A stretch of DNA of 52,450 bases from Candidatus Halobonum tyrrellensis G22 (GTDB lineage Archaea; Halobacteriota; Halobacteria; Halobacteriales; Haloferacaceae). Both the position numbers and the translations under genes were made by a program. Below, in pieces: positions 1 to 52,450 of this stretch (the stretch's first letter is position 1; each line of letters begins with the position of its first letter). The notes below the pieces were generated by a model. The model ran no database searches. It was given only the letters and a program-made list of their open reading frames with translations, and was not told the DNA's origin. The stretch is from the NCBI RefSeq assembly GCF_000495475.1, contig NZ_ASGZ01000027.1, positions 1 through 52,450 of the forward strand, given 5' to 3'.

Positions 1-307
1 CGGCCAGCCCCGCCCCGTCGGTTGCGTCCGCGCCGCCTGTCGCGTCCGCTCGGTCGGTACCGAGCGCGTCGAGTTCCGCCTCCAGGTCGGCGATGCGGTC
101 GGCGGCCGCCGACTCGTGGCCACGGCTCCGCGCGGCCGCCGCGAGGAGGCGCCGGAGTCCGGCCGGGTCGTCGTCGACGACGGCCAGCGGGTCCGTCTCG
201 GGGAGTCCGAGCGCCGCGGCGACCGCCTCGGGGGTGACGTCGAGTCGGCGCAGGTCGACCGCGCGCGGTCCGCGCGGCCGGCCGGGGCTCGTCCCCCGGG
301 CGGTCAC
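1..307 (-). CDS. Conserved hypothetical protein, 5' part only (runs off the left edge)
   Basis: The first roughly 102 codons of a minus-strand gene are present; the rest lies outside the window. It starts at a GTG (305-307), 7 bases after the stop of the preceding gene, so it is very probably the last visible member of the operon led by mcm. The visible protein has a basic start (TARGTSPGRPRGPRAVDLRR), then a segment with several Leu/Ala heptads (LRRLLAAAARSRGHE, RIADLEAELDALG) that looks like a short coiled coil, followed by an Ala/Asp/Thr-rich stretch. I do not recognise the family. The function is unknown; only the operon position suggests a link to DNA replication or a housekeeping role. 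Confidence 0.6.
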   Translation of the reverse strand, partial: MTARGTSPGRPRGPRAVDLRRLDVTPEAVAAALGLPETDPLAVVDDDPAGLRRLLAAAARSRGHESAAADRIADLEAELDALGTDRADATGGADATDGAGLA

Positions 308-314
308 GCCCGGC

Positions 315-653
315 TCACAGCTCCGTCTCACGCATCGCGTCCGCGTCGGGGTGGTCGGTCCCGGCCGCGAACTTGGGGTACGGCGTGCTCGGCGACTCGC
401 GCGACTCGTACGCCTCGGCGGCCTCGCGGACCGCGGGGCGGACGGCCGCGAACTCGTTGAACGGCGCGGTCCGCTCGACCTGTACGTCGGTGCCGTGTTT
501 CGACCGCAGGCGGAGCGCGAGGAACGCGCCCAGTTCGGTCGCCTCCAGTAGCGCCGCCCGCCCGAACCGACGGGCGACGACCGTCTCGTGGGCGCGACAG
601 ACGTTCCGGAGCGTGGTTCGCGCCGCCTGCGAGTAGGTTACGACCAGGAGCAT
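315..653 (-). CDS. Conserved hypothetical protein, 112 aa
   Basis: This small soluble protein begins MLLVVTYSQAARTTLRNVCR and ends with an acidic tail (DHPDADAMRETEL). It has no membrane segment and a single Cys, so a zinc site is unlikely. The central segment (FGRAALLEATELGAFLALRLRSKHG) looks helical. It sits 40 bases after the KaiC-like gene and 7 bases before the next gene on the same strand, so it belongs to the mcm operon. The protein is acidic overall, as usual for a halophile. I do not recognise the family and assign no function. Coding is supported by an uninterrupted frame, an ATG start and tight operon packing. Confidence 0.7.
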   Translation of the reverse strand: MLLVVTYSQAARTTLRNVCRAHETVVARRFGRAALLEATELGAFLALRLRSKHGTDVQVERTAPFNEFAAVRPAVREAAEAYESRESPSTPYPKFAAGTDHPDADAMRETEL

Positions 654-693
654 CGTCGTCAGGAAGGGTCGCGGGTCACTGTCGCGGCCGTCG

Positions 694-1392
694 TCACCGC
701 GCGCGGACCGTCCGCTCGTCGCCGTCGACCTCGACGACGGCGTCGAACAGCGACGTGATCGTCTCGACGGTCTGGGCGTCGTGCGCCGACGGGTCCATGT
801 GGAAGTGCGCGAACGCGCCGAGGGCGTCGAACCGCCCGGAGAGGACGTGGAGGAACTCGTAGGCGGTCCCCAAGTCGACGTACTGGAGGAGGGCGGTGAG
901 CGAGTCGAAACAGACGACCGTCCGCCCGTCGGTGTCGTCCCACTCCGAGAGGTACTCGGTGATGCGGATGCCCAGCCCGGTCAGGTCGTTCGGGTTCGTC
1001 ACCGTCTCGGTGGGACCGCCCGTGCCGGCCGGCCCGGCCGGCCCGGACGACTCGTCGCCGCCTACCATCGCCGCCGCCGACCGCGCGCCGTTGTCGACGC
1101 TGATGATGCCGATGTTCCGCGGCCGCGCGTCGGTCCGCGAACGGTAGCGCCGCACCTGCGCGTCCGGCGACTTCGTGTACGCGATCCACAGCGCGTTCTG
1201 GTCGTCCGCCTCGCTGGGCAACAACAGGTCGGCACATGCTCGGTCCCCCTCGGTAGACATGGCGGTCGAGAGCAACAGCACGCTCGACGCGTCGTCGAAC
1301 TCGGTGCTGGCAGCCGCCTCGTGTTCGTGTACGCTCAAGTGAAGTTCCGCCTCTGACGATACCTCGTTGTTACCAGGTAAATAGCTTTGCAT
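694..1392 (-). CDS. KaiC/RecA-superfamily-like protein lacking a P-loop, 232 aa
   Basis: The fold resembles the KaiC/RecA ATPase superfamily. A hydrophobic strand near residue 38 (ASSVLLLSTAMSTEGDRACA) occupies the position where KaiC-like proteins carry the P-loop, but no GxxxxGK[ST] is present. A Walker-B-like strand (RTVVCFDSLTALLQYVD, about residues 160-176) is kept, followed by helix-rich sequence typical of the core. A Gly/Pro/Ala linker (SSGPAGPAGTGG) interrupts the middle. The ATG (1390-1392) overlaps the preceding stop codon by one base, which indicates translational coupling. ATP binding is therefore doubtful. A regulatory or scaffolding role beside MCM is inference from position only. 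Confidence 0.75.
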   Translation of the reverse strand: MQSYLPGNNEVSSEAELHLSVHEHEAAASTEFDDASSVLLLSTAMSTEGDRACADLLLPSEADDQNALWIAYTKSPDAQVRRYRSRTDARPRNIGIISVDNGARSAAAMVGGDESSGPAGPAGTGGPTETVTNPNDLTGLGIRITEYLSEWDDTDGRTVVCFDSLTALLQYVDLGTAYEFLHVLSGRFDALGAFAHFHMDPSAHDAQTVETITSLFDAVVEVDGDERTVRAR

Positions 1393-1661
1393 CAGATTAT
1401 CGGTTCGATATCGTCGGGTTCGCCGTCCGACAGCGCCGCGATCCGCTCGCGCGCCGCCGTCGGCGAGGGGGCGACGACGACGGTGCCGTCGCCCGGCCCG
1501 CCCACGCCGCGGTACGCGCGGCGGTCGTCCGTCTCGAACTCCGTGGCGAACGTCCGGAGGACGGTGCCGACCCGGCGCTCGGTCGCCGCGAGGTCGGCCT
1601 CCCCCTCCTCGAACTTCCGGAGGGCGTCCTCGACGTTCCGGATGGCTGAGATTCGGTCCAT
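1392..1661 (-). CDS. Conserved hypothetical protein, 89 aa, second gene of the mcm operon
   Basis: A short acidic protein begins MDRISAIRNVEDALRKFEEG. The first 55 residues look like two amphipathic helices (EDALRKFEEGEADLAATERRV and VLRTFATEFETD). The rest holds a Gly-rich turn (YRGVGGPGDGTVVVAPS) and an acidic C-terminus ending DDIEPII. The helices and the phrase GTVVVAP would suit a small dimer, but I do not recognise the family. It starts 6 bases after the mcm stop and its own stop overlaps the ATG of the KaiC-like gene. Co-expression with mcm is therefore very likely. The function is unknown. Confidence 0.75.
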   Translation of the reverse strand: MDRISAIRNVEDALRKFEEGEADLAATERRVGTVLRTFATEFETDDRRAYRGVGGPGDGTVVVAPSPTAARERIAALSDGEPDDIEPII

Positions 1662-1667
1662 CGGCGA

Positions 1668-3779
1668 CTACGTCGTCCGTACGTAGCCACCCTGCGGCTC
1701 GTAGATCTCGCCGCGGGTCCGGAGCTTCTCCAGTTCCTGTTCGGCTTTGCCGCCGTCCATCCCGACCTGGTCGGCGCGCTCGATGATCTGGTCGACCGGC
1801 GCGCCGGGTTCGTCGTCGTACTCGTCGGCGATGGTGGTTATCAGTTCCCGGAGGCTCTTGATCCGGTCGCGCTGGCTCTTCGACGTGCCGGTCTCGACCA
1901 CGTCCGCGTCGAACTGGCCCGTCTCGGGGTCGACCCCGATGTCCTGGAGACACGACTGGACGATCTCGATCACCCGTTCGGCGTCCTCCTCCTCGACGTA
2001 GTCGGAGAGCCGCACCCGCGCGCTCGCCTCCGAGAGCCGCACCAGCGCCTCCAGTTTCCGGGCGGTGACCGGGACGGGCGCGTCCTCGTCGGCGCCGCGC
2101 GCGCGCAGGTCGACGTAGAAGTCGCGGATCGCCTGTTTGGCCTCGTCCGTCATCGTGGGGTAGCAGTTGCGTTTGGCGTACGCGATGTACTTCCGGAGGA
2201 GTTCGGGGTCGATCGTCGGCTCCACCTCCTCGGTCACGTCCTCCACCTCGTCGCGGCTGAAGTTCGAGGCCGGTAGCTCCTCCCGCTGAGTGTTGAGTTC
2301 GCCCGCGTAGTTCGTCGTCAGGATGTGGTCGGCGAGTTGGGCGTCGTGGTCGGGGTCGGGCTGGTCGGTGACCGTGAAGATCAGGTCGAACCGCGAGATC
2401 AGCGCGGGTTCGAGGTCGATCTGCTCGCCGATCGGCTCGTACTGGTCGAACCGGCCGTACTTGGGGTTCGCGGCGCCGAGCAGCGAACACCGCGACTTCA
2501 GCGTCGCGTTGATCCCGGCCTTCGACACCGAGATCTGTTGCTGTTCGAGCGCCTCGTGCATCGCCGAGCGGTCCTCCGGGCGCATCTTGTCCAACTCGTC
2601 GACCGCCGCGATCCCCTTGTCCGCGAGCACCAGCGCCCCCGCCTCCAGCGTCCACTGCTGGCCGTCGCCGAAGTCGTCCCGCACCGCCGCCGCGGTCAGC
2701 CCCGCCGACGACGACCCCTTCCCCGAGGTGTACACCGACCGCGGCGCGATGTTTCTGATGTACGAGAGCATCTGCGACTTCCCGGTACCGGGGTCCCCGA
2801 TCAGCAGCATGTGGAGGTCGCCGCGGATCCGCGAGCCGTCGGGGAGGTGTTTGGTCACGCCCGAGAACAACTGGAGGATCATCGCGAGTTTCTCCTGCTC
2901 GTAGCCGTAGATGGACGGCGCGACGGAGCCGACCATCTCCTCGTAGATGCCGTCGTGGTTGGAGAGTTCGATGATCTCCTTTTTGTCCGCCTCGGTGATG
3001 TCCATGTCCTCGAACTCCTCGTCCTCGATGGTCAGCGACACCCCCTCCATGTACGGGTCGAACACGGTGGTCTTCTCTTGGCCCGAGACCACCTGCTCCA
3101 TCTCTAGTCTCCCCACGACGGTCACGTGGTCGCCGGGAGTCACCCGCCCGCAGATGTCGTCTTCGAGGTTCACGTCGATCGACTGGGGCGTCTCGCCGCC
3201 GCGGAGCCCCTCGGGCGACTCCTGTACCCGGAGCTGCTGGGAGTCGATGAACTGCGACTCGTTGTTGTTCACTCGGAACGGTCCCTGTCGCTCACAGCCC
3301 TGACACTCGTGTGGCTCCTGGAACCCCGAGTCGTTCTGCGGGATGTACGTCATCGTCCCGCAGCGCTGACACTCGAACGCCGCCTCGACGATCTTCGGCC
3401 GGACGTCCGTCGCCTTCCGGACGATCCCCTGGACCGCGACCAGCGACCCGATGTGGTCGTCGCTGACGCGGACGGCGCGGATGTCGATCGTGTTCTCCCG
3501 CGGGAGGTTCCGGAGGCGGACGTGCGCCTGCCCCAGCGAGATGTCGACCGGCAGGTCGTAGGTGCGAAGCGCCTCCTCGGCCACCTCCTGCATCTCCCCC
3601 GGCCGGCTGAGGTAGCGCTCCGCCAGATCGGGTTCGAAGTTGTACACGTCGTCGTAGTCGACGTACAGCGAGCGCTTCTCCTTCGGATAGTGCTGGGCGA
3701 GCGTCGCGATGTCGTCGGCGCAGTAGTCGCGGAAGAAGCTCAGGAACTCGTCGAGTTCCCCCCGCTCCGCTTGACTCAT
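1668..3779 (-). CDS. mcm: Replicative DNA helicase MCM
   Basis: MCM forms the hexameric ring that unwinds DNA at the archaeal replication fork, driven by ATP. The 703-residue length is normal for the family. The N-terminal domain carries a four-Cys zinc motif (CQRCG and CQGC, about residues 137-161). The AAA+ module has Walker A (GDPGTGKSQ, about 325-333), Walker B (DELDKM) and an arginine-finger motif (SRFDL). The C-terminus ends in a winged-helix-like segment (EQELEKLRTRGEIYEPQGGYV). The Walker A region, a frequent intein site in haloarchaeal MCMs, is uninterrupted here. A TATA-like box (about 3806-3813) lies 27 bases before the ATG. It heads an operon with at least four small downstream genes. 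Confidence 0.97.
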   Translation of the reverse strand: MSQAERGELDEFLSFFRDYCADDIATLAQHYPKEKRSLYVDYDDVYNFEPDLAERYLSRPGEMQEVAEEALRTYDLPVDISLGQAHVRLRNLPRENTIDIRAVRVSDDHIGSLVAVQGIVRKATDVRPKIVEAAFECQRCGTMTYIPQNDSGFQEPHECQGCERQGPFRVNNNESQFIDSQQLRVQESPEGLRGGETPQSIDVNLEDDICGRVTPGDHVTVVGRLEMEQVVSGQEKTTVFDPYMEGVSLTIEDEEFEDMDITEADKKEIIELSNHDGIYEEMVGSVAPSIYGYEQEKLAMILQLFSGVTKHLPDGSRIRGDLHMLLIGDPGTGKSQMLSYIRNIAPRSVYTSGKGSSSAGLTAAAVRDDFGDGQQWTLEAGALVLADKGIAAVDELDKMRPEDRSAMHEALEQQQISVSKAGINATLKSRCSLLGAANPKYGRFDQYEPIGEQIDLEPALISRFDLIFTVTDQPDPDHDAQLADHILTTNYAGELNTQREELPASNFSRDEVEDVTEEVEPTIDPELLRKYIAYAKRNCYPTMTDEAKQAIRDFYVDLRARGADEDAPVPVTARKLEALVRLSEASARVRLSDYVEEEDAERVIEIVQSCLQDIGVDPETGQFDADVVETGTSKSQRDRIKSLRELITTIADEYDDEPGAPVDQIIERADQVGMDGGKAEQELEKLRTRGEIYEPQGGYVRTT

Positions 3780-3974
3780 TGGTGGAGTGTTGCCGCCCCA
3801 CCGGGTAAGAACTTCGCCCCCGGAGCGGAACTGATCGGACGCGTCGCGCCGCCGGCCGCGGGCGGGTCGACGCTCGCCGCACCCGCTGAGTCACCCCCAC
3901 GCTCGCGGTGCTCACGGCTCACGGCGTTCGCCGTTCGCGGGCGAGACGGTGATCGCGGCGACTCGCGCGAAAAG

Positions 3975-4002
3975 TGGGACCGCCCGGATTCGAACCGCGG
4001 TC
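3975..4002 (-). repeat. Partial duplicate of the 3' end of tRNA-Pro
   Basis: Bases 3975-3997 are identical over 23 positions to 4087-4109, the 3' strand of the acceptor stem plus most of the T arm of tRNA-Pro. After one mismatch the match continues for four more bases. The copy has the same orientation as the tRNA and lies 112 bases downstream of it. It could be the scar of an element that once integrated into the tRNA 3' end, a common target for archaeal integrases, or a tRNA-derived repeat. No integrase is visible. Confidence 0.75.
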
Positions 4003-4044
4003 GTTCCGCTCGCGTTGCTCGCTTCACTCCCTGCTTCGAATCCG
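3985..4044 (-). terminator. Hairpin downstream of tRNA-Pro, followed by a T run
   Basis: Ten-base arms at 3985-3994 and 4035-4044 (built on TTCGAATCC and its complement) can pair around a 40-base loop. On the minus strand, downstream of tRNA-Pro, a run of four T (3970-3973 on the plus strand as A) follows about 11 bases after the duplicated tRNA end. Transcription termination for the tRNA is one possible role. One stem arm is the T-arm sequence of the tRNA copy. Confidence 0.4.
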
Positions 4045-4086
4045 CTCCGGCCGGCGCTACTCGCGATGACGTTCGCAGCGACAGGA

Positions 4087-4159
4087 TGGGACCGCCCGGA
4101 TTCGAACCGGGGTCACGGGCACCCAAGGCCCGAAGTATACCAGGCTAACCCACGGTCCC
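4087..4159 (-). tRNA. tRNA-Pro (anticodon TGG)
   Basis: The minus strand folds as a complete tRNA of 73 bases. The acceptor stem is GGGACCG paired with CGGTCCC, the anticodon stem CGGGC/GCCCG encloses loop CTTGGGT with anticodon TGG, and the T arm CCCGG-TTCGAAT-CCGGG is perfect. The discriminator base is A, and CCA is not encoded. It reads proline CCA codons and probably CCG by wobble. No intron is seen. Confidence 0.95.
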
Positions 4160-4248
4160 GTACGTACACGTCGGCTCGAAACGGGGTAAAGCGTTTCGCT
4201 CCCGCGGGTCGGCCGTACCCGTCCCCACTTCGACGGTGCGCAGGGCGC

Positions 4249-6117
4249 TCACAGCCCGAGCGGGAAGAACACGCTCACGCCGACGGTCGTCACCACCGCG
4301 AACACGGCCTGTAGCGGCCCGCCCACCCGGACGTAGTCGGTGAACTTGTAGCCGCCGGGACCGTAGACGAACAGGTTCGTCTGGTAGCCGACGGGCGTCA
4401 TGAACGCGGTACTCGCCGCGAACGTGACCGCCATCGCGAACGACAGCGGGTTCGCGCCGAGCGTCGCCGCGGTCTGGATCGCGACCGGGATCATGAGCAC
4501 GACGCTCGCGTTGTTCGAGACGACGTTCGTCAACAGCGCCGTCACCACGTAGAACACCCCCACGAGCACCAGCGGCGACACCGCGTCGAACTGCGAGGCG
4601 GCGACGACGCCGTCCGCGAGCAGGGCGGCCGCGCCCGACTCCTCCAAGGCGATCCCGAGCGGGATGACGCCCGCGAGCAGGAAGATCACGTCCCACTGGA
4701 CTGCGTCGTACACCTCGGTCGGTTTGAGACAGCCCGTCGCGACCATCGCGAGCGACCCCGCGAGCGCGGAGACCACGATCGGCATCACGTCGACGGCCGC
4801 GAGCGCGACCACCGCCGCGACGATGCCCACGGCGACGGCGGTCCGCGACTCGCGGTAGTCGTGCGTCTCTATCTCGCCCGCGACGATGAAGTTCCGGTTG
4901 GCGTCGAGGCGTTCGAGGCTGTCGGTGCTCGCCTGCACGAGCAGCGTGTCGCCCACCTGCAGCGGGATCTCGTCCATCCGCTGGCGGATCAGCTCCCCCC
5001 CGCGGCGGAACGCGAGCACCGTCGCGTCGTACCGCTGTCTGAAACTCGCGGAGGTGAGCGACTCGCCCACCAGCGACGACCCCGGCGCGATCACCACCTC
5101 GACGAGGTTCTGCCCGCCCTCCGCGGCTTCGAGTTCGTCCTCGTCGACGGTCACCTCGGGCACCAGGTCCAGCCCCTCGACGTCGATCAGGTCGAGCAGC
5201 GTGTCGCGGTCGGTCCGCACCGCGAACACGTCGCCCGGCTGGATCTGTTTCGGGCCGAGCGGTTCGAGGAACACCCGCCTGTCGCGGACGAGTTGGACGA
5301 TGTCCACGTCGAACTCCGTCTCGACGAGCGCCGTCTCGACCCGTTGGCCCACCAGCGGGGAGTCCTCGCGGACCACCACCTCGGTGAGGTACTCCGCCAT
5401 CCCGAACTCCTCGGTGAGGTCCGTCCGCGGCTTGATCCGCTCGGGCGTGAGATACCGACCGACGGTGAACAGGTACGCCGACCCCACCACGAGCAGGACG
5501 ACCCCGAGCGGGAGGAACTCGAACATGGTGAACTGTCGCGCCACCGCGTCGGGCGCCAGCCGCGCGTACAGGTCCGACGCGAGGATGTTGGTCGACGTGC
5601 CGATCAGCGTGAGCGTCCCGCCGAACATCGACGCGTAGCTCAACGGTAAGAGGAGCTTCGAGGGCGAGGTGCCGCCGCGTTCGGCGAGGTCGGTCACCAT
5701 CGGCAGGAGGATGGCGACCGCCGCGGTGTTGTTGATGAACCCCGAGATGGGTCCCACCAGCCCGACGGTCGCGCCCAACTGCCTGGCCTCGTCGCCCCGC
5801 GTCACCCGCGAGAGGACGGCCCCCAGCCGCTGGACGATCCCGGTCATCCGAACGCCCTCGCTCAGGACGAACATCGCCAGCACGGTCAGCGTCGCGGTGT
5901 TGGCGAACCCGGAGAGCCCCTGCTCGGTCGTCACGAGCGTCAGTCCGCTCGCGATCAGCCCCCACTCGGCGAGCGACGCCGACACCGGGCCGACCGTCAA
6001 CAGCGCGACCAACACCCCGAGGGCGGTGATGTCCACCGGCACCGGTTCGGTCACGAAGAGGACCAACGCCGCGAGGACCACGAGAAAGACGAAGCCGATC
6101 TCCGGCGTCAGTGGCAC
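4249..6117 (-). CDS. SLC13 (DASS)-family membrane permease with internal RCK_C/TrkA-C domains
   Basis: This 622-residue protein has N-terminal membrane helices (VFLVVLAALVLFVTEP and following), a long cytoplasmic middle with two TrkA-C/RCK_C-like domains (about residues 210-420; phrases GDVFAVRTDRDTLLDL and GDTLLVQASTDSLERL), then a C-terminal block of helices (NNASVVLMIPVAIQTAA). Relatives are sodium-coupled anion, dicarboxylate or sulfate permeases with ligand-sensing RCK_C inserts. The substrate cannot be read from sequence. I chose GTG at 6115-6117 because a TATA-like box (6142-6149) stands about 27 bases upstream; a TTG at 6142-6144 would lie inside that box. It follows the helicase gene on the same strand by 51 bases but has its own promoter. 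Confidence 0.88.
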   Translation of the reverse strand: MPLTPEIGFVFLVVLAALVLFVTEPVPVDITALGVLVALLTVGPVSASLAEWGLIASGLTLVTTEQGLSGFANTATLTVLAMFVLSEGVRMTGIVQRLGAVLSRVTRGDEARQLGATVGLVGPISGFINNTAAVAILLPMVTDLAERGGTSPSKLLLPLSYASMFGGTLTLIGTSTNILASDLYARLAPDAVARQFTMFEFLPLGVVLLVVGSAYLFTVGRYLTPERIKPRTDLTEEFGMAEYLTEVVVREDSPLVGQRVETALVETEFDVDIVQLVRDRRVFLEPLGPKQIQPGDVFAVRTDRDTLLDLIDVEGLDLVPEVTVDEDELEAAEGGQNLVEVVIAPGSSLVGESLTSASFRQRYDATVLAFRRGGELIRQRMDEIPLQVGDTLLVQASTDSLERLDANRNFIVAGEIETHDYRESRTAVAVGIVAAVVALAAVDVMPIVVSALAGSLAMVATGCLKPTEVYDAVQWDVIFLLAGVIPLGIALEESGAAALLADGVVAASQFDAVSPLVLVGVFYVVTALLTNVVSNNASVVLMIPVAIQTAATLGANPLSFAMAVTFAASTAFMTPVGYQTNLFVYGPGGYKFTDYVRVGGPLQAVFAVVTTVGVSVFFPLGL

Positions 6118-6141
6118 GGCGGGTGGGACGCCGCCGGTCGG

Positions 6142-6149
6142 CAAAAAGG
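6142..6149 (-). promoter_or_regulatory. TATA-like box of the SLC13 permease gene
   Basis: The minus strand reads CCTTTTTG here, centred about 28 bases before the GTG at 6117. This is the spacing of a leaderless haloarchaeal transcript and decides the start codon in favour of 6117 over TTG 6144. Confidence 0.55.
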
Positions 6150-6168
6150 GTCCGGGACGCGACGGGAG

Positions 6169-8220
6169 TTACAGTTCCTCGTCGGCGAGTTCGAGGTCGC
6201 CGACGATGTCGTACGGTTCGTCGCCCGCGCGGATCCCGTCGAGGATCCGGAACGCGTCGTCGGGCGCGAGGAAGTGTCTCGTCACCGCGCGGCCGAGCGG
6301 CGTCGGCGAGAGGCCGTCGATGAACCCCCACTCCAGCAGCTTCCCGACCGCGTGGGTGGTGGGGACGTCGCCGAGCATCCGGTCGTTGAGCGCCTTCGCG
6401 CGCTTGCCCGCGACCACGATGTTGGCGAGCGTCTCCTCGGCGGCGGCCGACTCGTCGTAGACGGTGGTCACGTCCTCCATCTCCCCCTTCAGCAGTTTGA
6501 ACGCCACCTCGTCTTCGGTCATCTCCATCGAGTTGTGGTACGAGCAGTCCGGTTCGACGAGCATGTACACCGTCCCCTCGTCGTGGTAGTCGGGGCGGCC
6601 CGCCCGCCCGAGCATCTGCTCGAACTCCTGGACGGAGAGCCACTCGATCCCCATCGCGAGCGTGTCGAAGACGACCTGCGAGGCGGGGAAGTCCACCCCC
6701 GCCGCGAGCGCCGCCGTCGTCACGACCGCCGCCAGTTCCTGGTCGCCGAACTGCCGTTCGACCGTCTTCCGGCGGCGGTAGTCGAGTCCCGCGTGGTACG
6801 GCGCGGAGTCGTACTCCAGTTTCCGGGAGATCTCGTGACACCGCCTGCGGGAGTTGGTGAAGATGATCGTCTGCCCCCGGTACCCCTTCGAGGACTTCGT
6901 GTCGAACTCCCGTTTGACCAGCCGGTTTTCGATCGTCAGCTTCTCGCGGTCGTCCGCGAACGTGACGTGACGCTCGATGGGGACGGGCCGCTCCTCGAAC
7001 TCGATCAGCGTCGCGCCCAACTGCCCGGCCAGCCACTCGGGGTTGCCGACCGTCGCCGAGAGGTACACCCACTGAGCGGGGGAGTTTCGCTCCTCGGTGT
7101 AGTGTTTCAGCCGGCTGATCATCCCGTCGAGCCGGTGGCCCCGCTCGCCCTCCTTTAACGTGTGGACCTCGTCGATGACGACGGTGCCGATGTCGCCCAT
7201 GTCCTTGCCCGTCCGGAGGGCGTGGTCGATACCCTCGTACGTGCCGACGATCACGTCGGCGTTCGGGTCGAACCGGTTGCCGTCGTCGTTGATCCGCGAG
7301 GCGCCCACCCGGATGGTCACGTCGAGGACGTCGCCGTAGCGCTCCTCGAAGTCCTCGTGTTTCTGGTTGGCGAGCGCGACCAGGGGAACGAGGAACAGCA
7401 TCTTCCCGTCGCCGTTGAGCGCGTTGTTCACGCCCGCGAGTTCGCCCACGAGCGTCTTCCCCGTCGCCGTCGCGCTCACGACCAACTGGTCGTCGCCCGC
7501 GCCGCCGCCGTCGGCGAACAGGCCGTTGCGCACGGACAGCGACTGAACCGGGAGGAGTGTGTCGAACCGGCCCGTCACGCGCTCCGCCAACGCGGGGTGG
7601 AGGTCCAACTCGTCGGTCCGGACGGGGTCGACGTCCTCGACGGTCGCGGAGATGGTGTCGAACTTCGTCAGGTCGGGGTCGAGGTTGCCCTGCAGGAGGT
7701 TGGTGATCCGCTCGAGGTCCTGGACCTCGAACAGCAGGTCCTCCAACCGGTCTTGGGCGGCGCCGGTGAACTGCCCCTTGAACGACAGTTCGCGTTCGAG
7801 TTCCCGCTTCGCACACGATTGACAGATGTAGTCGCGGTCGGCCTTCACCGCGGTGTCGCTCGTCACCGGCGAGTAGCGCCCCGCGTTCGCGCAGTAGCGG
7901 CAGGTTCGGACCTGCTTGGCGTCGAGTTGGTAGCCGTCGAGCATCTCTGTGAGTCGGTCGCGCGCGCCCGTGTCGGTCTGTTCGGAGATGCGGATCCGCT
8001 CGGCGTTGCGCGCCAGGTCGACGAACACGTCGGGCTGGCGCGGCTCCTCGCCCGAGTCGCGCTTCACGCGGAACCGCCGCGGGCGGGGACCGGCGTCCGT
8101 CTCCTTCAGTTCGAGAACGCCGCGGAGCACGCGCTGTCCGTCACGCGTGACCACGACGGTGTACTCGCCGTCGCGTTCGTGGAGGAACAGGGTCTCGACC
8201 TGCGGGAGTTGTTCGGACAC
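6169..8220 (-). CDS. Ski2-like DEAD/DEAH-box helicase with N-terminal zinc motif
   Basis: This superfamily 2 helicase of 683 residues probably unwinds DNA or RNA using ATP. An N-terminal region of about 100 residues specific to haloarchaea precedes a four-Cys cluster (CRYC about residue 107 and CQSC about 131). Then follow motif I (SATATGKT, about 246-254), motif II DEVH (about 346-350), motif III (SAT at YLSATVGNP) and motif VI (QMLGRAGRP, about 533-541). Motif VI and DEVH resemble the Ski2/Hel308 group. GTG at 8220 was chosen because a TATA-like box (8247-8255) fits a nearly leaderless transcript; GTG at 8232 is the alternative. The target nucleic acid is unknown. Confidence 0.9.
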   Translation of the reverse strand: MSEQLPQVETLFLHERDGEYTVVVTRDGQRVLRGVLELKETDAGPRPRRFRVKRDSGEEPRQPDVFVDLARNAERIRISEQTDTGARDRLTEMLDGYQLDAKQVRTCRYCANAGRYSPVTSDTAVKADRDYICQSCAKRELERELSFKGQFTGAAQDRLEDLLFEVQDLERITNLLQGNLDPDLTKFDTISATVEDVDPVRTDELDLHPALAERVTGRFDTLLPVQSLSVRNGLFADGGGAGDDQLVVSATATGKTLVGELAGVNNALNGDGKMLFLVPLVALANQKHEDFEERYGDVLDVTIRVGASRINDDGNRFDPNADVIVGTYEGIDHALRTGKDMGDIGTVVIDEVHTLKEGERGHRLDGMISRLKHYTEERNSPAQWVYLSATVGNPEWLAGQLGATLIEFEERPVPIERHVTFADDREKLTIENRLVKREFDTKSSKGYRGQTIIFTNSRRRCHEISRKLEYDSAPYHAGLDYRRRKTVERQFGDQELAAVVTTAALAAGVDFPASQVVFDTLAMGIEWLSVQEFEQMLGRAGRPDYHDEGTVYMLVEPDCSYHNSMEMTEDEVAFKLLKGEMEDVTTVYDESAAAEETLANIVVAGKRAKALNDRMLGDVPTTHAVGKLLEWGFIDGLSPTPLGRAVTRHFLAPDDAFRILDGIRAGDEPYDIVGDLELADEEL

Positions 8221-8246
8221 GTCGTTGCCCACAGTAGGGGAACGCC

Positions 8247-8255
8247 CTATTTCAG
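8247..8255 (-). promoter_or_regulatory. TATA-like box of the helicase gene
   Basis: The minus strand reads CTGAAATAG, centred about 30 bases before GTG 8220. It is too close (18 bases) to serve a leaderless start at GTG 8232. Confidence 0.45.
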
Positions 8256-8399
8256 CCGTTCGCCTCGCGTGCGGTGCGTGTACGGCCCGCACGGGAGGTC
8301 TCGGCGTCGCGGAGTCGGAGTCGGCTCCCGCCCGGTCGGAGACGGAACGGTCCCGGATGCGACCGGACCGCCCGCGCCGGACGCACCGGACGCGTCGAC

Positions 8400-8858
8400 C
8401 TACTCGTCGTCGACGACCCGGATCGCGTCGTCGCCGTTGGGCACACAGCAGATGAACGCCCCCCGCTGGTCGCCCTCGTTGCGGTACCAGTGGACGACGC
8501 CCGCCGGGATGAGCAGCGAGTCGCCGGCCGACACCGTGTACTCCTCGCCGCCCTCGACGGCTTCGCCGTCTTCGCGAGGCGTCGCAGACGCCTCGGAGAT
8601 GCCGACCGTGTACTCGCCTTCGAGGACGTACTGCTCGTGTTCCACCTCGTTGGTGTGTTTCGGCGCCGTCGCGCCGGGTTCGAGCGTGAACCGGCGGACC
8701 GCGAAGGTCGGCGCGCCGTCGGACTCGTCCAACAGGACGCCCTTCGACATGCCGTCGGCGGCGCCCACGGGTTCGTACTCGATATCCTCGGCGCGCTTGA
8801 CGACCGGCCGCGGACCGGAGTCGCGACCGGACTCGGAGTCGGGTTCGGGGTCGCTCAC
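8400..8858 (-). CDS. Cupin-domain protein, 152 aa
   Basis: A single cupin barrel carries both metal-binding motifs. The first is GATAPKHTNEVEHEQYVLEG (His, His and Glu ligands) and the second is AGDSLLIPAGVVHWYRNEG (His ligand). Cupins of this size act as small dioxygenases, isomerases or ligand-binding proteins, so the exact reaction cannot be read. An acidic, Ser/Asp-rich tail of about 20 residues precedes the barrel. The GTG start at 8856-8858 fits a TATA-like box 27 bases upstream (8883-8888). It is transcribed divergently from the site-2 protease gene, and the two promoters lie within 20 bases of each other. Confidence 0.85.
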   Translation of the reverse strand: MSDPEPDSESGRDSGPRPVVKRAEDIEYEPVGAADGMSKGVLLDESDGAPTFAVRRFTLEPGATAPKHTNEVEHEQYVLEGEYTVGISEASATPREDGEAVEGGEEYTVSAGDSLLIPAGVVHWYRNEGDQRGAFICCVPNGDDAIRVVDDE

Positions 8859-8882
8859 GGCACCGGGTTCGGTACGGGATAC

Positions 8883-8901
8883 CTTAACGACCGGGTTTAT
8901 A
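8883..8901. promoter_or_regulatory. Divergent leaderless promoters of the cupin and site-2 protease genes
   Basis: On the plus strand TTTATA (8896-8901) stands 28 bases before the ATG at 8926. On the minus strand a TTAAGG-like box (8883-8888) stands about 27 bases before the GTG at 8858. Both start codons fit leaderless transcription. Confidence 0.6.
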
Positions 8902-8925
8902 CCGACCGGACCGCTATCCCGGAGC

Positions 8926-10104
8926 ATGCGAGGCATCACGTTGGGCAGGGTGGCGGGCATCCCGGTTCAGTTGAACTGGACGTTCCTGCTCGTACTCCCG
9001 CTGTTCGCGTGGCTCATCAGCCAGCAGGTCGGCCAGTTCGTCGAGATTCTCGGGCTGTTCGGCGTCTCGCTCGACGCCGACGCGCTGACGGCGGGGTCGC
9101 TCCCGCTCGCACTCGGGGTCGCGGCGGCGGTCGGGCTGTTCGTCTCGGTGCTCCTCCACGAGTTCGGCCACTCGCTGACCGCGATGCACTACGGCTACGA
9201 CATCGACTCGATCACCCTCTGGCTGTTCGGCGGCGTCGCGAGCTTCGAGGAACTCCCCGAGGACTGGAAACAGGAGCTCGTGATCGCTATCGCCGGTCCC
9301 GCGGTGTCGTTCGCGCTCGGCGTACTCGCGTTCGTCGCCCTCGGCTTCCCGCTCCCCCCGTCGGCGACGTTCGTCGTCGGCTACCTCGGCGTGATGAACG
9401 TCGTCCTCGGCGGGTTCAACCTCCTGCCGGGGTTCCCGATGGACGGCGGGCGCGTCCTCCGCGCGCTGCTCGCGCGCAACCGCACTCACGCCCGCGCGAC
9501 CCAACTCGCCGCCGAGGTGGGGAAGGTGTTCGCGTTCCTGCTCGGGCTGTACGGCCTGCTCAGCGGCGACTTCCTCACCATCGGGCTGGCGTTCTTCATC
9601 TACATCGCGGGCGCGGGCGAGGCCCAACAGACGGTGCTCAAGGCCGCCTTCGAGGGCGTCATCGTCGGCGACATCATGACCCCCCGCTCGGAACTGGTGA
9701 CGGTCGACCCCGACACGTCGGTCGCGGATCTCCTCGCGCGGATGTTCTCCGACCGCCACACCGGCTACCCGGTGATCGACCGCGGGTCGCTCGTCGGGAT
9801 GGTCACGCTGGAGGACGCACAGGGCGTCCGCGAGGTGGAACGGGACGCGTACACCGTCGCAGACGTGATGGCGACCGACATCGCGAGCGTGACGCCCGAC
9901 GCCGACGCGATCGACGCGCTCGAACTGATGCAGGAGCGCGGCGTCGGCCGACTGGCCGTCATCGACGCCGAGGGGGACCTCGTCGGACTGGTCTCGCGGA
10001 CCGACCTGATGACCGCGTTCAACGTCATCCAGTCGGGCGGCACCGCCCCCTCACTCGGCGGCCTCCGCGGCGACGACGCGCTGCCCACCCTCGACGGGCG
10101 GTAG
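8926..10104 (+). CDS. Membrane site-2 protease (M50 family) with two C-terminal CBS domains
   Basis: This intramembrane zinc protease of 392 residues cleaves substrates within the bilayer. The zinc site HEFGH starts at His78, with Glu79 catalytic, inside a transmembrane helix. The third ligand lies in the motif NLLPGFPMDGG (Asp173). About six membrane helices fill residues 1-230. Two CBS domains follow (about 250-305 and 315-375; phrases DIMTPRSELVTVDPD and DVMATDIASVTPDADAI), which in relatives bind adenine nucleotides and gate activity. The length and order match the archaeal and bacterial CBS-containing S2P group. Targets are usually membrane-anchored regulators, but none is obvious next door. 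Confidence 0.93.
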   Translation: MRGITLGRVAGIPVQLNWTFLLVLPLFAWLISQQVGQFVEILGLFGVSLDADALTAGSLPLALGVAAAVGLFVSVLLHEFGHSLTAMHYGYDIDSITLWLFGGVASFEELPEDWKQELVIAIAGPAVSFALGVLAFVALGFPLPPSATFVVGYLGVMNVVLGGFNLLPGFPMDGGRVLRALLARNRTHARATQLAAEVGKVFAFLLGLYGLLSGDFLTIGLAFFIYIAGAGEAQQTVLKAAFEGVIVGDIMTPRSELVTVDPDTSVADLLARMFSDRHTGYPVIDRGSLVGMVTLEDAQGVREVERDAYTVADVMATDIASVTPDADAIDALELMQERGVGRLAVIDAEGDLVGLVSRTDLMTAFNVIQSGGTAPSLGGLRGDDALPTLDGR

Positions 10105-10178
10105 CCGCCGCCGACGACCCGGACTGCGTCGAGGCGTTCCTCGGTGCGTCGCTTCCCGAACGCGAGACGCCGCGAGCG

Positions 10179-10197
10179 CGCGGACGCGGAGTCCGCG
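10179..10197. terminator. GC-rich hairpin between the site-2 protease gene and tRNA-His
   Basis: Seven-base arms (10179-10185 and 10191-10197) enclose a five-base loop. It lies 75 bases after the protease stop and also downstream of tRNA-His on the other strand. No T run follows, so a terminator role is only plausible. Confidence 0.3.
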
Positions 10198-10243
10198 GGC
10201 TGCTCGCTGGGGAGGTCACGAACCGCGAAAGGAGTCGAAGAAG

Positions 10244-10317
10244 GTCCAGGTGCGAGAATCGAACCCGCGTCTCAGCCTCCACAAGGCTGAAGGATGGTCC
10301 ACTACCCCAACCCGGAC
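10244..10317 (-). tRNA. tRNA-His (anticodon GTG) with encoded G-1
   Basis: The minus strand folds as a complete tRNA. The acceptor stem TCCGGGT pairs with ACCTGGA, the anticodon stem CAGCC/GGCTG holds loop TTGTGGA with anticodon GTG, and the T arm is GCGGG-TTCGATT-CTCGC. An extra G precedes position 1 and faces a C discriminator, the G-1:C73 pair that histidyl-tRNA synthetase requires, so here it is genome-encoded. CCA is not encoded and no intron is seen. Confidence 0.95.
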
Positions 10318-10515
10318 ACGCACCAGAGTGTATCGCGTTCCGGCCCAAATACGTTACGACTCGGGGGCTAGCGTGCGACTCACCACCACCCCTACCCCCG
10401 TCCGCCCGGGCGCGCCGACGGGACCGGAAGCGCCGCCGCGTGCGGTCGAGCGCGCGACTCCGGCACGCGCGCGACCGCCGGGCTTTTCTCGCCCAGGCGC
10501 GTAAATCCGCCACCT

Positions 10516-10971
10516 GTGGCCATCACGGACAAGATCTACCTCAAGAACCACCGGCAGATCGCCGCCCAGTTGGACACCAACGTACCGAAGGGCGCGTTCA
10601 AGGGGGCGACGCTCGACCTGGTGTTCACGGGCGACGGGCTGGCGGAACTCGACGAGGCGACCCGCGACCGGGTGCTCGAGTTCGCGGAGGACTTCATCGA
10701 CTGCGGCTGCGACGACGCCCCCTACTGCGGTCACCCCGAGCGCAAGTTCGTGACGTACCTGCTCGAACTCCGCGCGCAGGGGATGGGTCCGGACGCCATC
10801 GTCGACGTGATGGGCGACGACTACATGCTGTACGCCTACCCCGGCGACGTGCTCTCCTTCCTCGACGACGCGGTGCGCACGCTCGAAGCCGTCGAGTCGC
10901 TCGCGGACGTCGAACACGACGAGGAGATGGCCGAGAAGGCGCGGCGGGCGCGGCGGGCGCTGGCGGGCTGA
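10516..10971 (+). CDS. Conserved haloarchaeal protein, 151 aa, with a Cys-rich motif
   Basis: The protein begins AITDKIYLKNHRQIAAQL after a GTG start with a TATA-like box (about 10482-10489) some 30 bases upstream. A Cys/His-rich patch, DCGCDDAPYCGHPERK (about residues 71-86), could bind zinc or iron. The following sequence (LRAQGMGPDAIVDVMGDDYMLYAYPGDVLSFLDD) looks helical and well packed, and the C-terminus is charged and helical (EEMAEKARRARRALAG). It is soluble, with no membrane segments. I recognise this as a widely conserved haloarchaeal type but know no function. It converges with the ribbon-helix-helix gene, leaving 13 bases between stops. Confidence 0.8.
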   Translation: MAITDKIYLKNHRQIAAQLDTNVPKGAFKGATLDLVFTGDGLAELDEATRDRVLEFAEDFIDCGCDDAPYCGHPERKFVTYLLELRAQGMGPDAIVDVMGDDYMLYAYPGDVLSFLDDAVRTLEAVESLADVEHDEEMAEKARRARRALAG

Positions 10972-10984
10972 CCGACGCGAGAAG

Positions 10985-11392
10985 CTACCCGAGTTGGTAC
11001 GGCTCGTCGTCGGGACCGCCGTCGAGGTCCTCGAGGAACACCACGTCCTCGGCGCCCTCCTCGTCCTCCAGTCGGTCCTGGAGGAGCGTGACGAACGCCT
11101 TGTACTCGTCGAGTTGCTCGCGGAGGTGCTCGGCTTCGAGTTCCAGCCGCTCGTGTTCGCGGACGAAGCTCTTGGGCACCTCGACGGTCGGCGGGAACGA
11201 CTCCCCGTCGTCGCCCTCATCGACGCGGTTCTCGGGGACGACCTCGACCTGGCCGTCGTGGGCGACGAGCGCGTCGACGTAGTCGCGGAACACCGCCGAC
11301 AGCGACAGGTCCCGCTCGTCCGCGATCTCCCGGAGCGCGTCGAAGGCGTCCTCGTTGACGCGGAAGGAGACCGTCTTGTTCTTGTTGCCCAT
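10985..11392 (-). CDS. Ribbon-helix-helix (CopG-like) protein with a coiled-coil tail, 135 aa
   Basis: The N-terminus GNKNKTVSFRVNEDAFDAL is a ribbon-helix-helix DNA-binding domain: a beta strand that inserts into the major groove, followed by two helices (DALREIADERDLSLSAVFRDYVDAL). Residues about 75-110 (REHERLELEAEHLREQLDEY) predict a coiled coil, so it is probably a dimer or higher oligomer. The ATG at 11392 was chosen over one 24 bases upstream because a TATA-like box (11416-11421) sits 27 bases before it. Such proteins act as small transcription regulators or chromatin-associated factors. No toxin gene lies next to it, so a toxin-antitoxin role is unsupported. Confidence 0.85.
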   Translation of the reverse strand: MGNKNKTVSFRVNEDAFDALREIADERDLSLSAVFRDYVDALVAHDGQVEVVPENRVDEGDDGESFPPTVEVPKSFVREHERLELEAEHLREQLDEYKAFVTLLQDRLEDEEGAEDVVFLEDLDGGPDDEPYQLG

Positions 11393-11494
11393 GCGGGAAC
11401 CCGGCGGTCGCGTCACTTAACGGTTCGTCAGACGGTGGGGAGGGGCGCGCGGCCCGACCGGGCGGTCGCCCGGCCGACGCCGCGAGCCGACGGG

Positions 11495-11797
11495 TCAGTC
11501 CGCGCGCGAGCCGCGCGAACCGGGGTCGCCGGCGGCCCGCGCGGCGCGGACGCGCTCGGCGTGGGCCTCACAGCAGAGGTCGTCCGCGCCGGTTCCGATC
11601 CGGGTCTTGCAGTCGGGACACCGCTCGGGGTCGCGACCCGCGCGCCGGCCACCGTCACCGTTCGTCTCCCGGTGGTCCTCGCGCCCGCCGTCGGCGCGGA
11701 GACGGTCCCCCCCGCCGTCGGTCGCGTTCGGGTCGGTCCCCATCGCGTCGTACACCTCGCGCCACCCGGCGCTCGGCGAGTTCCCCTCACTCGGCAT
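11495..11797 (-). CDS. Small zinc-ribbon-like hypothetical protein, 100 aa
   Basis: The start PSEGNSPSAGWREVYDAMG is followed by a disordered, Asp/Gly/Arg-rich stretch and then a Cys/His cluster, CPDCKTRIGTGADDLCCEAH (about residues 65-84), which could hold one zinc ion. The C-terminus (ERVRAARAAGDPGSRGSRAD) is charged. Haloarchaea encode many such one-zinc microproteins of unknown role. The ATG at 11797 lies just downstream of a 9-base tandem repeat and has no TATA-like box at -27, so it may be the second gene of a transcript. It could overlap a 40-codon reading frame (11787-11909). Confidence 0.6.
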   Translation of the reverse strand: MPSEGNSPSAGWREVYDAMGTDPNATDGGGDRLRADGGREDHRETNGDGGRRAGRDPERCPDCKTRIGTGADDLCCEAHAERVRAARAAGDPGSRGSRAD

Positions 11798-11909
11798 GGG
11801 TCGCCTCCGGCGGATCGTCGGTCGAGTCGGTCGGGTCGGTCGCGTCGGACGGTACTCGGTCGGTCGTCGCGTCGGTAGCTTCTTGTGTGGGTACGCGGTG
11901 AGCGTGCAT
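11787..11909 (-). CDS. Possible 40-residue protein overlapping the zinc-ribbon gene
   Basis: This reading frame begins HAHRVPTQEATDATTDR and becomes a Thr/Asp/Pro-rich repeat (DATDPTDSTDDPPEATHAE). The acidic composition fits haloarchaeal coding sequence and the stop overlaps the next start by 11 bases, as in coupled genes. Against it, the repeat makes all frames look patterned and no TATA-like box precedes it. If it is not a gene, the 316 bases between 11798 and 12113 contain nothing else that I recognise. Confidence 0.25.
   Translation of the reverse strand: MHAHRVPTQEATDATTDRVPSDATDPTDSTDDPPEATHAE
11817..11852. repeat. Tandem repeat, 4 copies of a 9-base unit
   Basis: The unit GTCGGTCGN is repeated three times with only the last base changing, and a fourth copy has one further change. 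On the minus strand it encodes the TDS/TDP/TDR pattern of the possible 40-residue protein. Confidence 0.8.
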
Positions 11910-12113
11910 TGGACTCGTATCTGCGCTCCTTCGAGCGGGTCCGCCCCGCGTCGGTGCTGGCACACCGGCGCGTTTCGCGCACAGCGGGGCTGTTCGGTCG
12001 GACGGCGATGCCTCTCGTAGTAGCTCGTCCCGTCGGGTGACGGGCGCGCGGACGGACGGCGCGCCGGGTAGGGCGACCACCCGCCCGCTTCCGGACCGCG
12101 GGTCGGGCTACGC

Positions 12114-12731
12114 CTACGCCTGCGGCGTCGGCTCCTCGCTCCCGCTCGCGAGTTCGTCGTTCTCGTCGAGCGATTCGAGCGCCGAGACCGCCGCGTCGGT
12201 GTACGACTCGACGGGGAGGTCGTACCGCTCGCGGGCCATCCGGGCGTACTCGTTGCCCTCGTCGTCGAACCGCTCGACGCGGTCGAGCGTCCGCTCGGCC
12301 GTCTCGACCACCCAGCGGTCGCGCGTCGCGGCGTCGACCGTGGTGATCGACTCCGGCCGGACCGAGACGTTCACGCTGCCGTCGTCGGTCTCGTACGTCC
12401 GCGGCTTGCCGACCACCGCGACGTACGCGGGCGGTTCGAGTTCCCGCAGCGCGCTCGCCGCCTCGGGCTGGTACTGGCCGGCGTAGACGAAGAACGTGCC
12501 CGTGGGGTCCACGATGCGGCCGCGCCAGTACTCGCTGTCCTCGCCGACGTCCTCCTTCTCGGTGAGCGTGCCCACGAGGAACACGCGGTTCGCGCGCTCG
12601 CCCGTCGGGAGCAGGAGGTACAGCGGCGCGCGCTCGTCGTCCGACTCCTGGAACGTGTAACTGCCGTCGTTGAACTCGCCGGCGAAGACGCGGCGTGCGA
12701 CCTCGCGGGAGGGGATGTTCTGCTGGCTCAT
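12114..12731 (-). CDS. rpap3: RPA-associated protein (RPAP), OB-fold
   Basis: This is the partner of the single-stranded DNA-binding protein encoded just upstream. In haloarchaea the Rpa3 and RPAP proteins form a complex and are needed together. The 205-residue protein starts SQQNIPSREVARRVFAGEF. An OB-fold-like core (RVFLVGTLTEKEDVG through TGTFFVYAGQYQPEA and PAYVAVVGKPRTYE) covers about residues 45-125. A helical region with acidic tail (DENDELASGSEEPTPQA) follows. Only one base separates its ATG from the rpa3 stop. The rpap3 symbol follows the rpa3-type pairing and is an assignment by architecture and synteny. Confidence 0.9.
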   Translation of the reverse strand: MSQQNIPSREVARRVFAGEFNDGSYTFQESDDERAPLYLLLPTGERANRVFLVGTLTEKEDVGEDSEYWRGRIVDPTGTFFVYAGQYQPEAASALRELEPPAYVAVVGKPRTYETDDGSVNVSVRPESITTVDAATRDRWVVETAERTLDRVERFDDEGNEYARMARERYDLPVESYTDAAVSALESLDENDELASGSEEPTPQA

Positions 12732-12732
12732 A

Positions 12733-13668
12733 TCACATCGACCTCGCTTTGATCAGCACGGCTTCCGCATCCGCCGGCCCGGACAACTGCTCGAACTCGT
12801 CGACCAGGACGTACCGGCCGAGGGTCGGTCCCCGGACGCGGTAGTAGCGGCCGACGACGCGGTCGGCCATCTCCTCGCCGACGACGGTGGTGTCGAGCGC
12901 CTCCTGGGCCATCTCCTTGGCCTCGTCGAGCGAGATGTCCGTCAGTTCCGTGGTGGCGTCCTCGTCGAAGATGACCTCGTGGACCGCCTCGCCGTCGTCG
13001 AGCACCGCCTTGATCCGGAGGTCGAACTCGCCGTCGACCTGGCCGTGCTCGCTACACCGACCGTTCTGGAGGACGCGCGTACAGCCCTCCTCGGGACACC
13101 GCTTGATCAGCCCGGAGCCCGACTGGATGTCGACCAGCGCGCCCTCGACCTCGTCGGCGTCGTCGCCGACCTCGACCTCCTCGTCGAGTTCGGTGATGCT
13201 GGTCGTCCGGTTGAGCTTCACCGAGAAGTTGCCCTGGTACTCGTCGGTGACGACGTTCGAGAGGGCGTAGCTCGTCCCCTCGTCGAGTTCGGACAGGTCG
13301 CTCGTCGTGAACGCGACGAACTTCATCGTGCCCGACTCGTCGCCGACCAGACCGACCTGTGCGATCGACTCGTGGCCGGGGTCCCAGAGGTCGACGACCT
13401 TCACCCGGAGGTCGACCCACTGTTCGTCCTCGTCGATCTCGCCGAGGAGCACCTGCTCGTTGCCGCCGGCGCCGCCGCCGAGTTCGTCGCGTTCGAGGCC
13501 CGCCTCGTCGAGGTAGGCGTTGACGACGCTCCGCCGCGCCTCGTCGACCGGAACGCGGTACTCGTCGACGAGCGTCTCGAGTCGCTCCTCCACGTCGTCG
13601 ACCGTCAGGTCGAGGTGGTCTGAAAACTGCTCGCGTATCTCTTCCGCGTGGGTGCGCAAATCTGCCAT
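12733..13668 (-). CDS. rpa3: Replication protein A (single-stranded DNA-binding), Rpa3 type
   Basis: RPA coats single-stranded DNA during replication and repair. At 311 residues this is the size of the haloarchaeal Rpa3 group. An N-terminal helical region (LRTHAEEIREQFSDHLDLTVDDVEER) is followed by two OB-fold segments (about 75-150 and 160-260), with a zinc finger between or within them (CPEEGCTRVLQNGRCSEHG). Its gene forms a tight pair with rpap3. Unlike most genes here it has a leader of about 37 bases: the TATA-like box lies at 13728-13736 and a Shine-Dalgarno-like GGAGG (13679-13683) stands 10 bases before the ATG. The assignment is firm; the paralogue number is inferred from length and partner. 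Confidence 0.93.
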   Translation of the reverse strand: MADLRTHAEEIREQFSDHLDLTVDDVEERLETLVDEYRVPVDEARRSVVNAYLDEAGLERDELGGGAGGNEQVLLGEIDEDEQWVDLRVKVVDLWDPGHESIAQVGLVGDESGTMKFVAFTTSDLSELDEGTSYALSNVVTDEYQGNFSVKLNRTTSITELDEEVEVGDDADEVEGALVDIQSGSGLIKRCPEEGCTRVLQNGRCSEHGQVDGEFDLRIKAVLDDGEAVHEVIFDEDATTELTDISLDEAKEMAQEALDTTVVGEEMADRVVGRYYRVRGPTLGRYVLVDEFEQLSGPADAEAVLIKARSM

Positions 13669-13678
13669 GGTTGTGCTG

Positions 13679-13736
13679 CCTCCGATCTGTTTCCGGTGGG
13701 AGGCGTACGACGGTTGGTGCCCGATAGTATTTAAAT
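13679..13736 (-). promoter_or_regulatory. rpa3 promoter (TATA box) and Shine-Dalgarno site
   Basis: The TATA-like sequence ATTTAAATA occupies 13728-13736 on the minus strand, and GGAGG occupies 13679-13683. The start of transcription is expected near 13705, leaving a leader of about 37 bases, which is unusual in this window. Confidence 0.55.
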
Positions 13737-13907
13737 CTCCGGTGGCGGGGTGAAAGTGAAACCCGCGCCCCGACGCCGGCTCGACGCCGTATCCGGGGGG
13801 CCGTCGCCGCCCGCGTGCGGTCGTCTCGGGTGGGGCGAGCGAGGGGAGGGCACGCCGGACGCCGGGGAGGCAACGGACCTATGCCGCCCGCGCACCCAGA
13901 CGCGGGT

Positions 13908-14222
13908 ATGACGCTGAGCGACCGGTTCCGCCGCGTCCTCCGCCAGCAGGCGCGCAAGGTCGGCCGGGAGTACGCCCGGAGCAAGGAGGCGTACGAGGAG
14001 GGGCGCGACGCGGGCGAACGCGGCGTCGGCGAGGGCGACCCCGCGGCGTTCGACCTGCCGACCGACGACGAGGGGCGCGCGCGGGTCGTCTGCCGCCGTC
14101 ACGTCGACCGGCGGGCGGTCCTCGTCGACCCCGAGGGCCGCCCCGCCTGTTTCGAGGCGGGCCACCCCGACTGCGAGGGCTGCGCCGAGGACGTCCGCGA
14201 GGGCGCCGTCCAGACCTGGTAG
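13908..14222 (+). CDS. Conserved hypothetical protein with a Cys/His cluster, 104 aa
   Basis: The basic N-terminal helix (LSDRFRRVLRQQARKVGREYARSKEAYEEG) resembles a nucleic-acid- or membrane-associating helix. The C-terminal part carries C and H residues that could bind a metal (VVCRRHVDRRAV and CFEAGHPDCEGCAEDVREG, about residues 62-97). The protein ends VQTW. The ATG at 13908 is preceded by a weak TATA-like CTATG near 13880, consistent with a leaderless transcript. I recognise it as a conserved haloarchaeal small protein but know no function. The following gene is a separate transcription unit. Confidence 0.75.
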   Translation: MTLSDRFRRVLRQQARKVGREYARSKEAYEEGRDAGERGVGEGDPAAFDLPTDDEGRARVVCRRHVDRRAVLVDPEGRPACFEAGHPDCEGCAEDVREGAVQTW

Positions 14223-14324
14223 TCGGGCGGACCGCGCGGCGCGCGTCGCCGCCGACGGCGTCCCGCCCGCGGCCCGGAGCCGCCTCGCGTGGGGCTTTTT
14301 GTTGGGCGGTGACGACGCCCCGCC

Positions 14325-15344
14325 ATGGACCGACCCGTGGTCGCCGCCGTCCTCGCCGGCGGCACCGGCTCCCGGCTCTACCCCGCCTCCCGGAGCGACC
14401 GGCCCAAGCAGTTCCTCCCGCTCGGCGGCGACGAGTCGCTGCTGTCGCGCACCGTCGACCGAACCGGGTTCGCCGACGAGACGCTGGTCGTCACGCGCGA
14501 GCGGTTCCGCGCGGAGGCGGCCGACCACGCCCCCGACGCGACGGTCGTCGCCGAACCCGAGGGGAAGGACACCGGTCCCGCCGTGGTGTACGCCACCCAC
14601 CGCGCGCGCGAACTCGTCGACCGCGACCCGGTCGTCGTCTGTCTCCCCGCCGACCACCACGTCCCCGACGCCGCCGCCTTCGGCGCCGCGATGGCGCGCG
14701 GCGCGCGCGTCGCCGCCGACACCGGCCGGCTGGTCGCGTTCGGCGTCGAACCCACCCGGCCGGACACGGGCTACGGCTACGTCGAACCCGGCGCCGACCA
14801 CGGCGACTACCGCACCCTCTCGGCGTTCCACGAGAAGCCCGACGAGCGGACCGCCGCGGAGTACGTCGACGCGGGCTACTACTGGAACGCGGGGATGTTC
14901 GCGTGGACGCCGTCGGCGCTGTTCGCGGCCGCCCGCGACACGCCGCTCGGCCCGCTGGTCGAGGCGCTCGAACGCGACGACCCCGACCCCGCGGCGGGGT
15001 TCGCGGCGGTCGAGGCGACCAGCGTCGACTACGCGGTGATGGAGCGCACCGCCGACGCGGTGGTCGTCCCCGTCGGGTTCGCGTGGGACGACCTCGGGAC
15101 GTGGGACGCGCTCGCGCGCACCCTCGATCCGGACGACGACGGCACCGTCGTCGACGGCGCGGAGACGCTGACGCTCGACGCCCGCGACAACGTCGTCGCG
15201 AGCGACGGGAGACACGTCTCGCTCGTCGGCGTCTCCGACCTCTGCGTGGTCGCGTACGACGACCGGGTGCTCGTCGTGCCGAACGGGGAGGCCGGCCGGG
15301 TCCGCGAGGTGGCCGACCGACTGAAGGCCGACGACCGGTTCTGA
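14325..15344 (+). CDS. Mannose-1-phosphate guanylyltransferase (GDP-mannose pyrophosphorylase)
   Basis: The enzyme makes GDP-mannose from mannose-1-phosphate and GTP for glycan synthesis, acting in the cytoplasm. The 339-residue protein has the nucleotidyltransferase signature (LAGGTGSRLYPASRSDRPKQ) at its start, the typical YGYVEPG segment, the FHEKPDE motif (normally F-V/x-EKP) and YYWNAGMF, where substrate sugar phosphate is bound. No C-terminal phosphomannose isomerase domain is attached, so it is the short single-function type. A T-rich TATA-like box (14294-14301) lies 27 bases before the ATG. No glycosyltransferase cluster is adjacent, so its product may feed general glycosylation. Confidence 0.92.
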   Translation: MDRPVVAAVLAGGTGSRLYPASRSDRPKQFLPLGGDESLLSRTVDRTGFADETLVVTRERFRAEAADHAPDATVVAEPEGKDTGPAVVYATHRARELVDRDPVVVCLPADHHVPDAAAFGAAMARGARVAADTGRLVAFGVEPTRPDTGYGYVEPGADHGDYRTLSAFHEKPDERTAAEYVDAGYYWNAGMFAWTPSALFAAARDTPLGPLVEALERDDPDPAAGFAAVEATSVDYAVMERTADAVVVPVGFAWDDLGTWDALARTLDPDDDGTVVDGAETLTLDARDNVVASDGRHVSLVGVSDLCVVAYDDRVLVVPNGEAGRVREVADRLKADDRF

Positions 15345-15373
15345 CCGGCCGAGCGCTCGTATCTGCCGCTACG

Positions 15374-15862
15374 CTACTCCGACCGGCGGACGCGGACCCC
15401 GCCGGACCGGGTGACGCCGACGAGGAGCGCGTCGACCACCTCCCGCCCCCGGACGGCGTCGCCGGCCTCGTCGCTCACGAGTTTCATCAGGCCGGGCGCG
15501 GCGCGGCTCACCTTCACCCCCACCTCGTCGCAGGCGTCGTACACCCGTTCGGGCACGTCGTAGAGGTCGGTCCCCGCCTCTATCTCGACGCGGACCGGCG
15601 CGGCGAGCGCCTCCGCGAACGCGACCGTCTCGCGCGCCCGCTCGACGTTCCGGCGGGCGCTCGCCTCGACGCTGGAGACGTTCGCACGCGAGGTGCCGAG
15701 GCGGGCCGCGACGTCGGCCTGCCGGGCGCCCTCCTCGCGGAGCGCGAGCACCTCCGCTTGCCTGCGGGTCAGGACGCTTCGGTCGGGGTCGAACCCCGCG
15801 CGGTCGAGCAGGTCGTCCACGTCGGCGTCGACGGCGTCCGGATCCCCCTCCGGGTCGGTCAT
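15374..15862 (-). CDS. Tfx-family DNA-binding regulator, 162 aa
   Basis: The N-terminal half has a helix-turn-helix of the LuxR/Tfx type (LTRRQAEVLALREEGARQADVAARLGTSRANVSSVEASARRN, about residues 30-72, given here only to mark limits by its ends LTRR and RRN). The C-terminal half (VRVEIEAGTDLYDVPERVYDACDE) resembles the ligand or effector domain of Tfx proteins, first known from methanogens as a regulator of a molybdenum enzyme operon. ATG 15862 was chosen because a T5 TATA-like box (15885-15891) lies 27 bases upstream. It is convergent with the guanylyltransferase gene. The regulated genes are unknown. Confidence 0.85.
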   Translation of the reverse strand: MTDPEGDPDAVDADVDDLLDRAGFDPDRSVLTRRQAEVLALREEGARQADVAARLGTSRANVSSVEASARRNVERARETVAFAEALAAPVRVEIEAGTDLYDVPERVYDACDEVGVKVSRAAPGLMKLVSDEAGDAVRGREVVDALLVGVTRSGGVRVRRSE

Positions 15863-15948
15863 GGTCGACGTGTGAGTGCCGGCGACAAAAACCCGCAACG
15901 CCCCCACAGTTCGGACTGTCCGTGCGCGTTCGCGCCGTCGCTCCGGGG

Positions 15949-16416
15949 TTACGAACCCCAGAAGTTGTCGCGCGAACCCAGCCGCTCCTCCTCTCTCCTG
16001 TCGCGGTTGCTCCGTGTCTCGCCCTCCTCGGCAACCTCGGGTCCGTCCGCGTCGGTCGCGTCGGCGTCCTCGTCGTCGTCCATCGGGAGCTTCTCGACCA
16101 CCTCGACCGCCTTCGCGTGGTTCTGTTTCACCTGGTCGATGCGCACCCGCGCGCGCGTCGGCGGGAGCAGGCCGTCGATCATCACGATGAACCCGTCGTC
16201 GGTCCGGCCGACGCCCGCGCCGCTCTCGTGGATGTCCTCGACGTCGACGACGACTTCCTCGCCGGGCTTGACCGGCTGCTGTTTCAGGTCCGAGATGGGC
16301 ATGTCGTAGCTGTTACACCACTCCGCGCCGCCGCGGTCGCCGTAGTGTTGACAGCCCATCCCCTGGATCCGCTCGGAGAATCGGGGGCACTCGTCCGCGA
16401 GTGGACAGTCCGGCAT
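15949..16416 (-). CDS. TRAM-domain RNA-binding protein with N-terminal Cys cluster, 155 aa
   Basis: Four cysteines (C4, C10, C22 and C34) near the start could bind an iron-sulfur cluster or zinc. The TRAM domain follows at about residues 45-110 (KPGEEVVVDVEDIHESGAGVG, then GFIVMIDGLLPPTRARVRI). TRAM is a small beta barrel that binds RNA, known in tRNA-modifying enzymes and as free-standing archaeal RNA chaperones. The C-terminal third is acidic and disordered (DDDEDADATDADGPEV) and ends SRDNFWGS. A TATA-like GTTTAGG (16440-16446) supports the ATG at 16416. The RNA target is unknown. Confidence 0.9.
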   Translation of the reverse strand: MPDCPLADECPRFSERIQGMGCQHYGDRGGAEWCNSYDMPISDLKQQPVKPGEEVVVDVEDIHESGAGVGRTDDGFIVMIDGLLPPTRARVRIDQVKQNHAKAVEVVEKLPMDDDEDADATDADGPEVAEEGETRSNRDRREEERLGSRDNFWGS

Positions 16417-16567
16417 ACGTCGAGACTAGCCACCACCCGCCTAAACGCTTCCGTCTACGCCCGTCGGGCGGCCGTACGGGGTCTCGGCCCGCCGCTCGGC
16501 CGCGGAGCGGGCGACGGGCGACCCGCCCGAGCGACGGCGTTAACGCCGGGCCGTCCGAACCCGGAGC

Positions 16568-17251
16568 GTGAACCGACGGGTGCCGGAACTGGCGCTGGTG
16601 ACCGGGGTGTTCCTCGCCGTCTCGCTCGGCGGCTTCGCGCTGTGGGCGACCCGCGACGTCTCCCGGTCGCTGCTCGCCGCGGTCGTCCTCCTCTACCCGT
16701 TCGCGCTGTACGCCGTCCGCTACGACGACGACCCGACGACGGTGCTCCCGCCGCGTGCGGTCGGCGCGGCCGGCGCGCTCGCGGCCGCGGCGGTCGTCGC
16801 CGACACCCTCGTGCGCGCGACCGACGCCCCCCTCGCCGCGGCCCTCCGGGGGCTGTTCTTCGGCCTGGTGGTCGCGCTCCCGCCGGTCGCGTACGCCGCC
16901 CGCTACGGCGCGAGGGCCGCCCCGGGCCGCGCCCGCGCGGTCCTCGCCGGGAGCGCGCTCGGCGGCGGCGGACTCGTGTTCGCGGGCGCCGTCGCCGGCT
17001 CCGTGTTCGGTCCCGCGGCGGGGCTGCTGGTCGCGCTCGCGGGCGCGCTGTACGCCCACGAGCACGGCGTCCGCACCGACCGGACGACCAAACTCGCGGG
17101 CGTCGCGGCGGGGCTGCTGCTCGCGGCCGTCGCGCTCGTCGCCGGGCTCTCGGCGGCCGAGTCGCCGCTGGCGTACGTGCTCGCCGCCGTCGCGCTCGTG
17201 CTCGCGCCGGGGACGTACTACGCGCTCACCGTCGAGACGAGCGCCTTCTGA
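16568..17251 (+). CDS. Integral membrane protein, 227 aa
   Basis: The protein is almost entirely hydrophobic, with about seven predicted membrane helices (for example ALVTGVFLAVSLGGFALWA, LLAAVVLLYPFALYAV and AGLLVALAGALYAHEHG). Short loops carry Arg and Asp. No catalytic motif or known transporter signature is visible. It starts at a GTG at 16568, 27 bases after a GTTAACG box (16538-16544), so the transcript should be leaderless. It ends 13 bases before the convergent SWIM gene's stop. The function is unknown. Confidence 0.75.
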   Translation: MNRRVPELALVTGVFLAVSLGGFALWATRDVSRSLLAAVVLLYPFALYAVRYDDDPTTVLPPRAVGAAGALAAAAVVADTLVRATDAPLAAALRGLFFGLVVALPPVAYAARYGARAAPGRARAVLAGSALGGGGLVFAGAVAGSVFGPAAGLLVALAGALYAHEHGVRTDRTTKLAGVAAGLLLAAVALVAGLSAAESPLAYVLAAVALVLAPGTYYALTVETSAF

Positions 17252-17264
17252 GCCGCGGTCGAGG

Positions 17265-17777
17265 TCAGAGGAACTCGTGGACCTCGGAGTACCACATGTC
17301 GTGGTGGTCGACCCGGTCGAGCGCCTCCGCGACGTCGACCGCGAGCGCGTGCCAGCAGCGCTCGTCGGGGTCCGACGGGTCGAGGTTGTACGCCGCGTCC
17401 TCGCAGTCGCAGCCGCCGTCCTCGACGACGTGTTCGGCGCGGTGGCCCACCACCACGGTGAAGTCGCGGTACTGCTTGACCCGTTCCTCGGAGACGGCCT
17501 CGATGGCACGCCGGCCGCGCGCGCCGTGCGTGGAGACGACCGCCTCGACGACCGCCGGGGTGAGTTCGCCCGCCGCCGACAGCGCCGCCCGCCAGTCCTC
17601 GGCGGCGTCGGGAGCGTCCCGGGCGGACCCGTCGCCCCCGGCGTCGCCCGCCCCGGCGGCATCGGCGTCGGCGGCGTCGGCATCGCCCGCCCCGACGGCA
17701 TTGGCGTCGGCGTTCGCGGTGTCACCGGCCGCTCGCCCGCCCCCGGCGTCGACGGCGTCCCCCTCTCCGTGAGTCAC
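17265..17777 (-). CDS. SWIM zinc-finger domain protein, 170 aa
   Basis: A SWIM-type zinc finger lies near the C-terminus: [21 protein letters not shown] gives the CxC...CxH pattern (ends CDC and CWH). SWIM domains bind DNA or protein and are common in single-gene haloarchaeal proteins. The domain is preceded by a helical segment ([32 protein letters not shown]). The first 65 residues are a low-complexity Ala/Asp/Gly tract. GTG 17777 was chosen because a T-rich box (17801-17806) lies about 27 bases before it. The role is unknown. Confidence 0.8.
17641..17725. repeat. Low-complexity Ala/Asp-coding repeat inside the SWIM gene
   Basis: The DNA alternates GCGTCGGCG-like triplet groups, encoding an Ala/Asp/Gly run. 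It is a slippage-prone region that probably varies in length between strains. Confidence 0.7.
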
Positions 17778-17922
17778 ACTTTCACTTCGCTGTCCCCGGG
17801 CAAAACGCTTCGGTCCACACACTGTCGGCCCGGCGTCCGGTCGGCGGTCCGACCGCCGGGGTCGACGACCGGTCGATTCCACGGCGCTTAACCGCGCCAG
17901 CGCCCCACCGTGTAGCAGAACG

Positions 17923-19038
17923 ATGCAGGTCGAGGAGGGCGGCGTGACCGTCGAGGTGGAGAGCGCGCGCGACGGCGCCAGCGAGGGCAGCGGCAGCGAG
18001 GTGTTCTACAACCCCGAGATGGAGTTGAACCGCGACGTGACCGTCGCCGTCCTCCGGGCGTACCCCGACCGCGAGCCGCGCGCGGAGACGTACCTCGACG
18101 CGATGGCCGCCTCGGGCGTCCGCGGGACGCGCGCGGCCGCCGAGGGGTTCGACGTCACCTGCGCCGACGTCGACCCCGACGCGGTGGAACTCGCGGCCCG
18201 GAACCTCGCGCCGTACGACGGCGAGGCGGTCGAACGCGACGCGAACGCGCTGCTCCACGAGTCCTTCTTCGACGTGGTCGACGTCGACCCGTACGGCTCG
18301 CCGATGCCGTTCGCCGACGCCGCCGTCGCGGGCACGCGTAACCTCCTCTGTGTGACTGCGACCGACACCGCGCCGCTGTGCGGCGCCCACTTCGACAGCG
18401 GCGTCCGGCGCTACTCGGCGGTCCCCCGCAACACCGAGTACCACCCCGAGATGGGGCTGCGGGTCCTGCTGTCGGCGCTAGTCCGCCGCGCCGCCGCCCG
18501 CGACAAGGCCGCCACGCCGGTGCTCTCGCACGTCTCCCGGCACTACGTCCGGACGTACCTCGAACTCGACGCGAGCGCCTCCCGCGCGAACCGGGCGGTG
18601 GAGGAACTCGGCCACGTCTACCACTGCCAGGACTGTCTCGAACGGAGCCACGAGTACGGGTTGGTCGCCGACCCGCCCGGCGCCTGTCCCGCCTGCGGCT
18701 CCGACCGCGTGGTGACCGCGGGACCGCTGTGGCTCGGCCCGGTCGCCGACCCCGAGTTCGCGGCCGCGGTCCGCGAGCGGGTGACCGACGACATGGGCGA
18801 GGCGAAGCGCGCGCGGGACACGCTGGAGACGGTGGAGACGGAACTCGACACGCCGACCCACTACGACCAACACCGGCTCACCAAGCTCTGGGGTCGGCCC
18901 GCCGCGGGCATGGACGAGTTCGTCGCCGCGCTCCGCGACGCCGGCTTCGACGCCAGCCGCGCACACTACTCGGGCACCGCGTTCAAGACCGACGCGAGCG
19001 TCGCGGACTGTCGCGACGCGACCGCCGACTTGGGGTGA
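17923..19038 (+). CDS. trm1: tRNA (guanine26-N2)-dimethyltransferase Trm1
   Basis: Trm1 uses S-adenosylmethionine to dimethylate G26 of tRNA. The 371-residue length is usual for archaeal Trm1. The N-terminal half is the Rossmann methyltransferase ([19 protein letters not shown] start, [14 protein letters not shown] and VDVDPYGSP motifs). The C-terminal half carries a zinc site (CQDC about residue 235 and CPAC about 255) and the tRNA-binding segment ([20 protein letters not shown]). A CTTAACC box (17885-17891) precedes the ATG by about 35 bases. It stands as a single gene upstream of the YihY pair. Confidence 0.95.
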
Positions 19039-19136
19039 GGGGTCGACCCGACGAGGGGTTAGTCGGGACCCACCCGGTAAGTAAGGGATGGCGAGCGGCC
19101 GCGACGTTCTTTCGTCTCCGTCCCTACAGCGTCCCC

Positions 19137-20090
19137 GTGTCGAACGACGGGACGTCCGAACTCGTGCGCGACGACCCCCCGAGCGACCGCGCGGACGCCG
19201 CCGAGGGCGACCCCGGGGAGCACGGGAGCCGGGCCGACGCCGCGAGCGGCGGGGTCGACCCGGGTCGGACCTCGGTCGGCGTCCCGTCGAGCGACGACGC
19301 GGACGACCTGCACGGGGCGGGCACGCTCAAGCGGATGTACGTCGCGGTCCGCCGGGCGGACGTGACGTTCATCGCCGGGAGCCTGGCGTACCACAGCATC
19401 GTCGCGGTGCTCCCCGCGGTGGTGTTCGCCTTCGTCGCGCTGTTCGAACTCAGCGGGGAGGTGGTCGCGCGGAACGCGGTCGCGGTCGCCGGCGACGTGC
19501 TCACGCCGGTCGGCCGGACGTTCCTCCGCGACGCGCTGACGGACGTCTCCCGGCGCCGCGGCATCCTGGTGGTGTCGGTCGGGCTGATGTGTTTCGCCGC
19601 GGTCCAACTGTTCCGCGGGTTCGACCGTGCGTTCGCCGCGGTGTACGGCGCCGAGGAGCGGGGGGCGCTCAACAAGGCCACCGACGCGGTGTACGCCTTC
19701 CTGGTGGGGTCGCTCGGCGTCGCCGCGGTGCTCATCGCCGGCGGCACGCTGTCGGTGTACGCCAACGCGAACACCTCGCTCGCGCACGTCGCCGTCCCGG
19801 CGGGCGTGTTCGCGCTCTCGGTGGCGACGCTGTGGCCGCTGTACCACGGGCTACCCGCGGTGAAGACGACGTGGCGCGAGACGCTCCCGGGGACGGTGTT
19901 CACCGCGACCGGGTGGGCGGTCGCGGGCGCCGGGTTCGGGCTGTACGCCGCCAGCGACGCCGCTGTCGGCATCTACGGCGTGCTCGGCGGGCTGGCGCTC
20001 CTCCTGCTGTGGTTCTACGTCGCACACGTACTGTTGCTCGTCGGCGCCGCGCTCAACGCCGTCGCCGCGGGCCGGATCGGCGGCGAGTAG
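19137..20090 (+). CDS. YihY/BrkB-family membrane protein (first of a tandem pair)
   Basis: The protein has 317 residues. About 60 acidic, low-complexity residues (SNDGTSELVRDDPPSDRADA and on) precede a membrane block of about six helices (FIAGSLAYHSIVAVLPAVVFAFVALFEL through LLLLWFYVAHVLLLVGAALNAV), the layout of the YihY/BrkB family once called ribonuclease BN. The modern view is that they are envelope or transport proteins and not nucleases. The GTG at 19137 is preceded by a T-rich box near 19107-19113. A paralogue follows 98 bases downstream. The long acidic N-terminal tail is cytoplasmic or disordered and unusual in this family. Confidence 0.85.
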   Translation: MSNDGTSELVRDDPPSDRADAAEGDPGEHGSRADAASGGVDPGRTSVGVPSSDDADDLHGAGTLKRMYVAVRRADVTFIAGSLAYHSIVAVLPAVVFAFVALFELSGEVVARNAVAVAGDVLTPVGRTFLRDALTDVSRRRGILVVSVGLMCFAAVQLFRGFDRAFAAVYGAEERGALNKATDAVYAFLVGSLGVAAVLIAGGTLSVYANANTSLAHVAVPAGVFALSVATLWPLYHGLPAVKTTWRETLPGTVFTATGWAVAGAGFGLYAASDAAVGIYGVLGGLALLLLWFYVAHVLLLVGAALNAVAAGRIGGE

Positions 20091-20188
20091 CCCCGGGCGG
20101 CCGACTCGGCCGCCGCGGGTCGGCGCGGTCGGCGACCGATACTCGGGGTGCCAGTGGATTCTTGGTCGACTCCGGCGAACGGTCCGGC

Positions 20189-21511
20189 GTGTCATCGCAG
20201 TCCGCCGACGCCGGTCGGGTCGGGAACGCCATCGGACTCGTGCGGCGGGTCGTCTCCGAGACGAGCGACCAGGACGTGACGTTCCTCGCGGCCGCCGTCG
20301 CCTACTACGCGTTCGTCTCGCTGTTTCCCGCGGCGGTGCTCGCGCTCGTCGTCGCCACCGCCGTCGGCGGCGAACAACTCGCCACCGTCGTGCTCGCCGC
20401 GAGCGACGACGTCCTCACCGAGACCGGCCAGGCGCTGTTGATCAACACGCTCCAGAGCGGCGGGTGGGAGGGGGCGACGGTCATCAGCCTCCTGTTGACG
20501 CTGTGGGGGACGCTCAAGGTGTTCCGCGGCATCGACACCGCGTTCGTCAAGATATACGGCGCGGTCGAGTCCGCCTCCATCGTCGACCAGATCAAGGACT
20601 CGCTCGTGGTCGCCGTCTCCATCGGCGCGAGCTTCCTCGCGATGGTGGTGATGGGGAGCGTGCTCGCGGCGCTCAACCTCGACGTGGTACTCGAACTCCT
20701 CGGCGTGCTCGTCCTGCCGGCCGTGTTGAGCGCGGCGTTCCTCCCGATGTACTACTTCTTCCCCGAGCCCCGGGTGAGCGTCCGCGAGGTACTGCCGGGG
20801 GCGATGTTCGCCGGCGTCGGGTGGACGCTGCTGCAGGCGGGGTTTCAGGCGTACGTCAACTACCAGAGCGCGAGCGGGGGTGGCCAGGTCGAACTGTACG
20901 GCGTGGTCGGTGCGGTCCTGCTTCTGGTGACGTGGCTCTACTTCGGCGCCATCGTCGTCCTCGTCGGGGTGGTCGTGAACGTCACCCTCGCCGACGACAA
21001 GGGCGTCGGCTTCGACGCGGGCGCACCCGGTCTCGGCGGCCGGCCGGCGACCGACGGACGCGGCGGCGCCGCCCGAGACCGGCACGGTAAAGGGCTCGCC
21101 GCGTATGCGCGTCAACACATGAGCGAGGACGAACGCGAGGACGGCCCCGCGCCGGATCTCTCCGAACTGGACCGGCAGGTCGCCGAACTGCGGGCGGACC
21201 TCGACGACATCGACGACCGGACCGTCGAGAAGCCCGCGCTCGAAGACGAACTGAAGCGGTACGTCCGCTCGCGGATGCGCCGCGGACACGCCCGCGGCTG
21301 GGGTCCCTACCTCGTGTTGCTGTACGGCGTCGTCCTCACGCTCGGCGCGTTCGCGTGGCTCGACGGCTGGTTCGCCATCGGCGCGATGCTCATCCTGTTC
21401 CTCTCGACGCTGGGACTGTACGTCCTGTTCGTCCTCGCGGGCATCGGTCTCAACCTGATCGACGTGCCCGGCAAGGCCATCGACGCGGTCCGCAAGCGCC
21501 GCGGGCAGTAA
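20189..21511 (+). CDS. YihY/BrkB-family membrane protein fused in frame to a second small membrane protein
   Basis: Residues 1-285 form the YihY/BrkB core (VTFLAAAVAYYAFVSLFPAA, LLTLWGTLKVFRGIDTAFVK and VTWLYFGAIVVLVGVVVNV). No stop codon separates it from a C-terminal domain that has a coiled-coil segment (LDRQVAELRADLDDIDDR), a basic helix and two membrane helices. That second part is typically a separate protein, and an ATG preceded by a TATA-like box exists at 21119 (next entry). As drawn the product has 440 residues. The GTG at 20189 is the first good start; TTG 20162 is possible. The linker is Gly/Arg-rich (GGRPATDGRGGAARDRHGKG). Confidence 0.65.
   Translation: MSSQSADAGRVGNAIGLVRRVVSETSDQDVTFLAAAVAYYAFVSLFPAAVLALVVATAVGGEQLATVVLAASDDVLTETGQALLINTLQSGGWEGATVISLLLTLWGTLKVFRGIDTAFVKIYGAVESASIVDQIKDSLVVAVSIGASFLAMVVMGSVLAALNLDVVLELLGVLVLPAVLSAAFLPMYYFFPEPRVSVREVLPGAMFAGVGWTLLQAGFQAYVNYQSASGGGQVELYGVVGAVLLLVTWLYFGAIVVLVGVVVNVTLADDKGVGFDAGAPGLGGRPATDGRGGAARDRHGKGLAAYARQHMSEDEREDGPAPDLSELDRQVAELRADLDDIDDRTVEKPALEDELKRYVRSRMRRGHARGWGPYLVLLYGVVLTLGAFAWLDGWFAIGAMLILFLSTLGLYVLFVLAGIGLNLIDVPGKAIDAVRKRRGQ
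21119..21511 (+). CDS. Possible separate gene: coiled-coil membrane protein, 130 aa
   Basis: The second half of the preceding frame could be its own leaderless gene starting at ATG 21119, with a GGTAAAGGG box (21086-21094) about 28 bases upstream. The product begins SEDEREDGPAPDLSELDRQ, has a coiled coil and a basic segment (YVRSRMRRGHARGWGPY), and two helices (YLVLLYGVVLTLGAFAWL and IGAMLILFLSTLGLYVLFVL). The same frame as the upstream gene and the missing stop make both readings possible. Both products may exist. Confidence 0.5.
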   Translation: MSEDEREDGPAPDLSELDRQVAELRADLDDIDDRTVEKPALEDELKRYVRSRMRRGHARGWGPYLVLLYGVVLTLGAFAWLDGWFAIGAMLILFLSTLGLYVLFVLAGIGLNLIDVPGKAIDAVRKRRGQ

Positions 21512-21768
21512 CGACGCGGACACCGCGGGTCGGCGTTCCCGCCGGCGCGCTCACCGCCTCCCGACGTGCCGGCGGACCGACCTGTATCTCCTCGACGTCC
21601 ACGCGACGGAGGCGAGAGCCGACCCGGAGACCGCGTTCGGCACCACTCGCGGAGTCGGCGCGGGCGGAGTCGACCGAGGACCGACCGGTCGCTCGTCGAC
21701 GCGGGTGAAAAATGCGAAGCCGGGAGGACGAGAGGACGGAAGGCGGGTCCCGACCGGTCGCGCCGAAC

Positions 21769-23145
21769 TCAGTACGTCTCGAGGTACTGGTCGAGTTCCC
21801 AGTCGGAGACCTCGACGCGGTACTCGTCGTACTCGGCCGTCTTGGCCTCGACGAACTTCTCGCTGATGTGGTCGCCGAGCGCCTCCTGGACCGCCTCGTC
21901 CGACTCGAACTCGTCGATCGCCTCGCCGAGGTTCGACGGCAGGGTGGTGATGCCGTACTCCTCGCGCTTCTGTTCGTCGAACTCGTAGATGTTCTCGCGG
22001 ACGGGGTCGTCACACTCCAGCCCCTGCTCGATGCCGTCGAGACCGGCGGTGATCAGCGCCGCGAACGCGAGGTACGGGTTACACGAGGGGTCGGGGAAGC
22101 GCGCCTCGATCCGGGAGGCCGCCGGGATCCGCGCGGCGGGCTTGCGGATCAGCGCCGAGCGGTTGCGGTCGGACCACGCGACGTAGACGGGCGCCTCGTA
22201 GCCGGGCACCAGCCGCTTGTAGGAGTTGACGGTCGGGTTGGTGACGGCCGCGATCGCGGGCGCGTGTTCGAGGATCCCCGCGATGAACTGTTTGGCGGTC
22301 TCGCTCAGGTTGAACTCGTCGTCCTCGTCGTGGAACGCGTTCTCGCCGTCCTCGGTCGACAGCGAGATGTGGGTGTGCATGCCCGACCCGTTGATCCGGG
22401 CGATCGGCTTGGGCATGAACGTCGCGTGGAGGTCGTGTTGGGCCGCGATCGCGCGGACGACCGTCCGGAAGGTGCCGACGTTGTCCGCCGTCGAGAGCGC
22501 GTCGTCGTACTCGAAGTTGATCTCGTGTTGCCCCTGGGCCACCTCGTGGTGGCTGGCCTCGATGTCGAAGCCCATGTCCTCGAGGCCGTAGATGATGTCG
22601 CGGCGGACGTCGCTCGCGAGGTCCTTCGGCGCGAGGTCGAAGTAGCCGCCCGCGTCGTTGGTCTTCGTGGTGGCGCGGCCGTCCTCGTCCTCCTCGAACA
22701 GGAAGAACTCGGGTTCGGGCGCGGCGTTGACCTCGAAGCCCATCTCCTCGGCGCGGTCGAGGACGCTCTTGAGCACGCCCCGCGGGTCGCCCTCGAACGG
22801 TTCGCCGGTCGACGTGTCCATCACGTCACAGATGAGGCGCGCGGCGCCGCCGCCCTCCTCGCGCGTCCGCCACGGCAGGACCGCGAACGTCTCGGGGTCG
22901 GGTTTGAGCCGCATGTCCGACTCCTGGATCCGGACGAAGCCGTCGATCGACGACCCGTCGAAGTAGATACCCTCGGTGAACGCCTTCTCCGCCTGCGTCG
23001 CCGGAACCGAGACGTTCTTGACCGTCCCGAGAATGTCGGTGAACTGGAGTCGGAGGAAGTCGATCCCCTTCTCCTCGATCTGGTCGATCACACGCTGCTC
23101 CTCTTCGCTTAGCCCGCCATCGGGTGTCACCGTGTCGTCTGTCAT
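21769..23145 (-). CDS. glnA: Glutamine synthetase (type I)
   Basis: The enzyme condenses glutamate and ammonia to glutamine with ATP in the cytoplasm. The 458-residue protein has the beta-grasp N-terminal domain ([18 protein letters not shown]-type sequence, here [17 protein letters not shown]) and catalytic residues in [25 protein letters not shown] and [19 protein letters not shown], then [16 protein letters not shown] with the substrate-binding Arg. ATG 23145 was chosen: an ATG at 23172 lies only about 7 bases from the TATA box (23177-23184), before the expected transcription start. The divergent lrp gene and its promoter lie within 126 bases, suggesting control by that regulator. Confidence 0.96.
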
Positions 23146-23176
23146 GTTCTCGAACGACTGTCCGATACACATCCAC

Positions 23177-23184
23177 TATAAAAT
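23177..23184 (-). promoter_or_regulatory. TATA box of glnA
   Basis: The minus strand reads ATTTTATA, centred 35 bases before the ATG at 23145, giving a leader of about 8 bases. It rules out ATG 23172. Confidence 0.6.
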
Positions 23185-23235
23185 CCTTGTCGGTACGTGC
23201 AAGCGTCCGCTCGGGTGAGAGTGAGTGGACATTCG

Positions 23236-23247
23236 TTAAATTATAAT
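23236..23247 (+). promoter_or_regulatory. TATA box and 8-bp palindrome upstream of lrp
   Basis: TTAAATTATAAT (23236-23247) stands 27 or so bases before the lrp ATG (23272), and its last eight bases, ATTATAAT, are a perfect palindrome. It could be both core promoter and regulator-binding site. Confidence 0.55.
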
Positions 23248-23271
23248 GGGTGGAGGTAGTGCCGGCGTGTA

Positions 23272-23736
23272 ATGACGTACGAAAATCTCGACGCCCAACT
23301 CGTCAACGCCCTGCTCGGAAACGGACGCGCGAGCCTCCGCAGTCTCGCCGAAGAGCTCGACGTCTCCGTGACCACCGTCTCCAACCACCTCCGTGACCTG
23401 GAGTCGGAGGGCGTCGTCCAGGGGTACACCCCGCGGGTCAACTACGACCGCCTGGGGTACGACGTGACCGCCATCGTCCAGTTGAAGGTGGAGGGCGACG
23501 CCCTGCCCGAGATCACCGACCGTCTGGAGGAGCAAAAACAGATGGTGTCCGTCTACGAGGTGACGGGCGACTACGACGTGATAGCGATCGGGAAGTTCCT
23601 CGACACCGACGACATGAACGACGGGATCAAGGGACTGCTGTCGGACGTCGACATCCGCGAGACCAACACCTCGGTCGTGCTCAACACCGTCGTCGAGAAC
23701 GCCCAGTTCGAACTCGACGTCGACGAGGAGGAGTGA
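23272..23736 (+). CDS. lrp: Lrp/AsnC-family transcription regulator
   Basis: The 154-residue protein has the Lrp layout. The N-terminal winged helix-turn-helix is about residues 5-50 ([37 protein letters not shown]) and the C-terminal RAM ligand domain follows (about 65-145, [32 protein letters not shown]). The acidic end (ELDVDEEE) is haloarchaeal. In Lrp family members RAM binds amino acids and controls oligomerisation. It is divergent from glnA with a shared 126-base region, the arrangement of haloarchaeal lrp-glnA pairs. The ligand is probably glutamine-related, but this is inference. Confidence 0.93.
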
Positions 23737-23792
23737 GTCGAGGGCGAGACTGCGGTCGGCGGGGGGATGAGCGCCGGAGAACCGGCGCGCCG

Positions 23793-23945
23793 CTACGCCA
23801 GGTGGTCGGTGACGTCGTCCATGTCCGTCCGGCAGAACGGACAGCGATAGCGCGTCGAGAAGCCGCCTGACTGCGCCGTCGTCTTCGCTTCGAGTTCGTG
23901 CATCCCGATGTGGCGGCCGCAGTCCGGACAGGTGACCTTCGGCAC
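23793..23945 (-). CDS. Zinc-ribbon microprotein, 50 aa
   Basis: A two-Cys-pair zinc ribbon occupies nearly the whole protein: CPDCGRHIG near the start and CPFCRTDMDD near the end (C6, C9, C35, C38). The middle is a short charged loop. It ends DVTDHLA. The GTG at 23945 is the only start: an in-frame TAA lies upstream, and a CTTTAT box (23971-23976) is 27 bases before it. Such microproteins are common in haloarchaea and can act in regulation or RNA biology. It is convergent with lrp, with 56 bases between stops. The function is unknown. Confidence 0.8.
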   Translation of the reverse strand: MPKVTCPDCGRHIGMHELEAKTTAQSGGFSTRYRCPFCRTDMDDVTDHLA

Positions 23946-23970
23946 GAGCGTGACACACGGTTACACGGTC

Positions 23971-23976
23971 ATAAAG
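23971..23976 (-). promoter_or_regulatory. TATA-like box of the 50-residue zinc-ribbon gene
   Basis: CTTTAT on the minus strand is centred 28 bases before GTG 23945 and supports this short gene. Confidence 0.5.
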
Positions 23977-24071
23977 CTCCCGGAGGGAATTACGAGGGAA
24001 ACGTATTAGTGTAACGGCCTTTCGGGCCGGTTCGGTCGCCCGGTGGGCTCCGCGCGGCCGCGTTCGGCGGG

Positions 24072-25154
24072 TTACGCCCCGTCCTCGAAGACGAACGTCC
24101 CGTCCCGCTGGACCACCTCGCCGTCCACCTCGATGGTCGACGCCTCGGACATGTCGACGATCATGTCGACGTGTTCGGCGCTCTCGTTCACCTCGTTGCC
24201 CTCGCCGACGCACTCGGGGTAGGCGCTCCCGACCGCCATGTGGACCGTGTCGCCCATCTTCTCGTCGAACAGCATGTTGTACGTGAACCGGTCGATGGCG
24301 CGGTTCATGCCGATCCCGAGTTCGCCCAGGTAGCGGGCGCTCTCGTCGGTGTCGAACACGCCGTCGAGGACTGCCTCGTTGCGCGCCGCGGAGTACGACT
24401 CCACGCGGCCCGCCTCGAAGCGGACGCGCACGTCCTCGATCTCGCGGCCCTGCCGGTAGAGCGGCATGTCGAAGTGGACCTCGCCCTCGACGCTGTCGCG
24501 GACGGGCGCGGTGAACACCTCGCCGCCGGGGAGGTTCTTCTCGCCGGTGTCGTTGACGGCGGTGTTGCCCGCGACCGACATCGTCACGTCGGTCCCCTCG
24601 CCCGAGCGGATGCGGATCTCGTCGGCGTCGTCGACGACGTCGACCATCTGCTCTTGGAACTCACCTTGCGCCTCCCAGTCGAGCGAGACGGCGTCGTAGA
24701 CGAAGTTCTCGTACGCCTCGGTGCTCATGCCCGCGAGTTGGGCGTGCCCCGCGGTGGGGTACTGGGTGAGACACCACCGCTTCGAGAGGCGTTCGCGCTG
24801 GACCGGCCGGGTCGCGCGGTTGTGCGCGGCGGTCGTCGCGGGGTCGATGTCCGCCTTCTCCGTGGCGTTCGCTCCGCCGCGGGCGATCACGACCGCGTCG
24901 GCGTTCTCGTAGAGCGCGAGTTCGTGGTCGGGCGTCTCGAACTCGTCGTCGCGCGCGCGGAGGAACGCCCGTTCGGCGCGGTCGGAGTTGTTGAGGTACA
25001 CCGGGTTCGCCCCGCGGTCGCCCGCGAGTTCGTGGACGGCGACCGCGAGGTCCTCCGCCTCCGCCGGCAGCAACACCACGAGGTCGTCGCCCGGTTGCAG
25101 GTCGACCGAGTGGTCGACGATCGTCTCGGCGTGTTCCCGTACTCTGGGGTCCAT
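24072..25154 (-). CDS. Aminopeptidase, M29 (thermophilic aminopeptidase) family
   Basis: This 360-residue metallopeptidase removes N-terminal amino acids. M29 enzymes bind two metals through Glu, His and Asp residues; here the C-terminal half carries the expected motifs (LGELGIGMNRAIDRFTYNM, DEKMGDTVHMAVGSAYPE, and ESAEHVDMIVDM). The N-terminal domain begins DPRVREHAETIVDHSVDLQPG, typical of the family. The ATG at 25154 has an AT-rich box (25177-25183) about 27 bases upstream. It lies downstream of alaS on the same strand with a 77-base gap, so it is probably a separate transcript. Confidence 0.92.
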   Translation of the reverse strand: MDPRVREHAETIVDHSVDLQPGDDLVVLLPAEAEDLAVAVHELAGDRGANPVYLNNSDRAERAFLRARDDEFETPDHELALYENADAVVIARGGANATEKADIDPATTAAHNRATRPVQRERLSKRWCLTQYPTAGHAQLAGMSTEAYENFVYDAVSLDWEAQGEFQEQMVDVVDDADEIRIRSGEGTDVTMSVAGNTAVNDTGEKNLPGGEVFTAPVRDSVEGEVHFDMPLYRQGREIEDVRVRFEAGRVESYSAARNEAVLDGVFDTDESARYLGELGIGMNRAIDRFTYNMLFDEKMGDTVHMAVGSAYPECVGEGNEVNESAEHVDMIVDMSEASTIEVDGEVVQRDGTFVFEDGA

Positions 25155-25231
25155 CGTCTCACGGTCCCGCGCCGACGGATTACGGTTTTCGGAACCGCGG
25201 CCCGAGCGGTCGGTCGGACGCCGCCGGGGTC

Positions 25232-28000
25232 TCAGGCGTTCAAGACGGCCTGGAGCACGTCGGGCGCGTCGTCGAGCGCGTCGTCGAGCGCGTCCACGTC
25301 CGGGCCGCCGCCCTGCGCGAAGTCGGGCGGGCCGCCGCCGCCGCCGCCGACGCGGCCCGCGAGTTCGCTCACCACCTCGCCGGCGTTGACGCCGACGCCG
25401 TCGGGGACCGCCACCACCACCGTCGCGGAGCCGTCCGCGCCCGAGCCGAGCACCGCCACCTTCCCCTCGTCGACGAGGGCGTTGGCGGTCGCGCGCAACT
25501 GGTCGGCGTCGGCGTCCATCCGCCGGACAACCGCGGTGGTGCCGTCGAGCTCCACCTCCTCGCCGCCCGCCTGCGCGCGCAGTTCCGCGAGTTCGTCCTT
25601 CAGGCGGTCGATGGTCTTGCCGCGCTCCTTCCACTCGCCGAAGAACCGCTCTGCGGTTTCGGGCACGTCGTCGGGGTCGACGTCGAGCGTCGCCGCGGCG
25701 TCGTACAGCGCGTCCTCGGTGCGGTGGGTGGCGTCGACGGCCGCCTCGCCCGCGGCGAACACGATGCGCTCGACGCCGTCCTGCACCGGTTCCGTCTTGA
25801 GCACCTTGATCGTCCCGATGTCGCCGGTTCGGGAGACGTGGGTGCCGCCACACGCCTGGACCTCCTCGCCGACGGTGACGGTCCGGATGCGCTCGCCCGG
25901 CGGGATACCCCCTTGATACAGGTCGAAGCCGTGCGCCTCCTGGGCCTCGTGGCGGTCGGGCCACGCCGACTTCACCGGGACGTTCCGGCGCACCAGGTCG
26001 TTGGCCACCCGCTCTATCTCCTTGACCTGCTCGCGTCCGACCCGCTCGTAGTGGCTCACGTCGAGCCGCGAGGAGTCGAGCCCCTTCTGGGCGCCCGCCT
26101 GCCGGACGTGCTCGCCGAGCACCTCGCGGGCGGCCGCGCCGACGATGTGGGTCGCGGTGTGGTGTCGCATCAGCCGCCACCGCCGCTCGGCGTCGACCTG
26201 TCCGCGGACGAACTCCCCCTTGCCGGGGTCGGCGTCGGTCCGGTGGACGACGACGCCGTCGTGGCTCTGGACGTCCTCCACCTCGACGGTCGTGTCGTCG
26301 GTCGAGAGCGTCCCGCGGTCGGCGGGTTGGCCCCCGCCCTCGGGGTAGAACATCGTCTGGTCTAACACCACGTCGTACCCCTCCTCGCGGTCGAACACGT
26401 CGAGGACGACCGCCTCGAACTCGGTGCGCTCGGCGTCGTCGTAGTAGAGCCGCTCCGTCTCGGGCAGGTCGGCCAGCCGCTCGTCCGCCTCCGCCGCGCC
26501 GCCGAACCCGGCCGCCGAGTCGTGTCGCGACGCCACCAGCCCGTAGAAGTCGTCGGGCACCTCGACGGTCGCGCCGCGCTCCTCGGCTATCTCGCGGACC
26601 ATGTCGGGCTGGATGCCGTGGCTGTCGTACAGTTCGATCAGGTCGTCGACCGGGATGGGGTCGCCCGTGCCGGCGTACTCGTCGGCGAGCCCCTCGACCT
26701 TCCGGGCGCCGCGGTCGAGCGTCTTGCGGTACTTCTCCACCTCCGTGCGCACGATGTCGCGGATCGTGTCGCGGTTCTCGTAGCCCAGCCGCTCGGCTTG
26801 CATGTCGACGAGTTCGTCCAGCGGCGCGTCGACGCCGACGTTGTCGACGAGGCGTTTGGTCCGCCGGAGCACCATCCGCGCGAGGTAGCCCGTCCCGACG
26901 TTCGAGGGGACGATCTCGTCGCCGAACATGTACGCGAGCGTCCGGCAGTGGTCGGCGATGGCGTAGATGTCCTCCAGCGGACGGAGCAGCGAGGTGAGCC
27001 GCTCGGTCTCCACGCCGAGTTTGTCCGCGATGTTGTCGCGGGCGGCCTCGACGTCCTCCGCCTCGTCGATGTCGAGGTGGCCGGCGAGTTTGGAGGCGCG
27101 GTGGACGAGTTCCGCCTCGTCGTCGGTGAGTTCGACCCCCGCGTTCTCCTTGAGGAAGTCGATCGCGTCGGGGTAGACGGCCTCGTACACCGTCGGGGTG
27201 CCCTGGCTCATCCAGGTCCACCGCTCGAGCCCGTAGCCCGTGTCGACGATGTACGTGTCCATCTTCGAGTAGCGGTTGCCGTCCTTCATCTCGAACTCGC
27301 CGTCGTCGTCCTGCTCCATCGACATGAACACGAGCGTGGCGAGTTCGGCGCCCTTGTAGATCACCTCGATGGCGGGACCGGCGTTGCCGCCGCCGACCCA
27401 CGGGTCCTCGATGTACGTGATCTCCTCCAGATCCGCGCCCATCGACTCGAAGAGGCCGTCGCAGTAGCGGACGGTCTCGTCCTTCCAGTACACCTCGCCG
27501 GAGTAGGCGTACTCGTCGCCCACCTCCTCGCGGGCGTTGAACGCGTGGTGGGCCATCATCTCGAACGCCATCGTGTGTCTGCCGGTCTTGCCCACGTTGT
27601 CGATGTCCTGCATCCGGATGCACGGCTGGGAGATGCACAGCGGGTTGGCGGGCGGCGGCGTCTCGCCCGACGTGACCAGCGGCTGGAAGTCGTAGATGGA
27701 CGCCTGCGTGAGCAACACGTCGTCGCGCCAGCGGTTCGCGGCCACCGGGTACGGCTCGATCCGCTCGTGGCCGTTCGCCTCGAAGTACGAGAGGAACGCC
27801 TCGCGCATCTCGGTCAGCGTGTACGACTCCGCGAACCCGGGGTCGTCGATGAACGAGTAGTCCTCACAGGGCGGCTCGCCGCACAGTTCGCGCTCGGGGT
27901 CCCGCGTCCAGAAGTGGTCCCCACAGGCGGAACACTCCCGCCTGTGGAACCCCTCCTCCTCGAAGTACTCGAGGCGGTACTCCGCGCTGAGGTCGCTCAT
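25232..28000 (-). CDS. alaS: Alanyl-tRNA synthetase
   Basis: The enzyme charges tRNA-Ala. The 922-residue length is normal for archaea. The order is: N-terminal archaeal extension with Cys motif (CSACGDHFW), class II catalytic core (about residues 60-400), tRNA-recognition domain, editing domain with the zinc ligands ([12 protein letters not shown] and [13 protein letters not shown]) and a C-terminal dimerisation/DHHA1 domain. The last part ends in a glycine-rich segment ([19 protein letters not shown]), the normal DHHA1 signature. The ATG at 28000 lies 27 bases after a TTTTGG box on the minus strand (28022-28031). All catalytic parts look intact. Confidence 0.97.
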
Positions 28001-28167
28001 TAGGGAGTGATGCCCGGTCGCCGTCCAAAAGGGTTCCGGGGCGCGTCGCCCCGGCGGGACGGCCGTGAACCGCCGCGAGCGCCGCCCGCACCCGATTCGC
28101 GGAGCGATAATCGGGGAGGGGAGTTTATACGTAGTTGAGCGGACACTCCGGCAGAGACGATACCGAT

Positions 28168-30948
28168 ATGACTGCCGTTCACACGCTACTCGTCGTCGGC
28201 CCGCCCAACCCGGTCGGCGACGCGCTCGAGGCACGCGCAGGCGTGGAGACCCGGCACGTCGGGGTCGACGGCGTCCGGGAGGCGCTGGCCGAACTCGACG
28301 ACGAGGGTGTGACGCCGACGGCGGCGGTGGTGTGCGGTGACGCCGCGGGGGCGCTCGACGACGCGAGCGTCGGCGCGCTTGGACGGCGGGGCGTCCCAGT
28401 GGTCGCGCTCGCGGACGACTCGCCGGAGGCGGCGTACGTCGACGGGTTCGTCGCCGACGCGGGCGACCCGCTCGACTGCCTGCTCCGGGAGGTGGAGTGG
28501 GCGGCGGCGGGCGAGACGCGGCTCCAACTCCGCGAGGCGCGCCGTCGCGTCACCAGCCTCCACGACGGCGCCGCCGAGATCGCGGCCGCGCCGAGCGTCG
28601 ACGACCTGTTCGAGCGGACCGCCGGCGTGATCCGGCGGGTGCTGTCGTTCGACCACAACTGGGTCGGGGTCCGCGAGGGCGACGCGTTCGCCGCCGTGAT
28701 AAAACAGGGGCGCGCGGAGGCGTACCCCGACCGGCTACCGCTCGACTACGGCGTCACGGGCGAGACGTACCGGCGGGGCGAGCCGATACTCGTGACCGAC
28801 GTGGAGGCGTGTGACGACCCGGCGGTCGACGTCGACGACCCCCACGACGAGATCCGGTCGTTCGTCAGCGTCCCGGTCGGCGAGTACGGCGTGTTCCACG
28901 CGGCGTCGACGCGGACGCACGCGTTCGACGAGCGCGACCGCGAACTCGCGGCGCTGCTGGCGACGCACGTCGCGCAGGCGTACGGCCGGCTGTGCGCCGA
29001 GGCGGACCTCCGGCGCCGCGAGACGAAGGTGACCCGGCTCCACGAGTCGATCCCCCGGCTGATCGACGCCGACACGGAGTCCGACCTGTTCGAACGGACG
29101 GTCGAAATCGCCGCGCGCGTGCTCGACTTCGACCGGTCGTACCTCCTGCGGTGGACGGGCGAGGCGTTCGTCCCCGTCGCCGGGACCGACGACGACGTGC
29201 CCGAGCGGGTGTCCAAGCGGGGCGTCCTCTGGCGGACGTTCGAGGAGGGGGAGCCGCGGCTCGTGACCGACACCCGCACCGACCCCGACGCGCGGCCCGA
29301 ACACCCGGAGACACGGTCGGCGATCAGCGTCCCGGTGGGCGACGACGCGGTGTTCCAGGTGCTGTCGGCCGAGCCGGAGGCGTTCGACGAGTCCGACGTC
29401 GGACTCGCTGAGCTTCTGGTCTCCTGTGTCGACGCGACCCGCGAGCGGGTCCGCTCGGAGGCGGCGCTCCGCGAGTCGCGCGGCGTCGTCGAGCGGCTCC
29501 ACGCCGCCGCCGCCGACATCGCCACCGCCGACACCGAAGCCGAGGTGGTCGAGCGCGCGGTCGGCGCCGCCGAGGGCGTCCTGGAGTTCGACAAGTGTGT
29601 GCTCATGTTCCACGAGGGGGAGACGCTGGTGCCCGTCGGTGCGTCCGCCGGCAGCCACCCCGACGGCGCCCGGCCGATGCACGTCTCGGAGGGGGTCGCC
29701 GGCAGGACCGCCCGCACGGGCGAGTCGGTGCTGATCGACCGGGTCGAGGAGTCGGCCGACGCCGACCCGGCGCGCGCGGAGTACCGGTCGGGTCTGAGCG
29801 TCCCGGTCGGCGACCACGGCGTCTTCCAGGCGGTCGGGACCGACCCCGGCGCGTTCGACGACGACGACGTCAACCGCGCGGAACTGCTGATGGCGCACGT
29901 CGCGGTGTCGATCGAACGGGTCCGCGCCCAGGACGGTCTCCGCGCGGAGCGCGACCGGCTGTCGGCGCTGTTCGAGAACGTCCCCGACGCCGCGCTCGCG
30001 TTCGAACTGGTCGACGGCGAGCCGGTGGTTCGCGAGGTGAACAGCAGGTTCGAGGAGTCGTTCGGCTACGACGCCGAGGCGGTGATCGGCGAACGGATCG
30101 ACGACCGGGTCGTGCCGGCCGACCCCGAGGCCGAGGCGGAGGCCGCCGAGATGAACGACCGGCTCGAACGCGGCGAGACGGTCCGCCGGGAGGTCCGCCG
30201 GCTCACCGCCGACGGCGAGCGCGACTTCCTCGTGTTCGTCGTGCCGCTGACGGGCGACGAGACCAACGTCGGCGGCTACGCAATCTACTCCGACATCACC
30301 GCGCGTAAGGAGCGCGAACGCGAGTTGGAGCGGCAGAACGAGCGGCTCGACGAGTTCGCGTCGGTGGTGAGCCACGACCTCCGCAACCCGCTGTCCATCG
30401 CCGACGGCTACCTCGAACTCGCGCGCGAGACCGGCGACCCCGAGCACTTCCGGACGATAGACGATGCCATCGACCGGATGCGCACCCTGGTCGACGACCT
30501 GCTCGCGCTCGCGCGGGAGGGTCGGGTGGTCGGCGACCCCGAGCCGGTGGCGCTCGACTGGGCCGCCGAGGGCGCGTGGAACAGCGTCGAGACCGCCGAC
30601 GCGCGCCTCGACGCGTCGGCCGCCGAGGGGGTGACGGTGTCGTCGGACCCCGAACGGCTGCGCGAACTGTTCGAGAACCTGTTCCGCAACGCGGTCGAAC
30701 ACGGCGGCGACGGCGTGTCGGTCCGCGTGGCGGCGACCGGACGGGGGTTCGCCGTCACCGACGACGGCCCCGGCATCCCCGACGCCGAGTGCGAGCGGGT
30801 GTTCGACGCTGGCCACACCACCACCGACGGCGGGACCGGGTTCGGTCTCCCCATCGTCCGGCGCATCGCCGAGGCGCACGGCTGGACCGTCCGCGTGACC
30901 GACGGCGGGGCGGGCGGCGCGCGCTTCGAGTTCGAGACGAGCGGGTAG
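28168..30948 (+). CDS. Sensor histidine kinase with three GAF domains and one PAS domain, 926 aa
   Basis: A cytoplasmic (no membrane segment) haloarchaeal sensor kinase. Order: a receiver-like domain (about residues 1-110) that lacks the acidic pair, three GAF domains (about 130-280, 288-430 and 440-595), PAS (about 600-720), HisKA with phospho-His 736 (SHDLRNPL), and the HATPase domain ([27 protein letters not shown]). The three GAFs share a conserved phrase ([36 protein letters not shown]), so they arose by duplication. GAF ligands are unknown. TTTATA (28124-28129) gives a short leader of about 15 bases. No response regulator is adjacent. Confidence 0.92.
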
Positions 30949-31054
30949 CGGGCGCACACCGGTCCGCCCCGCGCCGCGCGGCTCGGACCGTCGGTCGTCG
31001 CGCGGGGCGAACGCGCGGAGCGATTTTATCACACGCGGGCGCGTCACCTCCCGT

Positions 31055-31564
31055 ATGGACACACCGACCCGGACGGCGACCCGCGACCCCGCAGACCGCC
31101 TCGACGGCCCGCTGGGACTGGTCGCGCTCGTCGTCGCGGTCAACCTCGTCGGCAGCGCGCCGGCGCTGCTCGCCGGTCCCGACTCCGCGTGGTTCGCCGC
31201 GCTCGACAAACCCGCCATCTACCCGCCGTCGGTCGTCTTCGGTATCGTCTGGACCGCGCTGTTCACGCTCCAGGCGACCGCGCTGTGGCTCGTCCTCCGC
31301 GCCGACGCGGGCCGCGACCGGCGAGCGGCCGTCGCGCTGTTCGTCGTCCAGTTGGCGGTCAACCTGACGTGGACGCCGGCGTTCTTCGCGCTGCAGGACC
31401 TGCAGGTCGCGCTGGGGATCATCGGCCTGCTGTTCGTCCTCGTCGCCGCCACCCTCGCCGCGTTCGGGCGGGTCGACCGCCGGGCGGCGCTGCTGGTGGT
31501 GCCGTACCTCGCGTGGGTCGCGTTCGCGGGCGTGTTGAACTACCGGTTTCTGGTGCTGAACTGA
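31055..31564 (+). CDS. tspO: TspO/MBR-family membrane protein
   Basis: TspO is a five-helix membrane protein that binds porphyrins and similar ligands. The 169-residue length fits. Diagnostic segments are PAIYPPSVVFGIVWTALF (the PxxxFxxxW region), NLTWTPAFFALQDLQVAL and LAWVAFAGVLNYRFLVLN. A tail of about 20 residues precedes the first helix. TTTTAT (31024-31029) stands 28 bases before the ATG, so the transcript should be leaderless. It sits between a sensor kinase and threonine aldolase as a single gene. A role in pigment or oxidative-stress physiology is known for relatives; no specific role can be read here. Confidence 0.9.
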   Translation: MDTPTRTATRDPADRLDGPLGLVALVVAVNLVGSAPALLAGPDSAWFAALDKPAIYPPSVVFGIVWTALFTLQATALWLVLRADAGRDRRAAVALFVVQLAVNLTWTPAFFALQDLQVALGIIGLLFVLVAATLAAFGRVDRRAALLVVPYLAWVAFAGVLNYRFLVLN

Positions 31565-31633
31565 CCGCGAGAACGGGATCGAGCGGAGAACGGGAGACGA
31601 AGCCGAGAGGGAGTGCGGGGCGCGGCCCGCCGC

Positions 31634-32659
31634 TCAGGCCGCCGCGACGGCGGTCTCGATCCGGTCGAGCGCCGCCTCCACGTCGGCCTCGCTCACGTCG
31701 AGGTTGGTACACAGCCGGCAGGTGTAGTCGCCGAACGCCGAGAACGCCACGTCGCGCTCCTTGCAGGCCGCGGACAGTTCCTCGCCCGTGAGTCCCGCGG
31801 CCTCGCTGTCGACCATCACGATGTTCGTGTCGGGGTCGGACGCCGACAGCCCCTCGATCTCGTTCAGCCCCTCGGCGAGTCGCGCCGCGTTGGCGTGGTC
31901 GTCGGCGAGTCGGTCGACGTTCTCCAGTGCGAGCAGGCCGGGCGCGGCGATTATCCCCGCCTGCCGCATCGCGCCGCCGAACAGCTTTCTGGTGCGCCGG
32001 GCGCGGTCGACGAACGCCTGGTCGCCCGCGAGCACCGACCCGACGGGCGCGCCGAGCCCCTTCGAGAGGCAGAACATCACCGAGTCGACGCTCTCGGTCA
32101 TCGCCTCGGGGTCGGTGTCGAGTGCGACGCAGGCGTTGAGGAAGCGCGCGCCGTCGAGGTGGACCGGCACCCCGAGGTCGTGGGCGGCGTCGGCCGCCGC
32201 GTCGATACGTTCCTTGGGGACGGCGACGCCGCCGCGGGAGTTGTGGGTGTTCTCCAGACACAGCAGCCCCGTGCCGGGCCGGTGGAGGTCCTCCGCGACG
32301 TACCCCTCGCGGACCTGCTCGGGGGTGGGGACGCACCGCTCGCCGAAGTCGAGCGTGCGCGGCTGTACCTGTGACAACTGGGGGATGCCGCCGAGTTCCC
32401 ACTTGTAGACGTGCGCCTGCGCGTCACAGAGCAGTTCCTGCCCGCGGTCGGTGTGGACCCGGATCGCCGCCTGGTTGCCCATCGTGCCCGAGGGGACGTA
32501 CAGCGCGTCGTCCATCCCCGCCAGGTCGGCCGCGCGGCGTTCGAGTTCGTTCACGGTCGGGTCGTCGCGGTAGACGTCGTCGCCCACCTCGGCGGACGCC
32601 GCCGCCTCGCGCATCTCGTCGGACGGCGTGGTGACCGTGTCCGAGCGGAGGTCGATCAT
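31634..32659 (-). CDS. ltaE: Low-specificity L-threonine aldolase (PLP-dependent)
   Basis: The enzyme cleaves threonine (or allo-threonine) to glycine and acetaldehyde, with pyridoxal phosphate. The 341 residues carry the family start IDLRSDTVTTPSDEMREA, substrate and PLP-binding motifs (PSGTMGNQAA, HLDGARFLNA) and the PLP Lys at K200 in FCLSKGLGAPVGS. The C-terminal domain is complete (YTCRLCTNLDVSEADVEAAL). A GATATTT box (32684-32690) lies 27 bases before the ATG. The gene is single, with a large gene-free region upstream. Confidence 0.93.
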   Translation of the reverse strand: MIDLRSDTVTTPSDEMREAAASAEVGDDVYRDDPTVNELERRAADLAGMDDALYVPSGTMGNQAAIRVHTDRGQELLCDAQAHVYKWELGGIPQLSQVQPRTLDFGERCVPTPEQVREGYVAEDLHRPGTGLLCLENTHNSRGGVAVPKERIDAAADAAHDLGVPVHLDGARFLNACVALDTDPEAMTESVDSVMFCLSKGLGAPVGSVLAGDQAFVDRARRTRKLFGGAMRQAGIIAAPGLLALENVDRLADDHANAARLAEGLNEIEGLSASDPDTNIVMVDSEAAGLTGEELSAACKERDVAFSAFGDYTCRLCTNLDVSEADVEAALDRIETAVAAA

Positions 32660-32777
32660 ACGCGGAGGGTGGCGGCTGGGGCGGAAATATCGCGCGGTCC
32701 CCGGTCGATGTTGCTCGTTATTCGACGGTACGAGTGGGAGGGGAGTGACGACCGCGGGACCCCGTGTGACGACCCCA

Positions 32778-32930
32778 GTAGCCGCGACTACGACGGCGAC
32801 GGTGGCCTCGAAAGCCCCCGCGCGCTCCGCTCCCGCGGCTCGCCGCGCTCCTCGCTTCGTTCGCTCCGCTCACTCCGCTGCGGTGCTCGCGTCGCCGGGG
32901 TTCGCGGAGCGCGCGGCCCCTTTCAGTCCC
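32778..32930 (+). repeat. Structured element, copy A
   Basis: Order on the plus strand: GTAGCCGC (32778-32785), a 14-base block CCTCGAAAGCCCCC (32806-32819), an 11-base arm (32820-32830), a 73-base centre, a perfectly complementary arm (32904-32914) and GGCCCCTTTCAGTCCC (32915-32930). Arm to arm is 95 bases. The 73-base centre matches copy B at 58 of 73 positions without gaps. The arms differ from those of copy B at 7 of 11 positions yet stay fully paired. Confidence 0.85.
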
Positions 32931-33032
32931 ACCCGGAGGGTCGGCGGGTCGAGCGCCGCCGGCCGACACCCCGGCGTGACGCGTTCCGTTCGGGTGTCCG
33001 GACGGCGACGCCCGGTAGGGAGTCGTCGGGGG

Positions 33033-33176
33033 GGGATTGGAAGGGGCCGGGGCGTGGACGAAGCACGGCGACGCAAGCACCGCAGGCGAGGGAGCAGTGC
33101 GACCGAGCCGAGGAGCACAGCGAGTCGCGCGAGTCCACGCCCCGGGGGCTTCCGAGGTGGTCGTCACTGCGGCTAC
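33033..33176 (-). repeat. Structured element, copy B (inverted relative to A)
   Basis: Read on the minus strand it has the same order as copy A: GTAGCCGC (33169-33176), CCTCGGAAGCCCCC (33144-33157), an 11-base arm (33133-33143), a 73-base centre, the complementary arm (33049-33059) and GGCCCCTTCCAATCCC (33033-33048). Arm to arm is again exactly 95 bases. It ends 80 bases before the alpha/beta hydrolase start. Confidence 0.85.
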
Positions 33177-33255
33177 CGAATACACCTCACCGGGAGAACG
33201 CGCGGACCGGGAGCCGTCGAATACAAACCCCCGTCTCACGAACCACCGGACCAGA

Positions 33256-34077
33256 GTGCCGTACGCCACCAACGGAGACGCGCGGATATACTACGAGACC
33301 CACGGGGCGGCGTACGCCGACGACGACGTGGACGCCGTCGCGCTCTGTGGCGAACTCGGCTACGGCCCCTGGCAGTGGGGGTGGCAACACGCCGCGCTCG
33401 CCGGCCCGTACGAACTCGTCGTGCCCGCGACCCGCGGCACCGGCGACCCGGACGCGGACGCCCGGTCGGACGCGCCGCCCGGCCCGTGGTCGGCGGCGGA
33501 CCTCGCGGCCGACCTCGAAGCGGTGCTCGCGGACGCGGGCGTCGACTCCGCCCACCTCGTCGGCGTCGGCCTGGGCGGCTGTGTCGCGCTGACCGCCGCG
33601 CTCGACCCGGCCGTCTCGTCTCGCGTCGCCGACCTCGCGCTCGTCGGGACCGCCGCGTCCGGCGGAGCGCTCGCGCCCGACGCGCTGTGGGCCGACCCCG
33701 ACGACGCCGACGAGGCGGAGGCGTCGCTGGCGGCCGCGCTGTCGGCCGACTTCCTCGCCGACCAGCCCGACGTGGCCGAGCGAATCGCCGACTGGCGCGC
33801 CGCGGAGGACGCCGACCGCGAGTCGTGGGAAGCCGCGCGGGCCGCGCTCGACGGGGTCGACCTGAGCGACCGGCTCTACGAGGTGACGAACCCGGCGCTC
33901 GTGCTCCACGGGAGCACCGACGCGGTCTGCCCGCCCGAACGGGGCCGGGCGCTCGCGGAGGGGCTCCCCCGCGGGCGGTTCGAACCCGTGGTTGGCGCGG
34001 GCCACCTCGCGAACGTCGACGACGCGCCGACGGTCAACGACCGGCTGCTGGCGTTCTTCGGGACCGACCGGGAGTAG
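33256..34077 (+). CDS. Alpha/beta-hydrolase-fold protein lacking the usual nucleophile Ser, 273 aa
   Basis: An alpha/beta-hydrolase fold is clear from its order of strands. The nucleophile elbow reads VGVGLGGCVAL where active hydrolases have GxSxG, so Gly stands in place of Ser. The downstream acid (HGSTDAVCPP) and His (GAGHLANVDDAP) are kept. Related haloarchaeal proteins also show this elbow, so a non-hydrolytic or unusual mechanism is possible. Between the fold halves a helical cap (DDADEAEASLAAALSADF) is seen. The GTG at 33256 has an AATACAA box about 33 bases upstream. It lies next to structured element B. Confidence 0.85.
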   Translation: MPYATNGDARIYYETHGAAYADDDVDAVALCGELGYGPWQWGWQHAALAGPYELVVPATRGTGDPDADARSDAPPGPWSAADLAADLEAVLADAGVDSAHLVGVGLGGCVALTAALDPAVSSRVADLALVGTAASGGALAPDALWADPDDADEAEASLAAALSADFLADQPDVAERIADWRAAEDADRESWEAARAALDGVDLSDRLYEVTNPALVLHGSTDAVCPPERGRALAEGLPRGRFEPVVGAGHLANVDDAPTVNDRLLAFFGTDRE

Positions 34078-34158
34078 CCCGTCGCCCGCCGGGACGGGAC
34101 ACCGGAAGGACTGGCGGCGGCGCAAACCCTTTTCCCGCCGTCTCGCCCATGCGTGCCC

Positions 34159-34875
34159 ATGACACGGCTACGGCTCGCCCTTCTCGACGCCGCACACTCC
34201 TCGGAGCACACGCCGCGGAACTTCCGCCGCGAACTCGACGCCGACCTCGCGGAGTTCGACGTGAACGACGGTGACCTCCCCGACCACTTCGACTGGGACG
34301 GCGTGGTCATCAGCGGCTCGCGCGCCTCCGTCTACTGGGACGAGGCGTGGATCCCGCCGCTGGTCGAGTGGGTGAGCGACGCCGCCGACCGCGGCCTGCC
34401 CGTCCTCGGCGTCTGTTACGGCCACCAGGTGCTCGCGGAGGCGCTCGGCGGGCGCGTCGGGGGGATGGACGGCTTCGAACTCGGCTACACCCAGGTGGAA
34501 CGGGAGGGCGACGACGAACTGTTCGACGGCATCGACGAGGAGTTCACCGTGTTCACGAGCCACGGCGACACGGTGGTCGACCTCCCGCCGACGGCTGAAC
34601 TGCTCGCGCGAAACGAGTACGGCGTCCACGCGTTCCGCTCGGGCAGTTGCTGGGGCGTCCAGTTCCACCCGGAGTACGACATGGAGACCGCGCGCGAGGT
34701 GGCCGACGGCAAGCGCGAGGCGGTGGGCGACGACCGGGTCGACGCGGTGCTCGCGGGCGTGACGCCCGAGAACTTCGACGCCGCCTGCGAGGCGAAACGG
34801 CTGTTCGATAACTTCACCGCCCACTGCCGGCGCGTACGCGACGAAAGCGACGCCGAGACCGGCGCGCGCGTCTGA
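34159..34875 (+). CDS. Class I glutamine amidotransferase (GMP-synthase-like), 238 aa
   Basis: This free-standing glutaminase domain has the catalytic triad: Cys86 in GVCYGHQ, and His170 with Glu172 in FHPEYD. The oxyanion-loop sequence GSRASVYWDEAW is typical of GMP-synthase-like members. It releases ammonia from glutamine or glutamyl compounds, but no synthetase partner is adjacent, so the acceptor is unknown. ATG 34159 was chosen with a CTTTTC box near 34127-34132 about 30 bases upstream; GTG 34153 is the alternative. Relatives include proteins that cleave gamma-glutamyl peptides. Confidence 0.9.
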   Translation: MTRLRLALLDAAHSSEHTPRNFRRELDADLAEFDVNDGDLPDHFDWDGVVISGSRASVYWDEAWIPPLVEWVSDAADRGLPVLGVCYGHQVLAEALGGRVGGMDGFELGYTQVEREGDDELFDGIDEEFTVFTSHGDTVVDLPPTAELLARNEYGVHAFRSGSCWGVQFHPEYDMETAREVADGKREAVGDDRVDAVLAGVTPENFDAACEAKRLFDNFTAHCRRVRDESDAETGARV

Positions 34876-34890
34876 GCGGGACGCCGGCGG

Positions 34891-34950
34891 GCCGACGACG
34901 GACGGAACGGCGCCGGGCGGGCCGACGACGGACGGAACGGCGCCGGGTGG
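34891..34950. repeat. 30-base tandem repeat, two copies plus part of a third
   Basis: The unit GCCGACGACGGACGGAACGG plus ten further bases is repeated at 34891-34920 and 34921-34950 with one base changed (C to T), and a third partial copy begins at 34951. It lies just after the amidotransferase stop and before the acyl-CoA dehydrogenase promoter. Confidence 0.85.
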
Positions 34951-35052
34951 GCCGACGCGACCGGCCGGACCGCGGCCGTCCCCGGTCGCCGCGGGGCGTC
35001 ACACCCGGCGATGCTCGCGAACGCTTTTCACGTCGCACCACCCCCTGTACGC

Positions 35053-36240
35053 ATGCTCGACTACGTGGGACTGGAGGCGGATCTGACCGAAGAGGAACGG
35101 CTGATCCGGGATACGGCCCGGGAGTTCGTCGAACGGGAGGTCGAACCCGACATCGGCGACCACTTCGAGGCGGGGACGTTCCCGACCGACCTCGTCGCCG
35201 AGATGGGCGAACTCGGCTTCTACGCGCCCAACCTGGAGGGGTACGGCTCGCCGAACGTCTCCGAGCGCGCGTACGGTATCCTGATGCAGGAGTTGGAGGC
35301 GGGCGACTCCGGGATCCGGTCGATGGCGAGCGTGCAGGGCGCGCTCGTGATGTACCCGATCCACGCGTTCGGCAGCGAGGCGCAGAAGGAGGCGTGGCTC
35401 CCCGCGCTCGGCCGCGGGGAGGCGGTGGGCTGTTTCGGGTTGACCGAACCCGGCCACGGGTCGAACCCCAGCGGGATGGAGACGGAAGCGCGGAGGGACG
35501 GCGACGAGTTCGTGTTGAACGGGTCGAAGACGTGGATCACCAACTCGCCCATCGCCGACGTGGCGGTGGTGTGGGCGCGACTGGTCGACGACGGAGGCGA
35601 CGCGGACGGCGGGAGCGAGGACGCCCCCGTCCGGGGGTTCCTGGTCGAGACGGACCGCGACGGCGTGACGACGGCCGAGATACACGACAAGCTCTCGATG
35701 CGCGCGTCGGTGACCGGCGAGATCGGTCTCTCGGACGTGCGCGTACCCGAGTCGAACCTGCTCCCCGGCGTCGAGGGGATGAAGGGGCCGCTGTCGTGTC
35801 TCACGCAGGCGCGGTACGGCATCGCGTGGGGCGCGGTGGGCGCCGCGCGCGACTGCTTCGAGACCGCCCGCGAGTACCAACTCGACCGCGACCAGTTCGG
35901 CGGTCCGGTCGCCCGCTTCCAGATCCAACAGGAGAAGCTCGCGGAGATGGCCACCCAGGTCACGACCGCCCAACTGCTCGCCTACCGGCTCGCGGCGTTG
36001 AAAGAGGAGGGGCGACTCCGTCCCCAGCAGGTGTCGATGGCCAAGCGCAACAACGTCCGCACGGCGCGCGACCAGGCGCGGGTCGCCCGCGAGATGCTCG
36101 GCGGCAACGGCATCACGACCGACTACTCGCCGATGCGGCACATGGCCAACATGGAGACGGTGTACACCTACGAGGGCACCCACGACATCCACTCGCTGAT
36201 CCTCGGCGAGGACCTGACCGGTATCGCCGCCTTCGAGTAG
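35053..36240 (+). CDS. Acyl-CoA dehydrogenase (glutaryl-CoA-dehydrogenase-like), 395 aa
   Basis: An FAD enzyme that oxidises acyl-CoA to enoyl-CoA and passes electrons to electron-transfer flavoprotein. The fold parts are all present: N-terminal helices (EEERLIRDTAREFVEREVEP), FAD-binding middle (CFGLTEPGHGSNPSGMET and WITNSPIADVAVVWARLV), and the C-terminal helical domain (MLGGNGITTDYSPMRHMANM and YEGTHDIHSLILGEDLTG). The YEGTHDIHSLILG motif with its catalytic Glu is typical of the glutaryl-CoA group. TTTTCA (35023-35030) lies about 27 bases before the ATG. The acyl substrate is uncertain. Confidence 0.93.
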   Translation: MLDYVGLEADLTEEERLIRDTAREFVEREVEPDIGDHFEAGTFPTDLVAEMGELGFYAPNLEGYGSPNVSERAYGILMQELEAGDSGIRSMASVQGALVMYPIHAFGSEAQKEAWLPALGRGEAVGCFGLTEPGHGSNPSGMETEARRDGDEFVLNGSKTWITNSPIADVAVVWARLVDDGGDADGGSEDAPVRGFLVETDRDGVTTAEIHDKLSMRASVTGEIGLSDVRVPESNLLPGVEGMKGPLSCLTQARYGIAWGAVGAARDCFETAREYQLDRDQFGGPVARFQIQQEKLAEMATQVTTAQLLAYRLAALKEEGRLRPQQVSMAKRNNVRTARDQARVAREMLGGNGITTDYSPMRHMANMETVYTYEGTHDIHSLILGEDLTGIAAFE

Positions 36241-36249
36241 TTCGTCTCC

Positions 36250-36264
36250 GCGGCCGTCGGCCGC
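36250..36264 (+). terminator. Hairpin after the acyl-CoA dehydrogenase gene
   Basis: GCGGCC and GGCCGC (36250-36255 and 36259-36264) form a tight 3-base-loop hairpin 10 bases after the stop. No T run follows, so a terminator role is tentative. Confidence 0.3.
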
Positions 36265-36409
36265 TCGGTCCATCGGAGTCCCCATCGGTCGACCGGTACC
36301 CCTGCCTGCGGGCGGGACGGGTGGCGGAATTCGGGCCGGCCGGGCGTCCGATCGGGCAGCCGTGCGAACGACACACACACCTAAGTAGCTCGGTCGTGTG
36401 CTACCCACC

Positions 36410-36703
36410 GTGTCAGCACCTGCCCGCGATCGCTCGGCCGTGCTCGCGTTCACGCGCGAGGAGTCGTGGGTGGTCCACGCCGCCCTCCTCGAACGGGTAC
36501 GCGAGGCGGTCGAAGCGGGCGAGTACGACGAGGGCCACCCCGAACTCGACGCGCTGCGGACGCTCGAATCCGACGCCGACCGGTTCGCCCCGGCGGAGGT
36601 CCACGCGGTCCACGCCTCGCTCGTCGGCTACCTGGCGGACGCGCCGCTCCGCGACCGCCCGCCCGCCCGCGCGGCGCTCGAGACGACCAGCGACGCCCTC
36701 TGA
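36410..36703 (+). CDS. Conserved hypothetical protein, 97 aa
   Basis: The protein looks all-helical: SAPARDRSAVLAFTREESWVV at the start, then VHAALLERVREAVEAGEYD and FAPAEVHAVHASLVGYLADA. It ends SDAL and has no Cys or membrane segment. The GTG at 36410 was chosen because a CTAAGTA-like box (about 36381-36387) lies 27 bases upstream; a GTG at 36398 is also in frame. The spacing and acidic composition resemble other haloarchaeal small proteins. I do not recognise the family. Confidence 0.65.
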   Translation: MSAPARDRSAVLAFTREESWVVHAALLERVREAVEAGEYDEGHPELDALRTLESDADRFAPAEVHAVHASLVGYLADAPLRDRPPARAALETTSDAL

Positions 36704-36771
36704 GCGCCCGCGTATCAGGCGCGATTGCGGCGGCGGCGGATTTAATCGCCCCCGTCGCCTCGGCCGTGACG

Positions 36772-37461
36772 ATGCCATCCCGTCGGGCCGGGTCGCTGGT
36801 CCCGTTCGCGGTCGCCCTCCTGCTCGTGGCCGCGAGCGGCGTCGCCGCCGGCCACGCCGCCGTGCTGTTCACCGCGCGCGACCTCTCGGTCGACGCCGAG
36901 GGGAGCGTCGACGTGGGGGTCACGTTCCACGACGTCGACCGGGTCGAGTTCCGACTGGAGGGACCCGACGGGTTCCGCCTGTCGGCGAGCGTGGAGAACG
37001 GGGGCGACGCGGGAGCGACGCTCGAACTCGACGCCGCGGCCGCGGGTCGCGGCGACGCCGGCGCGGCGGTGAGCGTCGCCGGCGCGACGCTGCGCGACGC
37101 CAGCGTCGAGGGCGCGCCCGGCGGGGCGCTCCCGGCGGGGACGTACCGGATGACGCTCGTCACGCGCGGTATCACGGTCGACCGGGGGACGCTGACCGTC
37201 GAGCGGCGCGTCACGCCCACCGACGCCCCGACCCCCGACCCGTCCGGCGCGGACGACCCGGGCGACGCGCCGACCGGAACCGCGACGGCGGCGGACACGA
37301 CGGCGAACGCGACGGCCGCGGGCGCGACCACCGCCGACTCGGGCGGGGTGACGCTCGGCACCACCGCGACCGGGGGCCCGGGACCCGGGCCGCTGGGCGC
37401 GCTCGTGGCGGTTGCGGCCTGTCTGCTCGCGTACGCCGCCGCGGCGGTTCGCACCCGGTGA
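36772..37461 (+). CDS. Secreted/surface protein with signal peptide and C-terminal anchor, 229 aa
   Basis: The signal peptide PSRRAGSLVPFAVALLLVAA is followed by a beta-rich domain (VLFTARDLSVDAEGSVDVG, VEFRLEGPDGFRLSASV, LPAGTYRMTLVTRGITVD) to about residue 145. A Thr/Ala/Asp-rich stalk (about 150-205) leads to a C-terminal membrane segment (LGALVAVAACLLAYAAAAV) with a basic end (RTR). The domain layout (signal, beta domain, stalk, anchor) is that of halophilic surface proteins. The Thr-rich stalk is a likely glycosylation site. No PGF tripeptide is present before the anchor, so an archaeosortase route is uncertain. A TTTAATC box (36740-36746) lies about 28 bases before the ATG. Confidence 0.8.
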   Translation: MPSRRAGSLVPFAVALLLVAASGVAAGHAAVLFTARDLSVDAEGSVDVGVTFHDVDRVEFRLEGPDGFRLSASVENGGDAGATLELDAAAAGRGDAGAAVSVAGATLRDASVEGAPGGALPAGTYRMTLVTRGITVDRGTLTVERRVTPTDAPTPDPSGADDPGDAPTGTATAADTTANATAAGATTADSGGVTLGTTATGGPGPGPLGALVAVAACLLAYAAAAVRTR

Positions 37462-37543
37462 GCCCGCACCCGACCGGTCGGTCGTACCACGCGCCGACGG
37501 ACGGTCTATCACGTTTTTTGTACGTCCGGAGCGACGCCGAGGT

Positions 37544-38332
37544 GTGACTACGGCACACGCCCCCGGGAGCGTGACCACGGTGTTCGCGCCCGGCGAGGGG
37601 TCCGACGACGCGGGGTCGCTCGGCACGAGTTTCACCACCGCGGACGGCGTGACCGCGACGGTCGAACCCGCCGCCGAGACGACGGTCGAACTCGACGGCG
37701 AACCGACCGGGTTCCCGCCGGTCGAGGGCGTGCTCCGCCGACTCGACGCGACCGCCGCGGTGTCGCTGTCCGCCGAGGTGCCGGTCGGCGCCGGCTTCGG
37801 CGCGAGCGGCGCGGCGACGCTCGCGACGGTGCTCGCGGCCGACGCCGAGTTCGGCCCGAACCGCGACCGCGAGGCGCTCGTGACCGCCGCCCACCGCGCG
37901 GAGGTGGAGGCGGGGACCGGTCTCGGCGACGTGTTCGTCCAAGCGCGGGGCGGTCTCGTCTGGAACACCGGCGACGGGGTCGGGCGCGCCGAACGCACCG
38001 ACGCGGTGTCGTACGCGACGTACGGCGACCGCCGGACGGCGGACGTGCTCGGCGACGCGGACGCGATGGCGCGGGTCCGCCGAGCGGCCGACGACGCGTT
38101 CGAGGAGTTCGACCCCGCCGGGCCGCTCGCGGACCTGTTCGACTGCTCGTGGACGTTCGCCGACCGGACCGGTCTCCCGAGCGACCGGGTCCGCGAGGCG
38201 GTCGCGGCGGTCGAGCGGGCGGGCGGCGCCGCGACCATGGCGATGGTGGGCGAGACGGTGGTCGGCGTGGGCGCGGACGACACCCTCCCGGAGACCACCC
38301 GGATCACGACCGAGGGCGCGGCGCTCCGGTGA
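37544..38332 (+). CDS. Pantoate kinase (GHMP family)
   Basis: In archaea coenzyme A is made by phosphorylating pantoate first, by this GHMP-type kinase, then joining beta-alanine. The 262-residue protein has the GHMP glycine-rich ATP motif (PVGAGFGASGAATLATVLA, about residues 80-100) and begins TTAHAPGSVTTVFAPG, as archaeal pantoate kinases do. The C-terminal GHMP motif region (RAGGAATMAMVGETVVGVG) is present. A T-rich box (37513-37520) stands 27 bases before GTG 37544. The partner 4-phosphopantoate--beta-alanine ligase is not in the window. The assignment is by sequence type, not by context. Confidence 0.9.
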   Translation: MTTAHAPGSVTTVFAPGEGSDDAGSLGTSFTTADGVTATVEPAAETTVELDGEPTGFPPVEGVLRRLDATAAVSLSAEVPVGAGFGASGAATLATVLAADAEFGPNRDREALVTAAHRAEVEAGTGLGDVFVQARGGLVWNTGDGVGRAERTDAVSYATYGDRRTADVLGDADAMARVRRAADDAFEEFDPAGPLADLFDCSWTFADRTGLPSDRVREAVAAVERAGGAATMAMVGETVVGVGADDTLPETTRITTEGAALR

Positions 38333-38806
<474 letters not shown>

Positions 38807-38845
38807 CCCGCCCGACGCCGGCGCGGACCGCTCGGAGCGGGCCGC

Positions 38846-40960
38846 TCAGTCCGCGGCCGCGGACGACGCGGAGTCCGACCCGGACTCAGCCTCCGTGTCC
38901 CCCTTCGCGTCGAGCGCCTCACACAGCAGTTCCGCCACGTCGACGATCTCGATCTCCGCCTCGTAGTCGCCGGTCTTGCGGCCGTCCTCGTACATCGTCG
39001 CGCACATCGGGCACGCGACGACGAACTTCTCGACGTCGCCGCCGGCGTCGGTGTCCTCGAGCGCCTCCCGCAGGCGCTCCTCGCTGGGCTTGGGGTCGTC
39101 GTCGAACTCCATCCAGAGCCCGCCCCCGCCGCCGCCACAGCAGAAGGAGTCCGCGCGGTTGCGCGGCATCTCCGCGAGGCGGACGCCCGTCGCGCGCACG
39201 AGTTCGCGCGGCGCCTCGTACACTTCGTTCATCCGACCCAGGTGACACGGGTCGTGGTACGTCGCCGTGTAGTCGAGTTCCGTCCCGTCGAGACCCAGCC
39301 GTCCCCGCCGGACCAGGTCCTCGACGACTTCGGTGTAGTGGTGGACCGGCGCGTCGAACTCGCTGATCTCGGGGTACTCGTTGCGGAAGGTGTTCATCGA
39401 GTGGGGGTCGGTGGTGACCACCGCTTCGAACTCGCAGTCGGCGAACGCCTCGGCGTTCTCCTCGACGAGCATCTCGAACAGTCCCTCCTCGCCGACGCGG
39501 CGCACGTCGTTGCCGTCGTGTCGCTCCTCCTCGTAGAGGATGCCGTACGAGACGCCCGCGCGCTCGAACAGGGTGGCGAGCGAGCGCGCCACCCGTCGGT
39601 TGCGCTCGTCGTAGCTGGGGTACTCGCCGACGTACCAGAGGTACTCCACCGCCTCCTCGCGCGCGTCGGGCACCTCGAACTCCAGGTCGTCGGTCCACTC
39701 GGGCCGGGTGCGCGCGGGTTCGCCGAACGTGTTGCCGTTCTGGAACGCGTTCATCATCGCCTCTTGGACGCCCTCGTCCATCTGCCCCGTCTCGGTCAGC
39801 CGGCGGTTCATGTGGGTGAACTCCGTCACGTGTTCGATGTCGACCGGGCAGGCGTCCATACACGCCATACACGACATGCACGACTCCATCGTCTCCGCCG
39901 CGACGACGGAGTCGCCGCCGTCCGCAACGATGTCCACCTCCTCGGTCCGCCCGGCGTCCCGGTCCTGCCGGTAGTTCTTCAAGTCGAGGATCACGTCGCG
40001 GGGGTCGAGCGGCCGGCCCGACGCCTTCGCGGGACAGACCGACGAACACCGGCCGCACTTCGTACAGGCGTCCTGGTCGAGCAGGTGCCGCCACGAGACG
40101 TCGTCGAGCGAGGTGTAACCGATCTCGTCGGGCGCGGCGTCGGCGGGCACCCCGGGGAGGCGGACGCCCGCCTTCTCGTCGCGCGTGACCACGTTGGCGA
40201 AGCTCGATATCATGTGGAACGGCTTGCCCGCCGGGAGGAACGCGACGAAGCCCAACGCGAGCAGCGCGTGGCTCCACCAGCCCCAGTGGTACAGCGTCTC
40301 GGCCGCCGCGGGACCGAGCCCCGCCTCCGAGAGCAGTCCCGCGAGGAAGAAGCCGACGAACGACACCCGCTCGTAGCTCGCCATCCCGGCGGAGCCGACG
40401 ATCCGGACCGCTTCGAGGAGGTAGCCGCCCGCGCCCAGCAGAAACAGCGTCCAGACGAACGCGTCGTCCTCGAAGGAGGTGTGTCTCCCCCACAGCCGCC
40501 CCTCGCGTTCGGCGTACCGGCGGTAGAGCGCCATCCCGACGCCGACGACGAACAACAGCCCCATCGCGTCCATCACGAACGAGTACGAGAGGTAGAACTC
40601 GCCGACGAAGAACGACTCCCCGACGGCGGGCCGCCAGAGGTCGATGTCGACGCCGAGGATGGTCGTCCCGACGAGCAGGGTGAGAAAGCCCCAGACGACG
40701 AACGAGTGCATCACGCCCGCGTACAGGTCGCGGTCGAACTGGCCCCGGTTCGAGGCGACCGTCCCCGCGGCGGCGACGACCCGGCCGGGCAGGTCGTCGA
40801 GGCGGTCGAACGGCTCGTCGGCCCCCTCGGCGTACCGCGCGAACCGGGCGTACGTCCCGTAGACGAAGTAGACGACCGCGAGCGCCGACAGGAAGTAGAA
40901 GACGGCCTTCCCGACCGGTCCGACCGTCCAGAACGTCTCGCGGGTCACCTCGGACTGCAT
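38846..40960 (-). CDS. Membrane iron-sulfur oxidoreductase, HdrD-like (EMO/EtfD type), 704 aa
   Basis: The N-terminal third has about six membrane helices with His residues suited to heme b binding (VMHSFVVWGFLTLLVGT, ETLYHWGWWSHALLALGF), as in NarI-like subunits. A ferredoxin-like pair of motifs follows (CTKCGRCSSVCP and CMSCMACMDACP). The C-terminal half has two Cys-rich CCG segments (YHDPCHLGRM...CCGGGGGG and CPMC). This order matches electron-transfer-flavoprotein:menaquinone oxidoreductases (EMO/EtfD), which pass electrons from fatty-acid or amino-acid oxidation to quinone. A TATA-like CTTAAC (40985-40990) supports ATG 40960. The exact donor is inferred. Confidence 0.88.
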   Translation of the reverse strand: MQSEVTRETFWTVGPVGKAVFYFLSALAVVYFVYGTYARFARYAEGADEPFDRLDDLPGRVVAAAGTVASNRGQFDRDLYAGVMHSFVVWGFLTLLVGTTILGVDIDLWRPAVGESFFVGEFYLSYSFVMDAMGLLFVVGVGMALYRRYAEREGRLWGRHTSFEDDAFVWTLFLLGAGGYLLEAVRIVGSAGMASYERVSFVGFFLAGLLSEAGLGPAAAETLYHWGWWSHALLALGFVAFLPAGKPFHMISSFANVVTRDEKAGVRLPGVPADAAPDEIGYTSLDDVSWRHLLDQDACTKCGRCSSVCPAKASGRPLDPRDVILDLKNYRQDRDAGRTEEVDIVADGGDSVVAAETMESCMSCMACMDACPVDIEHVTEFTHMNRRLTETGQMDEGVQEAMMNAFQNGNTFGEPARTRPEWTDDLEFEVPDAREEAVEYLWYVGEYPSYDERNRRVARSLATLFERAGVSYGILYEEERHDGNDVRRVGEEGLFEMLVEENAEAFADCEFEAVVTTDPHSMNTFRNEYPEISEFDAPVHHYTEVVEDLVRRGRLGLDGTELDYTATYHDPCHLGRMNEVYEAPRELVRATGVRLAEMPRNRADSFCCGGGGGGLWMEFDDDPKPSEERLREALEDTDAGGDVEKFVVACPMCATMYEDGRKTGDYEAEIEIVDVAELLCEALDAKGDTEAESGSDSASSAAAD

Positions 40961-41212
40961 GCGCGTAGCCCGACCGCGCGCGACGTTAAGTCTTGGCAAG
41001 CTTTACGGCCCCGCCGGGTTCCGCGGCGCGGCGGTCCGCTCGCCCGGTACACGCCCCCCGCGACCGGCCGCCGCGGACGCCGCGGGTTCGACGGGTGACG
41101 ACCCGCGGTTCGCCTCGCGTCGGTCAGTTCGCGAATCCGCCGAATACGGTCGGTACAGCCGCCGTGCGGCGCCCCACAGGCTTTTGTATCTCGCTCGCGT
41201 GATGTGCGAGAG

Positions 41213-41815
41213 ATGGACGAGAAGACGGCGGAACTCAGGGACATCTTCGTCGAGACCACCGGGTCGGACACGGTCACGGAGAATCAGGAGGAGTCGCCGG
41301 GGTCGTTGGCCGACGAGGACCGCGAGGGGGACGAGGCGCGGGTCCGCGAACTGGTCGGGATGATGCGCGACCGCTACGAGTTCGCCTCCGACCGCTCGAA
41401 CCCCGAACTCGAACGCGTGGTCGAACTGTACTACGACGGCGCCGACGACGCCGCCATCGCGGAGGCGCTCGGCGTCGACGAAGACGAGGTGTTCGACGCG
41501 CGGATGGACGTCCACCTGGTGCGCGAGTCGGACCGCGAGGCGCCGTTCGACCTGGACGACCTCCGGTCGCTCCACGTCGAGGAGGTGCCGCTCGCCGACC
41601 GCGCCGAGCGACTCGACAGCGACGAGCCGACCGTCGCTCGCTACACCGAGGTGGTGGAGGCGGACATGGAGTCGACGCGCGCGAACGACCGCTTCCGCGA
41701 CGAGTTCGACGAACTCCTCGCCGACGCCGACCTGGAGGGCGGGCTCACCGCCGACGCCCACGAGGACGGTCTCCAGGAGGCCACCGAGGACATGGAGACC
41801 GACGTCTCCTTCTGA
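41213..41815 (+). CDS. Conserved hypothetical protein with an HTH-like segment, 200 aa
   Basis: The acidic protein begins DEKTAELRDIFVETTGSDTVT. The middle (LVGMMRDRYEFAS, then VELYYDGADDAAIAEALGV, about residues 65-90) resembles a helix-turn-helix. The rest is helical and charged to the C-terminus (GLQEATEDMETDVSF). It has no Cys or membrane segment. TTTTGTA (41182-41188) stands about 28 bases before the ATG at 41213, so it is leaderless. I know this as a conserved haloarchaeal type without a set function, and suggest a regulatory role only from the HTH-like part. Confidence 0.8.
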   Translation: MDEKTAELRDIFVETTGSDTVTENQEESPGSLADEDREGDEARVRELVGMMRDRYEFASDRSNPELERVVELYYDGADDAAIAEALGVDEDEVFDARMDVHLVRESDREAPFDLDDLRSLHVEEVPLADRAERLDSDEPTVARYTEVVEADMESTRANDRFRDEFDELLADADLEGGLTADAHEDGLQEATEDMETDVSF

Positions 41816-42012
41816 TCCGATCGGGCGACCGCCCCGCACGACCGACGGCCGGACCGCGCGACCCGCTCGCGCGACGCCCACTCGTCCGGTCCCCGCCGCG
41901 GTGGCCCCTCCGCCGCCGAGTCGACCGACGGTGGTCGACCGGCGGGGCGAGTCCGGAGCCGGGTCCGGGTTCAAGTTCAACTTCAAGTACGGGGACGCGA
42001 CCACCCCGGCGC

Positions 42013-42723
42013 GTGTCCCGTTCGCGCCCCCGCCCGGACTCGGTCGCGTTCTCCGACCTCGCCCGCGCCGCCTACTGCCCGCGTCAACTGTACTACGCCA
42101 GACGCGAGGACGACCGCGACCCGCCGCCCGCGGCGCGCGAGCGGGTCGACCTCGCGTACCGCTACCCCGACCTCCGGGCGATGGACGACGCGGCGCTCGA
42201 ATCCGCGCCGGTCGACCGACCGCCGACGGAGTACCGCGCGGCGCTCGCGCGGGTGGCCGACCGCGACGACTACGACCGCCTGACCGACCCCGCGGGGACG
42301 CGCGTCTTCCTCGCCGGGAAGGACGCACACGGGCTGGCGTACAAACTGCTCGAACCCGACGGGGACGGAACCGACGGGGAGCCGCCGGTGCCGACTATCG
42401 TCACGCCGGGCGCGCCGCCCGAGTCGGGCGTCTGGGAGCCGCAGGCGGTGCGGGCGGTCGCGGCCGCGAAGGCGCTCGCGTGGGAGCGCGACCGCGAGGT
42501 GCCGCGCGCGCTCGTGGAGTACCCCGCCCACGGCGTCGTGAGGAGCGTCCGCGTCGGCGTCCGGAAGACCGCGGCGTACCGTCGGGCGCTCCGCGCCGCG
42601 CGGGGGATCGACGGCCCGCCGCCGCGGCTGCGCGGCGGCGCGCGGTCGAACTGCGAGCGCTGTGCGTACGCCGACGAGTGCGGCGTGCGGACGCGGAGCC
42701 TGCGGTCGCTGCTCGGGCTGTAA
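42013..42723 (+). CDS. Orphan Cas4/Dna2-like protein, 236 aa
   Basis: The Cas4-like layout is clear: an N-terminal Cys in YCPRQLYYARRE (about residues 21-32) and a C-terminal Cys cluster (CERCAYADECG), which together bind an iron-sulfur cluster in relatives. The PD-(D/E)XK-type core between them (WEPQAVRAVAAAKALAWERD, VEYPAHGVVRSVRVGVRK) lacks a clear E-x-K: where active members have EYK the sequence reads EYPAHG. It may therefore be inactive as a nuclease. No CRISPR array or other cas gene lies nearby. The GTG start has an AT-richer stretch 27 bases upstream (TTCAAGTAC). It ends one base before the Sua5 stop. Confidence 0.82.
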   Translation: MSRSRPRPDSVAFSDLARAAYCPRQLYYARREDDRDPPPAARERVDLAYRYPDLRAMDDAALESAPVDRPPTEYRAALARVADRDDYDRLTDPAGTRVFLAGKDAHGLAYKLLEPDGDGTDGEPPVPTIVTPGAPPESGVWEPQAVRAVAAAKALAWERDREVPRALVEYPAHGVVRSVRVGVRKTAAYRRALRAARGIDGPPPRLRGGARSNCERCAYADECGVRTRSLRSLLGL

Positions 42724-42724
42724 G

Positions 42725-43327
42725 TCAGGGGTTCGAGGCGAGCCACTCGCGGACCGCGTCCACGGCGGGACCGGCGCGGTGGATCAGCCCCTGTTCGGGG
42801 TCGACCACGGTGCTCTCGCCGCCGGGGGTCTCGCCCGTATCGAGCACCGCTCCGACCGCCTCCAGGACGCGGGGGTCGAGGTCGTCGACCCGGCGGACGC
42901 TCCCCGCGCCCGACCGGTTGGCGCTGGTCGCCGTGACCGGGCCGGCCGCCCGCGCGAGCGCCCGCGCCACCTCGTGGTCGGGGACGCGGACCCCGACGCG
43001 CTCCTCGCCGGCGGTGAGGACGTCGGGGAAGTCGGGACCGCGCTCGACCACGACCGTCACCGGGCCAGGGAGGAACGCGCGGACGAACCGCTCGGCGCGG
43101 TCGCCCGCGCGGGTCGCCGCGAGCGCGGCGTCCGCGTCGGCGAACGCGACCGACAGCGGCTTCGCGCGCGGGCGGCCCTTCGCGTCGTACACCCGTTCGA
43201 CCGCGTCGGCGTCGGTCGCGTCCGCGCCGAGACCGTACACCGTCTCGGTCGGGTAGACGACCGGGCGGCCCGCACGCACCGCCTCGGCCGCCCGCTCGAC
43301 CGCGTCGGCGTCGGGGTCGGTGGTCAT
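42725..43327 (-). CDS. Threonylcarbamoyl-AMP synthase (Sua5/YrdC family)
   Basis: The enzyme makes threonylcarbamoyl-AMP, the donor for the t6A37 modification of tRNA. The 200-residue protein is a single Sua5/YciO/YrdC domain (YPTETVYGLGADATDADAV, KGRPRAKPLSVAF, GPVTATSANRSG), without the extra C-terminal Sua5 domain, so it is the short YrdC type. It is the last gene of a three-gene operon: the redoxin-like gene ends 6 bases before its start. Finding it with redox genes is unusual and noted in the findings. Confidence 0.93.
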   Translation of the reverse strand: MTTDPDADAVERAAEAVRAGRPVVYPTETVYGLGADATDADAVERVYDAKGRPRAKPLSVAFADADAALAATRAGDRAERFVRAFLPGPVTVVVERGPDFPDVLTAGEERVGVRVPDHEVARALARAAGPVTATSANRSGAGSVRRVDDLDPRVLEAVGAVLDTGETPGGESTVVDPEQGLIHRAGPAVDAVREWLASNP

Positions 43328-43333
43328 CGGTCC

Positions 43334-43849
43334 CTACAGGTCGTCGAGCGCCGCCTCGACCTCGTCGTAGTCGGGGAAGTCGGGCCACTCGCTCGCCGCC
43401 CACGCGTACCGCACCGTGCGGTCGCCGTCGACGAGGAACACCGCTGGCCGGTGCTCCGTGACGCCCGCCATCCCGTCGAGGTCGTGTTCGATCCCGTACG
43501 ACTCGGCGACGCCCGCGTCGGGGTCGGAGAACAGTCGGTACTCCATCCCCCGCTCGTCGAGGAACGTCCCGTGCTCGTAGGGCGTCGAGATGGAGACGCC
43601 GAGCACCGTGAGGTCGGCGTCGTCGCCGCCCCATCCTCGGTCCCTGATCTCGTTCCAGACGTACGTCGCGGGGAACGCGCCGTCCATCGGGAAACAGACC
43701 AGGAGGACGGGACCCTCGTCGGTGAACTCGGAGAGCGACGCGTCCGACCAGTACTCCGCGCCCACGAGCGGGCGGGTGAAGTCGGGCGCCTCCTCGCCCG
43801 CCTCGGGGTGGTCCGCCTCGGGGAGTTCGACCACGTCGAACTCCGGCAT
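43334..43849 (-). CDS. Redoxin-fold protein without the peroxidatic Cys, 171 aa
   Basis: A thioredoxin-like peroxiredoxin fold is seen: VLLVCFPMDGAFPATY, LTVLGVSISTPYEHGTFLDE, YRLFSDPDAGVAESYGI, and PAVFLVDGDRTVRYAWAA. In peroxiredoxins the loop after the first strand is P(x)3T(x)2C; here GAFPATYVW has no Cys. The only Cys near is in VLLVCF before the loop. A true peroxidase activity is therefore unlikely; it may be a binding or assembly protein. It starts directly where the glutaredoxin-like gene ends (adjacent stop and ATG) and is followed by Sua5. Confidence 0.85.
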   Translation of the reverse strand: MPEFDVVELPEADHPEAGEEAPDFTRPLVGAEYWSDASLSEFTDEGPVLLVCFPMDGAFPATYVWNEIRDRGWGGDDADLTVLGVSISTPYEHGTFLDERGMEYRLFSDPDAGVAESYGIEHDLDGMAGVTEHRPAVFLVDGDRTVRYAWAASEWPDFPDYDEVEAALDDL

Positions 43850-44158
43850 TCACGCACCCCCGGCGGCGCCCGTCCCCGACTCGGCTTCCGACGCGGCGTC
43901 GGCGCCGTCGCCGTACGTCCGCTCGACGTACTCGACGATGTTGGCCGATTCGGACATCGTGACGCCGGTCGACTCGTCGACGATCGCGGGCACCGTCCGC
44001 TTGCTAGTGATCCGCGCGACGGCGTTCCGCTCGGAGTGCATCGGCTCGACGAACCGGGAGTCGTACGACAGCCCGTGCTCGTCGAGTGCGCGGACGACGC
44101 GCTCGCAGAACGGACACGCCTGAAGACGGTACAGCGTGATATCCGGGTCGTCGGACAT
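43850..44158 (-). CDS. Glutaredoxin-like/GST N-terminal protein, 102 aa
   Basis: The protein has a CPFC active site (SDDPDITLYRLQACPFCERV, about residues 16-19) in a glutaredoxin fold, followed by the cis-Pro segment (TVPAIVDESTGVTMSESANI). The SES motif resembles the glutathione-S-transferase N-terminal domain. The last 15 residues are a low-complexity acidic Ala/Gly tail. Haloarchaea use gamma-glutamylcysteine instead of glutathione, so the actual thiol partner may be that (inference). It leads a three-gene operon with the redoxin and Sua5 genes. Confidence 0.88.
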   Translation of the reverse strand: MSDDPDITLYRLQACPFCERVVRALDEHGLSYDSRFVEPMHSERNAVARITSKRTVPAIVDESTGVTMSESANIVEYVERTYGDGADAASEAESGTGAAGGA

Positions 44159-44272
44159 GCGCGGACGTACGGCGAGCAGGGGGGTAATCCCTTCGGCGCC
44201 GGCACCCGCGCCGGACCGGCGGGACGACGAGGACAACGCTTAATTCCGGGCCGACTCAAACCCCCGTATCAC

Positions 44273-45676
44273 ATGGGTTTGTCGCCGGAATACTCCCCTC
44301 TAGTCGTTCCCGCGCAACTCGGAGGTGCGCTCGACGTCGTTCCGATCAACGGGACGACGATCGCGATCGCGGGCAGTCTCGCGATCGCCGTCCTGATCGG
44401 CCTGTCGGCGTTCTTCTCCTCGTCGGAGATAGCGATGTTCTCGCTCGCGGCCCACCGGGTCGACCACCTGGTCGAGGAGGGACTCCCGGGAGGGGAGGCG
44501 GTCAAGGAGCTCAAGTCCGACCCGCACCGCCTGCTGGTCACGATCCTCGTCGGGAACAACCTGGTCAACATCGCGATGTCGTCGCTCGCGACCGCGCTGG
44601 TCGGCATCTACGTCGACAACGCGGGCACCGCCGTCCTGGTATCCACGTTCGGGATCACCTCGCTCGTGCTGCTGTTCGGCGAGTCGGCGCCGAAGAGCTA
44701 CGCGGTCGAGAACACCGAGTCGTGGGCGCTCCGGATCGCGCGGCCGCTTCAGCTGTCTGAACTGCTGCTCCTCCCGCTGGTGGTCACGTTCGACCACCTC
44801 ACGCGGCTGGTCAACAAGGTGACCGGCGGCCGGTCGGCGATCGAGACCTCGTACGTCACGCGCGACGAGATCCAGGACATGATCCAGACCGGCGAGCGCG
44901 AGGGCGTTATCGAGGAGGAGGAGCGCGAGATGCTCGACCGGATCTTCCGGTTCAACCGCACCATCGCGAAGGAGGTGATGACCCCCCGGCTCGACGTGAC
45001 CGCGGTGCCGAAGGACGCCACCGTCGAGGAGGCGATCGAGACGTGCGTCCAGTCGGACCACGAGCGCGTCCCCGTCTACGAGGGCAACCTCGACAACATC
45101 ATCGGCGTCGTGAACATCCGCGACCTGGTGCGCGCCTACTACTACGGCGAGGGGGAGCCGACGCTCGCGGGCGTCGTCCAGCCCACGCTGCACGTCCCCG
45201 AGTCGAAGAACGCCGACGAACTGCTCGAGGAGATGCAGGAGTCGCGCATGCAGATGGTGGTCGTGATCGACGAGTTCGGCACCACGGAGGGGATCCTCAC
45301 GCTCGAGGACATGGTCGAGGAGATCGTCGGCGAGATCCTCGAGGGCGACGAGGACGAACCGTTCGAGTTCGTCGACGACGAGACGGTGGTGATGCGCGGC
45401 GAGGTCAACATCGACGAGGTCAACGAACTGCTCGGGATCGACCTCCCCGAGGGCGAGGAGTTCGAGACGCTCGCCGGGTTCGTGTTCAACCGTGCGGGCC
45501 GGCTCGTCGAGGAGGGCGAGGAGATCGAGTACAACGGGATCACCATCCGGATCGAGGAGGTCGACAACACTCGGATCATGCGCGCGCGCGTCACCGTCAC
45601 CGAGGCGTACGACGACAGCGAGGAGTTCGAGGAGTCGGACGACCGCGACCACGACCAACTCGAAGCCGAGGACTGA
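44273..45676 (+). CDS. CNNM/CorC-family (HlyC-like) membrane protein with CBS pair and CorC_HlyC domain
   Basis: This family exports magnesium or related ions, or senses them. The 467-residue protein has the DUF21/CNNM membrane domain (about residues 20-205: SLAIAVLIGLSAFFSSSEIA, LLVTILVGNNLVNIAMS, ITSLVLLFGESAPKSYAVE), a CBS pair (about 225-345: VMTPRLDVTAVPKDATVE, IIGVVNIRDLVRAYYYGE) and a CorC_HlyC FAD-binding-fold domain (about 370-445: MRGEVNIDEVNELLGIDL, LAGFVFNRAGRLVEEG). The N-terminal signal-anchor is short. GCTTAATT (44238-44245) stands about 30 bases before the ATG. It ends in a strongly acidic tail. Ion specificity is not readable. Confidence 0.92.
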   Translation: MGLSPEYSPLVVPAQLGGALDVVPINGTTIAIAGSLAIAVLIGLSAFFSSSEIAMFSLAAHRVDHLVEEGLPGGEAVKELKSDPHRLLVTILVGNNLVNIAMSSLATALVGIYVDNAGTAVLVSTFGITSLVLLFGESAPKSYAVENTESWALRIARPLQLSELLLLPLVVTFDHLTRLVNKVTGGRSAIETSYVTRDEIQDMIQTGEREGVIEEEEREMLDRIFRFNRTIAKEVMTPRLDVTAVPKDATVEEAIETCVQSDHERVPVYEGNLDNIIGVVNIRDLVRAYYYGEGEPTLAGVVQPTLHVPESKNADELLEEMQESRMQMVVVIDEFGTTEGILTLEDMVEEIVGEILEGDEDEPFEFVDDETVVMRGEVNIDEVNELLGIDLPEGEEFETLAGFVFNRAGRLVEEGEEIEYNGITIRIEEVDNTRIMRARVTVTEAYDDSEEFEESDDRDHDQLEAED

Positions 45677-45743
45677 CCCGCCGACCCCGGGGGCGAGCGG
45701 GTCGGGCCGACCGGTGGCCCCGGGTCGTCGCCGACGTCCCGCC

Positions 45744-46940
45744 TCAGATCACCGCGTCGACGGCGGTGAACAGGCCGTACCCCAGCCCGAGCGCGAGCAC
45801 CAGCGACCCGACCCACGCGAGGACGGTGTACACCATCTTGCGGGTGCTCACGCCCGCGCCGCCCGCGGCGTACCCCGAGCCGATGATCGCGGAGACGATG
45901 ATCTCGTTGAACGAGACGGGGACGCCCAGTGCGACCGCGGTCTGTGCGATGATGAAACTCGGGATCAGCGCCGCGATCGACCGACGGGGACCGAGCGAGG
46001 AGTAGTCCTGCGCGAGCGCCTTGATCATCCGGGGCGCGCCGGTCCACGACCCGGCGAGCAGGCCCAGCCCCCCGCCGACGAGCACCGCCGTCAGCGGGAT
46101 CGACAGCCCCGAGTCGAGCAGCGGCACCAGCGGGCCGATCGCCAGCCCGACCTGCGACCCGCCCGCGGAGAAGGCGACGAGCGCGCCGAGCGCGAGCAGG
46201 AGGTGGCGCTGGCCGCCCGCCTCGTCGTACCCCATCTCGTAGCGGAGCGCGCCCGTGACGAGCGCGACGGCGGCGAGCGTGACGAGCACGACCCCCGTCG
46301 GGACCGGTCCGACCGAGCCGAGTCCCAGCCGGCCGCCGAGCGCCTCCGCGATCGAGGCCGACTCGCCGCCGGTCCCGAGCACCGAGAACCCGATGTTGAC
46401 GACGATGGCGGCGACCAGCCCCCCGAGCGCGGGGACGGCGACCGGCTCGGGGACGCGGTCGTCTCGGAGCAGGCGGGCGGTGGCGTACGCCACGCCGCCG
46501 CCGACGAACGGGACGGCGACCCACAGGGCCACGATCTCCCGGTACTTCCCCCACGCGGGCGTGCCGCCGAGCGCGAGACCGACGCCGACGACCGCGCCGG
46601 TGACGGTGAACGCCGTGGCGATCGGGTAGCCCGCGAACACGCCGATGGCGACCAGCGCGGCCGCGGTCAACAGCCCGACGATGGCGGCCGTCGCGGTGAT
46701 GGTGACCCCGTCGATGAGGGCGGTTCCGACCGCCTCCGTGACGTTCGCCCCCTGGAGCACCGCTCCGAGGAGGCCGAGCACGCCGACGACCAGCCCCGCG
46801 CGCATCACCGAGATGGCGTTCGCGCCGACCGCGGGCGCGAACGGCGTCGACCCCGACGACCCCGCGCCGATGGCCCACGCCATGAACAGCGAAGCGAGTC
46901 CCGCGACGACGAGGGTTGCGAGGGTTGCGGCGGCGACCAT
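45744..46940 (-). CDS. PiT-family inorganic phosphate transporter
   Basis: This low-affinity phosphate permease of 398 residues has about ten membrane helices. Family motifs are the repeated PiT halves: ANAISVMRAGLVVGVLG (normally GANDVANS-like, here GANAISVM) near the start and SFNEIIVSAIIGSGYAAG with RKMVYTVLAWVGS near the end. The internal duplication is clear. The signature is divergent from bacterial PiT but matches haloarchaeal members. A TTGTAC box (about 46962-46967) lies about 25 bases before the ATG. No PhoU regulator is adjacent. Confidence 0.9.
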   Translation of the reverse strand: MVAAATLATLVVAGLASLFMAWAIGAGSSGSTPFAPAVGANAISVMRAGLVVGVLGLLGAVLQGANVTEAVGTALIDGVTITATAAIVGLLTAAALVAIGVFAGYPIATAFTVTGAVVGVGLALGGTPAWGKYREIVALWVAVPFVGGGVAYATARLLRDDRVPEPVAVPALGGLVAAIVVNIGFSVLGTGGESASIAEALGGRLGLGSVGPVPTGVVLVTLAAVALVTGALRYEMGYDEAGGQRHLLLALGALVAFSAGGSQVGLAIGPLVPLLDSGLSIPLTAVLVGGGLGLLAGSWTGAPRMIKALAQDYSSLGPRRSIAALIPSFIIAQTAVALGVPVSFNEIIVSAIIGSGYAAGGAGVSTRKMVYTVLAWVGSLVLALGLGYGLFTAVDAVI

Positions 46941-47051
46941 ACCGCGGGGTCGACCGCCCCGTACAAGTGCGTGTCCCTGTGCCGCGACGGAACCGCGACG
47001 GTACCGCGACTGTCGCTGCCGGCTCCGGCGGTCGAACCCGCTCGGCTCGCC

Positions 47052-47213
47052 TCAGCGCTCCTGTCGGCCGGCGTCGTACCCCTCCTTCGCGCTGACGAAG
47101 ATCCGGCGGACGAACAGGTACGCCCCGAAGACCAGAATCAGGAGGACCACGAGGATGCCCGCGAGCACGGGGTTCGCGGCCAGAGCCTCCGCGAGCGTGT
47201 CGAGAATGTCCAT
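47052..47213 (-). CDS. Small membrane protein, 53 aa
   Basis: A single helix dominates this protein: ANPVLAGILVVLLILVFGAY, followed by a basic stretch (FVRRIFVSAKEGYDAGRQER). The order (short amphipathic start, one membrane helix, basic cytoplasmic end) is typical of small membrane-associated regulatory or accessory proteins. The ATG at 47213 has a TATA-like AACCTTTGG (about 47236-47244) some 27 bases upstream. It converges with the PiT gene side and is divergent from the HTH gene. The function is unknown. Confidence 0.7.
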   Translation of the reverse strand: MDILDTLAEALAANPVLAGILVVLLILVFGAYLFVRRIFVSAKEGYDAGRQER

Positions 47214-47321
47214 GCCCGGCCGTCGGAGGTCCGAGCCAAAGGTTTTCGGGTCGGTCGAGTCGGGGCGGCTCCGGACGCGACCACGGGAAGGCTTACGGCG
47301 GCCGGGGCGAAACCGCCGCCG

Positions 47322-48056
47322 ATGGCCGACATCCTGCCCTCCACGCCGGACATCGGGGACGCCGAGGAGCGCGACCCCCGGGTCATTGGGGTCGACGGCG
47401 ACGACGCCGACGACGTGCTCTCGGCGCTGTCGTCGGCGACCGCGCGTCGGCTCCTCTCGGAACTCCACGCCGACCCCGGGCCGGCGAGCGACGTGGCCGA
47501 CCGCGCGGACACCAGCCTCCAGAACGCGCAGTACCACCTCAAGCGCCTGCGCGAGGCGGGGCTGGTCGAGGTGGCCGGCACCGCCTACTCCGAGAAGGGT
47601 CGCGAGATGGACGTGTACGCGCCCGCCGACCGCGCGCTCGTGTTGGTCGCGGGCCGCGAGGAGGACACAACCGGGCTGAAGGGGACGCTCGAACGCCTGC
47701 TGGGCGCGGTCGGTGCGGTCACGGTCGGCGCGGCGGCCGTCGAACAGGCGCTCGGCGGCCCGTTCGCGCTCGGGGTCGGCGCCCCCGGCGGCGCGACGAC
47801 GACCGGAAGCGACGGCGGTGCGGGCGGCGAGGGCGTCTCGATACAGGACGTGGAGACGACGGCGGAGGTCGGCCGCTCGACCGTCACCGCCGCCCGGGAG
47901 ACGGCGGCGGACCTCGGCGCCGACACCGTCGCCGGGCAGGCGACCACCACGCCGACGCTCCTCGATACGCTCGCCGCCTCCCCGGGCGCGCTGTTCCTCC
48001 TCGGCGGGCTGGTCACGCTCGCACTCGTCGGCGCGTACCTCTACGCGCGGCGGTGA
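47322..48056 (+). CDS. Membrane-anchored winged-helix (ArsR-like) regulator, 244 aa
   Basis: The N-terminus holds an ArsR-like winged helix (about residues 30-95: VLSALSSATARRLLSELHAD, TSLQNAQYHLKRLREAGLV), then a wing and a linker. The middle is Gly/Thr/Ala-rich and probably flexible. One C-terminal membrane helix (GALFLLGGLVTLALVGAYLY) ends in ARR. Membrane tethering of a DNA-binding domain is well known in haloarchaea for regulators released by proteolysis or acting at the membrane. A CTTACGG box (47292-47298) lies about 28 bases before the ATG. Target and signal are unknown. Confidence 0.88.
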   Translation: MADILPSTPDIGDAEERDPRVIGVDGDDADDVLSALSSATARRLLSELHADPGPASDVADRADTSLQNAQYHLKRLREAGLVEVAGTAYSEKGREMDVYAPADRALVLVAGREEDTTGLKGTLERLLGAVGAVTVGAAAVEQALGGPFALGVGAPGGATTTGSDGGAGGEGVSIQDVETTAEVGRSTVTAARETAADLGADTVAGQATTTPTLLDTLAASPGALFLLGGLVTLALVGAYLYARR

Positions 48057-48308
48057 GGCGCGCGGCCCGCCGAGCGGTACGGGACGCGTCTCGCGGGCTG
48101 TACCCCCTCGATACGACGGGTCCCGGGCCGGGCCACGGACCACCACCGGTTGGTAAAACGCGTCTTTGACTCTACGACGTGTATATCATACCTCCGCCGC
48201 AAGGGACAGATACCGGTTCCCGCGACGCTTCGGCCCTCCACCACGCTCCACCCGGTTCGACCGGGACGGTCCCCCCCTTTCCCCGTGGGGCGTCCGGCGA
48301 CGGTCGCC
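48057..48308. other. 252-base spacer with an AT-rich stretch
   Basis: Both flanking genes converge here. No gene is supported. The stretch 48150-48191 is AT-rich for this genome and contains the small palindrome GTATATCATAC (48181-48191) and the AT-containing GGTAAAAC. It could be a regulatory site or an unannotated short transcript. Confidence 0.5.
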
Positions 48309-48833
48309 TCACCCGTCGCGGGCCGGTATCTCGAACCGCTCGAACGTCTCGCCGTCGGGTGTAACCAACCGCCCCGAGAGCCCCGTCCTCCCCTCCAAGG
48401 GTTCGAGTTCGGCGTGCGCCGGGCGGTTCCCCCGCGGTTGGGCGTGACTTCCCGGGTTGAGCAACGGCAGCGGTCCGGTGTCGTCGAACCCGGGGGCGTG
48501 GCTGTGACCGAACACCACCGCGTCGGCGTCGCGCTCGCGGCCGAACATCGCCAGCCCGGTCGCGCCGCTCCGACTCCGGTGGCGGACCGCGAGCGCCACG
48601 CCCGCGTACGAGACCACCCGCTCGGCCGGGAGGCGGGCGCGGACCGCGTCGTCGTCGTTGTTGCCCGTGACGCCGTACAGCGAGTCGTTCACGTCGAGGA
48701 AGTCGTCGAGCACCGCCTCGCGGTAGAAGTCGCCCGCGTGGACGACCCGGTCGGCCTCGCGGACCGCCTCCAGCGTCCGCCCGCGGAGGCGGTGGTCGGT
48801 GGTTCCGTGCGTGTCCGAGACGACGGTGAGCAT
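48309..48833 (-). CDS. Metallophosphoesterase (MJ0936/YfcE-like), 174 aa
   Basis: A small calcineurin-type phosphodiesterase. The metal-binding motifs are in order: VVSDTHG (D and H, about residues 5-9), HAGDFY (D), GVTGNNDDD (N; often GNCD) and VFGHSHAPG plus LNPGSHAQPR (H). Members hydrolyse cyclic phosphodiesters or nucleotides. The ATG at 48833 is preceded by a TATA-like box on the minus strand near 48855-48865. It is convergent with the HTH gene. The substrate is unknown. Confidence 0.92.
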   Translation of the reverse strand: MLTVVSDTHGTTDHRLRGRTLEAVREADRVVHAGDFYREAVLDDFLDVNDSLYGVTGNNDDDAVRARLPAERVVSYAGVALAVRHRSRSGATGLAMFGRERDADAVVFGHSHAPGFDDTGPLPLLNPGSHAQPRGNRPAHAELEPLEGRTGLSGRLVTPDGETFERFEIPARDG

Positions 48834-49033
48834 GCCCGACCAGTGGGGCGCCGCCTACTCAACCGTTCGGCCGTCGTCCCGGTCCGCCCCGTCCCGGCGC
48901 CGTCGAGTCGGCGCGCTCGCGGGGCCGCGCCGACGCGGGTCGCGCGGCGGTCGCGTCCGGTCCGCCGCCGTCGCGGCTCCACGAGCGACCGCGAGCCGGG
49001 CAGGTTAAGAAGCGGGCGGGAGTGGCGTCGGCC

Positions 49034-49999
49034 ATGGCCGGGAGTAAGTCAGTCGTCATCGCCGCACTCGTCGCGAACGGCGCCATCGCGATCCTCAAGT
49101 TCCTCGGCTACCTCCTGACCGGGAGTTCGTCGATGCTCTCGGAGACGTACCACTCCATCTCCGATACGGGCAACCAGGTGTTCCTGCTGATCGGCATCCG
49201 GTCGTCCGGACAGGAGCCGAGCCAGTCGCACCAGTTCGGCTACGGCAAGTCACAGTTCTTCTACTCGTTTCTCGTCTCGGTGCTGCTGTTCGGCATCGCG
49301 GGCTGGGAGTCGCTCAAACACGGCTACACCGCACTGACCGCGAGCGGGCACGGCGGCGGCGAGGCGGGCGCCGTCATCATCGGGGGCGTCAACCTCAGCG
49401 AACTCGTCCCCGTCGAGCCGTTCTGGGTCAACGTCGCGGTACTCCTCGGAGCCATCCTCTTCGAGTCGTACGCGTTCAAGAACGCCTACGCCGAGTTGAC
49501 CCGCCAGATCCGCGAGTACGGCTGGTCGGGGATCCCGGAGGCGTTCCGCCAGACCAGCGACGTGACCACGCTCACCGCGTTCACCGAGGACGCCATCGCG
49601 CTCGGCGGTGCGGGCATCGCGTTGGTCGCGCTCGCGCTCGAACGCGCCACCGGCGACCCCGTCTACGACGCCGCCGGGTCGGTCCTGATCGGCCTGCTCC
49701 TGATGGGGTTCGCCGTCGCGCTCGCGTGGGAGAACAAGCGGCTCATCGTCGGCGAGTCGCTCCCGGCGTCGGTCGAGACGGAGCTTCGAGGGGCCGTCCA
49801 GAACCACCGGGGCGTCACGCACGTCGACGGCTTCCGCACCATGTTCATCGGTCCCGGGAAGGCGCTCGTCACCGCCGACGTGAGCTTCGACACCGACCTC
49901 GACACCGGCGAGATCGACGAGGACATCACCCAGATAGAGGCGAAGCTCCGCGAAGTCGACGACCGGATCGATATCATCTATATCGAACCCGAACTGTAG
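49034..49999 (+). CDS. Cation diffusion facilitator (CDF) transporter, 321 aa
   Basis: CDF proteins export zinc, manganese or similar ions in exchange for protons. There are about six membrane helices, with the metal-site motif in helix 2 (LSETYHSISDTGNQVF, D and H residues) and a second acidic site (FTEDAIALGGAGIALVA). The C-terminal cytoplasmic metal-binding domain is complete (about residues 230-321: SVETELRGAVQNHRGVTHV, IDIIYIEPEL). TTAAGAA (49005-49012) stands about 27 bases before ATG 49034; GTG 49022 is a weaker option. Ion specificity is not readable. Confidence 0.92.
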   Translation: MAGSKSVVIAALVANGAIAILKFLGYLLTGSSSMLSETYHSISDTGNQVFLLIGIRSSGQEPSQSHQFGYGKSQFFYSFLVSVLLFGIAGWESLKHGYTALTASGHGGGEAGAVIIGGVNLSELVPVEPFWVNVAVLLGAILFESYAFKNAYAELTRQIREYGWSGIPEAFRQTSDVTTLTAFTEDAIALGGAGIALVALALERATGDPVYDAAGSVLIGLLLMGFAVALAWENKRLIVGESLPASVETELRGAVQNHRGVTHVDGFRTMFIGPGKALVTADVSFDTDLDTGEIDEDITQIEAKLREVDDRIDIIYIEPEL

Positions 50000-50096
50000 C
50001 CGTCGTCGGCACCGGCGCGGCGTTCCGTGTCAGAGCGCGCCTCTACACCGGGTTCCGCTCGGGACCCGGTCGCCGTCGTGCGGGGCGATTCCTGCC

Positions 50097-51095
50097 TCAC
50101 TCCGCCGCCGACGAGTCGAGCGCGAGCGACGCCAACAGCGCCTCCAACTGGACCTGCTCGTTGGCGCCCTCCGAGATCCGGTAGTCGGCCTCGCCGATCC
50201 GCTCCATCAGCCTGACCGCCTCGCGGTCGGAGAGACCCACCTCCCACACCGAGCGGTGGATCTGGTCGATCACGTCGCCGCCGGCCATCCCCGTCTCGGT
50301 CAACAGCGCGTCAAGCGTCGCGCGCGCCTTCGAGAAGTCGCCGTCGAGGGCGTCGTCGACCATCGTGCGGATCTCCTCGGGCCGGGCGGTCGCGGTGATC
50401 GTGTAGACGGCGTCCTCGTCGACGGTCTCGCCCGTGGTGGCGGCCGCCTGCAGCGAGTTGATCGCCCGGCGCATGTCGCCGTCGGCAGCGTACACGAGCG
50501 CATCCACCCCGTCGTCGGTCACCTCGATCCCCTCGGCGGCGGCGATCTCGCGCACCTGCGTCTCGACCGCCTCGTCCGCCAGCGGCGAGAAGCGGAACAC
50601 CGCACACCGCGACTGGATGGGGTCGATGATCTTCGACGAGTAGTTACACGAGAGGACGAACCGCGTGTTGTCGGAGAACTGCTCCATCGTCCGCCGGAGC
50701 GCCGACTGGGCGTCGTCGGTCAGCGAGTCCGCCTCGTCGAGGAAGATGACGCGGTAGTCGTAGCCGCCGAACGACGAGCGCGCGAAGTTCTTGATCCGGT
50801 CTCGCACCACGTCGATCCCCCGCTCGTCGGAGGCGTTGAGTTCGAGGAAGTTGGTCCGCCAGTCGTCGCCGTATATCTCGCGGGCGATGGCGACCGCGCA
50901 GGTGGTCTTCCCCACGCCCGCCGGTCCCGCAAACAGTAGGTGCGGCAGGTCGTTCCGCTCGATGTAGCTCTCCAGCCGCGAGACGGTGTCCTCGTGGCCG
51001 GCCACGTCGGCCAGCCGCTGGGGCCGGTACTTCTCGATCCACACTTCCCGGCCGGGCGTCCCGCCCGCCTCGGCGTCCGCGTCGGCCTCGCTCAT
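50097..51095 (-). CDS. rfcS: Replication factor C small subunit
   Basis: Part of the clamp loader that places the PCNA ring on DNA using ATP. The 332-residue protein has the AAA+ order: RFC box ([20 protein letters not shown]), Walker A ([11 protein letters not shown], about residues 60-70), Walker B (FLDEADS), sensor 1 (LSCNYSSKI), SRC arginine finger motif ([10 protein letters not shown]), and the C-terminal collar domain. No intein interrupts Walker A. ATG 51095 was chosen with a TTTATG box (51120-51125) about 27 bases upstream; a further upstream ATG would precede it. The promoter faces a lipoprotein gene with an overlapping box. Confidence 0.96.
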
Positions 51096-51119
51096 GTCCC
51101 GGGGTGGGGGAGCCGCGGG

Positions 51120-51126
51120 CATAAAC
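51120..51126. promoter_or_regulatory. Overlapping TATA boxes of rfcS and the lipoprotein gene
   Basis: CATAAAC (51120-51126) is a TATA-like box on the minus strand (GTTTATG) 27 bases before the rfcS ATG, and on the plus strand (CATAAAC) about 29 bases before the GTG at 51152. The two promoters therefore share the same AT-rich core. Confidence 0.5.
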
Positions 51127-51151
51127 GCCCCGAGACAGCCCGAACACACTC

Positions 51152-51787
51152 GTGCAGCGAGCCACCACAGGGGACGTGGACCCGCTTTCGCGCCGACGAG
51201 TACTGGGCGTCGTCGCGGCGGCCGCGGCGAGCGGTTGTGCCGGAACCGGCGCCCGCGAGACGGCGTCGCCCTCCCCGACCGTCGCCGCCTCGGAGGACGC
51301 CGCGGAGGAGTCGTACACGAGTTGTCTCCCCGACCCGACTACCGCACGGGCCACCCACCCGGCGGGCGATCCAGTGGTCCGATCGTCCGCGCTCACGCCC
51401 GCGTGGGACTGGACCGCCGTCGAGTGGGTGGTCGCCTCGTCGAGCGACCGGGACGCACTCACCTACGCGCCGGCCGCGACCAACGTCGACGCACTGCGGG
51501 CGTTCGTCGACGGCACGGACCTGTCGGCGCGGTCGCTGCTCGTTCTCCAACACCGGTACGACGCGTGCCTGGCGCTCCGGGTGGAGCGCGTCAAGTGGCG
51601 GGGGTCCGCGCGCTCGTCCGGCGGGAGGTTCGACTTCGGCGTCCAGTTCGCCGACGGCGAGGCGAGCGTGGACTGCGAGGGGCGGGGAGACCACACGATA
51701 ACCACCGCGGTCCGGGTCCCCGCCGAAGTCGAGGCAGTCGGCGAGGTTACGTCCGCCACGTTCCCCATCGGCCGGGACGACTGTTGA
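51152..51787 (+). CDS. Predicted TAT-exported lipoprotein, 211 aa
   Basis: The N-terminus has a twin-arginine-type signal ([19 protein letters not shown], with two Arg next to the hydrophobic core) and a lipobox ending in Cys (SGC, about residue 29). In haloarchaea most lipoproteins use this route. The mature part (about 180 residues) is acidic, then beta-rich ([37 protein letters not shown]). Cys residues at four positions (YTSC, DAC, VDC and the last residue) may form disulfides. The GTG start fits the shared promoter with rfcS. The function is unknown. Confidence 0.82.
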
Positions 51788-51891
51788 CCGCGGGTCGGTC
51801 GGGCCGTGCGGCGGTCCGTCCACTTCCGGGCCTGGCCGGAACGCCCCGGCCGACCGCGGGAGCTATACTCGCCGCTCCGGAACCCGTTGCC

Positions 51892-52450
51892 GTGTCGTCG
51901 CTCCGTCGCACCGCGGCCGCACTCGCGTGTCTCGCGGTACTCGCGTCGCTCGCGACGTTCGCGCTCGGCGCACCACTCGGCGGCGGTGGGGTCGCCGGCG
52001 TCGCGGGCGGGAGCACCACGGCCGACGGACCGGCCGGGGGAGCCGCGCCGCTCCCGTCGGGACCGCTGACGACCGTCGCGGTCGGGCCGAACGAGACCGT
52101 CGCGGGGCGGGCGGTCGCGGTCGGTCCGCGGACCGTCGTCGCGGGCACCGTCGAGGGCGACCTCCGGGCGTACGGGGGGAGCGTCGTCCTGACCGAGGGC
52201 GCGACCGTCACCGGCGACGTGCAGGCGTTCGGCGGCGTCGTCCGGCTGAACGGCACCGTCCGGGGGCCGGTCACCGCCTACGGCGGCCGGGTCGTCGTCG
52301 ACGGCGAGACGGGCGACGTGAACGCCGGCGGCGGCGCGGTCCGGCTCGCGGGGTCGACCGGGCGCGTGACGGTCCTCGGCGGGCGGGTCGTGCTCGCGCC
52401 CGGCGCGCGCGTCGGCGGCGACCTGGAGTACGACGCCCGACTGGTCGACC
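51892..52450 (+). CDS. Secreted bactofilin-like repeat protein, 5' part (runs off the right edge)
   Basis: The open frame continues past the window; about 186 codons are visible. It begins with a signal sequence (SSLRRTAAALACLAVLASLA, then TFALGAPL) and a flexible Gly/Pro-rich linker. The rest consists of short repeats of the form GTVEGDLRAYGGSVVL, TGDVQAFGGVVRL and GGDLEYDARL, which build a beta-helix like bactofilins and polymer-forming proteins. The GTG at 51892 has a TATACT box (51864-51869) about 27 bases before it. Export of a bactofilin-like fold is uncommon and suggests a surface polymer or adhesive. Confidence 0.75.
   Translation, partial: MSSLRRTAAALACLAVLASLATFALGAPLGGGGVAGVAGGSTTADGPAGGAAPLPSGPLTTVAVGPNETVAGRAVAVGPRTVVAGTVEGDLRAYGGSVVLTEGATVTGDVQAFGGVVRLNGTVRGPVTAYGGRVVVDGETGDVNAGGGAVRLAGSTGRVTVLGGRVVLAPGARVGGDLEYDARLVD

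Follow-up and report, generated by a model that had tools for sequence, protein, structure and literature searches.

A short repeat that follows the tRNA-Pro gene in a 52,450-nucleotide stretch of a 3.68-Mb haloarchaeal genome (the whole stretch analyzed, termed here the window) is one member of a set of hairpin units found behind many different tRNA genes. These units probably (at roughly 60%) represent a haloarchaea-wide family of short, modular and gene-less hairpin elements that insert directly 3' of tRNA genes. In each unit, a trailer leads into an inverted arm equivalent to the T loop and 3' T-stem strand; then comes a core hairpin, of one of several interchangeable types, and finally the last 20 nt of the same tRNA in direct copy. 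Most units measure 100 to 150 bp, typically roughly 110 bp, and they contain no genes. tRNA genes are the main docking sites for archaeal mobile DNA. A gene-less repeat that carries the end of the local tRNA in both orientations, forms variable arrays and is found across almost all haloarchaea would represent a new class of repeat. Questions raised by it are which enzyme duplicates tRNA ends, by what route the specificity for each tRNA arises, and whether the arrayed tRNA ends serve as decoy attachment sites or, instead, as trailer RNAs. The family may also account for “partial tRNA” annotations and for many of the low-complexity hairpins behind haloarchaeal tRNAs.

The unit behind tRNA-Pro and its tRNA copies

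On the minus strand of the window, the order is tRNA-Pro, a 41-nt trailer, the inverted arm, a 40-nt core, the 20-nt direct copy and the sequence CTTTTC (Table 1). An earlier note on this DNA had reported an identical 23-base copy of the tRNA-Pro end, in the same orientation and at a spacing of 112, and this was confirmed (3975-4002 versus 4087-4114). The repeat is exact over 23 bases and covers 28 bases with one mismatch, the similarity of the direct copy extending to 4002. Chance alone is far from explaining an exact 23-base match inside 1 kb. The stem arms located by the same note, CGGATTCGAA (3985-3994) and TTCGAATCCG (4035-4044), are exact inverses at those coordinates. Its statement that nothing lies between the tRNA and the copy proved wrong, as the interval is a conserved element, matched at 3984-4045 by the covariance model R1 with 80.9 bits. 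The core in the window, termed type A, reads GCA-GG-GA-GT-GAA-GC-GA-GC-AAC-GC-GA-GC-GGA-AC-GA-CC-G-CGG. No integrase gene is linked to the unit at the window locus.

Table 1. Features of the tRNA-Pro locus in the window
Feature	Position	Strand	Basis
tRNA-Pro(TGG), docking gene	4087..4159	minus	ARAGORN; Rfam RF00005, 57.5 bits
T54-N73 of tRNA-Pro, the duplicated part	4087-4106	minus	Sequence
Trailer module, TCCTG...CCGGA, 41 nt, from tRNA end to inverted arm	4046..4086	minus	Unit extraction
Inverted copy of T loop and 3' T-stem strand, GCGGATTCGAA	4035..4045	minus	Match to own tRNA, 10/11
Conserved core type A, 40 nt, hairpin with tandem G.A pairs	3995..4034	minus	Covariation, RNA fold
Direct copy of tRNA-Pro T54-N73, identity 20/20	3975..3994	minus	Sequence comparison
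TTTT 3' of direct copy (context CTTTTC), putative archaeal transcription stop	3970..3973	minus	Sequence
MCM helicase gene, downstream, synteny anchor for occupied and empty sites	1668..3779	minus	Pfam PF00493, E 1.6e-90

Both copies are specific for the tRNA beside which they lie. In 31 matches found by the core pattern alone, agreement between the direct copy and its own tRNA was 17.8 of 20 positions, compared with 12.1 (SD, 0.42) for permuted tRNAs; for the inverted arm (the 11 nt before the core), it was 9.42 of 11, compared with 7.98 (SD, 0.17). Neither value was reached in 5,000 permutations. This test was used instead of the specificity figures for 143 units, which are biased because those units were found via similarity to their own tRNA. 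In the larger, similarity-selected set, the inverted match stops at about T63 and thus includes the T loop and the 3' T-stem strand but excludes the acceptor stem, while the direct copy spans T54-N73; junctions lie at T54 in nearly all units. The inverted arm matches its own tRNA less perfectly than the direct copy does, as expected if it travels with the element. None of the listed units has CCA after the direct copy, and the copies continue from N73 into the trailer. A retrocopy of mature tRNA was rejected because the CCA added after transcription is absent, and the copy was thus made from the tRNA gene or its precursor.

The core hairpin and the distribution of the family

In a set of 41 distinct units, all 62 nt long, 98% of the pairs in the inner helix of the core are standard. 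For six of the eight pairs of this helix, both partners vary, a result reached in none of 500 shuffles and not reproduced in slid controls; the shuffles leave sequence relatedness in place, a weakness of which the slid controls are free. The core also has two tandem steps of G.A pairs; these four pairs hardly vary (conserved in 41, 41, 41 and 40 of 41), the loop usually being GNA. As palindrome correction would remove G.A mispairs, selection on a folded single strand, either RNA or single-stranded DNA, is the better reading of the core. G-U intermediates at one core pair (6/41) hint at RNA without deciding between the two. Folding-energy z-scores were only -0.95 to -1.6, and covariation was taken as the evidence instead. 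In Rfam 15, only the tRNA itself was matched, tmRNA scoring 21.2 bits against a cutoff of 47, and a known structured RNA family was rejected on this basis.

Core tips vary in length, an example being ACGGCTTCGCCGT in L119, flanked by GGGA and GACC. Three further core types, B (CCCTATCAGTCGCGCGC...GAGCACGTCTGATTCCGG), C (GANNNGACGAGCGAAGCGAGTCNNN-type) and D (TCTGAGGACGAGCG...GAAGTCCTCCGGG), are framed by inverted and direct tRNA copies in the same manner as type A. In a repeat termed type E, a hairpin such as GTCACGCTCGCTTCGCTCGCGTGAC is followed by just the last 10 to 15 nt of the own tRNA; it occurs behind tRNAs, sometimes within the same arrays (L032, L049, L159, L169, L171, L172, L191 and L235).

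The apical part of the core (a GA-rich hairpin, model positions 17 to 45) also matches window elements away from tRNAs. The earlier note had likened the loop to two elements at 32778-33176, and the likeness stands for this apical part, matched by the family covariance model at 32852-32878, within 32822-32878 (minus strand; E, 4.5e-4) and at 33084-33111 (plus strand; E, 0.6); the tRNA-derived stem has no match there. The GA-rich apical hairpin seems to be a wider haloarchaeal building block.

A search of the same genome with the sequence behind tRNA-Pro gave eight further places, seven of which became loci. Six lie behind tRNAs called by ARAGORN (Val-tac, Val-cac, Thr, Arg, Lys and Leu), and the tRNA ahead of the seventh (L005) has an intron, is read as Arg-tct and is not reliably called by ARAGORN. 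Related or decayed cores also occur behind Lys-ttt, Phe, Ser-gga, Arg-gcg and Val-gac. By this survey, based on loci fetched for 44 Rfam tRNA matches, more than one-quarter of the tRNAs of the genome have at least one unit. The hairpin that the earlier note had proposed to seek next to other tRNAs is thus present behind many of them, each time with copies of the tRNA in question.

Matches were found in 40 of 60 relatives. A scan of 84,980 genomes with the strict core pattern gave 35 places, of which the named records are all haloarchaeal (Halobaculum, Halobium, Natronococcus, Halorubrum, Halolamina, Halomarina, Halococcus and others) and one is a metagenome bin labeled Euryarchaeota only. In nearly all cases (31 of 35), a tRNA on the same strand lies 43 to 410 nt ahead of the match, and for 30 of these the distance is at most 180 nt. 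R1 had matches in 116 of 146 Halobacteriales genomes. In a wider draw, 17 of the 19 haloarchaea had a match and the other Halobacteriota, about 101 in number, had none, the split of R1-negative genomes into haloarchaeal and other having been taken from sort order, among the genomes listed. In two complete genomes, all 18 fetched R1 loci are at a tRNA. One locus (L235) was assigned via its array of tRNA-Gly ends, as ARAGORN called no tRNA in the fragment. Some well-assembled haloarchaeal genera hold 0 or 1 type A unit (e.g., family f17, genus g44) and others hold at least 10.

The element was absent from plasmid and phage collections searched with blastn. In viral contigs, the strict pattern gave no match and the loose pattern gave one, on a contig that also holds the tRNA-Glu gene itself. 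L119, a contig from a viral collection, has two unit-bearing regions (12900-13030 and 13744-14010). These comprise a tRNA-Gly end, behind which lie a T1-like trailer and a broken unit, as well as a complete tRNA-Glu bearing one unit plus a second, decayed unit. This contig is probably a provirus with host flank.

Occupancy, exchange of modules and arrays

Comparison with related genomes, suggested in the earlier note, yielded both empty and filled sites. In this genome and its relatives, 19 of 30 tRNA-Pro genes have no unit, and the other 11 have units of type A, B or C. A short arrangement fixed next to tRNA-Pro in all relatives, which that note had named as evidence against integration, was rejected given the empty genes and at least three core types. 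The site between tRNA-Pro and the MCM gene is empty in L193, L204 and L219, contains type B in L211 and contains type A in the window, a comparison across different species.

Variation is also found at the syntenic tRNA-Asp of Halorubrum, where the 27 loci parsed have 0 to 3 units each and combine trailers T1 to T4 with cores A, B and D in many ways; no unit is present in L145 or L147, and only a broken one is left in L131 and L138. Trailers and cores of tRNA-Asp are also found at tRNA-Ser(gga), and core B is found at Gly, Val and Ala tRNAs. TTCTG-type trailers, comparable to that of the window unit, lie behind many tRNAs and are swapped between loci in Halorubrum. Most Halorubrum Asp units have AGGGATTTGAA as their inverted arm, which agrees with tRNA-Ser(gga) at 11/11 positions and with tRNA-Asp at only 10/11; this better fit to tRNA-Ser(gga) looks like a trace of transfer between tRNAs.

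Perfect tandem arrays of four 111-bp units behind tRNA-Lys (L220) and of three 97-bp units behind tRNA-Met (L082) show recent local amplification. Distal units are decayed more often, as a trend only (14 versus 5; P = 0.06), and polarized growth of arrays is not claimed. In L055 and L082, the trailer is repeated too, so that the unit borders are ambiguous and the duplicated segment would be ~43 bp or more.

These patterns bear on two explanations that dispense with a mobile element. The unit could function at the RNA level as a domain of the tRNA 3' trailer, involved in processing, termination or quality control and subject to vertical descent, frequent loss and local duplication. The hairpin would then be selected in the read-through transcript and its arms kept paired by compensatory change, in agreement with the covarying helix, its G-U intermediates and invariant G.A pairs, the constant orientation of units in the sense of the tRNA, and the similarity of the tRNA-Val(cac) trailer in two genera. 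This explanation is rather doubtful, as the majority of tRNAs have no unit, presence at one tRNA differs among related species, nonhomologous cores occupy one and the same place, and arrays hold up to four identical units; moreover, a hairpin does not require an exact direct copy reaching N73. Perfect tandem repeats could also arise locally at tRNA flanks, which are rich in hairpins, by replication slippage, template switching and gene conversion, and both the apical motif away from tRNAs (window positions 32852 and 33084) and the existence of other repeats combining a hairpin with a tRNA end (type E) are compatible with such events. They are nevertheless an improbable source of the family, because alone they cannot place one core at unrelated loci, because correction of the palindrome would erase the invariant mispairs, and because of the nearly uniform T54 junctions.

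Comparison with known systems and proposed movement

SMR-A of Haloquadratum walsbyi is an ~110-bp, gene-less repeat with many copies and enigmatic mobility; it has constant terminal inverted repeats and inserts into IS605-type transposons and PATEs, which appear with it in the same paper, without target duplication (PMC3119063). The units resemble SMR-A in length, lack of genes, many haloarchaeal copies and a sharp target preference involving palindromic sequence. They differ in that their hairpin arms vary with the local tRNA, a 20-nt direct duplication is present, and the target is a tRNA 3' end rather than an IS605-type transposon or PATE. As in elements integrated by tyrosine recombinases, the tRNA 3' end including the T loop is targeted and a partial tRNA copy lies at the far end, whereas the units, unlike those elements, have no genes or integrase, combine one core with many tRNA ends, and bear an inverted T-arm copy and a conserved hairpin (PMC8371274). 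As at an attL/attR scar, the inserted DNA is bordered by direct repeats of the tRNA 3' end, but this intervening DNA is not site specific, as one core is common to many tRNA types. Some casposons adjoin tRNA genes, with a target-site duplication that overlaps the 4 to 7 distal tRNA nucleotides and leaves the tRNA intact (PMC4046053). The hairpin unit likewise combines a target duplication with an intact tRNA, but it duplicates 20 tRNA nucleotides and has no cas1 or polB. In the sequence of the unit itself, casposon-type terminal repeats were not recognized.

In integron attC arrays, which adjoin one fixed site, the units are delimited by sites whose single strands fold. By analogy, the tRNA hairpin arrays could be likened to them in their outer paired box, inner box, variable tip and fixed site; unlike integrons, the units have no cassette genes and the fixed site is a tRNA gene, and no IntI-like gene is known to be linked to them. 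MITEs and REP/PATE hairpins are short, nonautonomous and dispersed, as is this family, whose ends, however, equal the host tRNA instead of being constant and are shared with no known transposase. A CRISPR array combines a constant repeat and cas genes with unrelated spacers of even length; here, the “spacers” are conserved hairpin modules of 50 to 180 nt. The family was filed under none of these, as it departs in a tested defining feature from each of SMR-A, integration scars, integrons, CRISPR and Rfam families. No description of it was found in the open-license literature, and it is apparently undescribed, although an earlier description in subscription papers is possible. Its claim to novelty comes from how its features combine and not from a demonstrated mechanism, and if all short nonautonomous repeats are regarded as one kind, the family would be a variant of that kind.

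For the mobile family favored here, we infer insertion with target duplication and the action of an enzyme in trans. A cassette of trailer, inverted arm and core would insert behind N73 and duplicate T54-N73, leaving the tRNA intact. Such duplication would account for a direct copy equal to the local tRNA, which exchange of ready-made att sites would not leave. The enzyme, possibly a tyrosine recombinase or a Cas1-type integrase, would recognize a T-loop half-site together with the folded single-stranded hairpin. Units would multiply locally through unequal recombination of the 20-bp repeats, spread from tRNA to tRNA and then decay. The inverted arm would move with the element and later be drawn toward pairing; an arm specific for the tRNA after a move to a new one needs an extra step, by selection or template switching. 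Given the repeated trailers of L055 and L082, more than one cyclic permutation of the unit could be the moving form. A more specific proposal, advanced tentatively, is a dedicated haloarchaeal recombination system that builds cassette arrays behind tRNAs via a trans-acting recombinase. This recombinase would read T-loop half-sites on the folded single-stranded hairpin, in an attC-like manner, and each insertion would duplicate the local tRNA end, producing CRISPR-like repeat-spacer arrays for which tRNA genes would be the leaders.

Other DNA was observed at the same segment, separating a unit from its tRNA in L061 and L083. In L061, this DNA abuts TTCAAATCCCTCCACCGGCT at the T54-N73 junction and reads GGATTTGAA-7 nt-TTCAAATCC, an inverted pair of T-arm half-sites. 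In L083 (318-1433), the displaced unit lies beside a tyrosine-recombinase-like gene identified by eye from the sequence. Integrated elements, as read from these two loci, dock at the segment used by the units.

The earlier note had read the duplicated tRNA end as the mark of an integration scar. It does indicate insertion behind the tRNA, but the scar of a single lost large element was rejected, since many different tRNAs are followed by this 40-nt core, in every case with copies of the tRNA concerned. A broader form, in which a plasmid or virus, since lost, left each duplicated end as its attR and the interval as its collapsed remnant, draws on the preference of archaeal tyrosine recombinases for tRNA 3' ends (PMC8371274) and on the inserted DNA at L061 and L083, the latter with the integrase-like gene. 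It is very unlikely, as independent remnants would not have a common covarying core, an inverted arm from the own tRNA and a fixed spacing, and plasmid and phage records do not contain the element.

Direct copies with an extra T-loop base absent from the tRNA (TTCA-N-AATCC) occur behind Thr, Phe, Val and Trp tRNAs in several genera (L072, L091, L101, L108, L115 and L241); the T-loop half-site would be broken in these copies.
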